DNA of 64,000 nucleotides from an uncultured Neokomagataea sp. (lineage in GTDB: Bacteria; Pseudomonadota; Alphaproteobacteria; Acetobacterales; Acetobacteraceae): the NCBI RefSeq assembly GCF_946476835.1, contig NZ_CAMKWA010000001.1:124001-188000 (forward strand), written 5' to 3'. Shown piece by piece: positions 1-64,000 of the stretch. Both the position numbers and the translations under genes were made by a program. The first letter of the stretch is position 1. Each line of letters begins with the position of its first letter. Under the pieces are notes generated by a model. The model saw only the letters and a program-made list of their open reading frames with translations. It ran no database searches and was not told the DNA's origin.

Positions 1-572
1 AAGCGGCCCACGGGATGGTGGCGATTAGCCCACGTGCTGCAGAGCGTTTGCAGCAACCTGCACCACGGCCTTTGCCTAAGATTTTCCGTCTGGCGAATAA
101 GAAGGGTTTGATTGAGGGTATTTTCGCTGGGGATACCATCAACACGCCGTCCATGCTGTGTGTGCAAGATGCACTGGATTCTTTGCGCTGGGCGCAGGGT
201 GTGGGCGGTTTGCCAGCGCTGAAGGCGCGTGCGGAAGGCAATCTGGCCGTTATTGCGGCATGGGTTGAGCGTTCGGATTGGATTTCGTTCTTGGCCGAAA
301 AGCCAGAGGAACGGTCTTGCACCTCTATATGCTTGAAAATTACGGCACCATGGTTTGTGGCGTTAGAGCGTGATGTGCAGATGAAGGTTGTTAAGCATTT
401 GACGGGCCTCGTTGCTGCAGAAGATGCTGGGTATGATCTGGCTTCTTACCGCGATGCGCCACTTGGGCTGCGTATTTGGGGCGGTGCGACGGTGGAGCGT
501 GCTGATATTGAAACTCTTCTGCCTTGGTTAGACTGGGCGTATGAAGAAACGCGGGAGGCTTTTGCCGCATGA
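1..572 (+). CDS. serC: phosphoserine aminotransferase SerC, C-terminal part
   Basis: This is the carboxy-terminal part of a class V, PLP-dependent aminotransferase that converts 3-phosphohydroxypyruvate to phosphoserine in serine synthesis. The frame is open from base 3, reading AAHGMVAISPRA, so the ATG at 15 is internal and the gene begins outside the window. The block EGIFAGDTINTPSMLC and the ending APLGLRIWGGATVE are typical of alphaproteobacterial SerC; the latter lies in the phosphate-binding region. The PLP lysine lies upstream and is not visible. The stop overlaps the start of hisZ by ATGA, so the two are probably translationally coupled. Confidence 0.88.
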   Translation, partial: AAHGMVAISPRAAERLQQPAPRPLPKIFRLANKKGLIEGIFAGDTINTPSMLCVQDALDSLRWAQGVGGLPALKARAEGNLAVIAAWVERSDWISFLAEKPEERSCTSICLKITAPWFVALERDVQMKVVKHLTGLVAAEDAGYDLASYRDAPLGLRIWGGATVERADIETLLPWLDWAYEETREAFAA

Positions 573-1723
573 GTTCATTTGACGAAATCCTGCCGCAGGA
601 TGCTCGTGGTGATGCGCTGCTTCCTTCCGGTTTTGCGGATCTGTTACCGGGAGAGGCTGAAGCGGAAGCGCGCGGTATTGCGTGTGTGATGGAAGCGTTT
701 TCACGGCATGGGTATCAGCGGGTTCGTCCGCCGATGCTGGAGTTTGAAAATGCGTTGCTGAATGGTGCGGGTTCGGCGTTGCAAAATCAGACCTTCCGTC
801 TGATGGACCCGAACTCCCATCGTATGATGGCGTTGCGCCCGGATATGACGACGCAAATTGCGCGTATTGCGCAGATTCGTCTGGCGGATGCACCGCGGCC
901 TTTGCGTTTGTCCTATTCTGGCAGCTGCATTGTGGTTGGCACGCCGGGGCGGGAGACGGATCGTCAGGTATCCCAAGCAGGTATTGAGCTGATTGGCCCG
1001 GATTCTGCGGTGGCGGATGCTGAAGTGATTGCGCTGGGTGCGCAGGCTTTGGATGAGCTGGGCATTGCGGATGTTTCGTTTGATCTGTCCATGCCAGCTC
1101 TGGCGCTGGGTGTGATTGACGGCGCGATTGCGGAGAAGGACCGTGCGGCGCTTTTGCACGCGTTGGACCGCAAAGATGCTGGCGCTGTGGCGGAACTGGG
1201 TGGTTCGATTGCGGAGACCTTGTTGGCGTTGTTACGAGCGGCTGGACCAGCAGATCGTGCGTTAGAGATTTTGCGTGGTTTGGCCTTGCCGGAAGTGGTC
1301 CGTCCGCATTTGGATCGTTTGGTTGAATCCATTGCAGCGTTGCGTGCGCGTCGTCCCGGTATTCGTTTGACCATTGATCCGGTGGAGTTCCGTGGGTGGC
1401 AATATCATACGGGGTTGTGCGTCACGGTGTTTGCTGCTGGGTCACGTGAGGAGTTGGGGCGTGGTGGGCGTTACCTGGCGGGTTCAGAGCCTGCATGTGG
1501 TTTGACGTTGCGTCCACAAGCTTTGTTACGTGCGGCCCCGCTTCCCCCGGCGCGCCCGCGCTGCTATGTGCCGCTGGAGATATCCGGTGATGCGCTTTCA
1601 GCGTTGCACACTCAAGGTTTTGCAACGGTATCTGCTTTGGCGCAGGATGCGCAGCTTGAAGCGGAAGCGTTGCGTTTGTCTTGCACGCATTTCTGGCGTG
1701 ATGGCGCGGCTCACGCGCTGTAA
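569..1723 (+). CDS. hisZ: ATP phosphoribosyltransferase regulatory subunit HisZ
   Basis: HisZ is a catalytically dead histidyl-tRNA-synthetase paralogue that binds the short form of HisG and gives it activity and histidine feedback control in the first step of histidine synthesis. The 384-residue protein has the class II synthetase fold: the motif 2 region reads ALRPDMTTQIARI, followed by RLSYSGSCIVVGTPGRETDRQ. It is shorter than a real HisRS and shows no anticodon-binding domain. The ATG overlaps the serC stop, and purA follows 39 bases after its stop. HisRS itself is the only real alternative, and the length argues against it. Confidence 0.9.
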   Translation: MSSFDEILPQDARGDALLPSGFADLLPGEAEAEARGIACVMEAFSRHGYQRVRPPMLEFENALLNGAGSALQNQTFRLMDPNSHRMMALRPDMTTQIARIAQIRLADAPRPLRLSYSGSCIVVGTPGRETDRQVSQAGIELIGPDSAVADAEVIALGAQALDELGIADVSFDLSMPALALGVIDGAIAEKDRAALLHALDRKDAGAVAELGGSIAETLLALLRAAGPADRALEILRGLALPEVVRPHLDRLVESIAALRARRPGIRLTIDPVEFRGWQYHTGLCVTVFAAGSREELGRGGRYLAGSEPACGLTLRPQALLRAAPLPPARPRCYVPLEISGDALSALHTQGFATVSALAQDAQLEAEALRLSCTHFWRDGAAHAL

Positions 1724-1762
1724 TCTGTTGTTCGTTTTTGATTCTTCGAGGAAAGCAAGCCC

Positions 1763-3052
1763 ATGTCCAACGTCACCGTAATCGGCACCCAATGGGGCGA
1801 TGAGGGTAAAGGTAAGATTGTGGACTGGCTTGCCAGCCGCGCCGATATCGTTGTGCGTTTCCAAGGTGGCCATAATGCGGGTCATACGCTGGTTGTGGGT
1901 GAGCAGGTTTACAAGCTCTCTCTGCTGCCATCTGGCTTGGTGCGCGGTAAGGTTGGTGTGATCGGGAATGGTGTGGTTGTTGACCCCCATGCACTGATGA
2001 CCGAAATCGACCGTGTGAGCGCGCAGGGTCTGGTTGTGAACCCTGAAACGCTCTGGATCGCTGAAAGTGCTCCGTTGATTTTGCCTGTGCATGGTGCGTT
2101 GGACCGTGCGCGCGAGGCAGCTCGTGGTGATCACAAGATTGGCACCACGGGTCGTGGCATTGGCCCTGCTTACGAAGATAAAGTTGCGCGTCGTGCAATT
2201 CGTATTTGTGATCTGGCTGAACCAGAAACGCTGGATTGGAAGCTGGATGAGCTTCTTCTGCACCACAATACGCTGCTTGCGGGCTTAGGTGCAGATACGT
2301 TTACGAAGGAAGAAATCAAGGCGTGGTTGGCTGAGATTGCACCGCGTCTTCTCTCTTTCGCGTGCCCGGTTTGGGACCGTTTGGATGAGGCGCGCCGTGC
2401 TGGCCGTCGTATTCTGTTTGAAGGTGCGCAGGCTGTCATGCTGGACGTGGATCATGGCACGTACCCGTATGTGACGAGCTCGAACACCATTGCGGCTGTT
2501 GCTGCGTCTGGTGCGGGTGTGGGCCCGTCTTCTATTGGCTTTGTACTGGGTATTGCAAAAGCATATACGACGCGCGTTGGTGAAGGTCCGTTCCCTACAG
2601 AACTGCATGATGACATTGGTCGTACGATCGGTGAGCGTGGTCATGAGTTCGGTACGGTGACGGGGCGTTCACGCCGTTGTGGTTGGTTTGATGCCGTGAT
2701 GGTGCGCCGTGCATGCCGTGTTGGTGGTGTGTCTGGCATTGCGTTGACCAAGCTTGATATTCTGGATGGTTTGGACGAGATTTCTATCTGCACCGGGTAT
2801 GAGTTAGACGGAGAGAAGATCAACTTCTTCCCATCCGCTCCGGGTGCACAGGCACGAGTACGCCCTGTTTATGAAACGATGCCGGGCTGGCAGGAAACGA
2901 CAGCGGGTGCGCGTTCATGGGCTGAGCTTCCTGCACAGGCCATCAAATATGTTCGCCGTATTGAAGAGTTGATTGAAGCACCGGTAACGCTGCTTTCTAC
3001 CAGCCCAGAACGGGATGACACCATCCTGATGCGTGATCCGTTCGAAGACTAA
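1763..3052 (+). CDS. purA: adenylosuccinate synthetase PurA
   Basis: PurA joins IMP and aspartate using GTP to give adenylosuccinate, the first committed step to AMP, in the cytoplasm. The 429-residue product has the full family length. The N-terminal GTP-binding and catalytic segment [16 protein letters not shown] is present, followed by [26 protein letters not shown] and the late [15 protein letters not shown] guanine-binding segment. A GAGGAAA ribosome site lies about nine bases before the ATG. It follows hisZ on the same strand and is followed by a weak hairpin. Confidence 0.97.
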
Positions 3053-3109
3053 TTGCTACGGTTATAACACCCCCTGTTAACGCTCCATCAAGGGTTCTTC
3101 TGGCATTAT

Positions 3110-3126
3110 AGGCTGGAAGAGCCTTT
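3110..3126 (+). terminator. weak hairpin downstream of purA
   Basis: AGGCT, a five-base loop, AGCCT and then TT. The stem is only five base pairs, so it would be at best a weak terminator before the next gene at 3144. Confidence 0.25.
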
Positions 3127-3143
3127 GGGGGCGGTGAAGGGGT

Positions 3144-5081
3144 ATGACTGCGGCAGATGAGATTCTGATTGGTGGGCGTTATAATGTCCGCCTAGACCGG
3201 CCTAAGCCCCCAGTGGGGGGATGTGATGCGTATGCTGCGCATGATGTGAGTGTACCGGGGGCGCCGTTATTGGCGCTTGCTCCACAGACCTTACGGGCAC
3301 GATGGCCCGAATATGCGCTTTATCGTCATGGCAGTGTGATCCCGTTTCAGGCGCAGGAACACCATGACGGCGCAATATGGGTGATTTGTTCACCATTGCC
3401 CGGCCCTGCTTTATCGGCTGGGTTTACGCCTTGGCCAGAAAGCCAGCTGATTGAGAGTGTTATTCGGCCTATTGCTGAATTGCTGATGCATCTTGATAGT
3501 TTGGGCATGACATGTCGGGCCTTAAGGCCCGATAATGTGTTTCAAGAGCAGGGAAGTCGCCGTCTTTTTCTGGGCCCATTGGGGCTGACGCCTCCTGCTG
3601 TGCATCAGCCAATCGTGTTTGAGCCGTTATCGTCAGCTGTCTGTGCGCCTCATCAGCGTGGTGACGGTACTATTGCGTGTGATGTCTTTGCACTTGGTGT
3701 GATGATTTTGATGCTGTGTACGGGCAAGGTTCCTTTGGAAGGCTTGTCTGATGAGGAAATTTTACAGCGTCGTTTTGAGCGTGGGTCAGCGGCTGTGTAT
3801 ATGGCGGGGGCTAACATTCCCGTTGGCTTGGTGTCTTTGTTGCAGGCCATGTTATCCGATACGCCGGAGTATCGGCCCGCGCCGAAGGATTTGGTGACGA
3901 TTGCACCGAGTAAAATGTTTTCTTCCCGTGGTCGGACTTTGGCGCGGGTGCCGCTGGTTATTGAAGGGCATCAGTTACGGACGCCGCAAGCGGTGGCATG
4001 GTTTGCCGCACGTTATTCAGACACGTTTTTATCGCTTTTAAAGCGGCGGGTGATTGGTAAGTGGCTGCATCATGAGTTGGACCTTGTGGATGTTGCACGT
4101 CATATCGAGCGGCTGGTTGTTGTTGGCGGTGTGGTTGGTGCGGTTAGCTCGAAAACGTGGATTTTGATGCAGGCGGTGTCGTTGTTGGACCCGACGGCAC
4201 CGCTATGTTGGGGAGAGCGGTGGTTTTGGCCGCAGGCTTTGCCGCAAATGATGGCCAATGCTTTGCTGCAAGAAGAGGATTCTTCTGTAAGGCAAGATGT
4301 TTTTGGTTTTGTGGGGCTGCTGATTGGAACGCCGGATTTATTGAATAAGGCGCAGCTTTCTCCGTCTTTGAAGCAGCCCTTGCAGCATTTTCTACGTTTG
4401 GCTCGGCAATCTTCTATGAAGGGGCAGGAGCAAGGGCGCCGGATTGTTTATCACGCAAACCACTATCAGCCATGTTTGTCGGAGCAGTGTTGGGATCAGC
4501 GGATCATTCAATCGGCAGGGTTAGCCCGTTGGTTAGAAAAACGATGTGCCCAGCAGGATGCTTTGCCCGGTGATTCGTTGTTGGATAAGCATATGCGCAG
4601 TTTTTTGAATGTGCATGCGACGTTGGGCTTGATGCGTTCTATTGTGGAGGCTCCTGTGATGGGGCGTGCAATCTGGATGTCTGATTTGCAAATGGTTGCG
4701 CGGGTTCAGCAAAAAGAAGATACGGGTTCGTTGCCGAATATCGCGCGAAAAGCGCTGCCACATTTAAAAGAAGAACTGCGCGCGTGGCGTAGTAAGACCC
4801 TCCGTGAACAGAAATATGCACAGCTGGAGCAATTGGCGGAGCGGGGGGATTTATGGGCATTACTGTGCTTTGTGCAGGACCCCGGGGATTTAGGGCGTGA
4901 TAAAGCGCAGGCGCAGGATGCGGAGCGGGAAGTAGAAGCGATTCGTGATTACATTTCCCAAGAGGCAGAGCGTTTGAATGTGACGCAGCAGCATGCTCGG
5001 AATTTGGGTGAGTTTTGTTGTCTTTTAGTGGGCATTGTGGTGGCGATGTCGAGCATTTGGTATGAGTTTTGTGGGCATTAG
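3144..5081 (+). CDS. tail-anchored Ser/Thr pseudokinase-like protein
   Basis: This 645-residue protein has an N-terminal protein-kinase-like fold (about 1-260), a long helical middle and one C-terminal membrane segment (about 622-642). Kinase landmarks are in order but the catalytic residues are gone. CRALRPDN (124-131) stands where HRDLKPDN is expected, losing the catalytic Asp. GPLG (144-147) replaces DFG, losing the metal-binding Asp. LLALAP (42-47) carries no VAIK lysine. DVFALGVMILMLCTGKVPLEG-type helix F (from 180) and DTPEYRP (239-245) are kept. I infer a membrane-held pseudokinase scaffold or regulator. A small membrane gene follows after three bases, so they probably form one operon. 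The function is unknown to me. Confidence 0.6.
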   Translation: MTAADEILIGGRYNVRLDRPKPPVGGCDAYAAHDVSVPGAPLLALAPQTLRARWPEYALYRHGSVIPFQAQEHHDGAIWVICSPLPGPALSAGFTPWPESQLIESVIRPIAELLMHLDSLGMTCRALRPDNVFQEQGSRRLFLGPLGLTPPAVHQPIVFEPLSSAVCAPHQRGDGTIACDVFALGVMILMLCTGKVPLEGLSDEEILQRRFERGSAAVYMAGANIPVGLVSLLQAMLSDTPEYRPAPKDLVTIAPSKMFSSRGRTLARVPLVIEGHQLRTPQAVAWFAARYSDTFLSLLKRRVIGKWLHHELDLVDVARHIERLVVVGGVVGAVSSKTWILMQAVSLLDPTAPLCWGERWFWPQALPQMMANALLQEEDSSVRQDVFGFVGLLIGTPDLLNKAQLSPSLKQPLQHFLRLARQSSMKGQEQGRRIVYHANHYQPCLSEQCWDQRIIQSAGLARWLEKRCAQQDALPGDSLLDKHMRSFLNVHATLGLMRSIVEAPVMGRAIWMSDLQMVARVQQKEDTGSLPNIARKALPHLKEELRAWRSKTLREQKYAQLEQLAERGDLWALLCFVQDPGDLGRDKAQAQDAEREVEAIRDYISQEAERLNVTQQHARNLGEFCCLLVGIVVAMSSIWYEFCGH

Positions 5082-5084
5082 ACC

Positions 5085-5522
5085 ATGAAGCGCGGTGCAG
5101 TGCTCCCTGACTTGCGATGGTGGCATGGTCTCTTTTTAGGGGCTGGTTTGATGTATTGCCCCGGTGTTGTGTTGGTGCTGTGCGTTTTGTTGCTGCCAGT
5201 TGCAGTGTTGATGATGATTGATACGCGAGCGGATCGTCAGCGCTTGGTGATTATTTTGTTTTATATTGGCGCGGTGATGGTTGGGCCATTGCACCATGTT
5301 TGGGTCGAGCGTGGGGCATGGTTTGCGTGTGTGCGCACGATTGAAGACGAAACACTTTTAATTTTGGATTGGTGCGCTTTAGCGTTTGCGTGGTTGGTGT
5401 CTGAAATATCGACAGTGGTTGCCCGTTTTATAGGGGGGCAGCGTATCCGGGCGGAGCGGATCAGATTAGAAAAAAGAGTCACGGCGTTGGAAGAAGAATG
5501 GGGGCTAAACTCTCATGCTTAA
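5085..5522 (+). CDS. small membrane protein, partner of the pseudokinase
   Basis: This 145-residue protein has about three hydrophobic segments (near 15-47, 53-75 and 90-120) and a short charged, coiled-coil-like C-terminal tail ending RVTALEEEWGLNSHA. I recognise no family. The ATG lies three bases after the upstream stop, which points to co-translation with the pseudokinase and perhaps a membrane complex. Its last codons form the left arm of a hairpin shared with the convergent ftsY. Confidence 0.6.
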   Translation: MKRGAVLPDLRWWHGLFLGAGLMYCPGVVLVLCVLLLPVAVLMMIDTRADRQRLVIILFYIGAVMVGPLHHVWVERGAWFACVRTIEDETLLILDWCALAFAWLVSEISTVVARFIGGQRIRAERIRLEKRVTALEEEWGLNSHA

Positions 5523-5533
5523 TGTTTAGCCCC
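5501..5533. terminator. bidirectional hairpin between convergent genes
   Basis: A perfect ten-base inverted repeat, GGGGCTAAAC and GTTTAGCCCC, with a 13-base loop. It overlaps the stop of the gene ending at 5522 and lies just past the ftsY stop, so it can serve both strands. There is no strong T-run on either side. Confidence 0.5.
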
Positions 5534-5540
5534 AACTCGT

Positions 5541-6497
5541 TTATGCGTCGTCGTGTTCGTTTTGAGTTTCCACTAAGCGGGCGGCGAGGTCACTATCGCC
5601 CCCCACGAGGCCTCGGGCGTATTCTTCTGCGAGGAAGGGGCGGAGATCTTCCACTTGCTCACCGACGCCGACCAGATGGACGGGCAGACCAAATTGTTCA
5701 GCGAGGGCAACGACAATGCCACCACGCGCGGAGCCGTCCAATTTCGTGACGATCAGGCCGGTGACGTTGACCAATTCGCGGAAGACGCGGACTTGTTCAA
5801 TGGCGTTTTGGCCGGTGGTGGCATCCAGCACGAGCAGCACGGAGTGAGGGGCCGTTTCGTCAAATTTCCGCATGACACGGATAATTTTGGCCAATTCTTC
5901 CATGAGGGCGCTTTTATTGTGTAAGCGCCCTGCGGTGTCGATCAGGAGCAGGTCGGCTTGTTCTTCTGTAGCGCGTTTGAGACCGTCAAATGCGAGGCCT
6001 GCGGCATCAGCGCCGTGTTTGCCAGAAATGACGGGTACATTGCTACGTTTGCCCCAGACATCCAGTTGTTCGACGGCGGCAGCGCGGAACGTATCGCCCG
6101 CGACGAGCATGACTTTCTTGCCTTCTTCGGAGTAATGGCGTGCCATTTTCCCGATGGTGGTGGTTTTGCCAACGCCGTTGACACCGACCACCAGCACGAC
6201 ATGCGGCTTATGGTTGGTATCAATTGTGAAGGGTTGTGCGACGGGATTGAGAACCTGTGCAATCTCATGGGCGAGCGCTTCACGGATCTCATCGCTGGTG
6301 ACGTCTTTTCCGAAGCGAGAACGTCGGAAGTTTTCGATGACGCGTTGTGCGATTGCGGGGCCGAGATCGGCTGCAATCAGCTCGTCCTCAAGTTCCTCAA
6401 GTGCAGCTTCGTCGAGCCGACGATGCGTAAAGACCGCGCCAAGCCGTGCGCTTGAACGGGACAAACCCTGTTTTAGTCGAGAGAAAAATCCAGCCAT
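5541..6497 (-). CDS. ftsY: signal recognition particle receptor FtsY
   Basis: FtsY is the membrane-associated GTPase that docks SRP-ribosome complexes for co-translational membrane insertion. The 318-residue protein carries the NG domain: P-loop GVNGVGKTTTIGK, DTFRAAAVEQL, DTAGRLHNK and TKLDGSARGG. The N-terminal acidic A domain of the E. coli protein is missing, so this is the short form common in Alphaproteobacteria. Its start is preceded by a 414-base AT-rich stretch that separates it from mtaB on the same strand. Confidence 0.96.
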   Translation of the reverse strand: MAGFFSRLKQGLSRSSARLGAVFTHRRLDEAALEELEDELIAADLGPAIAQRVIENFRRSRFGKDVTSDEIREALAHEIAQVLNPVAQPFTIDTNHKPHVVLVVGVNGVGKTTTIGKMARHYSEEGKKVMLVAGDTFRAAAVEQLDVWGKRSNVPVISGKHGADAAGLAFDGLKRATEEQADLLLIDTAGRLHNKSALMEELAKIIRVMRKFDETAPHSVLLVLDATTGQNAIEQVRVFRELVNVTGLIVTKLDGSARGGIVVALAEQFGLPVHLVGVGEQVEDLRPFLAEEYARGLVGGDSDLAARLVETQNEHDDA

Positions 6498-6911
6498 AGT
6501 TGGGAGTTCGGACAGGTTGGGCTTCGCGTCAAGCCTTGGAAGGGGATTTAGAGAATTTTCTCATGTGTTTTGGTGTGATGGGTTCTTTGCTTTTGAAGAA
6601 AAACAGAAAAAAAGCTCTGTTGCTGTGGAGGCATTTTATTCTTTTTTGGAAAAAAGAACCAAAAAACTTTTGGTTTTTGGGCACCATATTTTCCTGTTTT
6701 TGGGAACAGTTCCGCAAGTGTCTACGAGTTTATGACGGCAGAGCGTCACAAATCATTGGAACATGAAAGCTCATTAGAACAGAGCCAAGCATCACTATGA
6801 TCACCTAAAAATTGCGTATAAATGGATAAGAGTATTTTGGTTCTTTCTAAGCAAAAAGAATAACTTACGGCGATACACTTCCTCATTTTCAAGACGGATA
6901 GAACAAGCACT
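6498..6911. other. 414-base AT-rich intergenic region
   Basis: No convincing gene. It holds the ftsY upstream region and nested AT-rich inverted repeats at 6639-6675, which may terminate mtaB transcripts. Short ORFs here are low-complexity Phe/Lys-rich translations of the repeats. Confidence 0.6.
6639..6675 (-). terminator. AT-rich double inverted repeat, possible mtaB terminator
   Basis: AACCAAAA, loop AAC, TTTTGGTT at 6657-6675 is followed on the minus strand by CTTTTTT. That T-run is itself one arm of a second repeat, TTCTTTTTT and AAAAAAGAA, at 6639-6658. Read on the minus strand it has the form of a rho-independent terminator, about 240 bases past the mtaB stop. Confidence 0.4.
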
Positions 6912-8132
6912 TTAGCCCTGTAAGGAGCCGAAGAGAGTTCCGTTTTCGGCATACTCGACATGAACGGGGGCCAGAGTGCCGCGTGGGGGAGAGGTTTCTG
7001 GATCGATCAAGCGGAATGGGGCAAAGCTGGCAATGTGGCCTTGGGCGGGGGTTTCAATGAGTACAGCTTGTTGCGTGCCGATAAATTGCGTCAGGAACTC
7101 GGTTTTATTGCGTTCACCAGCATCACGTAGGAGAGCGGCGCGGGCTTGGCGTTCTGCATTGGGGACGGCAGGCATACGTGCGGCCGGGGTTTCTGGGCGT
7201 TCGCTGTAAGGGAAGACGTGCAGGAAAGGGATTTTCTGCGTTTCAATAAAGGATAAAGTTTCTTGGAACAGGGTATCGGTTTCGGTTGGGAAGCCGGCGA
7301 TGAGGTCTGCGCCGATGCCGATTTCTGGGCGGATGGCACGGATACGGTCCAAGCTATGGGCGACGCTGCTGGTGGTGTGGCGGCGCTTCATGCGTTTGAG
7401 GATCAGGTCAGAGCCAGCCTGTAGGGAGAGGTGCAGGTGGGGCATGAGGCGTGGTTCATTTTCAAGCAACCACCAGAGGTCAGCATCGCCTTTCTCTGGG
7501 TCGAGGACGACGGGATCCACTGAGGAGAGGCGTAGGCGCTGGAGGGCGGGGAGTTCTTTTAAGAGGGAGCGGCAAATATGGCCAAAGCCTTCGCCATTAG
7601 GGCCACGCCATGAGGCGACGTCTACACCGGTGAGGACAATTTCCAGATGGCCAGCATCGACGAGGGCTTGAGCGCGTTCGAGGGCTTCTGGCAGGGGGGT
7701 AGAGCGTGAATCGCCACGGCCATAGGGAATGATGCAGAAGGTGCAGCGGTGGTCGCAGCCTTGCTGCACTTGCAAGAGGGCGCGGGCGTGGCGTGAGGGC
7801 GGTGTGCTTGGCCGCTTTGCTTGCGGTGTGCCCCAATGTTTGGGGTTGAGCTTATCGGTGTTTTTGACCACGCGGGAGACGCCGGGAAGAGCCGTCCATT
7901 TTTCTTCCGCGACTTCAGACGCGCAACCGGTGACGACAATTTTGGCATCGGGGTTTTCGCGGTGAGCGCGGCGGATGGCTTGGCGCGCTTGCCGCTCTGC
8001 GGTGGCGGTGACCGCGCAGGTATTGACGATGATGGTCTCTTTGGCGTTTTCGCCTTCTGCCAGATGCGCCATGACGTCACTTTCATGGGCGTTGAGGCGG
8101 CAGCCAAAGGTGAGAACTTTTGGGGACGTCAT
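6912..8132 (-). CDS. mtaB: tRNA t6A37 methylthiotransferase MtaB
   Basis: This radical-SAM enzyme adds a methylthio group to threonylcarbamoyladenosine at position 37 of ANN-decoding tRNAs. The 406-residue protein has the N-terminal MiaB-like domain (TFGCRLNAHESD, with Cys residues in NTCAVT and GCASEV) binding one iron-sulfur cluster. The radical-SAM cluster motif is CDHRCTFCIIPYGRG, and a C-terminal region fits a TRAM domain. The GCRLN form and the family length favour MtaB over MiaB or RimO. The start overlaps the dapF stop by four bases. Confidence 0.9.
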   Translation of the reverse strand: MTSPKVLTFGCRLNAHESDVMAHLAEGENAKETIIVNTCAVTATAERQARQAIRRAHRENPDAKIVVTGCASEVAEEKWTALPGVSRVVKNTDKLNPKHWGTPQAKRPSTPPSRHARALLQVQQGCDHRCTFCIIPYGRGDSRSTPLPEALERAQALVDAGHLEIVLTGVDVASWRGPNGEGFGHICRSLLKELPALQRLRLSSVDPVVLDPEKGDADLWWLLENEPRLMPHLHLSLQAGSDLILKRMKRRHTTSSVAHSLDRIRAIRPEIGIGADLIAGFPTETDTLFQETLSFIETQKIPFLHVFPYSERPETPAARMPAVPNAERQARAALLRDAGERNKTEFLTQFIGTQQAVLIETPAQGHIASFAPFRLIDPETSPPRGTLAPVHVEYAENGTLFGSLQG

Positions 8133-8923
8133 GAGAGTGTTCCCTCAAAAACGCGGGTGGCAGGGCCAGTCATCCAGACGGTGCCGTCAGCGCGCCAGTC
8201 AATATGCAGTGTGCCGCCATCAACATCGACTGTGCAGGCGCGTTCTGTCAGGCCGCGTCGGGCTGCGTTGACGACAGCAGCACAAGCGCCGGAACCGCAG
8301 GCTGGGGTGAGGCCTGCGCCACGCTCCCAGACACGCAAGCGCATATGTGTTGGGGAGAGGATTTCTGCAAAGCCGATATTGGCGCGTTCTGGGAAGAGGG
8401 GGGCGTGTTCAAGAATGGGGCCGAGGGTTTCAGCCTCTTGGGTGCCATGAAAGAGGGTGGCGTGTGGGTTACCCATAGAGCAGGCCGCAGCAGGATGTGG
8501 GGTGAGGTCCTGCACAGGAAGGTTTAGCGTGTCGCACGCGTGGTTGAGAGGGATTTCTTTCCAGTCCAAGCGTGGTGCACCCATATTGACGGTGATGAGG
8601 TCGCCCTGCCGAGCGGTAGAGAGGAGGCCGGCTTGCGTTTGGAGTGTGGGGGCCGAGAGGTCTTGTAAGTAGAGGGTGACGCAGCGTGAGGCATTGCCGC
8701 ATGCGCCGGCTTCTGAGCCATCCGGGTTGAAAAAACGCACAAAAACATCGGCCCCGTCACGTGTGGGGGCGCTGAGAAGGACCAGTTGATCACAGCCGAT
8801 TCCCAATCTCCGGTCGCAGAGATGTTTAATCATATCTGTGCTGGGCACAGAGTGAGAGAGGCGTGTGTCGATAACAACAAAATCGTTACCGAGGCCGTGC
8901 ATTTTCGTGAAGGATAGGGTCAT
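8129..8923 (-). CDS. dapF: diaminopimelate epimerase DapF
   Basis: DapF interconverts LL- and meso-diaminopimelate for lysine and peptidoglycan synthesis. The 264-residue protein starts KMHGLGNDFVVID and has the two catalytic cysteines in GACGNASRC and TPACGSGACA, the expected acid/base pair. The mtaB start lies inside its last codons (four-base overlap), so both are likely read from one transcript starting near 8950. Confidence 0.96.
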   Translation of the reverse strand: MTLSFTKMHGLGNDFVVIDTRLSHSVPSTDMIKHLCDRRLGIGCDQLVLLSAPTRDGADVFVRFFNPDGSEAGACGNASRCVTLYLQDLSAPTLQTQAGLLSTARQGDLITVNMGAPRLDWKEIPLNHACDTLNLPVQDLTPHPAAACSMGNPHATLFHGTQEAETLGPILEHAPLFPERANIGFAEILSPTHMRLRVWERGAGLTPACGSGACAAVVNAARRGLTERACTVDVDGGTLHIDWRADGTVWMTGPATRVFEGTLS

Positions 8924-9026
8924 GGCGGGGGTCTTCTAGCGCATGTGGCGGGTTGACGCACGGAGAACATGATTTACGGGAGAGAGGATTTCTAAGTGAT
9001 CGGGTTATAAAGCGAGGAGAGGTGAA

Positions 9027-9677
9027 GTGAGCAAGGTAGAACACATTGAAGGATTTCACGCAGCGGCTTTTACGCGCGCCGATGATGCACCGGATGCAGC
9101 GTTTTATGCAGATCGTTTGCCCGATACGCTGATGGATTTGGGGGCGCGTACGGCGGTTACGGCCTTGTATCAGACAGCGCTGCCAGTTGGGGGGCGTGTT
9201 CTGGATTTGATGGCGGGATCTTTGAGTCATTACCCGGAAGAAGCAAAATTTTCTGAGGCGACAGGGTTGGGGGTGACAAAAACGACCCTTGAAGCGAATC
9301 CTGTTTTAACGAAACGTAAAGTACAGGATCTAAACGAAAATCCGATTCTTCCCTTTGAAGATCAGAGTTTAGATGCGGTGACGCTCTGTGATGGTGTGGC
9401 GTATTTGACCCAGCCTTTAGCCGTTTTTGGTGAGCTACACCGTGTGTTAAAGCCCGGTGCACCGCTGATTGTGACGTTTGGGGATAGCTTCTATCCACAG
9501 AAGGCCGTTGCGCTTTGGCAGGCCTTGGAAGCAGAAGATCGTAGCCGTCTGATAAGTATTCTGCTATCTCGTGCTGGATTCGTGGATCTTGATACAGGGG
9601 AAGTGGTCCCTCCAGAAGATCTTAACGGCTGGCACGACACGGTTCGTGCCTTGATTGGGCGTCGTTCACGCGATTAA
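9027..9677 (+). CDS. class I SAM-dependent methyltransferase
   Basis: This 216-residue protein resembles small-molecule SAM methyltransferases. VLDLMAGSLSHYP forms the SAM-binding loop (a variant of the GxGxG motif), FEDQSLDAVTLCDGVAYL is motif II, and ELHRVLKPGAPLIVTF is the post-II segment. The start is GTG with AGGAGAGGTGA just upstream. It is divergent from dapF and monocistronic. The substrate cannot be read from sequence. Confidence 0.7.
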   Translation: MSKVEHIEGFHAAAFTRADDAPDAAFYADRLPDTLMDLGARTAVTALYQTALPVGGRVLDLMAGSLSHYPEEAKFSEATGLGVTKTTLEANPVLTKRKVQDLNENPILPFEDQSLDAVTLCDGVAYLTQPLAVFGELHRVLKPGAPLIVTFGDSFYPQKAVALWQALEAEDRSRLISILLSRAGFVDLDTGEVVPPEDLNGWHDTVRALIGRRSRD

Positions 9678-9856
9678 ACATGCCTAATTGATCGTTCACG
9701 CGGCGAAGAGCTGTGCTGGAGGGGGGATGTCAGGAGGGGGCAGACCAATACCTTTCGGTATTTTACTGGCTTTTTGACGCATAAGTTTCTATCCCACCCC
9801 TCCCTGCCGCCGCATTTTTTGACGTCGGCGTGACGTTTGTCGAGTAATTGTTGCCC
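9678..9856 (+). promoter_or_regulatory. G/C-tract leader upstream of the DEAD-box helicase
   Basis: The interval holds a tight hairpin AATACC-TTTC-GGTATT (9747-9762), flanked by G-rich tracts (about 9719-9740) and a complementary CCCACCCCTCCC tract (about 9794-9805) able to pair over distance. It may include the terminator of the methyltransferase gene and the structured 5' leader of the helicase gene. No clear ribosome site precedes the helicase start. Confidence 0.35.
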
Positions 9857-11656
9857 ATGTTGTCTTCCGATATCCATCCCGCACTCAAACGCGCGCTTGA
9901 AGCACGCGGTTACGAACAGCTTACGCCTGTTCAGGAAGCTGTTTTACAGCCGGGACTTGATGAGCGGGATCTGCTGGTGTCGGCTCAGACAGGATCAGGT
10001 AAAACGGTTGCTTTTGGCATCGCGATTGCGCCGACTCTCCTGGGTGAAGCTGAGCGTCTTGCACCATCCCCGCAGCCTATGGCTCTTGTTATTGCCCCAA
10101 CGCGTGAACTCGCGATTCAGGTGCAAAATGAGCTTGAGTGGCTTTATGCCGATACAGGCGCACGTATTGCTAGCTGCATTGGTGGTACCGATGCGCGCCG
10201 TGAAGCACGTGAATTGAACCGTGGCGCCCATATTGTTGTGGGAACGCCGGGCCGTTTGTGTGATCACCTTTCCCGTGGTGCCTTGGATCTGAGTGCTGTG
10301 CGCTGCGTCGTCCTCGACGAAGCTGACGAAATGCTCGACATGGGTTTCCGTGATGAGCTGGAACAGCTTCTGGATGGTGCACCGGCTGAACGCCGTACGT
10401 TGCTGTTCTCTGCGACTATTGCACGTGAAATTGTCTCTCTGGCAAAGCGTTACCAGAAGGATGCTGCACGTGTTGATACGGTCAGCGGTGCGAAGCAGCA
10501 TAGCGATATTACGTATCGTGCCGTTGTGACGGCTCCTCAAGAAATCGAACGTTCTTTGGTGAATGTTCTGCGTTTCTATGAAAGCCCAACGGCGATGGTG
10601 TTCTGTAACACCCGTATGATGGTGAACCAGGTTCAGGCGGCTCTGTTGGAGCGTGGCTTTGCATCGGTCGCTATCTCTGGTGAGATGGGACAAAACGAGC
10701 GTAGCCGCGCTATTGAGAGCCTGCGTTCTGGTCAAGCCCGTGTGTGTGTTGCGACGGACGTTGCGGCACGTGGTATTGACGTGCCGGCTTTGAATCTTGT
10801 GATTCATGCTAGCATTCCGACATCAGCTGAAACGCTGCTGCACCGTTCAGGCCGTACCGGCCGTGCGGGCCGTAAGGGTACCAGCGTTGTGATGGTGCCG
10901 TTCAGCCAGCGCCGTCGTGCTGAGCGCCTTTTGTCATTGGCAAAGTTGAATGCATCATGGGATGCCGTGCCAACGGCGGATGCAATTGCTGAACAAGATG
11001 CACAGCGTTTGCTTGAAGATCCGATTTTGACGGCGGCTTCTGGTGAAACAGATGATGCGCTGGTCACGAAGATTGCGGAAACGCATGATGCGAAGGCTTT
11101 GGCTGCGGCATTGGTTGGTATGTACCGTGCGCGTCTGCCGGGTGTTGAAGCGCTGCGTCCTGTCTCTATTGAGGCGCCTCGTCGTGAACGCGGCGAGCGC
11201 TCAGAACGTGCCCCGCGTGAAGAACGTGTTATGGCTGGCCAGTGGTTCCGTATGGGCGTAGGCCGCACGGAGCGTGCAGATCCGAAGTGGTTGATCCCGT
11301 TGATCTGCCGTCTGGGTGGTGTGCAGAAGCGTGAGATCGGTAGTATCCGTATTGATCAAGAGCAGACGCACTTCCAAATTGCGGATGAAAGCGTCGATCG
11401 TTTCAAATCTTGTTTGGCCGGTGCAGATGCTGATGAAGTGACGATTGAAGCTTCAGAAGCACCGCAGGGCGGTCATTACGGTGCGCGTGGTCGCAATCCG
11501 GGTGAAGGTAAGCGTTTTGGTAAGGGTGGCCCACGCGGTGGTGCTGGTGGCGGCTATAAGGGCCGTGGTGGCGCAGGCCCGAACCGCTCTCGCTCAGAGG
11601 GTTCACGTGGTGGCCGTCCGCCAGGTGATGGCTCAAGCCGCCGCCGTCGTCCATAA
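9857..11656 (+). CDS. DEAD-box ATP-dependent RNA helicase (DeaD/DbpA type)
   Basis: A cytoplasmic RNA helicase likely acting in ribosome assembly or cold adaptation. In order it shows the Q motif region (YEQLTPVQEAVL), Walker A AQTGSGKT, PTRELA, VVLDEADEMLDMGF, SAT, and the second RecA domain ending HRSGRTGRAGRKG. A DbpA-like RNA-binding domain follows (about 465-530, RMGVGRTERADPKWLIPLI to EQTHFQIADE), then a Gly/Arg-rich tail. ATG at 9857 is chosen. An in-frame TTG at 9848 would add three residues. Neither has a good ribosome site. The tail and domain match DeaD/CsdA more than RhlE. Confidence 0.92.
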   Translation: MLSSDIHPALKRALEARGYEQLTPVQEAVLQPGLDERDLLVSAQTGSGKTVAFGIAIAPTLLGEAERLAPSPQPMALVIAPTRELAIQVQNELEWLYADTGARIASCIGGTDARREARELNRGAHIVVGTPGRLCDHLSRGALDLSAVRCVVLDEADEMLDMGFRDELEQLLDGAPAERRTLLFSATIAREIVSLAKRYQKDAARVDTVSGAKQHSDITYRAVVTAPQEIERSLVNVLRFYESPTAMVFCNTRMMVNQVQAALLERGFASVAISGEMGQNERSRAIESLRSGQARVCVATDVAARGIDVPALNLVIHASIPTSAETLLHRSGRTGRAGRKGTSVVMVPFSQRRRAERLLSLAKLNASWDAVPTADAIAEQDAQRLLEDPILTAASGETDDALVTKIAETHDAKALAAALVGMYRARLPGVEALRPVSIEAPRRERGERSERAPREERVMAGQWFRMGVGRTERADPKWLIPLICRLGGVQKREIGSIRIDQEQTHFQIADESVDRFKSCLAGADADEVTIEASEAPQGGHYGARGRNPGEGKRFGKGGPRGGAGGGYKGRGGAGPNRSRSEGSRGGRPPGDGSSRRRRP

Positions 11657-11711
11657 CGAAAATGAAATTAAACTTTTTCTTTTACTTCAAAGAAAGAGTT
11701 GTTTTCTAGGA

Positions 11712-11747
11712 TTTTCCCTGCCACTAAAGTCATGGTGGCAGGGAAAA
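11712..11747. terminator. strong hairpin after the helicase gene
   Basis: A perfect 13-base inverted repeat TTTTCCCTGCCAC and GTGGCAGGGAAAA with a ten-base loop, 55 bases past the helicase stop. The A/T ends make it a plausible intrinsic terminator. Confidence 0.65.
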
Positions 11748-11920
11748 GAAGTACTTCCACTACGTTGTGGGTAGCCGTCATATCCTCGGGTGTGACGGTT
11801 TTTTGCTATAGAGCAATATTTTGTACCAAATGGCCTTCTGTAGGTGGATGTTCATTTGTACTGATTTTGCAATGACTTCATGAATATTGCTCATCTCGAT
11901 AATGTTTGAGGAGATGATGA

Positions 11921-12937
11921 TTGACGTTCTGCACGTATCTGAAAAAGAAGAGATTTTCTTTTAGGTTGTGTTCAGAGCAGAGGTTAAAACCTTTCGCTAT
12001 TATCGCTGTGTTATTTTCGGTTGGTGTTGCACGGGCGGATGACCAGCGTCAGTCTCTGAATGATTTTTGGGTGACTGGGTCGTTGTATTCCTCAACGGCG
12101 GCAACCTTGCCTGCGGGAGCCGCATTCTTCGAGCCATATTTGTGGAATGTGATGTCTTATGGTGTCTATTCTGCCAAGGGCCAGCATCAGTCTGGGCCTG
12201 TTGTGAACCATGTGCGTTCCTTCAATCCGTTTTATTATGGTGTGACACCGAACCTTATGGTCGGGGTGAAGGCAACGTTTGGTTATAACAGCAGCCGTGC
12301 ATTTGCGCCGTCACGGGGGATGCATGTTGGTGATGTGGCGCTGAAGATGCAGTATCGGATTTGGCACCCGCCGAAGGAAAGTTCTTTGCCGACAGTGTCG
12401 CTGGACTTTCAAGAAACACTACCGGTTGAGCGAATTGATCATCTGTCAGAATCCGCGAACCCGATTGGGTCTGGTGTGTTTAGTGAGCAGCTTTCGGTCT
12501 TTGCGCAATCTTATATCTGGTTGCCGAATGGCCGACTGGATCGTGTACGGTTGAACTACTCTTATGTTGTACCGACGGGACGCCATCTGGAAGGGCGCTC
12601 TGTTTATGGAACATTACCGGGCTTTGATGGGCATGTTTCTGTTGGGCAAGGTTCGGTGTTCAATCTGTCCAACGAGTACAGCATTACGAAGCAGTGGGTT
12701 TTTGCTACGGATTTTATCGTGTCGCAGAGTGATGCTGTGCGTGTGCATGGGCGGAGTAAGGGGGGAGGCTTGTTTCAAGACAATGCGCCGGCTTCTTATT
12801 CGCTCATGATTGCCCCAGCTTTAGAGTATAATATTACGGGTATGGTGGGGGTGATTGCAGGTGCGGGCATCACATTTCAAGGGCGTAATACGGCAGCAAG
12901 TGTAACGCCGATGCTGGCGGTGAACTGGAGTTTTTAG
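11921..12937 (+). CDS. outer-membrane beta-barrel protein, MetA/phenol-degradation-transporter-like
   Basis: This 338-residue exported protein has a signal peptide (FAIIAVLFSVGVARA, cleaved before DDQ). The mature part has the alternating pattern and terminal aromatic (AVNWSF) of an outer-membrane barrel. It resembles the MetA-pathway (Phenol_MetA_deg) family of putative transporters, including FNPFYYGVTPNLMVGVKA and the GDVALKMQYRI strand. The TTG start at 11921 is supported by GAGGAG six bases upstream. The ATG at 11914 is out of frame. The ligand is unknown. It is monocistronic, between two hairpins. Confidence 0.6.
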   Translation: MTFCTYLKKKRFSFRLCSEQRLKPFAIIAVLFSVGVARADDQRQSLNDFWVTGSLYSSTAATLPAGAAFFEPYLWNVMSYGVYSAKGQHQSGPVVNHVRSFNPFYYGVTPNLMVGVKATFGYNSSRAFAPSRGMHVGDVALKMQYRIWHPPKESSLPTVSLDFQETLPVERIDHLSESANPIGSGVFSEQLSVFAQSYIWLPNGRLDRVRLNYSYVVPTGRHLEGRSVYGTLPGFDGHVSVGQGSVFNLSNEYSITKQWVFATDFIVSQSDAVRVHGRSKGGGLFQDNAPASYSLMIAPALEYNITGMVGVIAGAGITFQGRNTAASVTPMLAVNWSF

Positions 12938-13071
12938 CGTGTAGATTTGCGCTACATACGGTGTTTTTTGTGTGTATGACGGGCAATGGGCCCCTTGTGT
13001 GTCGTGCTTATTGTTTCCCTATAGGCTGGAGAGGCGCTCAGTATGCCGGGATTGGTATGTGGGAAGTGAAG

Positions 13072-13099
13072 CAGGCTGAGAGAGTGCTCTCTCAGCCTG
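13072..13099. terminator. bidirectional hairpin between convergent genes
   Basis: CAGGCTGAGAGAG and CTCTCTCAGCCTG with a two-base centre, so about 12 pairs with a minimal loop. It lies 135 bases past the barrel gene and 16 bases past the convergent phosphodiesterase stop. Confidence 0.65.
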
Positions 13100-13114
13100 T
13101 GTTGGTCTGAACGT

Positions 13115-14365
13115 TTAGGTTGGGTTCATGGTTAGCAAAGGCACGAAGGGGGCTAATGTACCGTCATTTGGTTGTGCTTGAACTTTGAGCAACTGCATCA
13201 CCAATGGGTAGACGTCCACATTGTCAAAAGGGGCGAGAACTTTTCCGGCGGGGAAGTCCGGGCCGGAAGCAACGAATAGGGCATTCATGTCCGGAGAGGC
13301 GGGATCATAGCCATGATCGCCCTTAATGGGAGGGTGGTTGGCATCGGGCTTTGTTTTGAGCACGACCCAGCCCGGATCCGCTAAACAGATATAATCTGGC
13401 ACGCGTGGGTTTGTGCCGTAGTGGAGGCGCTCAGGGATTTCGCCTTTGCGCCAGCACTGCATATGGTCATGCTTATGGAGTAATGCGGCTTCGAGCATTT
13501 TGGTTTTGCCCGGCTGAGCGTTGACGCCAGCGTAAGCGCCGCCTGTGATAAAGTTAAACGATGTTGCTGGGGCAACCTTATCCAAAGCGATGAAGTGGTT
13601 GTCTCCAATCTCGGACATGCCGTGATCAGCAACGACGATGACGTCGGCTTTGATGTGGCGGCTGGCAAGGCCTTCCATCAGGCGGTTAACGCCCTCATCA
13701 ACATCGCGTAGGGCATCATTTACTTGTGGTGAGTTGGGGCCAAAGTGGTGCCCGTTTGTATCGGTTGTGTTGAAGTAAAGTGTTGCGAAGCGTGGGCGGT
13801 CTTTAGCGGGAACATCAAACCAGCTGAGCAATTTATTGACGCGCTGATCATCCGTCATGCTCTTATCAAAAGCGCTGTAATCATCAGGGCGGACACCGTG
13901 GATTTCGCTCTCGGAGCCGGGCCAGAACATGGTGGCGACTTTGAGCCCCTGTTTCTTGGCTGTGACCCAAATCGGTTCGGCTTCATCCCACCAATAGGAC
14001 TCTTTGCTGGCCATTGTGAATGTGACGCCAGGGTGCGCGGGGTCCGTCATTGTGTTGCCGACAATGCCGTGATGATCCGGGCGTAGGCCTGTGACGAGGG
14101 TATAATGGTTGGGGAAGGTGATGGAAGGGAATGATGGGTGCATCGCGGTGGTGGTGATACCGTTTTGGGCGATGGCAGCGATATGGGGTGTTAGCCCACG
14201 GGAGAGATACTCCGTCCGGAAGCCGTCGAGCGACACCAGAATGACCGGTGTTGGTTCGGTTGCGGCGTTATCTTGTGATGCTTGCGGCGTGGTCGCACAG
14301 CCGGAGAGCAAGGACCCGGCGAGGAGCGCGCCGAGGGAGAGGAGGGAAGAAAAACGTATTTTCAT
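13115..14365 (-). CDS. type I phosphodiesterase/nucleotide pyrophosphatase lipoprotein
   Basis: An ENPP-like member of the alkaline-phosphatase superfamily, probably on the periplasmic side. The signal ends in lipobox LLSGC, giving a lipoprotein with Cys near residue 23. VILVSLDGFRTEYL holds the first metal aspartate, and SITFPNHYTLVTGLRPDHHGI the catalytic Thr and the ENPP signature. YFNTTDTNGHHFGP and VVADHGMSEI supply further metal ligands. It likely hydrolyses nucleotide or phosphodiester bonds; the substrate is unknown. At 416 residues it is a complete single-domain ENPP. Confidence 0.82.
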   Translation of the reverse strand: MKIRFSSLLSLGALLAGSLLSGCATTPQASQDNAATEPTPVILVSLDGFRTEYLSRGLTPHIAAIAQNGITTTAMHPSFPSITFPNHYTLVTGLRPDHHGIVGNTMTDPAHPGVTFTMASKESYWWDEAEPIWVTAKKQGLKVATMFWPGSESEIHGVRPDDYSAFDKSMTDDQRVNKLLSWFDVPAKDRPRFATLYFNTTDTNGHHFGPNSPQVNDALRDVDEGVNRLMEGLASRHIKADVIVVADHGMSEIGDNHFIALDKVAPATSFNFITGGAYAGVNAQPGKTKMLEAALLHKHDHMQCWRKGEIPERLHYGTNPRVPDYICLADPGWVVLKTKPDANHPPIKGDHGYDPASPDMNALFVASGPDFPAGKVLAPFDNVDVYPLVMQLLKVQAQPNDGTLAPFVPLLTMNPT

Positions 14366-14430
14366 AGTGTTTCTTTACGCCAAATTGTTATGGGCGAGGC
14401 AATGGGTTGTACAAAAAGTTTCTGTGACGG

Positions 14431-15090
14431 TTAGACGGCGAAAGCCTCTAACAAGGGTACGCGTGCTCGTTCGCTCATGGTGTGGCGATAGGCATCGACC
14501 TCAAGTGGGTAGTGAATCCCGCGAATGAGCGACAGGCTACGCAGTTGAGCGAAGAGATGCAGGTCATCGTAAGATAAGGTGCCGTTTACAGCGTTAGGGG
14601 ATTGGATCAGCGGGGCGAGTTCGAGTAGCTTTTGGTTGATGTGCTGAATGTCGTCCGTGCTGTTGTCCAGAATAAGTCCGAAAGGGTGTTCTGCACTTTC
14701 TTTGCGGCGGATGAAGTTGGCCCGTGCGGAAGTGGTGGAAAACTCTGGGAATGGGGCAGAGGCGACGCGCGGTATGAGCAGTTTATAAGCGGGCGCGGCG
14801 ATGCTGGAGAGCCATTGAGTGACGGCGTTATTGAGCGGGCCGGTGAGGAGTGGTGTGTGGGCACTCTTCTCAATATGCGCGATGATATCGAGGCTTTCGG
14901 GCATGAATGTCCCGTTTTCTTCAAGGATGGGCACGACTTTACGTCCCACCATATCGGTTGGGCCGGTTGTGTCATCATGGAGGAAAATACGTTTTTCGAA
15001 GGGTAGAGCATGCAATCCGAAAATCATGCGTGCTTTTACGCAAAATGGGCAGTGTTCATACACATGGAGGATGGGCAAAGTGGAGGACAT
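14431..15090 (-). CDS. grxB: glutaredoxin 2 (GrxB)
   Basis: A GST-fold glutaredoxin that reduces protein disulfides with glutathione. The 219-residue length is that of Grx2 rather than the about 85-residue classic glutaredoxins. The active-site CPFC is at 14-17 (YEHCPFCVKARM), followed by VVPILEENGTFMPESLDII, the cis-Pro and glutathione-binding segment. The C-terminal half is the helical GST-like domain. It lies upstream of the phosphodiesterase gene on the same strand, 65 bases apart. Confidence 0.9.
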   Translation of the reverse strand: MSSTLPILHVYEHCPFCVKARMIFGLHALPFEKRIFLHDDTTGPTDMVGRKVVPILEENGTFMPESLDIIAHIEKSAHTPLLTGPLNNAVTQWLSSIAAPAYKLLIPRVASAPFPEFSTTSARANFIRRKESAEHPFGLILDNSTDDIQHINQKLLELAPLIQSPNAVNGTLSYDDLHLFAQLRSLSLIRGIHYPLEVDAYRHTMSERARVPLLEAFAV

Positions 15091-15354
15091 AACCAGACGC
15101 CTTCTGCCGAGACTATAGAGGGAAGAGTATAAGCGACTCTCCCCTGTTCGGGCGCATCTTTTTGTTCATGATGTCGTGACAGAAAGGGGGGGGGCCTTGC
15201 GGGCCATGCCATCATTCGCCTTTTGGGCGAGAGATTTTAGGTAATGGTAGGCATGACCTTAAGTGGTGTGTTTTTGCGGTGAGAGAGCGTCGTGCGTTTT
15301 GCTGTGTAAAATATGGGGTGAGGAATAGTGTCAGCGGAGTGTTTGTAAAAACCT

Positions 15355-15939
15355 TTAAGCTTCTCCGGTATGGGGAGAAAGGCGCAGTGGGTCGATCTGG
15401 ATGGATGTGAGGGCTTTGCGCCATTTATCGGCGTATTGTGTGCTGAAGATAAGGTCTTGGTCGGCGGGTGCGACGAGCCATGAGGAGTCTTTTAAGATCT
15501 CATTTTCTAATTGACCGGTGGACCAAGAGGCATGGCCAAGCGCCATGATAGCGCGTTCAGGGCCTTTTCCGGCGGCGATGTCTTTGAGAATGTCTAAATT
15601 TGCGGTGAGGCGTGTCGTGTCCGTGACGGTAATGCCGCCTTCATGCTGCCAGTCTGCGCTGTGGAGGATAAAGCCACGGTCATGATCCACTGGGCCGCCG
15701 AGGCAGAGTGGGAGGTCGCGCTTGGGTGGGTTGGGTTCTATGGAGAGCTGGTTAAAGATCTCTCCAATTGAAGGTTTGAAGACCCGCTTGTTGATGATGA
15801 GGCCCATGGCCCCGTGGCTGTCAGAGTGGTTGCATATATAGATGACACTCTGGGCAAAAAAGGTATCAGCGAGTTGGGGGGCTGCGATGAGCAGTTTCCC
15901 AGTGAGGTTTTCGTTCTGTCCGGAGAAAGTGTTCGTCAT
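15355..15939 (-). CDS. YqgE/AlgH family protein
   Basis: This belongs to the conserved YqgE/AlgH family of cytoplasmic proteins with no agreed biochemical role. LTGKLLIAAP, FAQSVIYICNHSDSHGAMGLIINK and LCLGGPVDHDRGFILHS are family signatures, and GHASWSTGQLENEI follows. The ATG at 15939 (MTNTFSGQ) matches the usual family start. An upstream TTG at 15975 would add 12 residues. The start is near the divergent ydfG-like gene. Confidence 0.85.
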   Translation of the reverse strand: MTNTFSGQNENLTGKLLIAAPQLADTFFAQSVIYICNHSDSHGAMGLIINKRVFKPSIGEIFNQLSIEPNPPKRDLPLCLGGPVDHDRGFILHSADWQHEGGITVTDTTRLTANLDILKDIAAGKGPERAIMALGHASWSTGQLENEILKDSSWLVAPADQDLIFSTQYADKWRKALTSIQIDPLRLSPHTGEA

Positions 15940-16039
15940 CCGTGTAACATGCGAGAATTTCACCTTTGTTTGCAAGCATTTGTCATGAATAATGACGGAA
16001 TCGCATCGTATTCAGCAGGTGCAGTTTGTGGAGAGCAGG

Positions 16040-16795
16040 ATGTCTCAAACAGTATTGGTGACGGGGGCTACGGCGGGTTTTGGTCGTGCGATTACTGAGC
16101 GGCTGGTGCGAGATGGGCACCGGGTCATTGCGACGGGTCGTCGTACAGAGCGTTTAGAAGCATTGCGTGCGGAGTTGGGAGATCATGTTCTTCCTGTGAC
16201 GCTGGACATGCAGGATAAAGCTGCGCTGCGTGCGTTGCCGGGGCAGTTACCTTCGGCCTGGGACGTGGTGGATGTGTTGATCAATAATGCGGGTTTAGCG
16301 TTAGGCGTTGATCGGGCGCAGGATTCGAACCCTGATGATTGGGAAACGATGATTGCCACGAATGTGTCTGGTGTTGTGGAACTGACGCGGGCATTTTTGC
16401 CGCAAATGGTGGCGCGCAATGCTGGGTATATTATGACGCTTGGCAGCACGGCTGGGACATATCCATATATGGGTGGAAATGTTTATGGGGCGACCAAAGC
16501 ATTTGTGAGCCAGTTTAGCCGTAATCTCCGCACAGATGTGTTGGGCACGAAAATCCGTGTGACGAATATTGAGCCGGGCCTGTGCGGTGGCAGTGAGTTC
16601 AGCAATGTGCGTTTGCGCGATGATGCGAAGGCTGAAGCTGTTTATGCGGGGACGACGCCTTTGCAGCCGGAAGATATTGCGGAGACGGTCTCATGGTTGG
16701 TGCGCTTGCCGTGGCATATGAATGTGAACTCGATGGAGATTATGCCGGTCTGTCAGGCTTCAGGTGGCTTAGCGGTTGATAAAACGGTTGGATGA
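16040..16795 (+). CDS. SDR oxidoreductase, YdfG-like (3-hydroxy acid dehydrogenase)
   Basis: A classical short-chain dehydrogenase closely resembling E. coli YdfG, an NADP-dependent L-allo-threonine, serine and 3-hydroxy-acid dehydrogenase. Visible motifs are VTGATAGFGRAI (TGxxxGxG), ATGRR after beta-2 (NADP preference), NNAG, the catalytic Ser in GSTAGTYPY, and YGATK (Tyr and Lys). EPGLCGGSEFSNVR matches the YdfG C-terminal half. The start is at 16040 (MSQTVLVTGA), with GAGAGCAGG before it. A longer frame from 15992 has no family support. Confidence 0.85.
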   Translation: MSQTVLVTGATAGFGRAITERLVRDGHRVIATGRRTERLEALRAELGDHVLPVTLDMQDKAALRALPGQLPSAWDVVDVLINNAGLALGVDRAQDSNPDDWETMIATNVSGVVELTRAFLPQMVARNAGYIMTLGSTAGTYPYMGGNVYGATKAFVSQFSRNLRTDVLGTKIRVTNIEPGLCGGSEFSNVRLRDDAKAEAVYAGTTPLQPEDIAETVSWLVRLPWHMNVNSMEIMPVCQASGGLAVDKTVG

Positions 16796-16817
16796 TATGA
16801 CCGTGTGAAGTGGATGT

Positions 16818-16850
16818 AAAAAAGCCCCAGCGTGAACCGGGGCTTTTTTT
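16818..16850 (+). terminator. intrinsic terminator after the ydfG-like gene
   Basis: AAAAAAGCCCC, ten-base loop, GGGGC, then seven Ts. It is symmetrical enough to serve the convergent beta-propeller gene ending at 16864 as well. Confidence 0.9.
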
Positions 16851-16863
16851 GTAGGGCTATCGC

Positions 16864-18096
16864 TTAGCGCATCAAGCCTGTGTGACCGATGCTGTAGCGG
16901 CCGGGTTGTGGCCAGACGGCCAGGCCGTGTGGCTCTGCTCCGACGGGAATTTTACGGACTGTGCCCGTATCGGTGTCGATGGCATAGACGACGTCGTCAA
17001 AGCGGCCGGAGAGCCAGAGGAGTTTCCCGTCGGCGCTGACATTGCCCATATCGGGGCTACCACCGCCAGGGATTGGCCACGTTTTCAGGACTTTGTCTGT
17101 CGCGAAATCAATCACGGAGACGCTGCCGGGGCCGCGGCGTGGGCCATGGATTTTGTTGGAGCCACGGTTCGCCACGTAAAGCACGCTGGCATCGCGGCTT
17201 GGGTACATGCCGTGCGTACCGATGCCGGTGGGGATGAAGCCGGTTTCACGGAATGTATCGCCGTCGAGAACGAACACGCCGTTGGCCATCATGTCTGCAA
17301 CGTAAAACTTACGTCCGTTTGGTGCGGCCATAATGTCTTGTGGCATGCCGCCGCGTGACAGTTTGAGCATACCGAGCAATTTGAGATTGACGGTATCAAT
17401 CTTGGCAACATAACCGCCAAATTCACACGTAAAGATGGCGTAGCTGCCATCGGCTGCGAAGTTGGCGTGGTTGATGCCCTTACATTGTGGGGCTGAGACG
17501 GAGCCTTTGAGTTCCATGGTGTGTGGGTCACGGAAGTCGAGGCGTTCATGGGCTTCAGCAACGGTGATGGCGTAGCGGCCATCGGGGGTGAAGTACATGT
17601 TATACGGGTCATCAACGACGACATCTTTACCGCGCAGTGTTGTTGCGGGGTCGATGGGGGTGAGGGAACCGTCAGAGCGCCCTTCACTGTTGTTTGTGAC
17701 CCAAAGGGTACGTAGGTCCCAGCTTGGGACAACATGCTGCGGTGAGCGACCAACGGGAATGGTCTTCACGACTTTGAAGGTTTGTGGATCAATGACGGAA
17801 ACGCTGTTGCCGCGCAGGTTGGGCACATAGATGCGTGCGGGGTCATTAGCGATGGCTGGGGCAACCCGGCCAGCGCTCGCTTCACTGTAAATGTTGTTGG
17901 GATTGATGACGGCCGGCATGCCCGGAATAGTATGCACAGTGGAGGGAGCGGTCGTTGTATCTGCCGGGGTTGGTGCGGCTATTGGCTGTGTTGGGGCAGT
18001 GTCCGTTGTTTGTGCGTGTGCGGAGAGTGCTGTGCCGAACAGCAGGCTCAACGCGGCAGCGCTGGCAATGCGGAGGGAACGAGGGGTAAATGTCAT
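16864..18096 (-). CDS. secreted YVTN/NHL-type beta-propeller protein
   Basis: This 410-residue protein has a clear signal peptide (ALSLLFGTALSAHA, then Q), a Thr/Pro/Ala-rich linker (about 29-60) and about six to seven blades. Blade repeats include RIYVPNLRGNSVSVIDPQTF, TLWVTNNSEG, KFYVADMMANGVFVLDGDTF, VLYVANRGSN and LLWLSGRFDDVVYAIDTDTG. This is the YVTN/lactonase-like fold, in the periplasm or outside. I see no enzyme motif, so ligand binding or a lactonase-like activity is open. It overlaps the upstream creatininase-family gene by ATGA, so they are coupled and probably act together. Confidence 0.75.
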   Translation of the reverse strand: MTFTPRSLRIASAAALSLLFGTALSAHAQTTDTAPTQPIAAPTPADTTTAPSTVHTIPGMPAVINPNNIYSEASAGRVAPAIANDPARIYVPNLRGNSVSVIDPQTFKVVKTIPVGRSPQHVVPSWDLRTLWVTNNSEGRSDGSLTPIDPATTLRGKDVVVDDPYNMYFTPDGRYAITVAEAHERLDFRDPHTMELKGSVSAPQCKGINHANFAADGSYAIFTCEFGGYVAKIDTVNLKLLGMLKLSRGGMPQDIMAAPNGRKFYVADMMANGVFVLDGDTFRETGFIPTGIGTHGMYPSRDASVLYVANRGSNKIHGPRRGPGSVSVIDFATDKVLKTWPIPGGGSPDMGNVSADGKLLWLSGRFDDVVYAIDTDTGTVRKIPVGAEPHGLAVWPQPGRYSIGHTGLMR

Positions 18097-18941
18097 GGGT
18101 GCTTCTCCTTAAAGGATTGAATGGCCGCAACCCCGGCCTGTATTTGAAGAGAGGTACCAATCTGGCCGAGCGCTGCTGTGGCAGGGCGCGGATCGCCTCC
18201 ATAGACTCCATCTGCTGTGGTTGGCTTTGACGCATGTCGTAAAGCATCACTATGGACGAGAGATGGGTCAACGGCCAGCATGAGGGATGTGTCGCTGAGT
18301 TCGGCATGTTTGCCAACATCTGCACCATAGCCTTTGGCCCGCAGGGCATCAGCGAATGCGTTGGGAACGGCTTCATAATAGCTGGTGGCGGCGAGGGCGT
18401 AAGCAGCGCCTTTCCAGCGTTTATTGAGGGTTTGTGCCGTCTCGGTCATTAGGCTTTGATAGCCGCCATGATCTCCGAGAAAAACGATATTATGGAAGCC
18501 CTGTACACGGAAACTTTCAGCAGCGCCTTGGAGAAGGCCAGTGAACACGGCAGGTGGGACAGAGATGGTGCCGGGAAAACGCATATGGGAGGTGCGTGGT
18601 GTGGTGTTGCCTTCCGGGACATAAGCAATGACGGGCGCAACGAGCGTTTGCCCAACAGTGTTGGCGATCATATCCGCTAAGGCAATGGCGCGGACGTTAT
18701 GTTTGCCGACGCCAATAAAAGGGCCGCTTTGTTCTGTTCCACCAATGGGAATGATGATGGTGCGCGTTCCGGTTTGAAGCTGCGTGTTAATATCGGTCCA
18801 GCTTTGGCAGCTAAGTTCAACATGCTGGGCAAGGCCGGTGCAGCTTTCGGCTGCATGGGCTGAGGTCAGGGGACCGGTCAATGCAGCGAAGGATGTGCTG
18901 ATAAAAAGCGCGAGACGTGAGAGAGGCCGCCAGAGGCGCAT
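18093..18941 (-). CDS. exported creatininase-family amidohydrolase
   Basis: The creatininase fold is a metal-dependent amidohydrolase whose members include creatinine amidohydrolase and MftE peptidase. Visible are IIPIGGTEQSGPFIGVGKHN (the Glu/His metal site, with Gln where many members have His), FPGTISV, HNIVFLGDHGGYQ (a metal aspartate) and GKHAELSDTSLM (the late Glu). Start 18941 (MRLWRPLSRLALF) has GGAAGGA upstream and gives a signal peptide ending TSAHA. Most known members are cytoplasmic, so export is unusual. It precedes and overlaps the beta-propeller gene. Confidence 0.78.
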   Translation of the reverse strand: MRLWRPLSRLALFISTSFAALTGPLTSAHAAESCTGLAQHVELSCQSWTDINTQLQTGTRTIIIPIGGTEQSGPFIGVGKHNVRAIALADMIANTVGQTLVAPVIAYVPEGNTTPRTSHMRFPGTISVPPAVFTGLLQGAAESFRVQGFHNIVFLGDHGGYQSLMTETAQTLNKRWKGAAYALAATSYYEAVPNAFADALRAKGYGADVGKHAELSDTSLMLAVDPSLVHSDALRHASKPTTADGVYGGDPRPATAALGQIGTSLQIQAGVAAIQSFKEKHP

Positions 18942-19099
18942 GTGCCATCCTTCCGTGTGGTGAGGTGCGGTATTTATTACTCTATAAAGACGAAGCCTTT
19001 CCAGTGGGGGGGCGTTATAGAGCGTATTCAAGCGGTGGGATGCCATATGTTACGTGGCTTTCAAGCGCGAAGAACTGTAGCGGAACCGATAGAGACATT

Positions 19100-19594
19100 A
19101 TGTTTTTTCAGACTTCCACCGATATTGACCCTGTGGGTAGCGCGGCGCACCTGATCCAAGTTGCATTGACGCCGGTTTTCATGCTGTCCGGTATTGGGAC
19201 TTTGATTAACGTGTTCAATACGCGCCTGGCGCGTGTATCGGATCATTTAGAGGCGATTCATAAGCAACTGACGGCTCCGATTGTGGAGAGTGAAGAGCCG
19301 ATGGAGCCCGCGGATCGTAAGCGTTTGGAAGCACATGCTGTTCATTTGCAGCGGCGTATTTTTGTGTTGGATGCGGCTATTTTGTTGAATGGGACGGGGG
19401 GTGCCGCGACGTGTGGCGCGGCGATGGCGTTGTTTGTCGGCTCGTTGCGTGATGCGGGGACATCGTCTTGGATGTTAGCGCTCTTTGGCTTGGCTTTGAT
19501 GTGTACGGTTGGGGCATTATCGTTTTTCTTGGCAGATACGTTTTTAAGCTGGCATGGACTGAAGCGCCGTGGAGCATTGCCCCCTTTGCCATGA
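19100..19594 (+). CDS. DUF2721 family membrane protein
   Basis: This 164-residue protein has a first membrane helix (VALTPVFMLSGIGTLINVF) followed by NTRLARVSDHLEAI, the DUF2721 signature. A cytoplasmic helical loop comes next, then two more membrane helices (AAILLNGTGGAATCGAAMALF and SSWMLALFGLALMCTVGALSFFL). The function is unknown. The ATG at 19100 is chosen because the family begins just before this helix. The ORF is open to 18917 but that part overlaps the creatininase promoter. Confidence 0.75.
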   Translation: MFFQTSTDIDPVGSAAHLIQVALTPVFMLSGIGTLINVFNTRLARVSDHLEAIHKQLTAPIVESEEPMEPADRKRLEAHAVHLQRRIFVLDAAILLNGTGGAATCGAAMALFVGSLRDAGTSSWMLALFGLALMCTVGALSFFLADTFLSWHGLKRRGALPPLP

Positions 19595-19985
19595 GCAGCG
19601 GAATGGGCTGCCTTTCTCTGAGTGCATAATATGCGAAAAGCGCAGTCCTGATACGCTGTAAATCGCTGTTGTGTGGACGAATGAATTCGTAGATATCCCC
19701 CCGCCAACGCCACTTCCGGCGTAAAAAAATAGGCGGTTTTCACATCATGATATCCACGACATTGACACATCTTATTGGTCTTCCAACGTGTCTTATTTCT
19801 GAAGTCGCAATGGTGGCATTTGTGCCGCTGATTGGTCTTTTGATGATTGCGACGCTCGCATCGGATCGTCTGCAGGGTAGCTGAAGGCGGGGCTATTCGC
19901 CGCGTCTTTTTCCTTGTCTCTCCTCACATTTTCCTCTCAATGTGCACAGAGTAAGTTCTTTTTGTAATGTGAATGTTGAGGCGTG
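19595..19985. other. 391-base intergenic region with a small ORF
   Basis: Between the DUF2721 gene and hldD. It holds a short repeat ACGCC-ACTTCC-GGCGT followed by seven As (about 19708-19730) and the 45-codon ORF at 19747-19884. Otherwise I see nothing in it. Confidence 0.4.
19747..19884 (+). CDS. possible 45-residue single-span membrane protein
   Basis: An ORF from ATG 19747 to TGA 19884 encodes a short hydrophobic peptide. Its C-terminal half (VAMVAFVPLIGLLMIATLASD) would form one membrane helix, ended by RLQGS. AGGCGG lies about ten bases before the ATG. I recognise no family. It could be a chance ORF. Confidence 0.3.
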   Translation: MISTTLTHLIGLPTCLISEVAMVAFVPLIGLLMIATLASDRLQGS

Positions 19986-20990
19986 ATGTCGAGCCGTATC
20001 GTTGTGACCGGGGCTGCCGGGTTTATTGGGTCTAATCTTGTGAGAGGACTGAACCAGCGCGGTTATACGGATATTATTGCGGTCGATAATCTCAAGAATG
20101 CTCAAAAATTCCATAATCTGACTGATTTATCCATAAGCGATTATGTTGATAAATCCGCATTTTATGAGGCGTTTTCGCGTGGACATTATGGCGATGTGCA
20201 CGCCATTTTCCATGAAGGTGCATGCTCCGATACGATGGAGCATAATGGTCAATATATGCTGTCGAATAATTATTCGACCAGTAAGGCGCTTTTGGATCGC
20301 TGTGCTGTGACGGGTACGCGCTTATTTTATGCGTCAAGTGCGGCGACTTACGGTGGGAGCTCCTCCTTCCGTGAGGAAAAAGAGTTTGAAAAGCCTTTGA
20401 ATGTTTATGGCTATTCAAAATTACTCTTTGACCAGGTTGTACGGCAGGCATTACCGCAGATGCGCAGCCAAGTAGCGGGTTTCCGTTACTTCAATGTTTA
20501 TGGCCCACGCGAGCAACATAAGGGGCGTATGGCTTCTGTTGCCTTTCATAATTTCAATCAATTTTTGGCTGATGGGCAGGTGAAGCTCTTCGGGGATTAT
20601 GATGGGTATGGCGCTGGGCAGCAGGTGCGTGATTTTATTTCCGTCGATGATGTGGTGGCGGTGAATTTATGGTTTTTTGATCATCCGGATCAAAGCGGTG
20701 TTTTTAATTTAGGTACCGGTAAAGCGCAGCCGTTTAATGATGTCGCACATGCTGTGGTGAATGCGGTGCGCGCCCATCAAGGGGAAGAGGCATTAACGTT
20801 GGATGCGATGGTGGCGGGTGGTATTTTGAAATACATCCCATTTCCGGATGCGTTGCGCGGTAAATACCAGTGTTTTACGCAGGCCGATCTGACACGTTTA
20901 CGGGCAACGGGCTGTGACCATGTTTTTGCTGATGTAGAGAGTGGTGTTACGCGGTATGTGCGGGAGTTACTAGCTCAGACGGTAGTATAG
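19986..20990 (+). CDS. hldD: ADP-L-glycero-D-manno-heptose 6-epimerase HldD
   Basis: HldD epimerises ADP-D,D-heptose to ADP-L,D-heptose, the precursor of LPS core heptose. The extended-SDR NADP site is [23 protein letters not shown] follows. The catalytic Ser/Tyr/Lys set is in [10 protein letters not shown] and [28 protein letters not shown] and [19 protein letters not shown] match E. coli RfaD nearly block for block. The ATG at 19986 follows an in-frame GTG. GmhB follows after three bases, so both heptose steps are co-transcribed. Confidence 0.94.
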
Positions 20991-20993
20991 CGG

Positions 20994-21512
20994 GTGGTGT
21001 GTGTTCAGCAGCCAGCGGCCTTTTTAGACCGAGATGGGGTTTTAAATGTGGATACGGGATATCCGCATTTAATTGAGAGCTTCCAGCCGTTTCCAGGGGG
21101 CGTTGATGCTGTGGCAGCTTTAAATGCCCGCGGATACCGTGTGATTGTTGTGAGTAATCAGTCCGGCGTTGCGCGTGGGTATTTTTCAGAAGACGCGGTG
21201 CGGGGCTTTAATAGGCATTTACAGCATTATTATGCGGAGCGTGGTGCGCGCATTGATGCATTTTATTATTGCCCGTTTCACCCCCAGGCAAAGATAGAGC
21301 GTTATCGCTGTGATCATGAGGAGCGCAAACCGCGGCCTGGTATGATTGAACGTGCATTGAGGGAGCATGTCCTTGATCGTGCACGGTCTTTTATGGTTGG
21401 GGATAAAGAATCGGACATTCAAGCTGCGCAGGCAGCGCATATAAAAGGGCTCTTGTTCCAAGGCGGTAATTTATGGGATTTTTTGCATAATAAACCAGAA
21501 ATATGTCCATAA
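20994..21512 (+). CDS. gmhB: D-glycero-D-manno-heptose 1,7-bisphosphate 7-phosphatase GmhB
   Basis: A HAD-IIIA phosphatase that removes the 7-phosphate in ADP-heptose synthesis. The 172-residue protein has the catalytic FLDRDGVLNVDTGY (nucleophile and acid Asp), VVSNQSGVARGYF (motif II), the zinc-type loop beginning YYCPFHP, RKPRPGMIE (motif III Lys) and MVGDKESDIQAA (motif IV). The GTG start is at 20994. HisB-N phosphatases look similar, but the hldD neighbour decides in favour of GmhB. Confidence 0.88.
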   Translation: MVCVQQPAAFLDRDGVLNVDTGYPHLIESFQPFPGGVDAVAALNARGYRVIVVSNQSGVARGYFSEDAVRGFNRHLQHYYAERGARIDAFYYCPFHPQAKIERYRCDHEERKPRPGMIERALREHVLDRARSFMVGDKESDIQAAQAAHIKGLLFQGGNLWDFLHNKPEICP

Positions 21513-21569
21513 ATAAAAAATAATTAGTACGTCGTTAACGAACCAAACGCACAGTGAAATTGAAGTTCT

Positions 21570-23711
21570 GTGCGGAGATTGGGCTTGTTCAGGAATGTTT
21601 CGATTCGAAGGAAAGTTTTTTTCTTAACGCTTTCATTCTGTACGATTTCACTAACGAGTAATATTTATATTGCCCATAGTGAACGGGCCATTAGTGTCAA
21701 TTATTCATCATTATTGCGGCAATCTGATAGCAAAATCTCGGTACTTTTTTGTGCAGCTACGTCCTTGGGGGACACGCTGGATATTGCTCAAAAAATTGCT
21801 CATGAGCATGATGGTACGCAGATTAAAAATGATGTGTTGTCTTACCACCAAGCTGTGCAGAAAACAGAGTTGTATCTTCAGCGGTTTTCGTCGGCAGAAG
21901 ATACGGGCCCTTATAATAAAGAATTTCTATATAAATTTATTAATATAAAAAATGGCATAAATAAAGAAATTAACAGTAATTATGATGTTATTTACAATAA
22001 GAGAATGGATTATAATATAAATTTAGGGCGTATTCTACAGTATGAAATGAATTCTCTAGAAGAATACCGCAAAGTGAGTTTGAAGCGGCGTGTTGACTTT
22101 TTGGAATCTGCCGCATGGTCCGATATACGTTTATGCGGGTGGGTAGCTGGTATTACGTTAGTGGTCTTTGTTTTGGTCTCTGCTTTGATGGGATATCGGG
22201 AGATTGCTTGGCCATTATTGCGGCTCCGTGATCGTACGTTAGCGATTGCGCAGGGGGAGTTTTCCGTTTCGGTTGAGGAAGAAAAGCGGCGTGATGAAAT
22301 TGGCGCAATGGCAGCAGCTCTGGAAGAAATTCGTTTAAAATTGCAGGGCGGGCGTGAGGATATTCTCACCAGTTTGGCAAATCGTACGGCACTGCATGAT
22401 ATGATGCGTAGTGCTTTGGCATTGTCTGATGTGGCCAGTATGGTTGCACTTATTTATTTGGATTTGGATAATTTTAAGCAAGTAAATGACCGTTATGGTC
22501 ATGGGGCAGGCGATGAATTGCTGCGCCTTGTCGCGCAACGGTTACGCGCTAATGTCGGGTCGAATGATTTGGTTGCACGGTTGGGGGGAGATGAGTTTGT
22601 CGTTTTCTGCTCATCATGTGCAGATGAAGACGCTGTGATGGATATGGCGGCGCGTATCGCTGCTGATTTGTCGCTGTGTGAAGAATTGCCTTTTGGGCAA
22701 GTTGCCGTTAGCGCGAGTGTTGGCGTTGCTCTTGCGAAGGTTGGCGAAGTGACACCAGAGCGTTTGCTGCGCCACGCTGATTGCGCCATGTATGCGGCTA
22801 AGAGTACGGGAAAAGGTTGCTGTGCTGTTTATGAGCCGTGGATGTTGGATGAAGCTGAGCGGCGGCAAAAATATGAACAGGCTTTGAGGCGATCAGTTGA
22901 AACCAATGAGTTTCACCTTGTGTATCAGCCTGTGATTGATTGGCGCACAAAACGTGTCATGAGTTTTGAAGCTTTATTACGGTGGGAACATCCTGAGCTT
23001 GGTTCTGTTCCACCGAGTGATTTTATTTCTATTGCGGAAGAAATTGGGGCGGTTTTTGCTATTGATTGTTGGGTTATGAAAGCGGCCTGTAAGGAAGCTG
23101 CGCAATGGCCTAGTGATTTGATCCTTTCAGTCAATGTATCCCCGACCAGTTTTGTGGAAGATGATCTGTTAGAGAATATTTATACGGCGTTGAAAGAAAG
23201 TCAGTTACCGCCAGAACGCTTGGAAATTGAAATTACTGAAACCGCGATGATTGAAGACCTTCCCGGGGTACATGCTGTTGTTACGGCGCTGCGTAGCCTA
23301 GGTGTTAAGGTTGCGATTGATGATTTGGGAGTGGGATATTCCTCTCTTAGTTTTTTACGCTCTATTCCTGTGACGCGTGTGAAAATGGATAAAAGTTTTA
23401 TTGCCGAATTAGGGCGCGTTGAAGCGGCTCAAGCGATCATTCAGGGTGTTGTTGTGATCTGTCATGAATTGTCGATCTCTTTAACGGCAGAGGGCGTAGA
23501 GACGGCGACGCAAACGGCGGTATTGCAAAGCATTGGCTGTACACAGCATCAGGGATATTACATTAGTAGACCATTAATGGCAGAAGATGTTTTACCATTT
23601 GTTGCGAACTTTAGTGTGCGTACAGTGCCGTCTTTGCATGAGTGTCTGCAAGGAACATGGGGTGCGTTACGGGTGGAAGCTTTATCTGCAACGCACCAAG
23701 CTCTTGCTTAG
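21570..23711 (+). CDS. membrane-bound GGDEF-EAL cyclic-di-GMP protein
   Basis: A 713-residue inner-membrane signalling protein. TM1 is near 14-35, a helical periplasmic sensor of about 140 residues follows, TM2 is near 190-210, then a HAMP-like linker. The GGDEF motif is intact (339-343, ARLGGDEFVVF). The usual RxxD inhibitory site reads GSND, so product feedback is probably lost. The EAL domain keeps EALLRW (467-471), VNVSPTSF, EIEITETAMIED, IDDLGVGYSSLSFL and AEGVET, so it may also be active. The start is GTG with a weak ribosome site. The stop lies five bases from that of convergent oxyR. Confidence 0.9.
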   Translation: MRRLGLFRNVSIRRKVFFLTLSFCTISLTSNIYIAHSERAISVNYSSLLRQSDSKISVLFCAATSLGDTLDIAQKIAHEHDGTQIKNDVLSYHQAVQKTELYLQRFSSAEDTGPYNKEFLYKFINIKNGINKEINSNYDVIYNKRMDYNINLGRILQYEMNSLEEYRKVSLKRRVDFLESAAWSDIRLCGWVAGITLVVFVLVSALMGYREIAWPLLRLRDRTLAIAQGEFSVSVEEEKRRDEIGAMAAALEEIRLKLQGGREDILTSLANRTALHDMMRSALALSDVASMVALIYLDLDNFKQVNDRYGHGAGDELLRLVAQRLRANVGSNDLVARLGGDEFVVFCSSCADEDAVMDMAARIAADLSLCEELPFGQVAVSASVGVALAKVGEVTPERLLRHADCAMYAAKSTGKGCCAVYEPWMLDEAERRQKYEQALRRSVETNEFHLVYQPVIDWRTKRVMSFEALLRWEHPELGSVPPSDFISIAEEIGAVFAIDCWVMKAACKEAAQWPSDLILSVNVSPTSFVEDDLLENIYTALKESQLPPERLEIEITETAMIEDLPGVHAVVTALRSLGVKVAIDDLGVGYSSLSFLRSIPVTRVKMDKSFIAELGRVEAAQAIIQGVVVICHELSISLTAEGVETATQTAVLQSIGCTQHQGYYISRPLMAEDVLPFVANFSVRTVPSLHECLQGTWGALRVEALSATHQALA

Positions 23712-23715
23712 GTGT

Positions 23716-24666
23716 TTAGGTCTTTTCTTGATACGGGGTGCAGGGCTCTGGCGTTGTTTCCCGTAGGAAGTGAGCTAAACGCCGGAAGACTTCTGCGCGG
23801 GGGTCAGAGCTACGCCATGCGAGTCCTATAGTGCGTTGGGCTTCAGGTTCGGCAAAGGGGCGTATACGGACAAGGTTTTGGAAGTCACTTCGGTTTTGTA
23901 GAGCGAGCTGCGGGATGAGGGAGAATCCTTCGCCTGCGCCAATCATGTGCCATAGCATTTCGAGGCTGGTGGCTAGTCGTGGGGTGCTGCTGCCTTCGCG
24001 TGGGCGCGGGAGTGCTGCGCAGAGCGATAAGGCTTGATCGCGTAGGCAGTGTCCATCTTCGAGGAGCAAAAGATCATGGCGGCCTAGCTGTTGGAGCTTA
24101 AGCGTCTTTTGTTGGGCGAGTTCATGTGTTGCAGGAAAAACACCTAAAAACGCCTCGTTGAACAGAGGAACGGTTTCAAGCGTATCCGCAGGCGCGGGGA
24201 GTGCCATTAAAGCAAGGTCCAACTCTCCACCGCGCAGTTGGCGTACAACATTGTCTGTCATGCCTTCGGTCAAACGAAGGGAGAGTTGTGGGTATTCGTG
24301 GCGTAGGCGTGGCAATAGGCTCGGAATATAATACGGGCCTAAAGTGGGGATGACACCAAGGCGCAAAATTCCGTCGAGTGGGCTGCACCGTGCGCGGGCG
24401 ACTTCTAAGAGATTACGCGCTGCTGCCAGCACCTCGCGCCCCAGGGTGATGAGTCGTTCACCTTCGGGAGTGGGGGCGACATGGCGGCGTGACCGTTCAA
24501 ATAATGTAACGTCTAAAAGCTGTTCCAATTTGCGAACTTGTTCTGACAGGCCAGCTTGGCTTACGCCGCAACGTTCTGCTGCGCGTGAGAAGTTCCGTAG
24601 GTCGTCAACAGCGACGACGTATTCGATATCGCGCAGGGAGAGGCCCGCCAAAGGAATGTAGCTCAT
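23716..24666 (-). CDS. oxyR: peroxide sensor transcription factor OxyR
   Basis: A LysR-type regulator with an N-terminal winged helix (FSRAAERCGVSQAGLSEQVRKLE) and a C-terminal sensor domain. LLLEDGHCLRDQALSLC contains Cys207 and Cys216, matching the peroxide-sensing Cys pair of E. coli OxyR. The next block, SLEMLWHMIGAGEGFSLIPQL, also matches. It probably activates ahpC and related genes; in this window ahpC/ahpF lie 7 kb away. It is divergent from the DsbD-type gene. TATAAT stands on the minus strand at 24692-24687, without a clear -35. Confidence 0.9.
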   Translation of the reverse strand: MSYIPLAGLSLRDIEYVVAVDDLRNFSRAAERCGVSQAGLSEQVRKLEQLLDVTLFERSRRHVAPTPEGERLITLGREVLAAARNLLEVARARCSPLDGILRLGVIPTLGPYYIPSLLPRLRHEYPQLSLRLTEGMTDNVVRQLRGGELDLALMALPAPADTLETVPLFNEAFLGVFPATHELAQQKTLKLQQLGRHDLLLLEDGHCLRDQALSLCAALPRPREGSSTPRLATSLEMLWHMIGAGEGFSLIPQLALQNRSDFQNLVRIRPFAEPEAQRTIGLAWRSSDPRAEVFRRLAHFLRETTPEPCTPYQEKT

Positions 24667-24923
24667 GGAATAATAGATAGGACCGAATTATATTTTATAA
24701 AAGCCCGGTTTTTCTTATTAATGACATTTGACGCTCATGATAGGCGCAAAAAAGCACAGAATCACAAACATTTTGCATAGGGGGTGGGGCGTAAAGCACG
24801 ACATCAAGAAGCAAAATATCATTATGATAGCGTACAGGGTGGTGAATTATGGAGATGCACCCTATCTCTCATGCTATTAATGGCTAACCGTGACCCCATC
24901 TTGGCATTTTTTGAGGATTTACC

Positions 24924-27035
24924 TTGCGTAACGTAACTCGTTCTTTGGCCTTATGGGCTGCTTTATCCTGTGGTTTTGTCACAACATATTCCGCTCATGC
25001 GGCAGAAAGTACCCCCGTTGTCTCGGAGAACGATACTGCCAGTTTGATCACGGATCGGGATGCCGTTGGTCCAGATCAGACGTTGCGAGTGGGGCTGCGG
25101 TTACAGCTCAAGCCGGGTTGGCATACGTATTGGGTAAATCCGGGTGATGCGGGAGATCAGCCGACATTAGACGTTACGGCGTCGGGTGGTGCCGAGGGGA
25201 AAGGTTCAGAGATACACTGGCCTGTTCCTGTGCGGATCAGCGAAGGCGGCTTGATGTCTTACGCATATCTTGGTGATATTTTACTGCCTGAAACATTGGT
25301 CTTGAAGGGACATGGTCCTGTGACTCTGCATGCACATGCAGAGTGGTTGGTATGCGCGCAGGTATGTGTGCCGGAGAGCGGCGATTTTACGCTGTCTTTG
25401 CCTGCGTCTGATGGGACGGTTTCTGTCGGGAGAGATGCGGCGCGTTTTGAGGCAGTTCAAGCGCACATGCCGGTTCCGTCTCCCTTCTTGACGACATTGG
25501 GGGCGGATGGTGTCCTGACATTATCTGGCAAGGGCTTATCGTCCGCAACAGTGTCTGACGCGTGGTTCTTGCCGTTGGAGAATGGCATTTTAGATCAGGT
25601 CGCGCAGCAGCGTTTGACGGTGCAGAACAATAGTCTTTCCTTGGCCCTCCCGTTTCTGAAAACGGCGAAACGTGATGCTGCTTTGAGCGGTGTCGTGGTG
25701 TTGAAAGATGCACATGGGGAAGAAAGTGCTTTATCGGTGACAGTGAAGCCGGGTGCCGTGGCGCCGGTCACTTCAGTCTCACCGGCTACGGCAGAGCCAG
25801 CGCCGAATGCGGTGGGATGGCTGCGTATGATGGCTTTCGCTTTTATCGGCGGATTGATTTTGAATCTGATGCCGTGTGTTTTCCCTGTTTTGGCCATGAA
25901 AGCGTTGTCGTTGGCCCGCATGGGGGGGCATGGCCGTTCTGCTCAACTGCGGAGCGCGTTGTTTTATACTGTGGGGGTGATGGGCTCTTTTGCCGTGCTC
26001 GGCGGTATTATGATTGGGCTGCGTATGGCCGGGTCAGCCGCGGGTTGGGGCTTTCAGTTCCAATCAACAGGCTTCGTGGTGGCGGTGTGCTGGTTGTTGT
26101 TTGGCATGGCGTTGAACCTGCTTGGGGTTTTTGAAATTAGCGCGGGCCGTTTGGGGCAAATCCAAACCAATGGTCACGGCGTGGGGAATGACCTCATGAC
26201 CGGCTTGTTAGCGGTGATCGTTGCAACGCCATGTACAGCACCCTTTATGGGGGTTGCGATTACGACGGCACTGAGTGGGCCACCGGTTATGGGGCTGTTG
26301 GTGTTTTTATCTATGGGGTTGGGTCTTGCAGCGCCTTATGTGCTGGCAGCAGGCGTGCCGGGAGTGGCCTCTCGTTTCCCTAAGCCGGGTGCGTGGATGA
26401 ATATTCTCAAACAGGTTCTGGCATTTCCGTTGTTGGCGACCTGCGTATGGTTGTTGTGGGTTGCTGTGGTGCAGCGCGGTGCGGACATTGTGGTGACCGT
26501 GGCTGGTGGCTTGGTGCTGCTGGCGATTGCGGCATGGCTGCATGGCATTGGGCAGCGTCGCGCCATTATGGAAGGGGCAGACCGGACGGTTTGGCTATGC
26601 CGTGGGCTGACGGCACTGGCGGTGCTGGCATGTGTTGGCGCTTTAACGCAGGCCGTGCGGGAACCGGCACAGGCTGTTGCCGCACCTTCACAGCAGGCAG
26701 GGATTGAAGCGTATACGCCAGATCGTTTAGCGGCTTTGCGTGCCGAAGGCCGACCTGTCTTTGTGGATATGACGGCATCTTGGTGCATCACCTGTATGGT
26801 GAATGAGCGTGTAGCGTTGGATGTTGCATCTGTACAAAAGGGGTTTGTCCAAAATCATGTGGCCTATTTGAAGGGGGACTGGACGAATCGAGATGCGACG
26901 ATTTCAGCTTTCTTGAAAGAGCATGGCCGTGATGGTGTGCCGCTCTATGTGTACTACCCGCCTCATGGGGAAGGGGTTGTTTTGCCACAGATTCTGACGC
27001 CTGCTTTGGTGTTGAAAGCGATTACACCTCAATAA
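24924..27035 (+). CDS. DsbD/ScsB-type protein-disulfide reductase
   Basis: It carries electrons from cytoplasmic thioredoxin across the inner membrane to periplasmic thiols. The protein has a signal peptide (ending YSAHA), a periplasmic DsbD-alpha-like domain with redox pair WLVCAQVCVPE, and a central eight-helix domain with paired Cys in NLMPCVFPVLAMK and IVATPCTAPFMG. A C-terminal thioredoxin domain has DMTASWCITCMVNE (WCITC). Its 703 residues and longer N-terminal part suggest the ScsB-like subgroup over classic DsbD. The TTG start has GAGGA before it. It shares an upstream region with oxyR. Confidence 0.85.
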   Translation: MRNVTRSLALWAALSCGFVTTYSAHAAESTPVVSENDTASLITDRDAVGPDQTLRVGLRLQLKPGWHTYWVNPGDAGDQPTLDVTASGGAEGKGSEIHWPVPVRISEGGLMSYAYLGDILLPETLVLKGHGPVTLHAHAEWLVCAQVCVPESGDFTLSLPASDGTVSVGRDAARFEAVQAHMPVPSPFLTTLGADGVLTLSGKGLSSATVSDAWFLPLENGILDQVAQQRLTVQNNSLSLALPFLKTAKRDAALSGVVVLKDAHGEESALSVTVKPGAVAPVTSVSPATAEPAPNAVGWLRMMAFAFIGGLILNLMPCVFPVLAMKALSLARMGGHGRSAQLRSALFYTVGVMGSFAVLGGIMIGLRMAGSAAGWGFQFQSTGFVVAVCWLLFGMALNLLGVFEISAGRLGQIQTNGHGVGNDLMTGLLAVIVATPCTAPFMGVAITTALSGPPVMGLLVFLSMGLGLAAPYVLAAGVPGVASRFPKPGAWMNILKQVLAFPLLATCVWLLWVAVVQRGADIVVTVAGGLVLLAIAAWLHGIGQRRAIMEGADRTVWLCRGLTALAVLACVGALTQAVREPAQAVAAPSQQAGIEAYTPDRLAALRAEGRPVFVDMTASWCITCMVNERVALDVASVQKGFVQNHVAYLKGDWTNRDATISAFLKEHGRDGVPLYVYYPPHGEGVVLPQILTPALVLKAITPQ

Positions 27036-27169
27036 TAACGTTGCGGATAAATGGCGCTTTTGTGCGAAAAAACTTGTGCAGAGTGCCATTTTCAGCTACG
27101 CCGCCGCACGCACAGGCACCCCTGGAGGTCTGTGTTTTATGAATTTTTTCTACGCAGGAGCGTAAAATA

Positions 27170-27772
27170 GTGACCAAATTGACGACACTTGCTGTCTCTC
27201 CGCGCGCGAAGGCTGGTAAGGGGGCAGCGCGCGCTACGAGACGTGAAGGTCTTGTTCCAGCTGTGATCTACGGCAACAAGCAAGAGCCTGAAATCGTTTC
27301 CATCGATCCGCGCCTCATCATGAAGGAGCTGTATCGTGGTGGTATTTCTTCGCGCGTGTACAACCTCGCAATCGAGGGCGGTGCTACGGCTTCCGTTCTG
27401 ATCCGCGATGTACAGTTGCACCCGGTTTCCGATGCACCGATCCACGTTGACTTCCAGCGTATCGCACCGGGCCACAAGATCCACGTTGCTGTGCCGGTTG
27501 CTGTTGAAGGTGAAGCACCGGGCGTAAAGCGCGGTGGCGTTCTGAACGTTGTTTACCATGCAGTTGACGTTGAAGTTGACCCTGCAAACATCCCAGAACA
27601 CTTCGTTGCAGACATCAGCGGCCTGGACATCCACGACACCGTTCGTTGGACGGACCTGAAGGGCACCGAAGGCACGGAACTGACCGGTTCACAGCCTTCT
27701 GACCTCGTGATCGTTTCTGTTGCTGCTCCGAGTGTTGACGCGGACGCTGCTGAAGACGCTGCTGCGGAGTAA
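27170..27772 (+). CDS. rplY: 50S ribosomal protein L25/general stress protein Ctc
   Basis: L25 binds 5S rRNA in the large subunit. The 200-residue protein is the long Ctc-type form: an L25 domain ([24 protein letters not shown]) plus a C-terminal beta domain ([22 protein letters not shown]) and an Ala/Asp/Glu tail. The GTG start at 27170 has AGGAG ten bases upstream. Pth starts four bases after its stop, a widely conserved pairing. Confidence 0.95.
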
Positions 27773-27776
27773 GTCC

Positions 27777-28346
27777 ATGCAGCTCTGGACCGGCCTCGGC
27801 AACCCCGAGCCGGGGATGAGCCGTCATCGACACAATATCGGTTTTATGGCAGTTGATGCCATTGCCGCGCGCCATGGGTTTTCCCCATGGCGCAAGCGTT
27901 TCCGCGGCGAAACCGCTGACGGAAACATTGGGGGGCAGAAAATTCTGCTCCTCAAGCCTATGACCTATATGAACCTTTCCGGTGATAGTGTTCAGCAGGC
28001 GGCTCAGTTTTTCAAAATCCCACAATCCGACATTACCGTGTTCCATGATGAGCTGGATTTGGCTTTTGCTAAATTACGGATCAAGCGTGGCGGCGGTGCT
28101 GCTGGGCATAATGGCCTGCGTTCTATGGATCGCTGCTTGCCCGGACCAGATTACTGGCGTGTACGGATGGGGATTGGTCACCCCGGCCATAAAGACCGTG
28201 TGCATGGACATGTACTCGGTAATTTTGCAAAGGCTGAAGAGCCTGAGCTAGAGCGTTGGTTGGATGCGATTGCCGATGCCGCACCAATTCTCGCAAAGGG
28301 TGAACGCGAAGCCTTTATGACGAAGGTCGCGTTGCTTTTAGGGTAA
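27777..28346 (+). CDS. pth: peptidyl-tRNA hydrolase Pth
   Basis: Pth recycles tRNA from prematurely released peptidyl-tRNA. The 189-residue protein shows WTGLGNPEPGMSRHRHNIGF (catalytic His region), LLKPMTYMNLSGDSV (Asn), FHDELDLAFAKLRIK (catalytic Asp) and GGGAAGHNGLRSM. The ATG at 27777 is the family start. The longer frame from 27720 lies inside rplY. Confidence 0.96.
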   Translation: MQLWTGLGNPEPGMSRHRHNIGFMAVDAIAARHGFSPWRKRFRGETADGNIGGQKILLLKPMTYMNLSGDSVQQAAQFFKIPQSDITVFHDELDLAFAKLRIKRGGGAAGHNGLRSMDRCLPGPDYWRVRMGIGHPGHKDRVHGHVLGNFAKAEEPELERWLDAIADAAPILAKGEREAFMTKVALLLG

Positions 28347-28386
28347 GGCGTTTTGGCCTGTGATGCTGGGCACACTGTCCAGATAC

Positions 28387-28408
28387 GGCAGGGATTTTGA
28401 TTCCTGCC
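28387..28408 (+). terminator. hairpin downstream of pth
   Basis: GGCAGGGAT, loop TTTG, ATTCCTGCC: nine pairs including one G-U, 40 bases past the pth stop. There is no T-run after it. Confidence 0.35.
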
Positions 28409-28598
28409 CCCTTCCATTGGGCGTTTGTACGGATGTTGGTCCTATCTCTCGTCAGAACAACATACGAAATTTGGTTGTTGCTAGGATGATTGTTGTCATC
28501 TCTTTGGTGTGACACTGGGCCATATTGGGCACGGCACCTTTGGCGCATGGTGAATTCGTTAAGAGAATCAAACGAAATTCATTGTCAGGTGTTGTGCC

Positions 28599-29159
28599 AT
28601 GTTGAAATTAGCCACGCTCTTTGTTGTCATTTTCTCTCTAGGTGAAATAGCGCTGCTGTTGAGGCGCCGTTCAGGCCAGAAGAACAATCAACGTGACCGT
28701 AGCACTTTACGTGTATTTTGGATCATATTGCCGCTGTCCATAACCAGTGCTTTTCAAGCGCAGTGGCTTTTCCCGATGTGGACCCTGCCGCAGGCGGAGA
28801 GTGTTTGGGTTTTTGGGGCTGCGTTGGCGGTTCTTGGTCTCGTATTACGGTGGTATGCGATTTATCGTTTAGGGCGTTGGTTCACCGTTGATGTGGCTCT
28901 GTCTTCTGAGCAAGTGCTCTTACGTGATGGGCCTTATCGCATTATTCGTCATCCCTCTTATACGGGGGCTCTCATGACGTTAATGGGGGTTGGCGTTTTG
29001 TTGGGTAATGTGAGCGCGATCGTGTTGATGGTTGTGCCGCCTCTTATCGTGTTTCTCTATCGCATACATGTAGAGGAACAGGCGCTGTCGCATGCTTTTC
29101 GTGCGCCGTGGAGTGAGTATTGTGCGCAAAGCTGGCGTTTGATTCCTCAAATTTATTGA
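28599..29159 (+). CDS. isoprenylcysteine carboxyl methyltransferase (ICMT) family protein
   Basis: An integral membrane methyltransferase-like protein of 186 residues with four to five hydrophobic segments. The ICMT/PEMT signature is GPYRIIRHPSYTGAL, followed by a membrane helix and VEEQALSHAFRAPWSEYCAQS (the conserved E..L....G..Y pattern). Bacteria have no prenylated CaaX proteins, so the substrate is probably a lipid or small molecule. It stands alone between pth and the convergent dcp. Confidence 0.8.
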   Translation: MLKLATLFVVIFSLGEIALLLRRRSGQKNNQRDRSTLRVFWIILPLSITSAFQAQWLFPMWTLPQAESVWVFGAALAVLGLVLRWYAIYRLGRWFTVDVALSSEQVLLRDGPYRIIRHPSYTGALMTLMGVGVLLGNVSAIVLMVVPPLIVFLYRIHVEEQALSHAFRAPWSEYCAQSWRLIPQIY

Positions 29160-29203
29160 GAGCGGTTTTATACACAGTGACGAGAGGACTTTGGTGTGAT
29201 GGG

Positions 29204-29224
29204 GCAGGGACCAAGGGTCCCTGC
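29204..29224. terminator. inverted repeat between the ICMT-like gene and dcp
   Basis: GCAGGGACC-AAG-GGTCCCTGC, nine perfect pairs. A second short repeat, CCGAG-GCCC-CTCGG, lies at 29281-29294. Together they sit between convergent genes. Confidence 0.4.
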
Positions 29225-29339
29225 CGGGTCTGGGCAGCGCTGGCTGGTTGAGTGCCAGGTGGCTGCTCAGATTCTGCCCCCCGAGGCCCCTCGGAGATAG
29301 CTCTTTTTCCAGAGATACCTCCGAGAGAGTACTATGACT

Positions 29340-31469
29340 TTACGGTTGTGAACCTGCGGTCAGACCGCGATGAGCCAGCATAGGTTCAATTTCAGGGTCT
29401 TTGCCGTAGAAGGCGCGGAACATGGGGGCGTAATCCATCGTATGGCCCTTAGACAGGATCATATCGCGGAAGCGTTGACCGTTTTCACGGGTGAGGCCAC
29501 CATGCTGCGTGAACCATGCAAAGGCATCTTGATCCAGCATTTCGGTCCAGAGATAGGCGTAGTATCCGGCGGAGTAGCCGTTGGACCAGATATGCAAGAA
29601 GTAGGTTGAGCGATAGCGTGGAGGAACGTGGGTAACGTCCAGTCCCATGCTGTTGAGGGCATCGGCCTCAAACTTATCAACGTCCTGACGTGGTGCTGAA
29701 GCGGGCAGGCTGTGCCATTTCATGTCCAGTTCAGACGCCTCTACGATTTCACCCAGAGCGTAGCCCTGATTGAAGCGTGCTGCTTTTTTGATCTTTGCCA
29801 CAAGTTCTTGCGGCATTGGTGCGCCGGTTTTGTAGTTGCGGGCGTAGTGCGCCAAAACTTTCGGATCAAAGGCCCAGTTTTCGTTGAATTGTGACGGAAA
29901 TTCTACGAAGTCACGCGCGACGCTTGTGCCGGAGAGTGAAGGGTAGGTTTGGCTAGCGAAGAGGCCGTGCAGAGCATGTCCGAACTCATGGAACATGGTC
30001 GTTACGTCATCAGAGGTGATGAGTTGTGGCTGGCCCGGTGCTGCCTTTGCGAAGTTAGCAACGTTATAGATGACAGGCTTTGTGCCGAGCAGCTTGGATT
30101 GACCGACGAAGTTAGACATCCATGCGCCACCGGATTTGGTATCACGCTTGAAGTAGTCAAAATACATCAGGCCGAGCTGTGAGCCGTCTTTGTCGAACAC
30201 TTCAAACACCATGACGTCTGGGTGGTAGACGGGGATGTCTGTGCGGGGTTTGAAGGTCAGCCCGTAGAGTTGGTTCGCGGCAAAGAAGACGCCATCGGTC
30301 AGAACTGTTTTGAGTTCGAAGTATGGTTTTACGTCATCTTGGTTGAGAGCGTATTTCTCACGGCGTACTTGTTCAGCATAGCGCTGCCAGTCCCAAGGCA
30401 TGAGAGAGAAGTTTTCCCCATCACGGTGGATGGCATCTTGCAGAAGATTAACTTCGTTCTTCTGTTCTGCAGCAATGGCTGGGACCAGTTTTTGCATGAA
30501 GCCATTGGCTTCTTCTGGCGTCTTCGCCATTTGGTCAAAGAGCGTATAGGCTGCGTAGTTCGGGTAACCGAAGAGAGCAGCTTTTTGCGCGCGAAGTTGT
30601 GCGAGTTCGGCAATGGTTGAGCGGGTGTCGTTTGCGTCACCACGCTCAGCGCGGTTCCAGCTGTGATCATACAGAGCTTGGCGCGTGTCGCGGTTGCTCA
30701 ACCCTTCCAGTGCAGGCTGCTGCGTGGTGTTTTGGAGGGGGAGAACCCATTTGCCTTTCAGCTTACGGCTTTCGGCGGCTTTTGCGGCACCCGCAATGCT
30801 GCTCTCATCGAGGCCGGCCAGAGCTTCTTTGGAGTCGACAGTGAGAGCACCGTCACGAGCCGCAGCGATCAGCTTTTGTTGATAAGCGGATTCGAGGTTT
30901 GCCAATTTGGTGTTGATGGCACGCAGTTTGACTTTGTCGCCCTTGGAGAGTTGAGCGCCTGAATGCACGAATTGTTGGTAGTATACGTCCAACAATTGAG
31001 CTTGTTCGGGGTCAAGATTCAGCGTTGAGCGTGTGTCGTACAGAGCCTTTATGCGCGCAAAGAGGCGCGGGTTCAGGTTAATTTCGTCAGAGTGTTGAGA
31101 CAGGCGTGCGGCTTCGCGGCTTTCTACTTTATCTAAAGCAGGGTTGCTGTTGGCTTGGTAGACGCCAAAGAATGTTTCTTGAACGCGGTCCAGCAAACGT
31201 CCTGATTTTTCGAGAGCAACAATGGTATTCTCGAATGTCGGCGCAGCTTTGTTGTTTGCAATTGCGAGAACTTCGCGCATGTGATCGGCCATGCCGCGCT
31301 CGAAAGCAGGGGCGTAATCACTGTCTTTAATCAGGTCAAAGCGGGGTGCTTGATACGGCAATGTGCTGGCGGTGAAAAAGGGATTTGTCGCTGCTGCTTG
31401 CGCTTGTGTGCCTGCTAGAGCGGTAAAAGAGAGCGCATAAACGGCGCGCACCCAAGACTTTGTATTCAT
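29340..31469 (-). CDS. dcp: M3 family zinc metallopeptidase (peptidyl-dipeptidase Dcp type)
   Basis: An oligopeptidase of the thimet/Dcp family. The zinc-site MFHEFGHALHGLF has the two His and catalytic Glu, and EIVEASELD supplies the third ligand region. YRSTYFLHIWSNGYSAGYYAYLW is a family-typical substrate-binding block. Start 31469 (MNTKSWVRAVYAL) has AGGA upstream and gives a signal peptide ending GTQAQAA, so a periplasmic enzyme is predicted, unlike cytoplasmic E. coli Dcp. A longer frame opens at 31577 without a good start. It is divergent from ahpC. Confidence 0.9.
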   Translation of the reverse strand: MNTKSWVRAVYALSFTALAGTQAQAAATNPFFTASTLPYQAPRFDLIKDSDYAPAFERGMADHMREVLAIANNKAAPTFENTIVALEKSGRLLDRVQETFFGVYQANSNPALDKVESREAARLSQHSDEINLNPRLFARIKALYDTRSTLNLDPEQAQLLDVYYQQFVHSGAQLSKGDKVKLRAINTKLANLESAYQQKLIAAARDGALTVDSKEALAGLDESSIAGAAKAAESRKLKGKWVLPLQNTTQQPALEGLSNRDTRQALYDHSWNRAERGDANDTRSTIAELAQLRAQKAALFGYPNYAAYTLFDQMAKTPEEANGFMQKLVPAIAAEQKNEVNLLQDAIHRDGENFSLMPWDWQRYAEQVRREKYALNQDDVKPYFELKTVLTDGVFFAANQLYGLTFKPRTDIPVYHPDVMVFEVFDKDGSQLGLMYFDYFKRDTKSGGAWMSNFVGQSKLLGTKPVIYNVANFAKAAPGQPQLITSDDVTTMFHEFGHALHGLFASQTYPSLSGTSVARDFVEFPSQFNENWAFDPKVLAHYARNYKTGAPMPQELVAKIKKAARFNQGYALGEIVEASELDMKWHSLPASAPRQDVDKFEADALNSMGLDVTHVPPRYRSTYFLHIWSNGYSAGYYAYLWTEMLDQDAFAWFTQHGGLTRENGQRFRDMILSKGHTMDYAPMFRAFYGKDPEIEPMLAHRGLTAGSQP

Positions 31470-31591
31470 GACATTATCCTGATTTTGTAATGACATGTTG
31501 AGTGTAGGTGAGAAGCGTTCGAGCGTCCATGAGTGCGCTGGGAGTGTGGTATTTGTTTGATCGATAAAATTTTTCATTCAAAAATCGTTAT

Positions 31592-31604
31592 TCGGTTAAA
31601 CCGA
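31592..31604. promoter_or_regulatory. palindrome upstream of ahpC
   Basis: TCGGTT-A-AACCGA, a perfect 6+1+6 palindrome, 110 bases before the ahpC start and just upstream of its likely -35. It is a candidate operator. It does not match the ATAG/CTAT form of known OxyR sites. Confidence 0.35.
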
Positions 31605-31613
31605 TCAATCATA

Positions 31614-31643
31614 TTGACAGGAACTGTTTCCTGTTTTTCTCAT
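31614..31643 (+). promoter_or_regulatory. candidate sigma-70 promoter of ahpC
   Basis: TTGACA at 31614-31619, an 18-base gap, then TCTCAT (four of six matches to TATAAT) at 31638-31643. CAGGAA-CTGT-TTCCTG, an imperfectly placed palindrome, overlaps the spacer. Confidence 0.4.
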
Positions 31644-31701
31644 TTTGTGGGACATAGAATCCCGTCTCTAAACGTAGAGCGACAAAGCAGGAGATTTTCT
31701 G

Positions 31702-32265
31702 ATGGTTCGCATTAACTCGGCGCTGGCTCCTTTCAGCACTGATGCTTTCCGTGATGGTAAGTTTTTGACGGTTACGGATTCTGACGTTCGCGGCAAATGG
31801 TCCGTGTTCTTCTTCTATCCGGCTGATTTCACTTTTGTTTGCCCGACCGAGCTTGAAGATCTCGCTGACCATCAAGCTGAGTTCGACAAGCTGGGCGTTG
31901 AAATCTACGGTGTGTCCACCGACAAGCATTTCACGCATAAGGCTTGGCACGATACGTCCCCAGCAATCGGCAAGATCAAGTACACGATGCTTGGTGACCC
32001 GACTGGCGCTATTTCAAAGGCGTTCGATGTGTACATCGAAGAAGCTGGAATGGCTGACCGTGGTACCTTCCTGCTCGACCCAGAAGGCAAGGTTCAGTAC
32101 ATCGAAATCACCTCTGGTGGTGTAGGCCGTAGCGCGACGGAACTGCTCGATAAGGTTCGTGCAGCTCAGTATGTTGCTGCTCACCCAGGTGAAGTGTGCC
32201 CAGCAAAGTGGAAAGAAGGTTCAGAAACTCTGAAGCCATCTCTCGACCTGATTGGCAAGATCTGA
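31702..32265 (+). CDS. ahpC: alkyl hydroperoxide reductase peroxiredoxin AhpC
   Basis: AhpC is a typical 2-Cys peroxiredoxin that reduces H2O2, peroxynitrite and organic peroxides. The 187-residue protein has the peroxidatic Cys in FTFVCPTELEDLAD (Cys at about 49) and the resolving Cys in GEVCPAKWKEG. A GGLGxG-like floatable loop and C-terminal tail suggest an oxidation-sensitive form. The start has CAGGAG upstream. AhpF, its reductase, follows 128 bases downstream behind a hairpin. Confidence 0.97.
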   Translation: MVRINSALAPFSTDAFRDGKFLTVTDSDVRGKWSVFFFYPADFTFVCPTELEDLADHQAEFDKLGVEIYGVSTDKHFTHKAWHDTSPAIGKIKYTMLGDPTGAISKAFDVYIEEAGMADRGTFLLDPEGKVQYIEITSGGVGRSATELLDKVRAAQYVAAHPGEVCPAKWKEGSETLKPSLDLIGKI

Positions 32266-32285
32266 TCCTTACGGTCAGTATCAGG

Positions 32286-32307
32286 GTAGGGGCTTTCGGG
32301 CCTCTAC
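32286..32307 (+). terminator. hairpin between ahpC and ahpF
   Basis: GTAGGGGC-TTTCGG-GCCTCTAC, eight pairs with one G-U, followed later by TTTTTGTTTT. It could attenuate so that ahpC is made in excess of ahpF. Confidence 0.45.
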
Positions 32308-32393
32308 TCACTCCAGTATTTTTGTTTTAGCGATATCCACAGAATACTAAGTGGCTATTGCTTCTGTTTCCGATAATGAAATGGGAGAAAACC

Positions 32394-33950
32394 ATGCTTC
32401 AGGACGACCTGAAAACCCAGATGCGCGCCTATATGGACTATCTGCGCGAGAACGTCGTTCTGGAAGCGACGCTCGGAACAGATGCGCGCTCGGATGAAAT
32501 CCGTAATGTTTTATCGGATATTGCGAGCCTATCTGACAAGGTCACCTTCTCAGATCGAGGAACGGATCAGCGTAGCCCGTCTTTCATTATTCGCCGTGCA
32601 GGCTCACAGGAGCATGTGGCGTTTGGTGGTCTGCCGATGGGGCATGAGTTTACGTCTTTTGTCTTGGCGCTGCTGCAAGTGGGGGGGCATCCACCGAAGA
32701 TCGATGCAGACCAAGTTGAGCAAATTCGTGCGCTGGATGGTGATTTCCAGTTTGAAACGTATTTCTCACAATCCTGCCAAAACTGCCCAGATGTGGTCCA
32801 AGCACTCAATGCAATGAGCGTGCTGAATCCGAAGATTAAGCACATTGCGATTGATGGCGCGGATTTCCAAACTGAAGTGGAAGAGCGCGGTATTCGTACA
32901 GTGCCGCAAGTTTATCTGAATGGTGCGCCGTTCTCATCTGGTCGCATGGATGTGGCGCAGATTTTGGCGAAGCTTGATGAGTCTTCCGTCGAGCGGGCTG
33001 CGGCTAAATTGGGTGACTTGGCACCGTTTGATGTGCTTGTTCTGGGTGGTGGCCCTGCTGGTGCATCAGCTGCAGTTTATGCGGCGCGTAAAGGCTTGCG
33101 CACGGGGATTGTGGCAGATCGCTTTGGCGGTCAGGTCATGGATACGGCCGGGATTGAAAACTTTATTTCTGTGAAAGAAACGGAAGGCCCGCATCTGGCC
33201 GCAGCGTTTGAAGCGCATGTTCGCCAGTATGATGTTGAAGTGATCGCGTCACAGCGTGCCAATAAGCTGGTGCCAAAGCAGGATGAGACCGGCTTGCATG
33301 AGATTGTCTTGGATAGTGGTGCAAGCTTGCGCTCTAAGACGATTATCTTGGCGACAGGTGCGCGTTGGCGTCAGCTTGGTGTACCGGGTGAGAAAGAGTA
33401 CATGACCAAGGGCGTGGCATATTGCCCGCATTGTGATGGTCCGTTCTATAAGGGCCGCCCGGTTGTGGTTGCTGGCGGTGGTAATAGTGGCGTTGAAGCT
33501 GCGATTGATCTGGCTGGTATTGTGTCTCACGTCACGCTGTTGCAGCGCGGTGCGCAACTGAAGGCCGATAAAGTTCTGCAGGATAAGTTACATAGCCTGA
33601 AGAACGTCACGGTGCTGACCAATGCTCTGACGTCGGAGATTCAGGGTAATGGGAAAGAAGTGACGGGACTGACCTATCAGGATGCCGATGGTGCGGCCCA
33701 AGAGATTAAGGCTGATGGTGTCTTTGTGCAGATTGGTCTGTTGCCCAACACAGAATGGCTGAAAGGCGCACTGGATCTTTCCCCTTATGGTGAGATCGTG
33801 ATCAATGATCACTGTGTGACATCTGTTCCAGGTGTATTTGCTGCGGGTGATGCAACGACCGTGCCGTATAAGCAGATTGTGATTGCTACCGGTGAGGGGG
33901 CAAAGGCTTCTTTGTCGGCCTTTGATTATCTCATTCGTTTGCCTGTGTAA
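32394..33950 (+). CDS. ahpF: alkyl hydroperoxide reductase subunit F (AhpF)
   Basis: A flavoprotein that passes electrons from NADH to AhpC. The N-terminal double-thioredoxin domain has [14 protein letters not shown] (CQNC, where CHNC is usual). The thioredoxin-reductase part has [17 protein letters not shown] for FAD, the redox pair in [12 protein letters not shown], and [14 protein letters not shown] for NADH. Its 518 residues match the family. Start 32394 (MLQDDLKTQ) has GGGAGAA upstream; the frame open from 32358 is not needed. Confidence 0.96.
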
Positions 33951-33978
33951 GGTAGCAATTTGGTTTGTAGGCTTAAGG

Positions 33979-34010
33979 ATAAGGCGGCTGTTTAGTCGCC
34001 TTATTTTTTT
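33979..34010 (+). terminator. intrinsic terminator of ahpCF
   Basis: ATAAGGCG, ten-base loop, CGCCTTAT followed by a run of Ts, 30 bases after the ahpF stop. Confidence 0.85.
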
Positions 34011-34026
34011 TGCTTTATGCGCATTG

Positions 34027-34042
34027 TGTTTCACGTGAAACG
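34027..34042. other. parS: parS centromere-like site (ParB binding)
   Basis: TGTTTCACGTGAAACG contains the perfect palindrome GTTTCACGTGAAAC, and matches the bacterial parS consensus TGTTNCACGTGAAACA at 15 of 16 positions. The site is non-coding, between the ahpF terminator and the SPFH gene. In most bacteria parS sites cluster near the replication origin and load ParB for chromosome segregation. I saw no second copy in the window. Confidence 0.85.
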
Positions 34043-34117
34043 CCGTTGGTCGGTGTAGTTACCTGAATGGCACGTCAATATGTGCTATGTGAAAGTTTGG
34101 CATCATGCTTAGACGTT

Positions 34118-34154
34118 ATTTCCCTTCTTATCGCTTGAGGCCAAGAAGGGAAAT
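34118..34154. terminator. inverted repeat downstream of the SPFH gene
   Basis: ATTTCCCTTCTT, 13-base loop, AAGAAGGGAAAT: 12 perfect pairs, about 60 bases past the SPFH stop on the minus strand. No T-run. Confidence 0.5.
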
Positions 34155-34212
34155 ATTAATCCGGTTGGATTATGTCCCGTTTATTATCGTCTAAGATTAA
34201 AACCGTTTGGAC

Positions 34213-35133
34213 TTAATCTACGGCTGGGATGAACCGCCCTGCGGTGGCGGCTGTGATGTTTTGTGTATTCATGTCGGTTGGGACGAAAATGACAGTCGCT
34301 TTGCCGGTGCGACTGGCGGTGGTGACCATGTCATTTTGGTTGACGTTGAGCATGAGTGCGAGGATGGCATCTTCGCTGACTTCGGTCATGCTGGCGCGTA
34401 AAGTTGCGGCGGCCTCGGCAAAGCCTGCGGCAATGGCTTTGCGTTCATTGGCGATGCCTTCCCCTTGCAGCTTTTTGCTTTCGGCTTCTGCGCGGGCAAT
34501 GCCGAGGCGGCGTACCATTTCAGCATCGGCCTCTGCTTGGGCGGCGTCTTTGCGGGCTACAGCGGCTAGTTTGTTATTCATAGCTTCTTGAATCACTTTG
34601 GGCGGCATGGGCTGCTCAATCGTGACGTTATGAATATCGAGGCCAGAATCCAGTGCATCGGCCGTCTGATCGGCGATGACTTGGCTCGCTACAGCGTTGC
34701 GCTGTGAGTAGAGTTCGGACAGCGTCATGGTTGAGGCAATCTGGCGAATTTCATTTTCGACTTTAAAGACTAGTCGTTTGACGGGTTCTGAGACTTTATA
34801 GGCAAAATTGAAGACGGCATCTGAATCATCGCGGACGCTGTAGAGTAGGACCCAGCGGATTTCTATGAATACGTCATCTTTGGTTTTAATTTCGGAGAGG
34901 GTTTCGACCTGTTCTTGTTGTAGGGACACTTTGTAAGAAATTTGGCTTAGTATAGGAATGATAAAGTGCAGACCGCTATTGAGTAGTTTGCGTTGTGGTT
35001 TTCCTAGAAATTCATAGACATAGACCATGCGGCCGGGAACGACTTTGATACCGTTAAGAAGTAATATTCCGCCAATAATTACTAGAAACATACAAATAAG
35101 TAAAAGGCTAGGGAACATAATATGTACTCGCAT
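34213..35133 (-). CDS. SPFH/band 7 (stomatin-like) membrane protein
   Basis: This 306-residue protein has one N-terminal membrane helix (LLLICMFLVIIGGILLL). An SPFH domain follows (VPGRMVYVYEFLGKPQRKLLNSGLHFIIP, TKDDVFIEIRWVLLYSV), then an Ala/Glu-rich coiled coil (about 195-250, KDAAQAEADAEMVRRLGIARAEAE). It probably oligomerises in membrane microdomains. No NfeD-type partner is next to it. The start could be 35133 (MRVHI) or 35118 (MFPSLL); neither has a clear ribosome site. Confidence 0.82.
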   Translation of the reverse strand: MRVHIMFPSLLLICMFLVIIGGILLLNGIKVVPGRMVYVYEFLGKPQRKLLNSGLHFIIPILSQISYKVSLQQEQVETLSEIKTKDDVFIEIRWVLLYSVRDDSDAVFNFAYKVSEPVKRLVFKVENEIRQIASTMTLSELYSQRNAVASQVIADQTADALDSGLDIHNVTIEQPMPPKVIQEAMNNKLAAVARKDAAQAEADAEMVRRLGIARAEAESKKLQGEGIANERKAIAAGFAEAAATLRASMTEVSEDAILALMLNVNQNDMVTTASRTGKATVIFVPTDMNTQNITAATAGRFIPAVD

Positions 35134-35187
35134 TATTTCGGTAAAACTCTTGCAGAGTACATATGGATAAATCAATAAAAATTATCT

Positions 35188-35221
35188 TATGGCCCCGCTA
35201 TTTGATGGGGGCGGGGCCATA
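35188..35221 (-). terminator. terminator of the sulfide:quinone reductase gene
   Basis: TATGGCCCCGC, 12-base loop, GCGGGGCCATA: 11 perfect pairs, followed on the minus strand by AGATAATTTTTATT. It separates the gene ending at 35227 from the SPFH start. Confidence 0.8.
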
Positions 35222-35226
35222 TAGAG

Positions 35227-36468
35227 CTATGAACCTGATTTAACGCGGTGCTTCACAGTGATGTTTTGGCCTTTCATCATGCTGTGCCAATAGACGCGGT
35301 GAAAGACTTGCGTTTTGAGGAACCATGCGAAGCGACTGGGTTTGCGTTGGTCATAAGGGAAGCTTGGAGCGACTTTGCCGCCATAGACGAACTCCGCCAA
35401 GACCACTTTACCGTATGCCACGGTAAGGGGGCAGGCACCGTAGCCGTCATACGTGCCTTTCAGCGGGCGACCATCGAGTGAAGCAAGCAGGTTTTCAACG
35501 ACGATGGGGGCTTGTTCACGGACGGCGGCGGCGGTTTTGGCATTGGTGGTGCCCATGACGTCACCTGCGCCAAACACTGTGTCATAGCGGGTGTGGCGCA
35601 GGGTGGTGGGATCAACGTCGAGCCAACCGTTAGCGTTGGCAAGAGGACTGGCTTTGACGAAGTCGGGTGCGCTTTGTGGTGGGGTGACATGCAGTAGGTC
35701 AAAGCTGCGTGTGACGGTTTCGTCTGTTCCGACGATTTGGAAGGTTGCTTCGCGCTTCTCCCCATCGACTTTAATGAGGTTTTCTTTTTTACGAACGTTG
35801 ACGCCGTAATAATCCATTTGGCGCTGAAGGGTTGGTACCCAGTGGGCAACACCAAAGAGGGCGTCTCCTGCGAGGCAGAAATCAACTTCAGTGTTATGGA
35901 GTGAGCCTTCTTGACGCCAATGGTCTGAGGCGAGGTAGACGATTTTTTGTGGTGCACCTGCGCATTTGATCGGCATAGGGGGCTGTGTGAAAATCGCTTT
36001 GCCGCCATCTAAGTGGCGGATGCATTCCCACGTATAGGCAGCAGTTTCGCGCGAGTAATTGGAGGTGACACCATTGCGCCCGAGTGTTTCGGGGAGGCCT
36101 TCGATTTTGTCCCAGTCTAGTTGTAGGCCCGGGCAGACGATCAAGCGGCGGTATTGGACGGTGCGGCCGCTTTCAAGGGTGATGCTGAGGTCGTCGGGTG
36201 CGAAGGACGTTGCGCGTTCTCTGATCCATGTGACGCCGCGAGGAATGAGGCCGCCTTCTTGGCGCAGGGTTTTGCGCAGGGGAACAACGCCGGCGCCGAC
36301 CAAGGTCCATGCCGGTTGGTAGGCGTGGGTCGTGGAGGGTTCGATAATGGCGATGGAAAGGTTTGGGCGGTGCTTCTTGAGTAATGACGCGATGGAGATG
36401 CCTGCCGCACCACCGCCAACAATGACGACGGTGAAGCGATCTTCAGATGATGGGGATGTATCAGCCAT
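35227..36468 (-). CDS. sqr: type II sulfide:quinone oxidoreductase-like flavoprotein
   Basis: A membrane-associated FAD enzyme that oxidises sulfide to sulfane sulfur and reduces quinone. It has VVIVGGGAAGISIASLL for FAD, then LQLDWDKIEGLPE and PIKCAGAPQKIVYLASDHW with Cys169. LLHVTPPQSAPDFVKASPLA and DGYGACPLTVAYGKVVLAEF with Cys346 follow, then FPYDQRKPSRFAWFLKT. These blocks match the mitochondrial-type (SQRDL) enzyme, and the two Cys fit the catalytic trisulfide pair. Start 36468 (MADTSPS) has CGGAG upstream; the frame opens at 36504. Confidence 0.85.
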   Translation of the reverse strand: MADTSPSSEDRFTVVIVGGGAAGISIASLLKKHRPNLSIAIIEPSTTHAYQPAWTLVGAGVVPLRKTLRQEGGLIPRGVTWIRERATSFAPDDLSITLESGRTVQYRRLIVCPGLQLDWDKIEGLPETLGRNGVTSNYSRETAAYTWECIRHLDGGKAIFTQPPMPIKCAGAPQKIVYLASDHWRQEGSLHNTEVDFCLAGDALFGVAHWVPTLQRQMDYYGVNVRKKENLIKVDGEKREATFQIVGTDETVTRSFDLLHVTPPQSAPDFVKASPLANANGWLDVDPTTLRHTRYDTVFGAGDVMGTTNAKTAAAVREQAPIVVENLLASLDGRPLKGTYDGYGACPLTVAYGKVVLAEFVYGGKVAPSFPYDQRKPSRFAWFLKTQVFHRVYWHSMMKGQNITVKHRVKSGS

Positions 36469-36525
36469 GATCGAAACTCCGAAAGATCGAAAGAGCCGAG
36501 CCATCCCAAGAGGCTGAAGTGATGT

Positions 36526-37479
36526 TTACTTCAAGCGGCCAAGACGCTCAGCGAGAAGACTATAAAACGCCTCTGCATCGATCTCGTCCACCCACAAAGC
36601 GTTTGGTGTACGTGATGTAACGGCCCAATAATCGACAATACTTTGGCCGAGGCAGAGGGGAGCGTCACATTCAACGACGACATTGCATACCCGCCCTGCG
36701 AAGAGATCAGGGCGTAAGAGCCAGCCAATGGTGAGGGGGTCATGCAGTGCGCCGCCTTCCCAGCCGTATTTGAGCTTTTCAAAGCGGTCTTCTGCGCCGA
36801 GCATACGGGTGACCATGGCGCTGACGGGGGTGTTGTGCGCGCTGATGGGCGCGAGGCGCTTGGGGGTGGCGATGGCGCGGTGTGTGACGTCCAGCGGGAG
36901 TAGTGTGATGGGGCGCCCGCATTCGAGCACGATTTTTGCGGCGTCTGGGTCCACAAAGAAATTGAATTCAGCGGTGGGGGTGATGTTGCCGCCTTCGCGC
37001 TGTGCGCCACCCATGGCGACGATCTGTGCGATGCCGTGCACGCAGTCAGGCGCGCGGGTTAAAGCGGTGGCGATGTTGGTGAGCGGGCCAAGGCAGACGA
37101 GGGTGATGGGGTTTTGGTCGTTATGTGCTTGGGTGAGGCGCTTAATCAGGGCATCAACCGCGTGTTGGGGTTGTGCTGTGAGGGTGGGGGGCGGCAGGTT
37201 TGCGCCGCCCATGCCGGTTTCGCCGTGGACATTTGCCGCATAGATGGGGTCTTTACGGAGCGGACGGGCCGCACCGGCATAGACCGGGACATCGGTACGG
37301 TGTGCAAGTTCCAGCAGGGCGCAGGCATTACGCGCTGTTTGCTCGACGGCCACATTACCGGCAACGGTGGTAATGGCGTCTACCGTTAGCTCTGGTGACG
37401 CAAGCGCCAGAAGAATGGTGACGGCATCGTCCTGACCGGGGTCCGTATCAATAATGATGCGGCGAGGTAATGGAGCCAT
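36526..37479 (-). CDS. inosine-uridine preferring nucleoside hydrolase family protein
   Basis: It cleaves the N-glycosidic bond of nucleosides for salvage. The calcium-binding IIIDTDPGQDDAVTILLAL (DTDPGxDD) is at residues 8-17. Further family blocks are VAGNVAVEQT, HGETGMGG, LVCLGPLTNIA, IVAMGGAQREGGNITPTAEFNFFVDPDAA and ALHDPLTIGW with the late Asp. At 317 residues it is full length. Base preference cannot be told. It is 57 bases upstream of sqr on the same strand. Confidence 0.9.
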   Translation of the reverse strand: MAPLPRRIIIDTDPGQDDAVTILLALASPELTVDAITTVAGNVAVEQTARNACALLELAHRTDVPVYAGAARPLRKDPIYAANVHGETGMGGANLPPPTLTAQPQHAVDALIKRLTQAHNDQNPITLVCLGPLTNIATALTRAPDCVHGIAQIVAMGGAQREGGNITPTAEFNFFVDPDAAKIVLECGRPITLLPLDVTHRAIATPKRLAPISAHNTPVSAMVTRMLGAEDRFEKLKYGWEGGALHDPLTIGWLLRPDLFAGRVCNVVVECDAPLCLGQSIVDYWAVTSRTPNALWVDEIDAEAFYSLLAERLGRLK

Positions 37480-37503
37480 GGAGCGCGCTCTCTCTTTTAT
37501 ATT

Positions 37504-37755
37504 TTACGATTCGGCGTTGTCGTCTTTGAACCAGACTTCAACTGGGCCGGTGATCTTCAAGGTCATGGGGCGGCCTTTACGGTCCATTGCCTTACCGACG
37601 GTGAGACGCACCCAGCCTTCGCTGATGCAATATTCTTCAACCGTGGTCTTTTCTTCACCTTTGAAGCGGACACCGACGCCACGAGCGAGGACTTCTTCAT
37701 TGTAGAAAGGGCTGTCGGGGCTGGCGCAGAGGCGGTCAGGAGGTGTGTCGCTCAT
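37504..37755 (-). CDS. DUF3297 family protein
   Basis: An 83-residue cytoplasmic protein. It matches DUF3297 by length and by GVGVRFKGEEKTTVEEYCIS and SEGWVRLTVGKAMDRKGRP, followed by TLKITGPVEVWFKD. The function is unknown. Start 37755 (MSDTPPDRL) has AGGA upstream. The next gene downstream on this strand, the nucleoside hydrolase, starts 24 bases past its stop, so they may be one transcript. Confidence 0.8.
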   Translation of the reverse strand: MSDTPPDRLCASPDSPFYNEEVLARGVGVRFKGEEKTTVEEYCISEGWVRLTVGKAMDRKGRPMTLKITGPVEVWFKDDNAES

Positions 37756-37891
37756 GGGAATGATCCTGTTCATGTGATGTGTTCGCTCCTTCTCTAGCGC
37801 CCAAGGCGCTACTCTCCAAGTCATCAACCTCTCGTCCTGTGTGTTTCTCCTTGCTAGGGTCTTAATCGGGCCACTGAGGATTGTGGAAATC

Positions 37892-39079
37892 ATGGGTGTA
37901 TGTCGTGCTGTGACGCGCTGGGGATCGTATGTTGTTTCCGGAGTGTTGGTCTTATCGGTGGGGTTAACGTCTTGTGCACCGAAGTCTGTGCCGCCCGTTT
38001 TGGATGATGCGCCGGGGGTGGCGGCTGGTCAGGTTGTGCGTGTGGACCATCTCTCGAACGGGGTGGCGCGGCGGGGGTGGCGAGTAACCTATCGGAGTTT
38101 GGATGGGCAGAATGCGCGTCAGCTGGTGCGTGTGTCGGCACAGGTTTTTTTGCCATCTGGTGCTGTGCCTCAAGGGGGGTGGCCTATTTTGGCGTGGGCG
38201 CATGGGGCGCGCGGTCTTAGTCTGACATGTGCGCCTTCTATTATGGGAGAAGGCACGTCAGAACAGGCGTTTTTTGAAGCGTGGCTGCGCCGTGGTTATG
38301 CGATTGTTGCGACGGACTATCAAGGTTTGGGGGAGCAGGGTCAGGCACTCTTTATGAATACCCGTTCTGAGGGGATGAATGTTTTGGATTCGGTACGAGC
38401 TGCGCGTGCTCATTTCTCCCAATTATCGAGCGTCGTGATTCTTTATGGACATTCTCAGGGGGCGCAGGCTGTGTTAGCGGCGGCTGGGATGGCTCCGTCT
38501 TATGCACCAGACGTAAACATACGCGGTGTTATGGCTGCGGCGCCACCATTTTTGGACCAGCTTGGGTTGCAGCAACGTTTGCACTCTGATGGGAAAGGGA
38601 ATGGTAGGCCGAGTTTGCCGGTTATGATGTCTTTGGTGCAGTCTGCCACGGATGCAGGAGAAGATATGCAGGGTGTTTACACGGCGAAAGCGAAGCGCTT
38701 TTCTGTGCAGGCGCGGTCTTTATGTATCGAAGATTTTGCACCTAAAGTGCATAAACAGGGCTTAAAGCCAGAGACCGTTTTCGCGGCAGAGGCAGCAGAA
38801 AAACTGGCATTTTTAGCGCAGACATGGACAGCGTATCCCTCGTTCTCTTTGCCTGTTCCGGTTTTAATTGGCACGGGGTTGGACGATCATCACAATACGG
38901 CTGCTGAACAAGATCGGTTGGTGCGTGCTTTGTGCCATGCGGGAAGTGTTGTGCAGCAAGAGCATTTCCCGGGGGCTAATCATTTTTCGACGCTCCGTGA
39001 TATGCAGCGTGATGCAGTGCATTTTGCTGATTCTGTGCGTTTAGGCGGAGTGCCGCAGAATACCTGCCCAGCTTTATGA
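37892..39079 (+). CDS. secretory-lipase-like alpha/beta hydrolase lipoprotein
   Basis: A 395-residue alpha/beta hydrolase of the fungal/actinobacterial secretory lipase (LIP) type. The signal ends with lipobox GLTSC (Cys about 28), so it is probably a lipoprotein. ILAWAHGARGLSLTCAPS is the oxyanion region, DYQGLG follows, and the nucleophile elbow is LYGHSQGAQA. VLIGTGLDDHHNT (Asp) and FPGANHFSTL (His) complete the triad. The start at 37892 is preceded by GAGGA. Its stop overlaps the next SDR start by ATGA. Confidence 0.78.
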   Translation: MGVCRAVTRWGSYVVSGVLVLSVGLTSCAPKSVPPVLDDAPGVAAGQVVRVDHLSNGVARRGWRVTYRSLDGQNARQLVRVSAQVFLPSGAVPQGGWPILAWAHGARGLSLTCAPSIMGEGTSEQAFFEAWLRRGYAIVATDYQGLGEQGQALFMNTRSEGMNVLDSVRAARAHFSQLSSVVILYGHSQGAQAVLAAAGMAPSYAPDVNIRGVMAAAPPFLDQLGLQQRLHSDGKGNGRPSLPVMMSLVQSATDAGEDMQGVYTAKAKRFSVQARSLCIEDFAPKVHKQGLKPETVFAAEAAEKLAFLAQTWTAYPSFSLPVPVLIGTGLDDHHNTAAEQDRLVRALCHAGSVVQQEHFPGANHFSTLRDMQRDAVHFADSVRLGGVPQNTCPAL

Positions 39080-39873
39080 GAGTTCTTATTTCAGGGGCGG
39101 CGTCTGGGATTGGGCGTGAGTTAGCTTGCCGTTTAGCGCGGTCTGGTACGATCTTGTTTTTGGTGGATGTTCAGGCAGAGGGTCTGGAGCAGACGCGGCA
39201 TGATTGTGTGGCGCGTGGGGCGGATGTGCGGAGTGTCGTGCTGGATGTACGAGATCGTGCAGGTGTGAGTGCTTGGGTGAAGAGTGCTCAGCGATTGGAT
39301 CATGTGTTTATTTGTGCTGGGATTACTGGGGGTAGGCCGCCTTCGGATGGTGATGGCGTTGCGTTTGAGGAAGAAGAACGGGTCCGCGCAATGTTTGCGG
39401 TGAATTGTGATGGCGTGTTGAACGTTTTGTATCCGGCGTTGGCCATTATGCGGCACGGGAAGCCTAATGCGGCGGGGGTTCGTGGGCGTATTTGCGTGAT
39501 GTCTTCCGTTGCGGGGTTCGTTTCTTATCCGGGTACGCCGTCTTATTCTGCATCCAAGGCTGCGGTGGATAGGTTTTTGGTGGCGATGGCGCCATCTGTC
39601 GAAGCATTAGGTATTACGTTGACGTCTGTGTGTTGCGGGTTTGTGGACACGGCGATGGTATGGCGGAATGGTTTCCCGATGCCGGGTCTAGTGTCGGTGG
39701 AGGAAGCCGTTTCGCGTATTGTGCTGGGTGTACAGCGGGGGAAGCGACGTGTGGTTTTTCCGTTGTGGATGGCGGTGGGGTCACGGTTGATGGATCTTTT
39801 GCCGCCACGCTGGGCGGAGCGGTGTTATTTACGGCAGCCTTCGGCACAGCCTGCGGGAATGCCGGATTTTTAA
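39076..39873 (+). CDS. short-chain dehydrogenase/reductase
   Basis: A classical SDR of 265 residues. Cofactor site SGAASGIGREL, LVDVQ after beta-2 (acidic Asp, so NAD is likely), FICAGITGG in place of NNAG, catalytic Ser in MSSVAGFVSYPG, and YSASKAA. The substrate is unknown. It is coupled to the lipase-like gene by a four-base overlap, suggesting a shared pathway, perhaps for a lipid or ester product. Confidence 0.82.
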   Translation: MRVLISGAASGIGRELACRLARSGTILFLVDVQAEGLEQTRHDCVARGADVRSVVLDVRDRAGVSAWVKSAQRLDHVFICAGITGGRPPSDGDGVAFEEEERVRAMFAVNCDGVLNVLYPALAIMRHGKPNAAGVRGRICVMSSVAGFVSYPGTPSYSASKAAVDRFLVAMAPSVEALGITLTSVCCGFVDTAMVWRNGFPMPGLVSVEEAVSRIVLGVQRGKRRVVFPLWMAVGSRLMDLLPPRWAERCYLRQPSAQPAGMPDF

Positions 39874-39967
39874 TCAGAATATCATGATAATTTTCATAGA
39901 TTAGGCATGATGTATTGTGTCTAATTGGTAATGACAAAAAACAGGTCAATGAGGCTATACTTTTCTT

Positions 39968-42900
39968 ATGAACTTCTGCCGTATTTTCATTGACCGCCCC
40001 GTTGCAACAACGCTGATGTCTATCGCGATTTTTGTTGCAGGGATTATTTGTTATCCATTGCTTCCGGTCTCGACTATGCCGGATATGTCATCCACTGCAA
40101 TTATGGTGGTGGCGACGCAGCCGGGGGCAGATCCGGAACAAATGGCGACGTCTGTTGTTGGGCCGTTGGAGCATCGACTGACGGGGCTGGCAGATCTTCA
40201 AAGTATTGAATCCGAAACAACGCAGGGTAGTAGTAGCCTGTTCTTGGATTTCTCATCGTCCCGCAATCCGGATGGCGCGTTGCGTGACGTGCGCGCTGCG
40301 TTGCGCGCTGCACGGGTGGATTTGCCGCAAGGGACTTTGGATGGGGATCCGCAGGCTTTCAAGCTCGATGGTGGCGGGTTCCCCGTTTATTTGATGAGTT
40401 TGACGTCGGATACGTTATCTCAAGGGCAGCTTTACGATATTGCCCATATTAATGTTGATCCGATTTTGTCTGAAGTGTCTGGGGTAGGACGGGTCGAGGT
40501 TGTCGGCTCGTCTAATCCTGCGGTGCGTGTTGAGCTTAACCCTGGTCCTTTGTATCGGTGGGGTATTGGGCTGGAGGATATTCGGTCTGCGCTTGCCTCG
40601 GCGAATGCGTTTACGCCGAAAGGTTTTATTGACAGTCACGGTCAGCGCATGACGCTGACGACGAATGATCAGGCACTGAAAGCAGAAGATTATCGGAACT
40701 TGATCATTGCGTACCGGAATAGCTTTTTCCCTGTGCGCTTGAGTGATGTCGCGACTGTTAAAGATGACGTGCAAGATGTTTATCAGACGGCATATTTGAA
40801 TGGTCAACGTGCGGTGACGTTGGTGGTAACGGCGCAGCCCCATGCGAACACCGTGGCGATTGTGGATGGCATTAATGCGCGGATGGATAAGTTCCGTGCG
40901 TCTTTGCCGCCTCATGTTGCGTTGCATGTTGGGCTTGATACATCCCGTTCTATTCGGGCGGCGCTACTGGATGCCAAAGAGACGTTATTTGTTTCTGTGA
41001 TCCTTGTTGTGCTGGTGATTTTAGTCTTTTTCCGCCGTGTTAAGACGACGATTATTCCGGCAGTGACGGTGCCATTGGCCTTGTCAGGAACATTGGCTGT
41101 GATGGCGATGTTTCATTTTTCACTCGATGTTTTGTCTTTGATGGCTTTGACCATTGCTGTTGGCTTTGTGGTCGATGATGCCATTGTCGTGTTGGAAAAT
41201 ATTGCGCGTCATATTGAGAATGGCGAGACGCGCTATGATGCCAGTGTGCGCGGTGCTTCTGAGATTGGATTTACGGTTCTATCGATCAGTGCATCACTGA
41301 TCGCCGTGTTTATCCCGTTGTTGTTTTTGCCGGGTACTGCGGGTTCGATCATGTTCGAGTTCTGCATGACGATGATTGCCGCGATTGTTATTTCTATGTG
41401 GCTCTCGCTGACTCTGACGCCAATGATGTGCGCGCGTATGCTGGAAGTGGATCATGGCGATGGAGAAGCCCGTGGTTTTGTTGGGGCTATTCTGAACAGA
41501 ACCGTATGGGTGTTGGACGGATTGTCTGCGCTCTATGCGCGTTCCATGCGCTGGTGCTTACGGCACACGGTACTGGTGGGTTTGACATTACCATTAAGCT
41601 TTATTGCGTTGATTGCTGTGGTCATAATCTTACCGAAGGATTTTGTGCCGCAGCAGGATATTTCTCTTTTGGGAGGGAGTATACAGGGTGACCCGACGAT
41701 GTCGTTCCAAGAGTTGGATCGGCGTGTTAAAATCGTTGCGGATATTGTGGGGAAAGACCCTGATGTTGTGTCGACAACAGTGTTTACGAGTTCGAAAAAC
41801 GCGGCAGATTTTTATCTGCATTTGAAAGATAAAAGCGAGAGACCTCCGGTTGAGACGGTTCTGGCTCGGATACGTAAAGCTTTGCCGAATGATCCCGGTG
41901 CTGAGGTGATGTTCTGGAATCAGGGTGGCGGTAATCAGGGCGGGAATAGCCAGAATAATACTGGTAATTATCGTTATGTGTTGCGCGGGGAGAATGTTGA
42001 AGATTTGTCGGCATATATCCCGAAGTTGATGACTTATTTGCGTAATTCGGGGCATTTTAACAACCTCTCTTCACCGACAGAACATCAAACGATTTCTGCT
42101 GTTGTGGCGGTGCGGCGTGAGACGGAAGCGCGTTATGGTGTGACGCCGCAGCTTATTCAGCAGGCATTGTATGATTCGTATGGGCAGAGCATTGTTTCTA
42201 CAATTCATCTGCCTATGACGACGCACCGTGTGGTGATGGTTGTGGCGCCGGAATATCGGTTGGACCCGTATCAACTGCATTCGCTGTGGGTATCGACTTC
42301 AGCTGGAACGGCGGCGGGTGGCATCGCCTCGAACTTGATACGTGTGCGTGAAACGGGCGGAACGGAATCGGCGTTTAATGCGCGTGCCGCGGCGTCGATC
42401 CAGAATGCGTTGGCCAATAGGTTGTCGGGTACGAGTTCGGCGGGGTCTGCTGTATCGTCTTCGAGCGAAACGATGGTGCCATTGGATAATGTGGCGCAGG
42501 TGTTGATGAAGCCGCAGCCCTTAATGGTGGCGCATCGGGAGGGGTATTTCTCAGAGTCGTTTTCATTCGATCTCACTCCGGGGTTTTCCTATTCACAGGC
42601 AACGAAATTTATTGAGCGTGCTTTACAGGAGACGCATGCACCTTCTGGTGTTCTGGGAGAATTCACGGGAACGGCGGGCGATACCTCCAAGATGTTGGTC
42701 AATGGTTTATTGGCTTTCGCGGCGGCGTTGGCGGTGATGTATATTGTGCTGGGGATTTTGTATGAGAGCTTAATCCATCCAATCACTATTTTATCCACGC
42801 TTCCGTCAGCGGGTATTGGTGCGGTTCTAGCTTTATGGGTGTCGGGCAGTTCGTTCAGTTTGATTGCGATGATTGGGATTATTCTTCTGACTGGGATTGT

Positions 42901-43255
42901 GAAGAAGAACGCAATTTTGGTGATTGATTTTGCGATTGAAGCTGAGCGCAAAGAAGGATTGAGCCCGAAAGAGGCTGTGTACAAGGCTTCTGTCACCCGG
43001 TTCCGCCCTATTATTATGACCTCTTTGGCGGCGGCACTTGGAGCCGTACCTTTGATCATTGGGCATGGTTATGGTTCTGAAATGCGTGCGCCTTTGGGGG
43101 TTTCGGTGCTGGGTGGGATGATTGTGAGCCAGTTACTCACATTGTACACGACGCCGGTGGTGTATTTATGGATGGACCGCCTGAGTCGGTTCGGAACACG
43201 TCTGGTTCGGCGTATTGTTGGAAAGTCAAAAATTTCACCCGCTCTTAAAGTTTAA
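39968..43255 (+). CDS. RND efflux permease (HAE1/MdtBC-like), orphan
   Basis: An inner-membrane proton-driven drug/metabolite exporter of 1095 residues. The N-terminus IFIDRPVATTLMSIAIFVAG, AVGFVVDDAIVVLENIARH (the proton-relay Asp pair in TM4) and GIVKKNAILVIDFA (TM10 region) are standard HAE1 features. It has about 12 membrane helices and two large periplasmic loops. A Gly/Asn-rich insert (NQGGGNQGGNSQNNTGN) lies in the second loop. No membrane fusion or outer-membrane channel gene is adjacent, so partners must be encoded elsewhere. Confidence 0.92.
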   Translation: MNFCRIFIDRPVATTLMSIAIFVAGIICYPLLPVSTMPDMSSTAIMVVATQPGADPEQMATSVVGPLEHRLTGLADLQSIESETTQGSSSLFLDFSSSRNPDGALRDVRAALRAARVDLPQGTLDGDPQAFKLDGGGFPVYLMSLTSDTLSQGQLYDIAHINVDPILSEVSGVGRVEVVGSSNPAVRVELNPGPLYRWGIGLEDIRSALASANAFTPKGFIDSHGQRMTLTTNDQALKAEDYRNLIIAYRNSFFPVRLSDVATVKDDVQDVYQTAYLNGQRAVTLVVTAQPHANTVAIVDGINARMDKFRASLPPHVALHVGLDTSRSIRAALLDAKETLFVSVILVVLVILVFFRRVKTTIIPAVTVPLALSGTLAVMAMFHFSLDVLSLMALTIAVGFVVDDAIVVLENIARHIENGETRYDASVRGASEIGFTVLSISASLIAVFIPLLFLPGTAGSIMFEFCMTMIAAIVISMWLSLTLTPMMCARMLEVDHGDGEARGFVGAILNRTVWVLDGLSALYARSMRWCLRHTVLVGLTLPLSFIALIAVVIILPKDFVPQQDISLLGGSIQGDPTMSFQELDRRVKIVADIVGKDPDVVSTTVFTSSKNAADFYLHLKDKSERPPVETVLARIRKALPNDPGAEVMFWNQGGGNQGGNSQNNTGNYRYVLRGENVEDLSAYIPKLMTYLRNSGHFNNLSSPTEHQTISAVVAVRRETEARYGVTPQLIQQALYDSYGQSIVSTIHLPMTTHRVVMVVAPEYRLDPYQLHSLWVSTSAGTAAGGIASNLIRVRETGGTESAFNARAAASIQNALANRLSGTSSAGSAVSSSSETMVPLDNVAQVLMKPQPLMVAHREGYFSESFSFDLTPGFSYSQATKFIERALQETHAPSGVLGEFTGTAGDTSKMLVNGLLAFAAALAVMYIVLGILYESLIHPITILSTLPSAGIGAVLALWVSGSSFSLIAMIGIILLTGIVKKNAILVIDFAIEAERKEGLSPKEAVYKASVTRFRPIIMTSLAAALGAVPLIIGHGYGSEMRAPLGVSVLGGMIVSQLLTLYTTPVVYLWMDRLSRFGTRLVRRIVGKSKISPALKV

Positions 43256-43387
43256 GGGTAGTATATTTTTCTATGAATAGGATTTAGTCTGAAATTTCAT
43301 TTCTCTGCGTATGAGGAGAAGGGGGAATTGCTATTTTGTTAATATTTCAATTTTATTATATGAATAAAAGGGATTTTATTAAGAACG

Positions 43388-44704
43388 ATGGCAGATGACT
43401 TATCTTCGACCACCGCCCAAAATGTCTTGCCCTCTCCTGTGAGTAAGGTACCGGATACAGGGCCTTATTTGTTACCACCTGCAACGCCGGTTTTGAGCGT
43501 TGAGCGTGATATACGTTTTGATTTTAATGATGGCGCGCGTGTTATGGTGCCTGAAATCGACCCTACAATTGGGCAGTGGCATGTATGCTTGTCCGATTAT
43601 GAGACGGGGAATGTATTATTCAATGCCCCGTTAAAGGGCGGGATGGTGTCTTCGACGAAGAAGTACCATGTGCCGTTTCAGATTGATGTCACGCTCGTGC
43701 AGGCTGATGGGACGCGTGTAGCGGCGTTGCACCATCAGATGTCTTTGCGGGAACAGCCGGTTTTGGTGCAACTTCCTGTGGGGACGTTGGGGGATACACT
43801 GGCATGGTTGCCAGCGGTTATCCGGTTTGCGCAGCATACAGGTGCTCGTGTGACGTGCAGTGTTGCGGATATTATTTTACCGCTTGTCGCAGATGCTAAC
43901 CCTAATGTGGTGTTAATCGGGCATAATGTTGCGAAGAAGGATGAAGCTTTTACGAGCCGCTTTTACGCCACCTATCGTATTGGCCTGTTCTTCACGGATA
44001 AAGACTGCGTTTATCAGCCGACGGATTTTCGCCATGTTGGGTTGCACCGTACGGCAGCGTATATTTTGGGTGTAGACCCTTGGGATGATACGCCGCCAAA
44101 GGTGACGATTCCGGATGGCGATACGCCACCAATAGATGGCCCTTATGTGGTCATTGCAACGCAGGCGAGTACCCAGTGTAAGTACTGGAACAACCCTGCT
44201 GGTTGGCATGAGGTGATCGCGTTCTTGAAGAAAGCGGGATACCGGGTTGTCTGTATTGATAAAGATGCGTTTCATGGGACGGGGTATGTGTATAATCATA
44301 TCCCGCATGGCTGTGAGGATGAAACGGGCCCTCGGCCACTCTCTGAACGAGCACGCTGGCTCAAACACGCAAGTTTCTTTATAGGGTTGTCTAGCGGTCT
44401 GGCATGGTTGGCTCATGCAGCGGGGACGCCTGTTGTTATGATTTCAGGGTTTACGCACCCGAATAATGAGTTTTCTACGCCGTATCGTGTCATCAATTGG
44501 CATACGTGCAATTCTTGCTGGAATGATCCGCAACACCAGTTTGATCATAAAGACTTCTTTTGGTGCCCCCGTCATAAAGGCGATGAGCGTCAATTTGAGT
44601 GTACTCGTTTGATTACGGAAGCGCAGGTCATTCGTACGATACGCCGCTTGATGAAAGATCGTGCCCTGCCGGGTGCGGAGGATCCACAAACGAACGCTGC
44701 GTGA
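43388..44704 (+). CDS. autotransporter-type O-heptosyltransferase (BAHT/TibC-like)
   Basis: A GT9-like enzyme that would transfer heptose from ADP-heptose to Ser/Thr of autotransporter passenger domains. The N-terminal domain (1-110) is beta-rich. The catalytic part has VQLPVGTLGDTLAWLPAV, VVIATQASTQCKYWNNPAGW and FFIGLSSGLAWLAHAAGTPVVMISG. The C-terminus has four Cys (374, 377, 393, 405) in CNSCWND, CPRHKG and FECTRL, the iron-finger pattern of bacterial autotransporter heptosyltransferases. LPS heptosyltransferases lack this finger. HldD and GmhB in this window make the donor, but no autotransporter is nearby. Confidence 0.8.
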   Translation: MADDLSSTTAQNVLPSPVSKVPDTGPYLLPPATPVLSVERDIRFDFNDGARVMVPEIDPTIGQWHVCLSDYETGNVLFNAPLKGGMVSSTKKYHVPFQIDVTLVQADGTRVAALHHQMSLREQPVLVQLPVGTLGDTLAWLPAVIRFAQHTGARVTCSVADIILPLVADANPNVVLIGHNVAKKDEAFTSRFYATYRIGLFFTDKDCVYQPTDFRHVGLHRTAAYILGVDPWDDTPPKVTIPDGDTPPIDGPYVVIATQASTQCKYWNNPAGWHEVIAFLKKAGYRVVCIDKDAFHGTGYVYNHIPHGCEDETGPRPLSERARWLKHASFFIGLSSGLAWLAHAAGTPVVMISGFTHPNNEFSTPYRVINWHTCNSCWNDPQHQFDHKDFFWCPRHKGDERQFECTRLITEAQVIRTIRRLMKDRALPGAEDPQTNAA

Positions 44705-44713
44705 CCGAGTCTT

Positions 44714-45667
44714 ATGTCTGAGATACCTTCTTCCGTTGAGATGCCCATCTGCGTGGCAGCTCTGTATAAATTTGTGCCAATTGAAGATTGCCCCTCTGTT
44801 CAGGCTTTGCTGAAGCAGGATGGGGAGGCGCTGGGCATTCGCGGGATTCTGCTGGTTGCTCCTGAAGGGTTGAATGGCACGATTGCGGGAACGGATGAGG
44901 CGATTACGGCTATTCTGACACGTATTCGCTCTTTGCCGGGATGTGCGGATATTGAGGTGAAATTCTCACGGGCGCCGGAGTTACCGTTCCGGCGTTTTAA
45001 GGTGCGGTTGAAGCGTGAAATTGTGACGATGGGGTGCCCGGATATTGATCCGCGGCATAGTGTTGGTCACTACGTTGCGCCGGAAGATTGGAATGATTTG
45101 ATTTCTGATCCGGATACGATTTTGATTGATACGCGTAATGATTACGAAGTGTCGATCGGGACGTTTAAGGGTGCTGAAGACCCGAAGACGACTAGCTTCC
45201 GTGAGTTCCCGGAGTGGTTCCGCAAGCGGCGGGAGGCTTTGGAGGCTGAAGGGCGCAAGCCAAAGATTGCGATGTTCTGTACGGGGGGCATTCGTTGCGA
45301 GAAATCGACGGCTTTTGCGCGCTCGGAAGGTGTGGAGGATGTGTACCACTTGCAGGGTGGTATTTTGAAATATCTGGAGACGGTGCCAGAGGAAAAGAGC
45401 ATGTGGGAAGGCGCGTGCTTTGTTTTCGACCAGCGCGTTGCGGTAGAGCATGGTCTCGAAATTTCACATTATGATCTGTGCCATGCGTGCCGTCGGCCGA
45501 TTTCTGAGACAGAAAAAGCCTCTCCGCTGTACGTTCAGGGTGTAGCGTGCCCGCATTGTCATAATGAACGCTCTGAAGAGCAACGGCACCGCTATGCGGA
45601 GCGTGAGCGGCAAGAGCGTCTGGCTTTGGAGCGTAAGACGGGCCATCTGGGGGTGCCGCAGAAGTAA
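44714..45667 (+). CDS. trhO: tRNA U34 hydroxylase TrhO (rhodanese family, YceA)
   Basis: TrhO makes 5-hydroxyuridine at position 34 of some tRNAs using oxygen. The 317-residue protein has the N-terminal acylphosphatase-like domain ([31 protein letters not shown]). The rhodanese domain reads [18 protein letters not shown], with active-site loop [15 protein letters not shown] (Cys). A C-terminal Cys-rich tail ([20 protein letters not shown]) follows. It starts nine bases after the heptosyltransferase stop, so they may share a transcript. Confidence 0.92.
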
Positions 45668-45694
45668 GGCGGGAAGGTCCGTTTTATTGTTCGC

Positions 45695-45766
45695 AGGTAG
45701 TTGGGAGCGAAAGACAGGTGGCCGAGAATAAGGAATTCGGACATCTGTCGTGGCAGCTCCTAGCCT
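45695..45766. ncRNA. possible structured RNA or terminator after trhO
   Basis: Nested complementary segments: AGG-TA and TA-CCT outermost, GGGAGC with GCTCC, GACAGGTG with CATCTGTC (one G-U), and inner GAAT with ATTC. This folds into one long imperfect hairpin about 70 bases in length. It could end trhO or the convergent island genes, or be a small RNA. Confidence 0.35.
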
Positions 45767-45796
45767 TCCCTAGAGAGAAGGCAGCATGTAAAATTC

Positions 45797-46228
45797 CTAT
45801 TTATTACGTTGGAGTTGCTGGAAAACTCCGAGCCGATCCGTAATTTGCCAATGCCCATTCAGACGATCTTCGCTGTCAAATGTGTAGATCGTTGCGCCTG
45901 ACATACGGATGATTCTGTTGGTTGCTGGAAAGCCGGGTAAATCACCTTTGTGCGTACCACTCCAAAACCACGACATTACGACGTTTTGGCCCTCGGCGAG
46001 CATGTCTTGAATATCAAATGCTTGGTCAGGGAACGCTGCCCTTGATTTCTGCACCCGATCTTTGAAGCCGATGAGATCTAGGGTTCTTCCGTCCCACAGG
46101 TCGCCAGGGTCATGCCGGATTGTATATGAATGTGCGATGTAATGGTCGGCCGCGTCTGCGTCGCCTTCATCCCAAACCTTCCGTATAAAGGCGACAAGTC
46201 GTTCTTTGCGCCTTTCCAACGCTGTCAT
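45797..46228 (-). CDS. SnoaL-like ester cyclase/NTF2-fold protein
   Basis: A 143-residue protein of the SnoaL/NTF2-like superfamily. FIRKVWDEGDADAADHYIA, PGDLWDGRTLDLIGFK and IYTFDSEDRLNGHWQITDRLGVFQQL are the usual blocks. It may be a cyclase, hydratase or binding protein; the substrate is unknown. It starts two bases after the DUF2239 stop and is probably translated from the same mRNA. Confidence 0.75.
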   Translation of the reverse strand: MTALERRKERLVAFIRKVWDEGDADAADHYIAHSYTIRHDPGDLWDGRTLDLIGFKDRVQKSRAAFPDQAFDIQDMLAEGQNVVMSWFWSGTHKGDLPGFPATNRIIRMSGATIYTFDSEDRLNGHWQITDRLGVFQQLQRNK

Positions 46229-46230
46229 GA

Positions 46231-46818
46231 TTACTCCTTTTCAGGATGGGGTTGGGCAAGCATTATTACATAGTCCTGAATGTCAGAAGGCCACGTTGCT
46301 ATTTGCTTGGTGAGTGCCTCATGGTTTTCAGCGAAGAGAGCGCGGATTGCATCCTCATAACCGGGCAAGTCGCCAGCTAATGCTGACAGAAACCGGTAGG
46401 CTCGCTCATGTGCTGCTTTGCGGGCAGTCTTACCGTCATCGGTACGACGCGCTTCGTCCACAAGACGACGAAGGGTCTGCGAGGCTCCTCCTGACTGTCT
46501 TGCAAGCCAATCCCAATGACGCGGTAGCAAAGTTATCTCCCGTGCCACCACACCCAGTTTTGGCCTGCCTCGCGACCGAGACGTCGTACTTTGCGCTTCA
46601 AGTGCACCACGCTCATTTAATCGTGTAACGATTTCTGCCGTTGTGCCGCGAAGGTCAAAGTCGATCACTGCACCAGAAAAATCGTCAAAAGTGAGCACAG
46701 TGCTTTGTATTTTGGCGTCCATTGACTTGATTGCGAGGGCTACGTCGATCAATGCGCCGCTTGCGACACGCTGGGTACCAGAAAAGGCGGTGCAGGATAT
46801 GGATAAAAACTTAGACAT
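46231..46818 (-). CDS. DUF2239 family protein
   Basis: A 195-residue protein of unknown role. The block SRSRGRPKLGVVAREITLLP and the following RHWDWLARQSGGASQTLRRLVDEAR are the DUF2239 signature. RGRPK resembles an AT-hook core and the rest could be a small helical DNA-binding unit, so a regulator is possible (inference). The ATG coincides with the predicted +1 of its promoter, so the message is probably leaderless. No ribosome site is present. Confidence 0.75.
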   Translation of the reverse strand: MSKFLSISCTAFSGTQRVASGALIDVALAIKSMDAKIQSTVLTFDDFSGAVIDFDLRGTTAEIVTRLNERGALEAQSTTSRSRGRPKLGVVAREITLLPRHWDWLARQSGGASQTLRRLVDEARRTDDGKTARKAAHERAYRFLSALAGDLPGYEDAIRALFAENHEALTKQIATWPSDIQDYVIMLAQPHPEKE

Positions 46819-46824
46819 TCCAAT

Positions 46825-46852
46825 ATTATACCCAGATAAAAATTGACGTCAA
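46825..46852 (-). promoter_or_regulatory. promoter of the DUF2239-SnoaL pair, leaderless
   Basis: On the minus strand TTGACG (46852-46847), 16 bases, TATAAT (46830-46825). The expected +1 is about 46818, the A of the DUF2239 ATG. The spacer holds the operator-like TACCCAGATA (46829-46838). Confidence 0.65.
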
Positions 46853-46864
46853 TATACCCGGGTA
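46829..46864. promoter_or_regulatory. twin operator-like sites TACCCAGATA and TACCCGGGTA
   Basis: Two ten-base sites, 46829-46838 and 46855-46864, differ at two positions and lie 26 bases apart centre to centre. One sits in each divergent promoter spacer. This is the arrangement expected for a repressor controlling both directions. Confidence 0.5.
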
Positions 46865-46871
46865 ATATATT
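46843..46871 (+). promoter_or_regulatory. divergent promoter of the GIY-YIG gene
   Basis: TTGACG (46843-46848), 17 bases, TATATT (46866-46871). Its -35 overlaps that of the opposite promoter inside the palindrome TTGACGTCAA. The spacer contains the perfect palindrome TACCCGGGTA (46855-46864). Confidence 0.6.
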
Positions 46872-46920
46872 CCATTGTTGAGGGCCGTAGCACAACGAGC
46901 CTAGAGCATGAGGTTGAGGT

Positions 46921-47259
46921 ATGAAGGGTTATAGTCGAAAGGCGGCGGTAGCAGCGTATAAAGAGCGGAAAGTCGAAGCCGGTATTTATGCCATTCGATG
47001 CACATCATCGGATCAGGTATGGGTTGGTAGTGCGCCTGATTTGGCGACTATTCAAAACCGTATCTGGTTCACGTTGCGGCAAGGAAGCGATCCGCATCGA
47101 TCGCTTCAAGAGGCGTGGATTACACATGGCAGTGACGCGTTTTCCTTCGAAATCGTCGAGAAAATGGATGATCAAGACGATCCGATCTACATTCGCCATT
47201 CGGCGCTTAAGAAACAACACGCTGAATGGGTCGTGAAGTTGAGCGGTATCCGTATCTAA
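46921..47259 (+). CDS. GIY-YIG nuclease family protein
   Basis: A small 112-residue protein with a GIY-YIG-like core. AGIYAIRCTSSDQVWVGSAPDLATI provides the GIY strand; the second motif is VWVG in place of YIG. NRIWFTLRQGSDPHRSLQEAW and a late Glu in SFEIVE follow. It may be an active nuclease or a degenerate member. The start has GAGGT immediately upstream. It is divergent from DUF2239 under the shared control region. Confidence 0.75.
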   Translation: MKGYSRKAAVAAYKERKVEAGIYAIRCTSSDQVWVGSAPDLATIQNRIWFTLRQGSDPHRSLQEAWITHGSDAFSFEIVEKMDDQDDPIYIRHSALKKQHAEWVVKLSGIRI

Positions 47260-47581
47260 TGTCTGACTACGGAGCATGACGCGCTGTTCCGGCTACTACA
47301 GCGCTTGAAACACGGACTAAGCTGACGGACGATATCCTATAGATGTTTGATCGGCTGATTGGGTAGTTGTTCCGCTGTGTTGAGTGTGGCGCGGGAGCTG
47401 TCCTGAAACGCGACCGACGAACGATCAACGGCAAACTCTGTCAGTTGGCGTGTAGCGGGAGAAGCAGGGCCGGATCGGTGTGGCAGCATATCAATTTGAC
47501 AGGGGGATTAGCTCCGTCCTTTGTGCCAGATTCTTCGTCCGTCATACGCCTCAGATCCTTAGTGCGTATCTGTGTCTTTCC
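47260..47581. other. 322-base gap holding transposase debris
   Basis: No intact gene. The first two thirds hold the decayed Tn3-like fragment at 47280-47462. The rest before the porin stop shows nothing I can name. Confidence 0.5.
47280..47462 (+). pseudogene. remnant of a Tn3-family transposase (decayed)
   Basis: Frame 47280 reads RAVPATTALETRTKLTDDIL, stop, MFDRLIG, stop, LFRCVECG, then VLKRDRRTINGKL. This resembles the internal part of Tn3-family TnpA, where an LTDA-type segment, MFDRLIG and a K-RD-INxK stretch follow each other. Two in-frame stops (TAG at about 47340 and 47373) make it non-functional. The similarity is recalled, not searched. It borders the accessory genes on their right. 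Confidence 0.45.
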
Positions 47582-48976
47582 TTAAAACTCTGCGTGCATA
47601 CGGGCGCCAAGAATGGAAACGGGGCCGCGGTCTTTATTATAGGCGGGGTTTCCGACCCATTGATAATCGAGGGTGAGGTGGCCGATGGGATGGACGGCGA
47701 GGTCGTAATACATCTCTATGATATGCTCGTCCCCGGCGTGGGGGAGTTGGCCATCCCCGACAAGGAGGCCGGTTCCACCAGCGGCGAGATAGGCTTTGCG
47801 ACGGCCGGATGCTGCGTTGATGACGCCTGCGACGCCGATGCGGTCATCGGAGCGGTGCCATAATGTGCCGTCAAAGGACAGGCCGAGTGCGAGAGAGCGG
47901 TCAATATCTGTGAATTCGTAGGTTTCGTAATGGCCATTGGCCCAGCCTGTACGGATAAAGGCTGCGATGTTTTTGGTCAGGGATTGCTCAATGGTGAGGC
48001 TGAGGCCTGGGCGGTTTTCCATGCGGCGGACATTGGCGGTGTTGGGCGTGGTTTCGGTGATTGTGCCAAGGCGTAGGGCATCAGAAAAGCGGCCCATACG
48101 GGCATGGGTTGTGAAAGCGGTAAGTAGGATTTTGCCGGGGAGTGTACCGATCTGGTGCCGTTCTTCGAGTTCTTCATCAATTTGGAATTGTTTGAAGCTT
48201 GTATCAATATCGGGGCTGTTGGGCACGATAGACATGAGGAAAGCACCGGAGCGTAGTGTCCAGCGGTCTTGTGTCCATTCCGTGGCGATGCCGGTGGTGT
48301 AGCCCCACGAATCTGCGGCGTAATCGAAGGTTCCGGTATCGATCAGGGACCAGTTCAGGAAGTCTGCCCGTGGGTCATGGGCGTAGCTGTTATTATCGTA
48401 GAGATCGGGTACGGAAAATTTCCCTATTGTGAGGACCAAGCGGTTCGGTGCTTGTTTGACTGAGAATTGGTTGAGGTCATCATCCACTCTGGTGGCGGTA
48501 CCACCGAGGTTGATGGTTTGCCGGAAGAAGGCGCGTTGGACACGGAAATAGGGTGTACCACGGCCGATTTTATAGGCTTCGCCACTGGAGAAACCGGCTA
48601 ATCCTAGGGTGTTACCAATGCCGAAGCCTTGATCAACTTCGCCATTGACCCAGATTTCACCGCCTTGCCACGGGTGCAGGCCGGCATAGAGGGTGAGGTC
48701 CCATGTTTCATCGCCGCGTGCGGCGGGCATGAGGCTTTGGGTGCCGGAATAGGGGGCGTGAAATCCGTCATGCCCTTGCCAGACGAGGGTTGATTGCGCG
48801 TGGAAGGCAAACAGATCGCTAGAGTCGGTTGTGTTAGGTTGGGCGGTTTCCGTCTCTATGAGGGGCGATAAAGCAGGAACAGCCCATGCAGGGTTTTCGG
48901 GTGCGAAAACCGCGGCAAGGCTGAAAGGTAAAAGGCTGTAGCGGCGGAGAGAGTGGTAAGCGGAGCGTACGATCAT
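47582..48976 (-). CDS. OprB-family carbohydrate porin
   Basis: An outer-membrane barrel of 464 residues for sugar uptake. The signal is near 1-32 (ending PAWA). OprB features are the FFRQTINLGG and APNRLVLTIGKFSVPDLYDNN blocks, DFLNWSLIDTGTFDYAADSWGY, and the ending NPAYNKDRGPVSILGARMHAEF with terminal Phe. Acetic acid bacteria have many such porins. It overlaps the upstream TonB-type gene by ATGA. Confidence 0.85.
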   Translation of the reverse strand: MIVRSAYHSLRRYSLLPFSLAAVFAPENPAWAVPALSPLIETETAQPNTTDSSDLFAFHAQSTLVWQGHDGFHAPYSGTQSLMPAARGDETWDLTLYAGLHPWQGGEIWVNGEVDQGFGIGNTLGLAGFSSGEAYKIGRGTPYFRVQRAFFRQTINLGGTATRVDDDLNQFSVKQAPNRLVLTIGKFSVPDLYDNNSYAHDPRADFLNWSLIDTGTFDYAADSWGYTTGIATEWTQDRWTLRSGAFLMSIVPNSPDIDTSFKQFQIDEELEERHQIGTLPGKILLTAFTTHARMGRFSDALRLGTITETTPNTANVRRMENRPGLSLTIEQSLTKNIAAFIRTGWANGHYETYEFTDIDRSLALGLSFDGTLWHRSDDRIGVAGVINAASGRRKAYLAAGGTGLLVGDGQLPHAGDEHIIEMYYDLAVHPIGHLTLDYQWVGNPAYNKDRGPVSILGARMHAEF

Positions 48977-50091
48977 TGACGGATGAGGATGTAGTTTAGG
49001 GTCATATCAAATTCAAAATGATCGCCCTTCATATCTGGTGGAGGGGGAGGCAAGTGGGAGCCTTGGAAGGTGCTCGTGAGGCCTGCATCCAAAGAGTATG
49101 AGCCGGATGACCCGATGAGGCGCACGGTTTTGACACGGCCGTATCGATCTAGGACGACATGGACGGAGGTGGCGCCGTCTTCGCCGTTACGGGCCGCTTC
49201 CTCTGGGTAGTAAATATGCGCCTTGATCCAGCGGTCAATTTCGCCAGCATAGTCTTCGCTGACGCCACGGATGGAGGTTCTGGTTTTGAAGGGCGCATTG
49301 ATTTGCCCGTTCATACTGAGTGGCCCAAGGGACATATCGATGGGGCCGCCGGAGCCTGCGGGGCGGCCACGATGGCGTGGGCGTGGTGAAGGCTGTTCGT
49401 TAAAGCTGAGATCCATGGGGTGCGCGAAGGGGTTACTGGTCGCGCTGCTTGATGTTGTCTGGCGGTGATGTTGGTGGCCGCGCTGTGTATGTGCTTGGGC
49501 GCTCGGGGAGTGTCCGGGGGTGACGGGTGCAGTGGTTGGTGGTGTTTGGGTGAGTTCTGCGGAGTGGTCTTGCTCTAATGGTGGTGCGGAAGGCTGGTCA
49601 GGGGTGGGTACGACTGTGGATGGTGCAGATTCAGCACTATCTGAATTGGCTTCAGAAGGTGGCTGTGGTGAGGGTGCTTGCGTGCTTTGAGCCGGCTGTC
49701 CGCCGCCTTGATCTTGTGAGCGTGGGCCTTGCATGCTGTGTTTGGTCGGGGGTTGGTCAAAGACCATTTCGACTTGGGGTTCTGCGCCAGTTGCACCACC
49801 GGAGAGTTGCTGGTGGGGCCATAAGAGGAGCGTTAAGAGCGCGCCATGCAGTAAGGTTGAGAAACAAAATGGCCCGAGGGGGCCAGCTTCGACAAAAGTT
49901 TGCCGCCGTTCCATCGGGGTCAGGACGGAGCGGACGGGGGTGCTCCGGGCTGCATAATCGCGCAGGCGTTCCCGTGTCCCTGTTGTTGGGACGGCACGGC
50001 GTGCTGTGGCCGTGCTTAGGCGTGGGGCCGTAAAGAACTGAGGTTCTTGGCGCTCATCGCGTTGGGAAGCGTGTGGGGTGCGGCGGATCAT
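48973..50091 (-). CDS. TonB-family energy transducer
   Basis: TonB links the ExbBD proton motor to outer-membrane receptors. This 372-residue protein has a long basic cytoplasmic tail (about 1-70), one membrane helix (GPFCFSTLLHGALLTLLLW), and a long Pro/Gln/Ser/His-rich periplasmic spacer. The C-terminal TonB domain (from about 285) reads WIKAHIYYPEEAARNGEDG, VHVVLDRYGRV and LPPPPPDM. ExbB and ExbD are not adjacent. It forms an operon with the OprB porin, an odd partner because OprB does not need TonB. Confidence 0.82.
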   Translation of the reverse strand: MIRRTPHASQRDERQEPQFFTAPRLSTATARRAVPTTGTRERLRDYAARSTPVRSVLTPMERRQTFVEAGPLGPFCFSTLLHGALLTLLLWPHQQLSGGATGAEPQVEMVFDQPPTKHSMQGPRSQDQGGGQPAQSTQAPSPQPPSEANSDSAESAPSTVVPTPDQPSAPPLEQDHSAELTQTPPTTAPVTPGHSPSAQAHTQRGHQHHRQTTSSSATSNPFAHPMDLSFNEQPSPRPRHRGRPAGSGGPIDMSLGPLSMNGQINAPFKTRTSIRGVSEDYAGEIDRWIKAHIYYPEEAARNGEDGATSVHVVLDRYGRVKTVRLIGSSGSYSLDAGLTSTFQGSHLPPPPPDMKGDHFEFDMTLNYILIRQ

Positions 50092-50298
50092 GCAGGTTTG
50101 CGGCGTGTGTGTTGCGTCCGGCCAGATGCCAGCCTCTCCCGCTGTGGGAGGGGCTGAGCGTGTGCTGGTGCGGTCAGGTTTGCTGTGCGGCCTTGGGAGG
50201 GCCGGGCGGAAAATTCACGTCGGATCACACGGTATCATAGACAGGTCTGAGGGAAACACGAAAGCCCGAAACCTGTTTTGTTGTGTGTTTGTTGGTGC

Positions 50299-51081
50299 TT
50301 ATGACGCCGAAAGAAAAGGAGTCATCCGTGCGAGAAAGCCTTTAGGTTGGTCCACATGGAGCCAATGTCCAGCATTAGGTAGAGTTTCAATCTCTGCTTT
50401 GGGGAAAAGCGCGTGGATGGTGGGGTGATGGTGTTCTTGGACGTAAGGCGAGAGTTCGCCGCGCAAGAAAAGCGCAGGGCCGTTATAAGGGGGCGTGCGA
50501 GGGGCTTCCCAGCCTTCGATATGCGTAACGGCATCAGCAAGTTCATCAAACCCAATAGCCCAGCCTGGGTGATCGCCCAAGCGAAGGTTCTGCCCCATGA
50601 GTTCGGAAACGGCGCGACTCCCGGTGATAGGGTCTAGAAGGGCAAGTGCTTCTTTGCGGTCGAGGGTGTCGGGGAAGGTAAGGGTTTTGAGGCGTTCGAT
50701 CATAGCGCTTTGGCCATGCCGGGTGGGGGCTGGGGCCATGTCTGCCACGAGGAGGCGGCTGACACGGTCCGGGTGTTTCAATGCGAGATGCATGGCGACC
50801 TTGCCGCCCATGGAGTGCCCGACAAGTGCAAAGCGGTTGATGTTGTGTGTCTCGAGTGTTTCGAGCACATCTTCTGCCATGGCGCTGTAAGATGCGGGAC
50901 CATGAGGGCTTTCACCGTGATTGCGTAAATCTGGGGCGAGGGTACGAAAATTGTTGGCGGTGGCGCGTTGGAGGAAACCGAGATTACGGGCACGTCCGAA
51001 CAAGCCATGTAAAAAGACAATGACGGGGCGCTCTGCTGCGGTGGTTTCACCTTCGGTTCGTTCAATGACGTGCAGTTGCAT
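50299..51081 (-). CDS. alpha/beta hydrolase, YbfF-like esterase
   Basis: A 260-residue cytoplasmic esterase of the alpha/beta fold. VIVFLHGLFGRARNLGFLQ (oxyanion HG), DLRNHGESPHG, and nucleophile elbow LVGHSMGGKVAMHLAL give the Ser. LFLRGELSPYV and NAGHWLHVDQP supply Asp/Glu and His. It resembles YbfF, which hydrolyses short acyl-CoA and p-nitrophenyl esters. Start 51081 (MQLHVIERT) has AGGAAGG upstream. It is divergent from the ClC gene. Confidence 0.86.
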   Translation of the reverse strand: MQLHVIERTEGETTAAERPVIVFLHGLFGRARNLGFLQRATANNFRTLAPDLRNHGESPHGPASYSAMAEDVLETLETHNINRFALVGHSMGGKVAMHLALKHPDRVSRLLVADMAPAPTRHGQSAMIERLKTLTFPDTLDRKEALALLDPITGSRAVSELMGQNLRLGDHPGWAIGFDELADAVTHIEGWEAPRTPPYNGPALFLRGELSPYVQEHHHPTIHALFPKAEIETLPNAGHWLHVDQPKGFLARMTPFLSAS

Positions 51082-51231
51082 GAGTGCACCTTCCTGAGAG
51101 AAGAGTTGATTGATGGTGAATGAACCGTCAAACAGTAACAATATTCCTGCCCATGAGGGGCGTCCTTGTCTAGCACCCTAAAAGAATTGGGGTACGAAAG
51201 GGATAGGCAGTCGTGTTGTTGGTGTTCGATT

Positions 51232-53004
51232 ATGCGTGAGCCGCGCTCTTTTTTGGCGCCTGTTTGGCTACGTTCATGGGTGCGGGCTGATGAAATCTGG
51301 CTCACCCTGTTATCGGCCGTCTTGGGTGGCGTAGCGGCTTTGTGGGTGATTGGTATTTCAACGGTCACGCTGATGCTGCATCGCTGGCTCTATGGTGTGG
51401 CTTATGCCCCAACAGGTCATCTTTCGGGGGTAGATCACCTTTCTGTTTTGCGGACGGTGCTGGCGCTGACCTTGGGCGGGTTGGCGGTCGGTGTATTTGG
51501 TGTTGTAGCGGCAATTTTTGTGCCACGGCAGCCTGTTGACCCGATTGAAGCGAATGCGCTGCATGGTGGTCGGATGTCACTGCGGGATAGTCTTGTAGTG
51601 GTAGGGCAGACGATTTTATCGAATGGTTCGGGTGCGTCCATTGGATTGGAGGCCGGGTTCACGCAGATTGGCTCTGCCTGTGCGTCTTGGGCGGGGCGTG
51701 CGTTTCGTGTGCGGCGTGATGATTTACGTGTTTTAGTCGGGGCTGGTGCGGGTGCGGCTATTGGTGCTGCGTTTAATGCGCCGGTGACGGGTGCGTTTTA
51801 TGCGTTCGAACTGGTTATAGGGTCTTATACATTGGCGAGCTTGCCGCCAGTTGCAGCTGCGGCTTTGGCGGGTGTGGGGGTGGCGCATGTTTTGCACCAT
51901 AACCCGATGGCTTTGCCGCCTTTGTCGATCGGGCCGTTGGATTGGAATGCTGGCATTGGTGTGGTGCTGATTAGTGTTTTGTCTGCGCTGACGGCGATTG
52001 CGGTGATGTTCGGTGTTACGCAGGTGGAGAAGGTATTTCGGCGTTTGCCTGTGCCGGGCTGGGGGCGCCCTGCGTTAGGTGGCTTGGCAGTGAGTGGCTT
52101 GGCCGTGATTCATCCATCTGTTCTGTCTTCAGGGCATGAAGCGATGCGCCGTGTTTTATCAGGTGATTTTACACCACGCATGGCGGCAGGGTTGTTGCTC
52201 TTAAAAGCTGTGGCATCGGCCTTGAGTATTGGCTCTGGTTTTCGTGGTGGGTTATTTTTTGCCTCTCTGTATTTGGGGACGTTAGCGGGAACGGTTTACA
52301 CTGTGTTTTTGACACCGCTGGGCGTTGCGCCGGGCAGTATGGTGTTGGCGGCTTTGGTCGGGATGAGTGCCATGGCTGTGGCGGTGATTGGTAGTCCGAT
52401 GACTATGGTGTGTTTGGCATTGGAAATGACGGGGAGTGCCGTTTTCAGCGGTGCCACCTTTGTTGCTGCGATTATATCACTTCTGACGGTGCGGCGGTTG
52501 TTTGGATACAGCTTTGCGACGTGGCGTTTTCATTTGCGTGGTGAATCGATCCGTTCGGCCGTCGATGTGGGGTGGATACGCTCTTTGGATGTACGGCGTA
52601 TGATGCGGCCTATTCCACGGAGTTTACCGTTACGAACATCGGTAACACGTGCGCAGAAAGTACTCGCTCCGGGGTCTGGGCAGCGGGTTATTTTACTGGA
52701 TGATGATGGGCGGTATGCTGGTGTTCTGGGTATTGCAGATTTGCATTTAGCAGATGGGGCGCGTGGACAAACGGTGGAGGCCTTGGCGCAGCATGGGGGG
52801 GATGTTTTGACGCCTCTTATGAATGTGCGTGAGGCGATTGAGCGTTTTACGCAGGCTGAGGCCGATGCACTGGTTGTTGTGGATGACGTTGTCTCACGCA
52901 AGGTGGTTGGGTTGCTGACGGAGCAGCATGCCTTGCGGCGTTATGCGGAGGAATTGGAGCGTAGTCGGCGGTCCTTGGCAGGCGAAGAGTCTTTCCCGAC
53001 GTAA
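51232..53004 (+). CDS. ClC-family chloride channel/transporter with CBS domains
   Basis: A 590-residue membrane protein with a ClC core of about 10-12 helices and a C-terminal pair of CBS domains (from about 450). The second signature reads GASIGLEAGFTQIGS: the gating Glu is kept but GREGP has become GLEAG. The first signature GSGIP is replaced by QPVDP. GSGFRGGLFFASLYLG matches the third (GxFxP region) signature. Selectivity may differ from chloride. Start 51232 (MREPRSF); the frame opens at 51166. Confidence 0.85.
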   Translation: MREPRSFLAPVWLRSWVRADEIWLTLLSAVLGGVAALWVIGISTVTLMLHRWLYGVAYAPTGHLSGVDHLSVLRTVLALTLGGLAVGVFGVVAAIFVPRQPVDPIEANALHGGRMSLRDSLVVVGQTILSNGSGASIGLEAGFTQIGSACASWAGRAFRVRRDDLRVLVGAGAGAAIGAAFNAPVTGAFYAFELVIGSYTLASLPPVAAAALAGVGVAHVLHHNPMALPPLSIGPLDWNAGIGVVLISVLSALTAIAVMFGVTQVEKVFRRLPVPGWGRPALGGLAVSGLAVIHPSVLSSGHEAMRRVLSGDFTPRMAAGLLLLKAVASALSIGSGFRGGLFFASLYLGTLAGTVYTVFLTPLGVAPGSMVLAALVGMSAMAVAVIGSPMTMVCLALEMTGSAVFSGATFVAAIISLLTVRRLFGYSFATWRFHLRGESIRSAVDVGWIRSLDVRRMMRPIPRSLPLRTSVTRAQKVLAPGSGQRVILLDDDGRYAGVLGIADLHLADGARGQTVEALAQHGGDVLTPLMNVREAIERFTQAEADALVVVDDVVSRKVVGLLTEQHALRRYAEELERSRRSLAGEESFPT

Positions 53005-53071
53005 GGCTCTTGGCAGTGTTGCGGGAACGTTCCAAACTAGAGGCGGTACTTTTTCAAAGGATATGACAAAC

Positions 53072-53542
53072 ATGGCTGATGTGAACTACGAGGACCGCCT
53101 CGCTGCTTTAGGGATTACATTGCCGGAAGCAGCCGCGCCGGTTGCTAATTATCTGGCCGTGACCCGTACGGGGAACACGCTGGTTGTGTCCGGCCAGTTG
53201 CCATTGGTGGATGGTAAGCTGCTGGCGACGGGTAAGCTTGGTGGTGATGTGGACGCTGAAACGGGCGTGGCATGTGCAAAGGCATGTTTGGTTAATGTGA
53301 TTGCACAAGTGAAGGCTGCGCTGGGCGGCGATTTGTCCCGTGTGCGTAAAGTTGTGCGCCTTGGCGGGTTTATTGCGTGTACGCCTGACTTTGTGACGCA
53401 TGCTGTTGTGATGAATGGTGCGTCTGATCTGGCGGTTGAAGTGTTTGGTGATGCGGGCCGCCATGCGCGCTCCACCATTGGTGTGCCAAGCCTGCCGCTG
53501 AATGCGCCTGTTGAGGTCGAAGCTTTGTTCGAAGTCGATTGA
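53072..53542 (+). CDS. RidA family protein
   Basis: A 156-residue member of the YjgF/YER057c/UK114 family, which deaminate reactive enamine or imine intermediates made by PLP enzymes. NTLVVSGQLPLVDGKL, the long central helix, and RSTIGVPSLPLNAPVEVEALFEV with the key Arg are present. The longer form matches the alphaproteobacterial subgroup. ATG 53072 (MADVNYEDR) has AAAGGA at suitable spacing; ATG 53063 is an alternative. Confidence 0.88.
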   Translation: MADVNYEDRLAALGITLPEAAAPVANYLAVTRTGNTLVVSGQLPLVDGKLLATGKLGGDVDAETGVACAKACLVNVIAQVKAALGGDLSRVRKVVRLGGFIACTPDFVTHAVVMNGASDLAVEVFGDAGRHARSTIGVPSLPLNAPVEVEALFEVD

Positions 53543-53550
53543 TTTTGATG

Positions 53551-53586
53551 GGGAGAGTTCTGCGGGGCTCTCTCCCTCTAATTTTT
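53551..53586 (+). terminator. terminator after the RidA gene
   Basis: GGGAGAG, 12-base loop, CTCTCCC, then TCTAATTTTTAA. It separates RidA from the flagellar genes. Confidence 0.6.
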
Positions 53587-53650
53587 AACGATTTAGCAAG
53601 TATATTGACCTTACTCTTGGCCTGCTTAGAGCGTGGCGGAGTCTTGGGTC

Positions 53651-54391
53651 TTGGAAAATACGACGTATATCGCGTTATCGAAGATGGACGCGCAGCAGCG
53701 TGCGATGTCGGTTATCGCAACGAATATGGCGAACGCGTCCACTGTTGGCTTTAAGCGCGAAGACGTTTTGTTTAGTGATTATCTTTCACATCAACATGCC
53801 GGGCAGCAGCCACAGGGTGCAGAAACGCAGGCTTACACGCAAGATCGTGCGACGTATCGTGATGTGCAGGAGGGTGATTTACAGCAAACAGGAAATCCGC
53901 TGGATGTAGCGCTGGGTGGGCAGGGGTATTTTCAACTGCGTACGCCGGATGGCGTGCGTTTGACGCGTGCGGGCCGTTTTGAGCAGCAAGCGGATGGTAC
54001 GATTGTTGATGAGAGCGGCAATGCGCTTTTGGATACCGCCGGGCAGCCGATAAAAATCCCGCAAGGTGACCAGAAAATCAGCATTTCGAGCGATGGTGTT
54101 TTATCGACGGAAAGTGGTGACCAAGCGCATATCGCCGTTGTGTCGGTCGCGGATGAAAATGCTCTGAAAGCGCAGGGTGGGCATTTATTTGCAACAGATC
54201 AGCCGATGCAAGAGGTCCGGCAACCGCATATGGCGCAAGGGATGCTTGAGGGGAGCAACGTTCAGATGATGAGCGAAGTGACGAAGATGCTGGATATACA
54301 GCGTAATTTTCAGTTCATGGCGCAGTTTGTGAATGCGGAAGCGACGCGCCAGCAAAATGCCATTGATAAAATTGTTCAGGTTTCAGCCTGA
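53651..54391 (+). CDS. flgF: flagellar basal-body rod protein FlgF
   Basis: A proximal rod subunit of the flagellar motor. The N-terminal helix (ENTTYIALSKMDAQQRAMSVI) leads to ATNMANASTVGFKRE, the rod-protein signature. The middle beta domain follows (GYFQLRTPDGVRLTRAGRF), and the C-terminal helix reads SNVQMMSEVTKMLDIQRNFQFM. TTG 53651 gives the usual start and has GGAG nine bases upstream. A GTG at 53633 would add six residues. flgG follows after 31 bases. Confidence 0.9.
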   Translation: MENTTYIALSKMDAQQRAMSVIATNMANASTVGFKREDVLFSDYLSHQHAGQQPQGAETQAYTQDRATYRDVQEGDLQQTGNPLDVALGGQGYFQLRTPDGVRLTRAGRFEQQADGTIVDESGNALLDTAGQPIKIPQGDQKISISSDGVLSTESGDQAHIAVVSVADENALKAQGGHLFATDQPMQEVRQPHMAQGMLEGSNVQMMSEVTKMLDIQRNFQFMAQFVNAEATRQQNAIDKIVQVSA

Positions 54392-54422
54392 TTTTTATGC
54401 CTAATTGAAGGATTGAAACCTT

Positions 54423-55214
54423 ATGCGTTCTCTCGATATTGCCGGCACTGGGATGCAGGCTCAGCAGACCAATGTTGAAACTATTTCCAACAATATCGCG
54501 AATATGAGTACGACGGGGTATAAGCGTGCACGCGCTGAATTTCAGGACCTGATGTATCAAGATTTGCGGCGTGTCGGCACGACGTCTTCTGATTCAGGCA
54601 CTACCGTTCCTTCTGGCGCGCAGGTTGGTTTGGGTGTGAAGACGGCGGCCATTTATCGGATTAATGATCAGGGTAGTTTGGAGCAGACCAGCAACTCATT
54701 GGATCTGGCGGTGCAGGGGCGTGGGTATTTTCAGGTGCAGCTTCCATCGGGGCAAATGGCTTATACGCGCGATGGAACGCTTTCCATGGATAGTAATGGC
54801 GCGTTGGTCACGGCAGATGGCTATGCGGTTAATCCGGGGATTACCATCCCATCAAATGCACAGAGTGTGAGCATTGATCAGTCTGGTCAGGTGAGTGTTA
54901 CGGTGGCGGGACAAAATACAGCCACTGTGGTTGGACAATTACAGCTTGCGACGTTTGCGAATGAAAATGGCTTGGCGGCGATGGGCCAAAACTTACTGAC
55001 CCAGACGGCGGCATCTGGTGATGCACAAGTCGGTACGCCTAATACGACGGGTTATGGGGGCGTGATGCAGGGTTATGTTGAAAAATCAAATGTGAATGTC
55101 GTGTCGGAAATCACAGATTTGATTACGGCGCAGCGTGCGTATGAAATGAATAGTAAAGTGATTACGTCTTCTGATGACATGATGCAGACGTTGAATAATT
55201 TGGGTGGCCGTTGA
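54423..55214 (+). CDS. flgG: flagellar distal rod protein FlgG
   Basis: A distal rod subunit of 263 residues. MRSLDIAGTGMQAQQTNVET, SNNIANMSTTGYKRARAEFQDLMYQ, GYFQVQLPSGQMAYTRDGTL and the C-terminal VEKSNVNVVSEITDLITAQRAYEMNSK are all diagnostic. Length matches FlgG in other flagellated Alphaproteobacteria. The ATG has GAAGGA about ten bases upstream. Its stop overlaps the flgA start by one base (TGATG). Confidence 0.96.
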   Translation: MRSLDIAGTGMQAQQTNVETISNNIANMSTTGYKRARAEFQDLMYQDLRRVGTTSSDSGTTVPSGAQVGLGVKTAAIYRINDQGSLEQTSNSLDLAVQGRGYFQVQLPSGQMAYTRDGTLSMDSNGALVTADGYAVNPGITIPSNAQSVSIDQSGQVSVTVAGQNTATVVGQLQLATFANENGLAAMGQNLLTQTAASGDAQVGTPNTTGYGGVMQGYVEKSNVNVVSEITDLITAQRAYEMNSKVITSSDDMMQTLNNLGGR

Positions 55215-56200
55215 TGATGCGGCGGCGTCAGCTTCATGTGATGTGGTTGGTGTTGCTGCTTTTTATGGGGCAAGTTCAGGCGGCGACGTTACGGCCATCG
55301 GCTAATATTGAGCATGAGCGTATTCGGCTTTCGGATCTTTTTTTTGGGTTAAACCCAGGGCAAGATGTGGAAATTGGTGATGCTCCGGCTTTAGGTCAGC
55401 ATTATACGGTTGGTGGTGATCAATTAACGGCAATTGCTGCACAGTTTGCAGTGGACTGGCCGGATGCTTCTCCTTCTGTGTCTGTGACCTTAACGCGGGC
55501 AGCGCGGTGGGTGACGGAGGATGATGTGTTGCCGCTAGTCCGGCAGGCATTGATTTTGCCGGAACATGCGGAAATAGACGTCACGCTAGAGAATTTTAAG
55601 CCGCTTCCTGTACCTGTTAAGGATCAGGAGCCACTTGTTCTGGTACAATTGGAGCATCCGGGACGAGGGGAGCATTTTACGGCGCGTTTTCGTGTCCCCG
55701 GCCATGTAGGAACGCAGGGGACTATGTTTACGGTTTCGGGCAAGGTGCAAGCGAATATACGGGCTGTTATTTTGCGTCGTTCGGTGAGGGCGGGAGAAAC
55801 CCTGTTTGCTGAAGATGTGACGATGGGTTTGGTACCTTTTGGTGAGGTTCCGGATGATGCCTTGGTGGCGGAAGATGATGCTGTTGGGTTAATGGTACGC
55901 AATAGTGAACACGCTGGAGCGGTGTTGAGTGCACCTCAGTTATTGCGGCCACAAATGGTGCATCGCGGCTCGCCTGTGGTGGTTTCGTATCATGGTCCTA
56001 ATGTGAACTTGACTGTGTCTGGAACGGTTTTGGAAGGTGGCAGTAAAGGAGACATGGTGCATGTCTATAATGCTGCGAGCCAGATGATTTTAACGGGTCG
56101 GGTGATGGGGCGCAGTGCGGTCGATGTGTTGGAGGGAGCAACGCCTTTAGCCGCGGGCACGCGGTCTCATGAGGTGCCAGTGAGGTTGCCGACCTTGTGA
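55214..56200 (+). CDS. flgA: flagellar P-ring assembly protein FlgA
   Basis: A periplasmic chaperone needed to build the P ring. A signal peptide (MWLVLLLFMGQVQAA after RRRQLH) leads to an N-terminal domain and a C-terminal SAF domain. VILRRSVRAGETLFAEDV and the final PVVVSYHGPNVNLTVSGTVLEGG block show the SAF part, and GDMVHVYNAASQMILTGRV follows. 328 residues. The ATG at 55214 overlaps the flgG stop. The L-ring gene flgH, often next, is not here. Confidence 0.9.
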   Translation: MMRRRQLHVMWLVLLLFMGQVQAATLRPSANIEHERIRLSDLFFGLNPGQDVEIGDAPALGQHYTVGGDQLTAIAAQFAVDWPDASPSVSVTLTRAARWVTEDDVLPLVRQALILPEHAEIDVTLENFKPLPVPVKDQEPLVLVQLEHPGRGEHFTARFRVPGHVGTQGTMFTVSGKVQANIRAVILRRSVRAGETLFAEDVTMGLVPFGEVPDDALVAEDDAVGLMVRNSEHAGAVLSAPQLLRPQMVHRGSPVVVSYHGPNVNLTVSGTVLEGGSKGDMVHVYNAASQMILTGRVMGRSAVDVLEGATPLAAGTRSHEVPVRLPTL

Positions 56201-56264
56201 GTTTTGATTGACGTGGTCTTGAAAAATATGCCCCAATTGACGTTATAGACTATGGGGATGAATT

Positions 56265-56594
56265 ATGGATTGCCATTATTATTACCATGCAAATCATGAT
56301 GGTATTGTGATTTTAACCTTATTTTTTGTTATTCTGCCGATATTGAGTTTGGGGTTTTATTTTTTACCATCGATTATCGCATTGAATCGGCGTTCTGATT
56401 ATGTCGGTCTTGTGTGCATCACAAATTTATTGGTGGGGTGGACGTTTTTTGGCTGGTTTATTGCGCTGTATATGGCGTTGACGATGCCTGGGCGGATGCA
56501 TCGGGTTCCGCCTGTTTTACCGGTACAAGGTGGGTTTGGGCCGCAGGGTGGTGCGCCACCGCATACGCCACCGGCGGGTTGGGGGCGCTCTTGA
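56265..56594 (+). CDS. superinfection-immunity-like small membrane protein
   Basis: A 109-residue protein with two membrane helices (ILTLFFVILPILSLGFYFLP and VCITNLLVGWTFFGWFIALYMAL) and a Pro/Gly-rich tail. FLPSIIALNR and NLLVGWTFFGWFIAL match the Imm_superinfect family (T4 Imm-like), also found in many chromosomes without a phage. It lies 64 bases past flgA where flgH might be expected. Its function here is unknown. Confidence 0.65.
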   Translation: MDCHYYYHANHDGIVILTLFFVILPILSLGFYFLPSIIALNRRSDYVGLVCITNLLVGWTFFGWFIALYMALTMPGRMHRVPPVLPVQGGFGPQGGAPPHTPPAGWGRS

Positions 56595-56706
56595 TCGGTA
56601 TGGCGATGGGTTTTGGAGGGGAGGGGGTTTTTCTCTTTTCGGGAGGCTCTGCCTATTGGTTTGGTGGATGTGTAAGGCTCAAGATTAAAAGCCTGTTTGA
56701 AAGCTT

Positions 56707-56733
56707 AACCTGACGGCGGTCTGCCGTCAGGTT
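56707..56733. terminator. hairpin between convergent genes
   Basis: AACCTGACGGC-GGTCT-GCCGTCAGGTT, 11 perfect pairs. It lies between the small membrane protein gene and convergent uvrA. Confidence 0.75.
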
Positions 56734-56809
56734 CTTGTGCTCTGATGTTTATAAGGCCGCTTCGTTTTAGGGGGCGTAAACCAATGGTAGTCGTGCAGCC
56801 TGAAAAAGA

Positions 56810-59737
56810 TTATTTTTTAGGCTTCTGTTTGCCTCTTTTGGGGCCTGTATTGTGCGGGCTATCTTTCAAAAGAGGTGCTAGGAAGCGTCCGGTATGGCTG
56901 GCTGAGCAAGCGGCAATCTCTTCCGGTGTGCCTTGGGCGACGATTTGGCCGCCGCCATCTCCGCCTTCAGGTCCGATATCGATTAGCCAATCGGCTGTTT
57001 TGATAACTTCTAGATTATGCTCGATGACCAAAACGGTATTGCCTTGTTCAACAAGGGCATGCAGCACGTCGAGCAGCTTGCGAACGTCTTCTGTGTGCAG
57101 GCCGGTGGTGGGTTCATCAAGGATATAAAGTGTGCGGCCTGTGGCGCGTTTGGCGAGTTCTTTTGATAGTTTGACGCGCTGTGCTTCACCGCCTGAGAGG
57201 GTGGTCGCTTGTTGTCCAAGGGCGACATAACCGAGGCCGACTTGTTGGAGAATGGCCAACCGGTCCCGGATGCGGGGTACGGCTTGGAAGAAGGGGAGTG
57301 CGTCATCCACCGTCATGGCGAGGACATCGGCGATGGATTTGCCGCGGAACTTAACGTCTAGGGTTTCTCGGTTATAGCGGGCACCTTTGCAGGTATCGCA
57401 GGTGACGAAGACATCCGGCAGGAAGTGCATTTCGATTTTTAAAACGCCATCGCCTTGGCAGGCTTCGCACCGTCCGCCTTTGACGTTGAAGGAGAAGCGC
57501 CCGGGTTTGTAGCCGCGTGCTTTTGCTTCAGGTAGTTCGGCAAACCAATCACGGATGGGGGTGAAGAGGTCCGTATAGGTGGCCGGGTTGGAACGAGGTG
57601 TGCGACCAATGGGAGATTGGTCAATTTCGATAATCTTATCCAGATGCTCCACGCCGGTGAGACGATCATACGGTAGGGGAGACGCGCTGGATTTCATCAA
57701 GGTACGCGAGAGGGCTTTATACAGCGTATCAATAATAAGGGTTGATTTCCCGCCACCCGATACGCCCGTTACAGCGATGAAGGTACCGAGCGGAATATCG
57801 GCAGTGATGTTTTTGAGGTTGTTCCCGCGTGCCCCGTGCAGAGTTAGCGTTTCACGGGCGGTGCGGCGTATGGCAGGGATGGGGATGGCCCTGCGGCCGG
57901 AGAGGTAAGCGCCGGTGATGCTGTCAGGGTGTTGAGCAACTTCGGCAGGTGTACCATAGGCGATGACGTTGCCGCCGCGTGTGCCTGCACCGGGCCCCAT
58001 ATCAATCAGATAATCGGCGGCGCGGATAGCGTCTTCATCATGTTCGACAACGATGACGGTATTTCCGAGGCGCTTTAACCGCTCCAATGTGCCGAGGAGG
58101 CGTTCATTATCGCGTTGGTGTAGGCCGATGGAGGGTTCGTCCAACACATAGAGAACGCCGGTGAGGCCGGACCCGATTTGTGAGGCGAGGCGGATACGCT
58201 GGCTCTCACCACCAGATAATGTGGCGGAGCCGCGCGAGAGGGTGAGGTAATCGAGGCCGACATCATCCAAAAAGTGCAGGCGGTCTGTGATTTCGCGCAG
58301 GATGCGGCGTGCAATTTCGGCTTTTTGTGGTGTGAGGGTACCTTCAACCTGAGAAAACCAGTGTAGCGCTTGCCGGATGGGCATGTCGGACGCTTGGGCG
58401 ATGTTGAGGTCACTGACTTTGACGCATAGGGCTTCAGGCTTGAGGCGCGCGCCTTGGCAGGTGCGGCAGGGTTTTTCGGATTGGTAACGGGTGAGAGCAT
58501 CACGGACATGGATGCTGTCTGTTTGGGCCATACGGCGCTGGAGTGTTTTGAGAACACCTTCAAAAGGTTTGGTGACGGTATGGACCGTGCTGCCATCGCG
58601 GTAAGGAATGGCGATGGGTTCTTTGGTGCCGTAGAGAATGAGGTCTTGCGTTGCAGGCTTTAAGTCACGCCATGCGGTCTGCATGGTATCGCCCGTATGG
58701 CGGGCGAGTGCGGCGAGGGTTTGGGCGTACCACTCGGCACCATTGCCTTGCCATGGGGCAACGGCACCATCCTCTAAGCTCAGGCTGTCGTCAGGTACGA
58801 TGAGGTTGGCGTCAAAATGCGTTTCAGTGCCGATGCCATCGCAGGAGGGGCAGGCGCCCATGGGAGCATTGAACGAGAAGAGGCGTGGTTCAATTTCCGC
58901 AATGGTGAAGCCGGAAACGGGGCAGGCGAAGCGTGCGGAGAAAATGGTTCGGGTGGCCTCCCCGTCTTCTTCGGCACGTTTGACTTCTTGGGTAAAGGCG
59001 ACGCCATCGCCGAGTTCGAGAGCGGTTTCGAAGCTATCGGCCAGACGTGTTTCGAGGCCCTCTTTGACGACGATACGGTCAATAACAGCTTCAATTGTGT
59101 GGCGTGTTTTGCGGTTTAATTCGGGGGCGTCAGCAATATCGTAGAGTGTGCCGTCGATAGTGACGCGGGCAAAGCCTTTGCGGGCGAGTTCGGCGAGTTC
59201 GCGCTTGCCGTCTCCCTTACGGTCTTTCATGACAGGGGCAAGCAGCATGAGGCGCGTGCCATCTGGCATGGCCATGACGCGGTCCACCATTTGGCTGACG
59301 GTTTGTGCTTCGATCGGTAGGCCTGTTGCCGGGGAGTAGGGTGTGCCGGAGCGCGCCCAGAGCAGGCGCATATAATCGTGGATTTCTGTGATGGTGCCGA
59401 CGGTTGAGCGTGGGTTTTTTGAGGTGGTTTTTTGCTCAATGGAAATGGCGGGTGAGAGGCCTTCAATGGAGTCTACATCCGGTTTGCCCATGAGTTCCAA
59501 AAACTGGCGTGCATAGGCGGAAAGGCTCTCAACGTAGCGGCGTTGGCCTTCGGCATAGATGGTATCGAAGGCGAGGGATGATTTGCCGGAGCCGGAGAGA
59601 CCGGTGATGATCGTCAAAGAATCCCGTGGGATGGTGACATCAACATTCTTGAGGTTATGGGCGCGGGCACCGCGGACGCGAATGGCGTTGTTCTCAGGAA
59701 AAGTCACGTTTTGGCACACCGATAAAGATGAGGGCAT
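56810..59737 (-). CDS. uvrA: excinuclease ABC subunit A (UvrA)
   Basis: The damage-recognition ATPase of nucleotide excision repair, 975 residues. First Walker A is [15 protein letters not shown], the second [11 protein letters not shown]. The ABC signatures are [12 protein letters not shown] and [12 protein letters not shown]. The first zinc module reads CPVSGF, lacking one usual Cys, then ACPSCDGIG; this CPVSG form is, as I recall, usual in Alphaproteobacteria. The second zinc finger ([17 protein letters not shown]) is intact. It is divergent from ssb with a candidate LexA box between. Confidence 0.97.
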
Positions 59738-59811
59738 TGGATGTGGAAACCACGCGCAAAGGGGCTGTGGTCGGCCAGCTTATATGTTAGGTGTTTGGGA
59801 AGGTTTGAAAA

Positions 59812-59826
59812 GAACAATTCACGAAA
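59812..59826. promoter_or_regulatory. candidate LexA box between uvrA and ssb
   Basis: GAAC-AATTCAC-GAAA matches the alphaproteobacterial direct repeat GAAC-N7-GAAC at seven of eight positions. It lies 16 bases before the ssb ATG and 75 bases upstream of uvrA. uvrA-ssb is a classic SOS pair. Confidence 0.4.
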
Positions 59827-59841
59827 ATAGAGTGGAACGTC

Positions 59842-60399
59842 ATGGCTGGTAGCGTCAATAAGGTGATTTTGGTGGGGAATTTGGGGCGTGACCCTGAAAT
59901 TCGCCATACGCAATCGGGTTCTAAGATTGTGAATATGACGATTGCGACGTCTGACACGTGGAACGATCGTCAGTCCGGTGAGCGTAAAGAGCGTACGGAA
60001 TGGCATCGTGTGGTCATCTTTAACGAGCATTTGGCCGGTGTTGCTGAGCGCTTTGTGAAGAAGGGCAGCAAGGTTTATGTGGAAGGTGAGCTGCGTACAC
60101 GGAAATGGACGGATCAGTCCGGTCAAGAGCGCTACACGACGGAAGTGACGATTGACCGTTTCCGTGGTGATTTGACGCTTCTGGATAGCCGTTCAGCAGG
60201 TGGTGATGCTGGTGGTGGCTACGGTGGCCAAGGCGGTGGTTACGGCGGCGGTAACAACTATGGTGGTGGCGCTCCTGCAGGTAACCAGCAGGGTGGTGGT
60301 TCCCGTGGGGGCTCGGCCCCATCACATGGCGGCGCTTCAAGCCCGGGTGGCTGGGATTCATCACGTGATAACGATCTGGATGATGAAATCCCGTTCTGA
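59842..60399 (+). CDS. ssb: single-stranded DNA-binding protein SSB
   Basis: The main replication and repair SSB, 185 residues. The OB fold begins [21 protein letters not shown], followed by [21 protein letters not shown] and [16 protein letters not shown] Gly-rich disordered linker (about 115-170) leads to the partner-binding acidic tail ending DLDDEIPF. The first codon ATG has no strong ribosome site other than GAGTGGAACG. Confidence 0.97.
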
Positions 60400-60496
60400 T
60401 CGGAATTTAAAACAGGGCCGTACCGAAGGTCTGTGTATTGATGTTGTTGGTGCGCGTTGCTGACGGGACCAGCGATGATGGATGGTTTGGTACGGT

Positions 60497-60537
60497 GGCC
60501 CTTTCTCTGTGCAGGTAGCGGAGAAAGGGCCTTTTTT
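60497..60537 (+). terminator. intrinsic terminator downstream of ssb
   Basis: GGCCCTTTCTC, 13-base loop, GAGAAAGGGCC, then six Ts, about 100 bases after the ssb stop. Confidence 0.85.
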
Positions 60538-60892
60538 CTTGTACCGCTACGTGGCAGCGCGGCTCCCTTTCATGCAGGAAAGCATGGTGCATCGTATAGA
60601 TGATCGTGGCGAGCTTAAGTGTCATGACCGTTTAGGTGGCTTTTGGTTCGTATGAGCAGCCGTATTGGTGATGTTTGCTCAATTAAAGATGTATTCAACG
60701 CTGGGCTGAATGGCGAATTTTCCAGTGTTGGTTCTTGGAATATATTGCGACATGGGTCGCTTGTCCCTTTTCGGATGCGCCTGAATTTTTAGTCGATCGA
60801 AAGATGCGATTTATAACCCAAGAGTTGGGTTGAAAAATCTGCACTGTCCTTATCTATGGATGCAAGCAATGCTGCCGCCTTTCATAGGCTCT

Positions 60893-60907
60893 ACAGTCAT
60901 TGACTGT
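60893..60907. repeat. palindrome near the DPP-IV gene 3' end
   Basis: ACAGTCA-T-TGACTGT, a perfect 7+1+7 palindrome 36 bases past the peptidase stop. It looks like a protein-binding site more than a terminator. Confidence 0.3.
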
Positions 60908-60943
60908 GACAGCATTGGCCTTCCGCTTGCTCGCGTGTTGTTA

Positions 60944-63154
60944 CTATTTGGTGTGTAGGGTCTGTTTGAAGAAGGCCGCGCGTGCTTCTGAGACACGCGT
61001 GCGGATTTTGGCGTTTGGTAGCATGTGTGTTCCGGGCAGGAGCATTAGGTTATACGGCTTTCCCGCATCCAGCAGGCTTTGCGTTAGTTTCATGGTGTTG
61101 GCGAAATAGACGTTATCGTCTGTTGCGCCGTGCATGATAAGAAGTGGGCGGCGGAGGTTTGCCGCGTAGGTCAGGATATTGGACTTGCGGTACCCCTCGG
61201 GGTCCTTATCCGGGGTTTCGAGGTAGCGCTCGGTGTAGGCGGTGTCGTAATCGGTCCAGTCTACGGGCGGAGCGCCGGCGTTTCCGGCCTTGAAGATGTC
61301 TGGTCGGCGGATGGTTGCCATAGCGCTGAAATAACCGCCGAAGGACCAGCCGTAGACGCCAGCGCGGGATAAGTCGATTTCTTTGTATTTTGCGGCGATA
61401 GCCTGAAGGCCTTCGACTTGATCGTGCAGAGGCAGGTCGATCAGGTTATCGTGCGTTGCGCGTTCGAAATCATGGTTGCGCCCTGGTGTGCCGTGTCCGT
61501 CGAAGCTGGCGATGATGAAGCCCTGATTGGCGAGGCATTGCGCTTCGCTGTAGGCCGAGGGTGTATGCCAGACGGTTTTATAGCCCGGACCTGCATAGAC
61601 TGAGAGCAGGATGGGGTATCGGTGGTGGGGGTTGAAGTTTTCTGGCCGGATGATGGCGGCATCCAGATTGTCTGCACCTGCGGTTAGGAATTCGACGTGG
61701 TTGGTAAAGCTGGGCTGTTCGGCAGTGGAGGGGAGTGTGCCCAGTGCTGTGCCGTCTGCGCGGCGGATGATGACGGTGTTGGTGCCGTCTGCGCTGTTTG
61801 TGTTGTCAATAAAGGTTTCGTGGCCGCCGGGGGTGAAGGCGGCGCGGTGTAGGCCGGGACTGATGGAGAGTGGGGTTTGTTCTCCAGTGGCGAGATTGAT
61901 GCGCACGATGCCGGTATCGGTGTGGCTGGTCTGAATGGTTACGATGGCGGTGTTTGTTTTTGCATCGTAAAGGTTGAGGGCCACGAAGGGGGTGGTTTGT
62001 GGCGTGAGAGCGCGTAGGAGCGTTCCGTTGGCGTCATGCAATTCCAGTTGCCATTGCGCTCCGCGTTGTGCGGCCCAGAGGAAGCTTTGGTCTGGGATAT
62101 TTGTATTTTTTGTAAGCACAACGGGGAGGGGCTGTCCGCCGCTCCCTTCCCATGGGGTCAGGTCCAGCCATGCTGTGTCGTGGTCGTGTAGGATATCGTG
62201 TGTCTGGCCGGTTTGGGGGTTGATACTGATGAGGCGTTCGTCGGTCTGGGCGCGGTTGAGCAGGACGGCGAACAGGCCACCAGATTTATGCCAGACGATT
62301 CGTGCGATGTAGGGCCATTCTGTGTGGTCCCAGTTGATCCAGTGTGTTTGTCCGCCTGTGGCAGAGATTAGGCCGAGGCGTGTTTTCGCGTTGGCAGTGC
62401 CAGTGCGTGGGTAGCGGAATTCGACCGGTTTTTGCGACGGGTCTGCGAGGTTTGCGATGTAATGTTGTTCGACGCCTGAGGTGTCGGCCTCTTCATAAAG
62501 CAGGCTGCTGTTATCTGGAGACCACCATGTGCCGTCGTCACGCTGTAGTTCTTCGGCAGCAGCAAATTCAGACAGGCCGTGGGTCAGGGTTTCGGTGCCG
62601 CCTGTTGTGAGACGTGTCTGGGCACCGGTTTTTAGGTCGATTGTATACAAGTCGTCATCTTTGACGGCGGCGATATGGGTGCCGTCTGGGCTAAGACGCG
62701 GGGCGATCCATGTGCCTTCGATGGGGGTTGTGGTGTTGGTCAGGAGGTCAATGCGGGTGAGGTGGCCAGCGGTTTCGGCGATAGCGGATTGGCTATCGGC
62801 GGCGATTAGGAAGGATGTTGTGCCGCTTAAGGACTGTCGAGCGCGTTCACGGCGTGCACGTTCTTCGACGCTAAGATGTTCCGGGCTGGTGTTTGTTGTG
62901 CCGAGAGGGCGAATGGCGTGGGTTGCGACGTCGTAAAGGTAAAGCTGCAATGTTGTGCTGCGCGGGCCGGAACGCAGAAAGAGGACGGATTTTCCGTCTG
63001 GGGTGAGGGTGGCGTTGGTAGGGCGGCCGAGTGAGAAACTGCGGGTGTTGGCGAGGTCTGCCATGCATGCCGCTGGGCTGGGGGGAGCTGCGAATGAGGG
63101 CGTTGAGGCGAAAAAGGCGGAAGTTGCGAGGAGAGTGGGTAGGAGGCGGGGCAT
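60944..63154 (-). CDS. exported S9B dipeptidyl-peptidase IV-like serine peptidase
   Basis: A 736-residue prolyl-oligopeptidase-family enzyme that would remove N-terminal X-Pro dipeptides. A signal peptide (LLATSAFFASTPSFAA) precedes an N-terminal beta-propeller. It contains AAEELQRDDGTWWSPDNSSLL, with the Glu-Glu region that binds the substrate amino end. In the hydrolase domain the nucleophile Ser is in VYGWSFGGYFSAMA, Asp in MHGATDDNVYF and His in LPGTHMLPN. Start 63154 (MPRLLPTLL) has CAGGA upstream; the frame opens at 63220. It is divergent from gyrA. Confidence 0.87.
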   Translation of the reverse strand: MPRLLPTLLATSAFFASTPSFAAPPSPAACMADLANTRSFSLGRPTNATLTPDGKSVLFLRSGPRSTTLQLYLYDVATHAIRPLGTTNTSPEHLSVEERARRERARQSLSGTTSFLIAADSQSAIAETAGHLTRIDLLTNTTTPIEGTWIAPRLSPDGTHIAAVKDDDLYTIDLKTGAQTRLTTGGTETLTHGLSEFAAAEELQRDDGTWWSPDNSSLLYEEADTSGVEQHYIANLADPSQKPVEFRYPRTGTANAKTRLGLISATGGQTHWINWDHTEWPYIARIVWHKSGGLFAVLLNRAQTDERLISINPQTGQTHDILHDHDTAWLDLTPWEGSGGQPLPVVLTKNTNIPDQSFLWAAQRGAQWQLELHDANGTLLRALTPQTTPFVALNLYDAKTNTAIVTIQTSHTDTGIVRINLATGEQTPLSISPGLHRAAFTPGGHETFIDNTNSADGTNTVIIRRADGTALGTLPSTAEQPSFTNHVEFLTAGADNLDAAIIRPENFNPHHRYPILLSVYAGPGYKTVWHTPSAYSEAQCLANQGFIIASFDGHGTPGRNHDFERATHDNLIDLPLHDQVEGLQAIAAKYKEIDLSRAGVYGWSFGGYFSAMATIRRPDIFKAGNAGAPPVDWTDYDTAYTERYLETPDKDPEGYRKSNILTYAANLRRPLLIMHGATDDNVYFANTMKLTQSLLDAGKPYNLMLLPGTHMLPNAKIRTRVSEARAAFFKQTLHTK

Positions 63155-63357
63155 GGTTGGGGTCCTGAAGAGGAAGGAGTGTGTTGGGGAGATCATGGCA
63201 AGTGGTTGGGTGTGGGGCAATCCGTCAGCTTTGTGGTTTTCATTCTGTTTGTTGTTGAGCTTTTTTATGTGCTTTCTCTTAATGATCGGGGGAGAGTAGC
63301 GTCTTGGCGTTGGTTGGAGTATATTGGTCTTCTGTTTTCTAGTGTGGTGGACCTGTC

Positions 63358-64000
63358 TTGACCGAGTTGAATGAGCCGACTGATCTTGTGCCTTCCGGCC
63401 GTCTTCCCGTGACGATTGAGGAGGAGATGCGCTCCTCCTATCTGGCCTATGCGATGTCGGTCATCGTCTCGCGTGCGTTGCCGGATGTTCGTGATGGTTT
63501 GAAGCCTGTTCATCGTCGTATTCTATACGCGATGCGCGAGAGTGGTTTTACGGCCGATAAGCCGTATCGTAAGTCGGCGCGTGCAGTCGGTGATGTGATG
63601 GGTAAATACCATCCGCACGGTGATAGCTCGATTTATGATGCCATGGTGCGTATGGCGCAGTCATGGTCCATGCGCGTTAAGCTGATTGACGGGCAGGGTA
63701 ACTTCGGTTCGGTCGATGGCGATAGCCCGGCTGCGATGCGTTATACGGAAGCGCGTCTGGCCAAAGCATCGTCCTTTCTGCTGGATGATATTGATCGTGG
63801 GACGGTTGATTTCCAACCGAACTATGATGAAAGCGAATATGAGCCGGGTGTTTTACCGGCGACGTTCCCTAATCTTCTGGTTAATGGTGCGTCTGGTATT
63901 GCCGTCGGTATGGCGACGAATATTCCGACGCATAACCCGACGGAAGTTATTGATGCCACGCTGGCAGTGATCGCTAATCCGGCCATTGAGCTGGATGAGT
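63358..64000 (+). CDS. gyrA: DNA gyrase subunit A, N-terminal part
   Basis: GyrA cuts and rejoins DNA for negative supercoiling; the window ends after 214 codons. TTG 63358 is the likely start, with GGTGGA upstream and no in-frame ATG before [20 protein letters not shown]. The quinolone-resistance region reads [19 protein letters not shown], with Ser and Asp at the positions of E. coli Ser83 and Asp87. [10 protein letters not shown] holds the catalytic Tyr. ParC looks similar, but [16 protein letters not shown] and the [15 protein letters not shown] block favour GyrA. Confidence 0.92.

Follow-up and report, generated by a model that had tools for sequence, protein, structure and literature searches.

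The 64,000-nucleotide stretch analysed here (the window), from an uncultured Neokomagataea sp., contains divergent genes for a DUF2239 protein and a small GIY-YIG domain protein, and the locus raises the question of what the short region between them does and which protein acts on it. The best explanation, to which we assign a probability of roughly 80%, is that this region serves the DUF2239 gene itself as an autoregulatory operator-promoter, of the repressor type and released by a signal.

The DUF2239 gene (46231..46818, minus strand) encodes a protein of 195 aa that belongs to the PF09998 family (E 2.8e-75), its match of 252.6 bits, against a cut-off of 25, covering positions 1-182 of 182. 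Two nucleotides 3' of this gene and on the same strand is a gene for a SnoaL-like protein (45797..46228; PF07366), which is likely to be on the same transcript; such a gene also adjoins DUF2239 at two other loci (L003 and L013). The GIY-YIG gene (46921..47259, 112 aa) is on the plus strand. The DUF2239 promoter (46825..46852, minus strand) has a -35 box TTGACG (46852-46847), a 16-nt spacer and a -10 box TATAAT (46830-46825), scoring 11/12, and the predicted GIY-YIG promoter (46843..46871, plus strand) has TTGACG (46843-46848), a 17-nt spacer and TATATT (46866-46871), scoring 10/12. By consensus match, both have sigma-70-type hexamers at a spacing of 16-18 nt, and the two -35 boxes overlap in TTGACGTCAA (46843-46852). 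Promoter-like sites number 5 across 45500-48500, compared with 2.3 (sd 1.7) in shuffled sequence.

Two palindromic sites 26 bp apart flank the -35 box of DUF2239. The inner one, O1 (46825..46842, minus strand; core 46829-46838, TACCCAGATA; matrix score 27.7), overlaps the DUF2239 -10 box. The outer one, O2 (46851..46868, minus strand; core 46855-46864, TACCCGGGTA; matrix score 28.8), is a perfect palindrome at the upstream edge of the DUF2239 -35 box and inside the spacer of the plus promoter. The window holds 4 matches to TACCCRGRTA at 3 places (the third is 39526-39535), a palindromic match being counted on both strands, where 0.26 were expected, and none of 100 shuffles reached 4. With the matrix built from DUF2239 promoters, O1 and O2 are the only places in the window that score at least 15. 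The original prediction, which had described two TACCCrGrTA sites 26 bases apart, the promoters and the genes, was therefore an accurate account of the window.

Such an arrangement could in principle consist of ordinary strong promoters and chance palindromes with no regulation at all, and one result from the organism's own genome is in keeping with that: the bare 10-mer is not enriched there (11 matches, 13 for the reversed control), so that it must be the arrangement, not the 10-mer, that is special. Inspection of 11 stretches of this genome revealed no second operator pair, and the best single site elsewhere is inside an ispG-like frame (a name read from the sequence). Strict paired patterns find nothing in the genome, the window locus included, because O1 reads CCCAGA. 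DUF2239 itself was found in just two of the 26 same-genus genomes searched (G000 and G016), and the locus therefore looks to be a local switch of sporadic occurrence. Among the control genomes, that of Caulobacter vibrioides carries DUF2239.

The chance explanation is refuted by the conservation of the sites, and we regard its likelihood as negligible. For this comparison 112 DUF2239 loci were gathered and reduced to 93 by removing 2 duplicates and 17 loci whose protein was at least 80% identical to another. The weight matrix, seeded with TAYCCGGRTA, converged to an 18-mer whose commonest bases, ATTTTACCCGGGTAAAAT, form a perfect palindrome, and a site was defined as a matrix score of at least 7 within 200 nt before the DUF2239 domain. 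By this definition the operator is present in 87/93 loci and at least two sites are present in 71/93, the last two being 25-29 bp apart in 57 of those 71. Control windows of 200 nt from the same loci contain a site in 8 of 1,794 cases and two sites in 1, and dinucleotide-shuffled upstream stretches yield, over 20 rounds, 5 positives among 93 on average and never more than 10. Training on half of the loci recovers 43/47 of the other half, although the training sites had been picked with all loci and this test is not fully independent. By record title, the operators occur in Alpha-, Beta- and Gammaproteobacteria, a Spirochaetales MAG (L042), a Gemmatimonas MAG (L016) and Deinococcota; L016 was redundant and is outside the 93, its sites being scored separately (15.6 and 20.7). 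The original prediction had proposed that the palindromes be looked for beside homologous genes, and they are indeed kept there.

The promoter layout is conserved along with the sites. In 46/87 loci an exact TTGAC precedes the inner site at the distance expected of a promoter, and the inner site covers the -10 box. Strong evidence supports the conservation of both operators and promoter layout. The overlapping -35 palindrome is a different matter: it is present in the window as had been claimed, but it is not general. Exact TTGAC in the GIY-YIG direction occurs at the tested position in 2/87 loci (a test that misses the window's own plus -35 box by register), and full outward hexamers scoring at least 9/12 occur in only 2/36 divergent loci, the window among them. 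No conserved outward promoter was found in the divergent DUF2239/GIY-YIG loci, and the overlap looks specific to the window.

The prediction of a leaderless DUF2239 message has fared better. The -10 box ends at 46825 and the DUF2239 ATG begins at 46818, the seventh base past that end, which makes transcription initiation (+1) on the A of this ATG a fair prediction for the minus strand; it is also the sole in-frame ATG, GTG or TTG from the upstream stop to 60 nt inside the gene. When +1 is placed seven bases after the -10 box at the other loci, it falls exactly on the A of the start codon in 11/93 and within 1 nt of it in 18/93, counts that lean upward because the choice of start codon favoured ATGs near the predicted +1. 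Many other DUF2239 loci have leaders of about 14-26 nt. The predicted zero-length leaders are independent of the start-codon rule in the window, which has one possible start, and at two Deinococcus plasmid loci (D. gobiensis and D. sp. QL22), where the sites are at -52 and -24, TTGACA separates them and the predicted +1 falls on the annotated ATG. A leaderless start of the DUF2239 gene is thus predicted to recur in distant lineages.

Which protein, then, binds these operators? The sites are found in 51/53 loci that have no GIY-YIG match in the stretch examined and in 36/40 loci that have one, arguing that it is DUF2239, and not the divergent gene pair, that they accompany. Among the six loci where no site was found, the pair immediately precedes a same-strand GIY-YIG gene upstream of DUF2239 in three (L026, L101 and L110), which indicates that the operator follows the unit's promoter; of the others, L036 is probably degraded, and L105 and L111 have diverged. 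DUF2239 had been put forward as the regulator in the original prediction, and it is now the likeliest candidate, on evidence that is good but indirect.

The protein has features that would suit this role. Its core, at about residues 84-127 (GRPKLGV..REVTLLPRHWDWLARQPGGAS..LRRLV..A), hardly varies among 38 aligned proteins, with 17 positions invariant in 38/38, as would be the case for a protein whose site is constant. One divergent case fits the idea of DUF2239 as the binder: in an Acinetobacter homologue with 37% identity (L299:765-814), the core LLPRH has become LQKKH and the site has changed to TTACCCTGATAA, with the copies 19 apart, a single instance in which core and palindrome both differ. 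The record that holds this homologue is labelled phage, yet cysN and cysD are next door.

Ribbon-helix-helix autoregulators such as MetJ, Arc, CopG and FitA act at short tandem palindromic operators over their own promoters, and the tandem short palindromes over the DUF2239 promoter follow the same plan. The core also reads like that fold, with a strand (REVTLLP), a short helix (99-106), a GGAS turn and a longer helix (111-127), and it could resemble a ribbon-helix-helix with a basic arm. The AlphaFold model (pLDDT 88.5) places the two helices after an extended stretch; residues 88-92 are below pLDDT 50, and the modelled monomer has no strand. In our reading, a ribbon-helix-helix, whose dimer places a two-stranded sheet in the major groove, could look this way as a single chain. 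Unlike these regulators, DUF2239 is about 195 aa long and has further conserved parts on both sides of the core and a GRPK arm, and it has no constant toxin partner. Comparison of its profile with five FitA-like sequences (PF22513) by hhalign detected no similarity, the alignment being 15 columns long, out of register and below 1% probability. Sequence and fold searches of solved structures with DUF2239 gave no usable match, the matches listed by Foldseek and VIA include no ribbon-helix-helix, and the window protein has no Pfam match beyond DUF2239.

The GIY-YIG protein is likely a co-regulated partner. Its model (pLDDT 90.3) has as its nearest solved fold the I-TevI catalytic domain (E 3.9e-6); the matches to 1mk0 and 1ln0 (E 3.9e-6 to 1.4e-5, TM 0.68-0.83) place it in the superfamily by fold, and the family sequence profile matches I-TevI at E 4.3e-9. 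In fold and profile it therefore resembles the I-TevI-type nucleases, from which it differs in being a stand-alone protein of 112 aa and in lacking conservation in the column aligned to R27. This residue and E75 are, we take it, the catalytic residues of I-TevI; the two solved I-TevI chains differ at both positions, and 1mk0 is titled E75A. The R27-aligned column (window residue 44) holds R in 0/15 family sequences, while residue 47 is R in 11/15, and E is absent from the E75-aligned column (residue 100), where the posterior scores of the alignment are low. Judged from these alignments, the GIY-YIG protein may not cut DNA. DUF2239 and SnoaL had no match in a defence-system library, and GIY-YIG had only weak ones (homing endonuclease, UzuA).

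These data bear on the possibility that the locus is a toxin-antitoxin-like module, in which DUF2239 would be an antitoxin-like repressor, the GIY-YIG protein a nuclease toxin, and the pair autoregulated. Autoregulatory operators, a ribbon-helix-helix-like core and an adjacent nuclease fold all lend themselves to such a view, which we nevertheless consider very improbable. A type II module is an adjacent co-transcribed pair, whereas 53/93 loci have no GIY-YIG match and the pair in the window is divergent; GIY-YIG is found in only 40/93 loci within the stretch examined, mostly (37) in divergent orientation. The absence of R from the R27-aligned column in all 15 sequences also speaks against a nuclease toxin, and the kinase, pump and hydrolase targets described below do not fit a toxin-antitoxin module.

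Similar operators also recur at unlinked genes. Single sites were sought in 19 DUF2239 carriers and the non-carrier G654 and gave mixed results, being at least about 1.8-fold over the reversed control in 10/20 genomes, G654 included; weak single sites are thus not specific, and they were abandoned for a paired pattern. G654, with no DUF2239 match in the search, has single sites two- to threefold over the reversed control.

Among 398 genomes of the phylum, the paired pattern matched in 21, of which 12 carry DUF2239 and 9 do not. Every match with TTGAC on either strand between the sites is in a carrier, whereas the 10 matches in the 9 non-carriers have no TTGAC there (judged by eye), and the reversed control gave 4 matches. 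Away from DUF2239 itself, the carrier matches precede genes for a MATE pump (G679), an APH-like kinase (G735), and an SDR and a SnoaL protein (both in G649). A homologue of the SnoaL-like protein of the window has an operator pair of its own (L146). The same kind of search in 68 carriers produced 49 matches (reversed control: 7), among them one before a second MATE gene (G754). By position, 26 of the 49 are at DUF2239 or its GIY-YIG operon and 5 others were examined; the remaining 18 are mostly G+C-rich by eye and probably due to chance.

Another paired pattern was applied to 219 genomes of one family (f63), where it gave 74 matches in 70 genomes and a single match in the reversed control. Of these matches, 38 are before GIY-YIG (with DUF2239 behind it in 32), 17 are before DUF2239 and 19 are elsewhere, namely before 16 kinase-like genes, 2 alpha/beta-hydrolases and 1 MATE gene, as named from sequence. 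The 32 units in which GIY-YIG is followed by DUF2239 bear on the proposal of a two-way switch between DUF2239-SnoaL and GIY-YIG: co-regulation of the two is supported, through this other layout, but a conserved pair of overlapping outward -35 boxes is not. Pfam analysis was run on two of the 16 kinases, both of which matched APH (E 4.8e-16 and 3.3e-20), and on one of the two hydrolases, both MATE proteins, the SDR and the SnoaL protein. The hydrolases with an operator pair are at L211 and L246; the best NCBIfam match of the former is the macrolide esterase model (E 4.3e-58), and because its 196.9 bits fall short of the cut-off of 420, it is a relative and not a member. Taken together, the pumps, kinase, esterase-like hydrolase, SDR and SnoaL read as a detoxification-like set, which makes a small molecule likely as the inducer.

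The distribution of the operator pair also helps to decide whether a different, widely shared transcription factor binds it, DUF2239 being merely its most constant target. This possibility draws on the fact that DNA binding by DUF2239 is itself deduced from comparison of sequences, and on two operator pairs, before GIY-YIG in G780 and before a kinase in G913, that occur in genomes without a PF09998 match, both of them draft assemblies. The pair nevertheless tracks DUF2239 through Alpha-, Beta- and Gammaproteobacteria, the Spirochaetales and Gemmatimonas MAGs and Deinococcus while the neighbouring genes change, and the matches in non-carriers of the phylum sample, as noted, have no TTGAC between the sites (reversed control, 4 matches). 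DUF2239 is present in 154/219 genomes of the family and in 69/70 of those with a pattern match, the exception being G780 (Fisher p 2e-12, kinship ignored, with most of the matches behind this value at DUF2239 or GIY-YIG themselves). Unlinked targets, by the pattern, occur in 19/154 carriers and 0/65 non-carriers (Fisher p 0.0012, kinship again ignored). A different factor is accordingly an unlikely explanation.

The kinases provide a second kind of link. Orthologues were sought in 80 chosen genomes of the family, 50 with DUF2239 and 30 without, and were found in 24; 23 of these have the operator pair upstream, with the sites 26-29 apart, and the 24th (G938) is fused to DUF2239. The sole kinase bearer among the 30 non-carriers is G913, a draft of about 160 contigs, and the pair before its kinase counts against a strict dependence on DUF2239. 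Inspection of nine long frames identified seven DUF2239-kinase fusions in one open frame (L184, L197 and L289-L293), each with operator sites upstream. L294 and L295 were ruled out as fusions when their frames were inspected. Regulator, operator and kinase are thus tied together, both by shared control and by fusion.

The following model accommodates these observations. DUF2239 would bind, probably as a dimer, to each of the two palindromes flanking the -35 box of its own promoter, and, because the inner site is over the -10 box, the bound protein would most likely block RNA polymerase and so repress its own synthesis. The protein would leave the DNA in response to a signal, probably a small molecule that the regions outside its core sense. 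Release in the window would free the leaderless DUF2239-SnoaL message and also GIY-YIG, the latter because the outer site falls within the plus promoter's spacer; other species would use the same pair to control the APH-like kinase, alpha/beta-hydrolase, MATE, SDR and SnoaL genes that it precedes. DUF2239 is, on this model, probably a DNA-binding autoregulator that represses a small regulon with a detoxification-like character.

Ligand-responsive local repressors of detoxification genes are familiar from the TetR and MarR families, and the autoregulation, the control of pumps and modifying enzymes, and the divergent layout would all be shared with them, if DUF2239 does act as proposed. DUF2239 differs from both in having no other Pfam match and no match among solved structures. 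The model can be extended to a new drug- or xenobiotic-sensing regulator family, with its operator conserved across several phyla, which would control pumps, a macrolide-esterase-like hydrolase and an APH-like kinase. The kinase fusions would then be sensor, regulator and enzyme in one protein, with phosphorylation of the inducer closing the loop, and GIY-YIG would be a non-catalytic partner. This extension is tentative, and we consider it doubtful in its full form.

No paper naming DUF2239, COG3644 (which we take to be the COG matching DUF2239) or PF09998 was found, in a search mostly of papers outside subscription, and among the listed papers that contain the letters TACCCGGGTA, none is on such an operator as judged by its title and the start of its abstract. 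The results suggest that DUF2239 is a previously unrecognised family of self-controlling gene regulators. If this is true, a family for which no paper was found would gain a function, a DNA target and a regulon, and the constancy of the operator would make it usable for seeking targets in any genome that bears DUF2239. The targets seen so far point to chemical defence, and the DUF2239-kinase fusions would represent an unusual regulator design.
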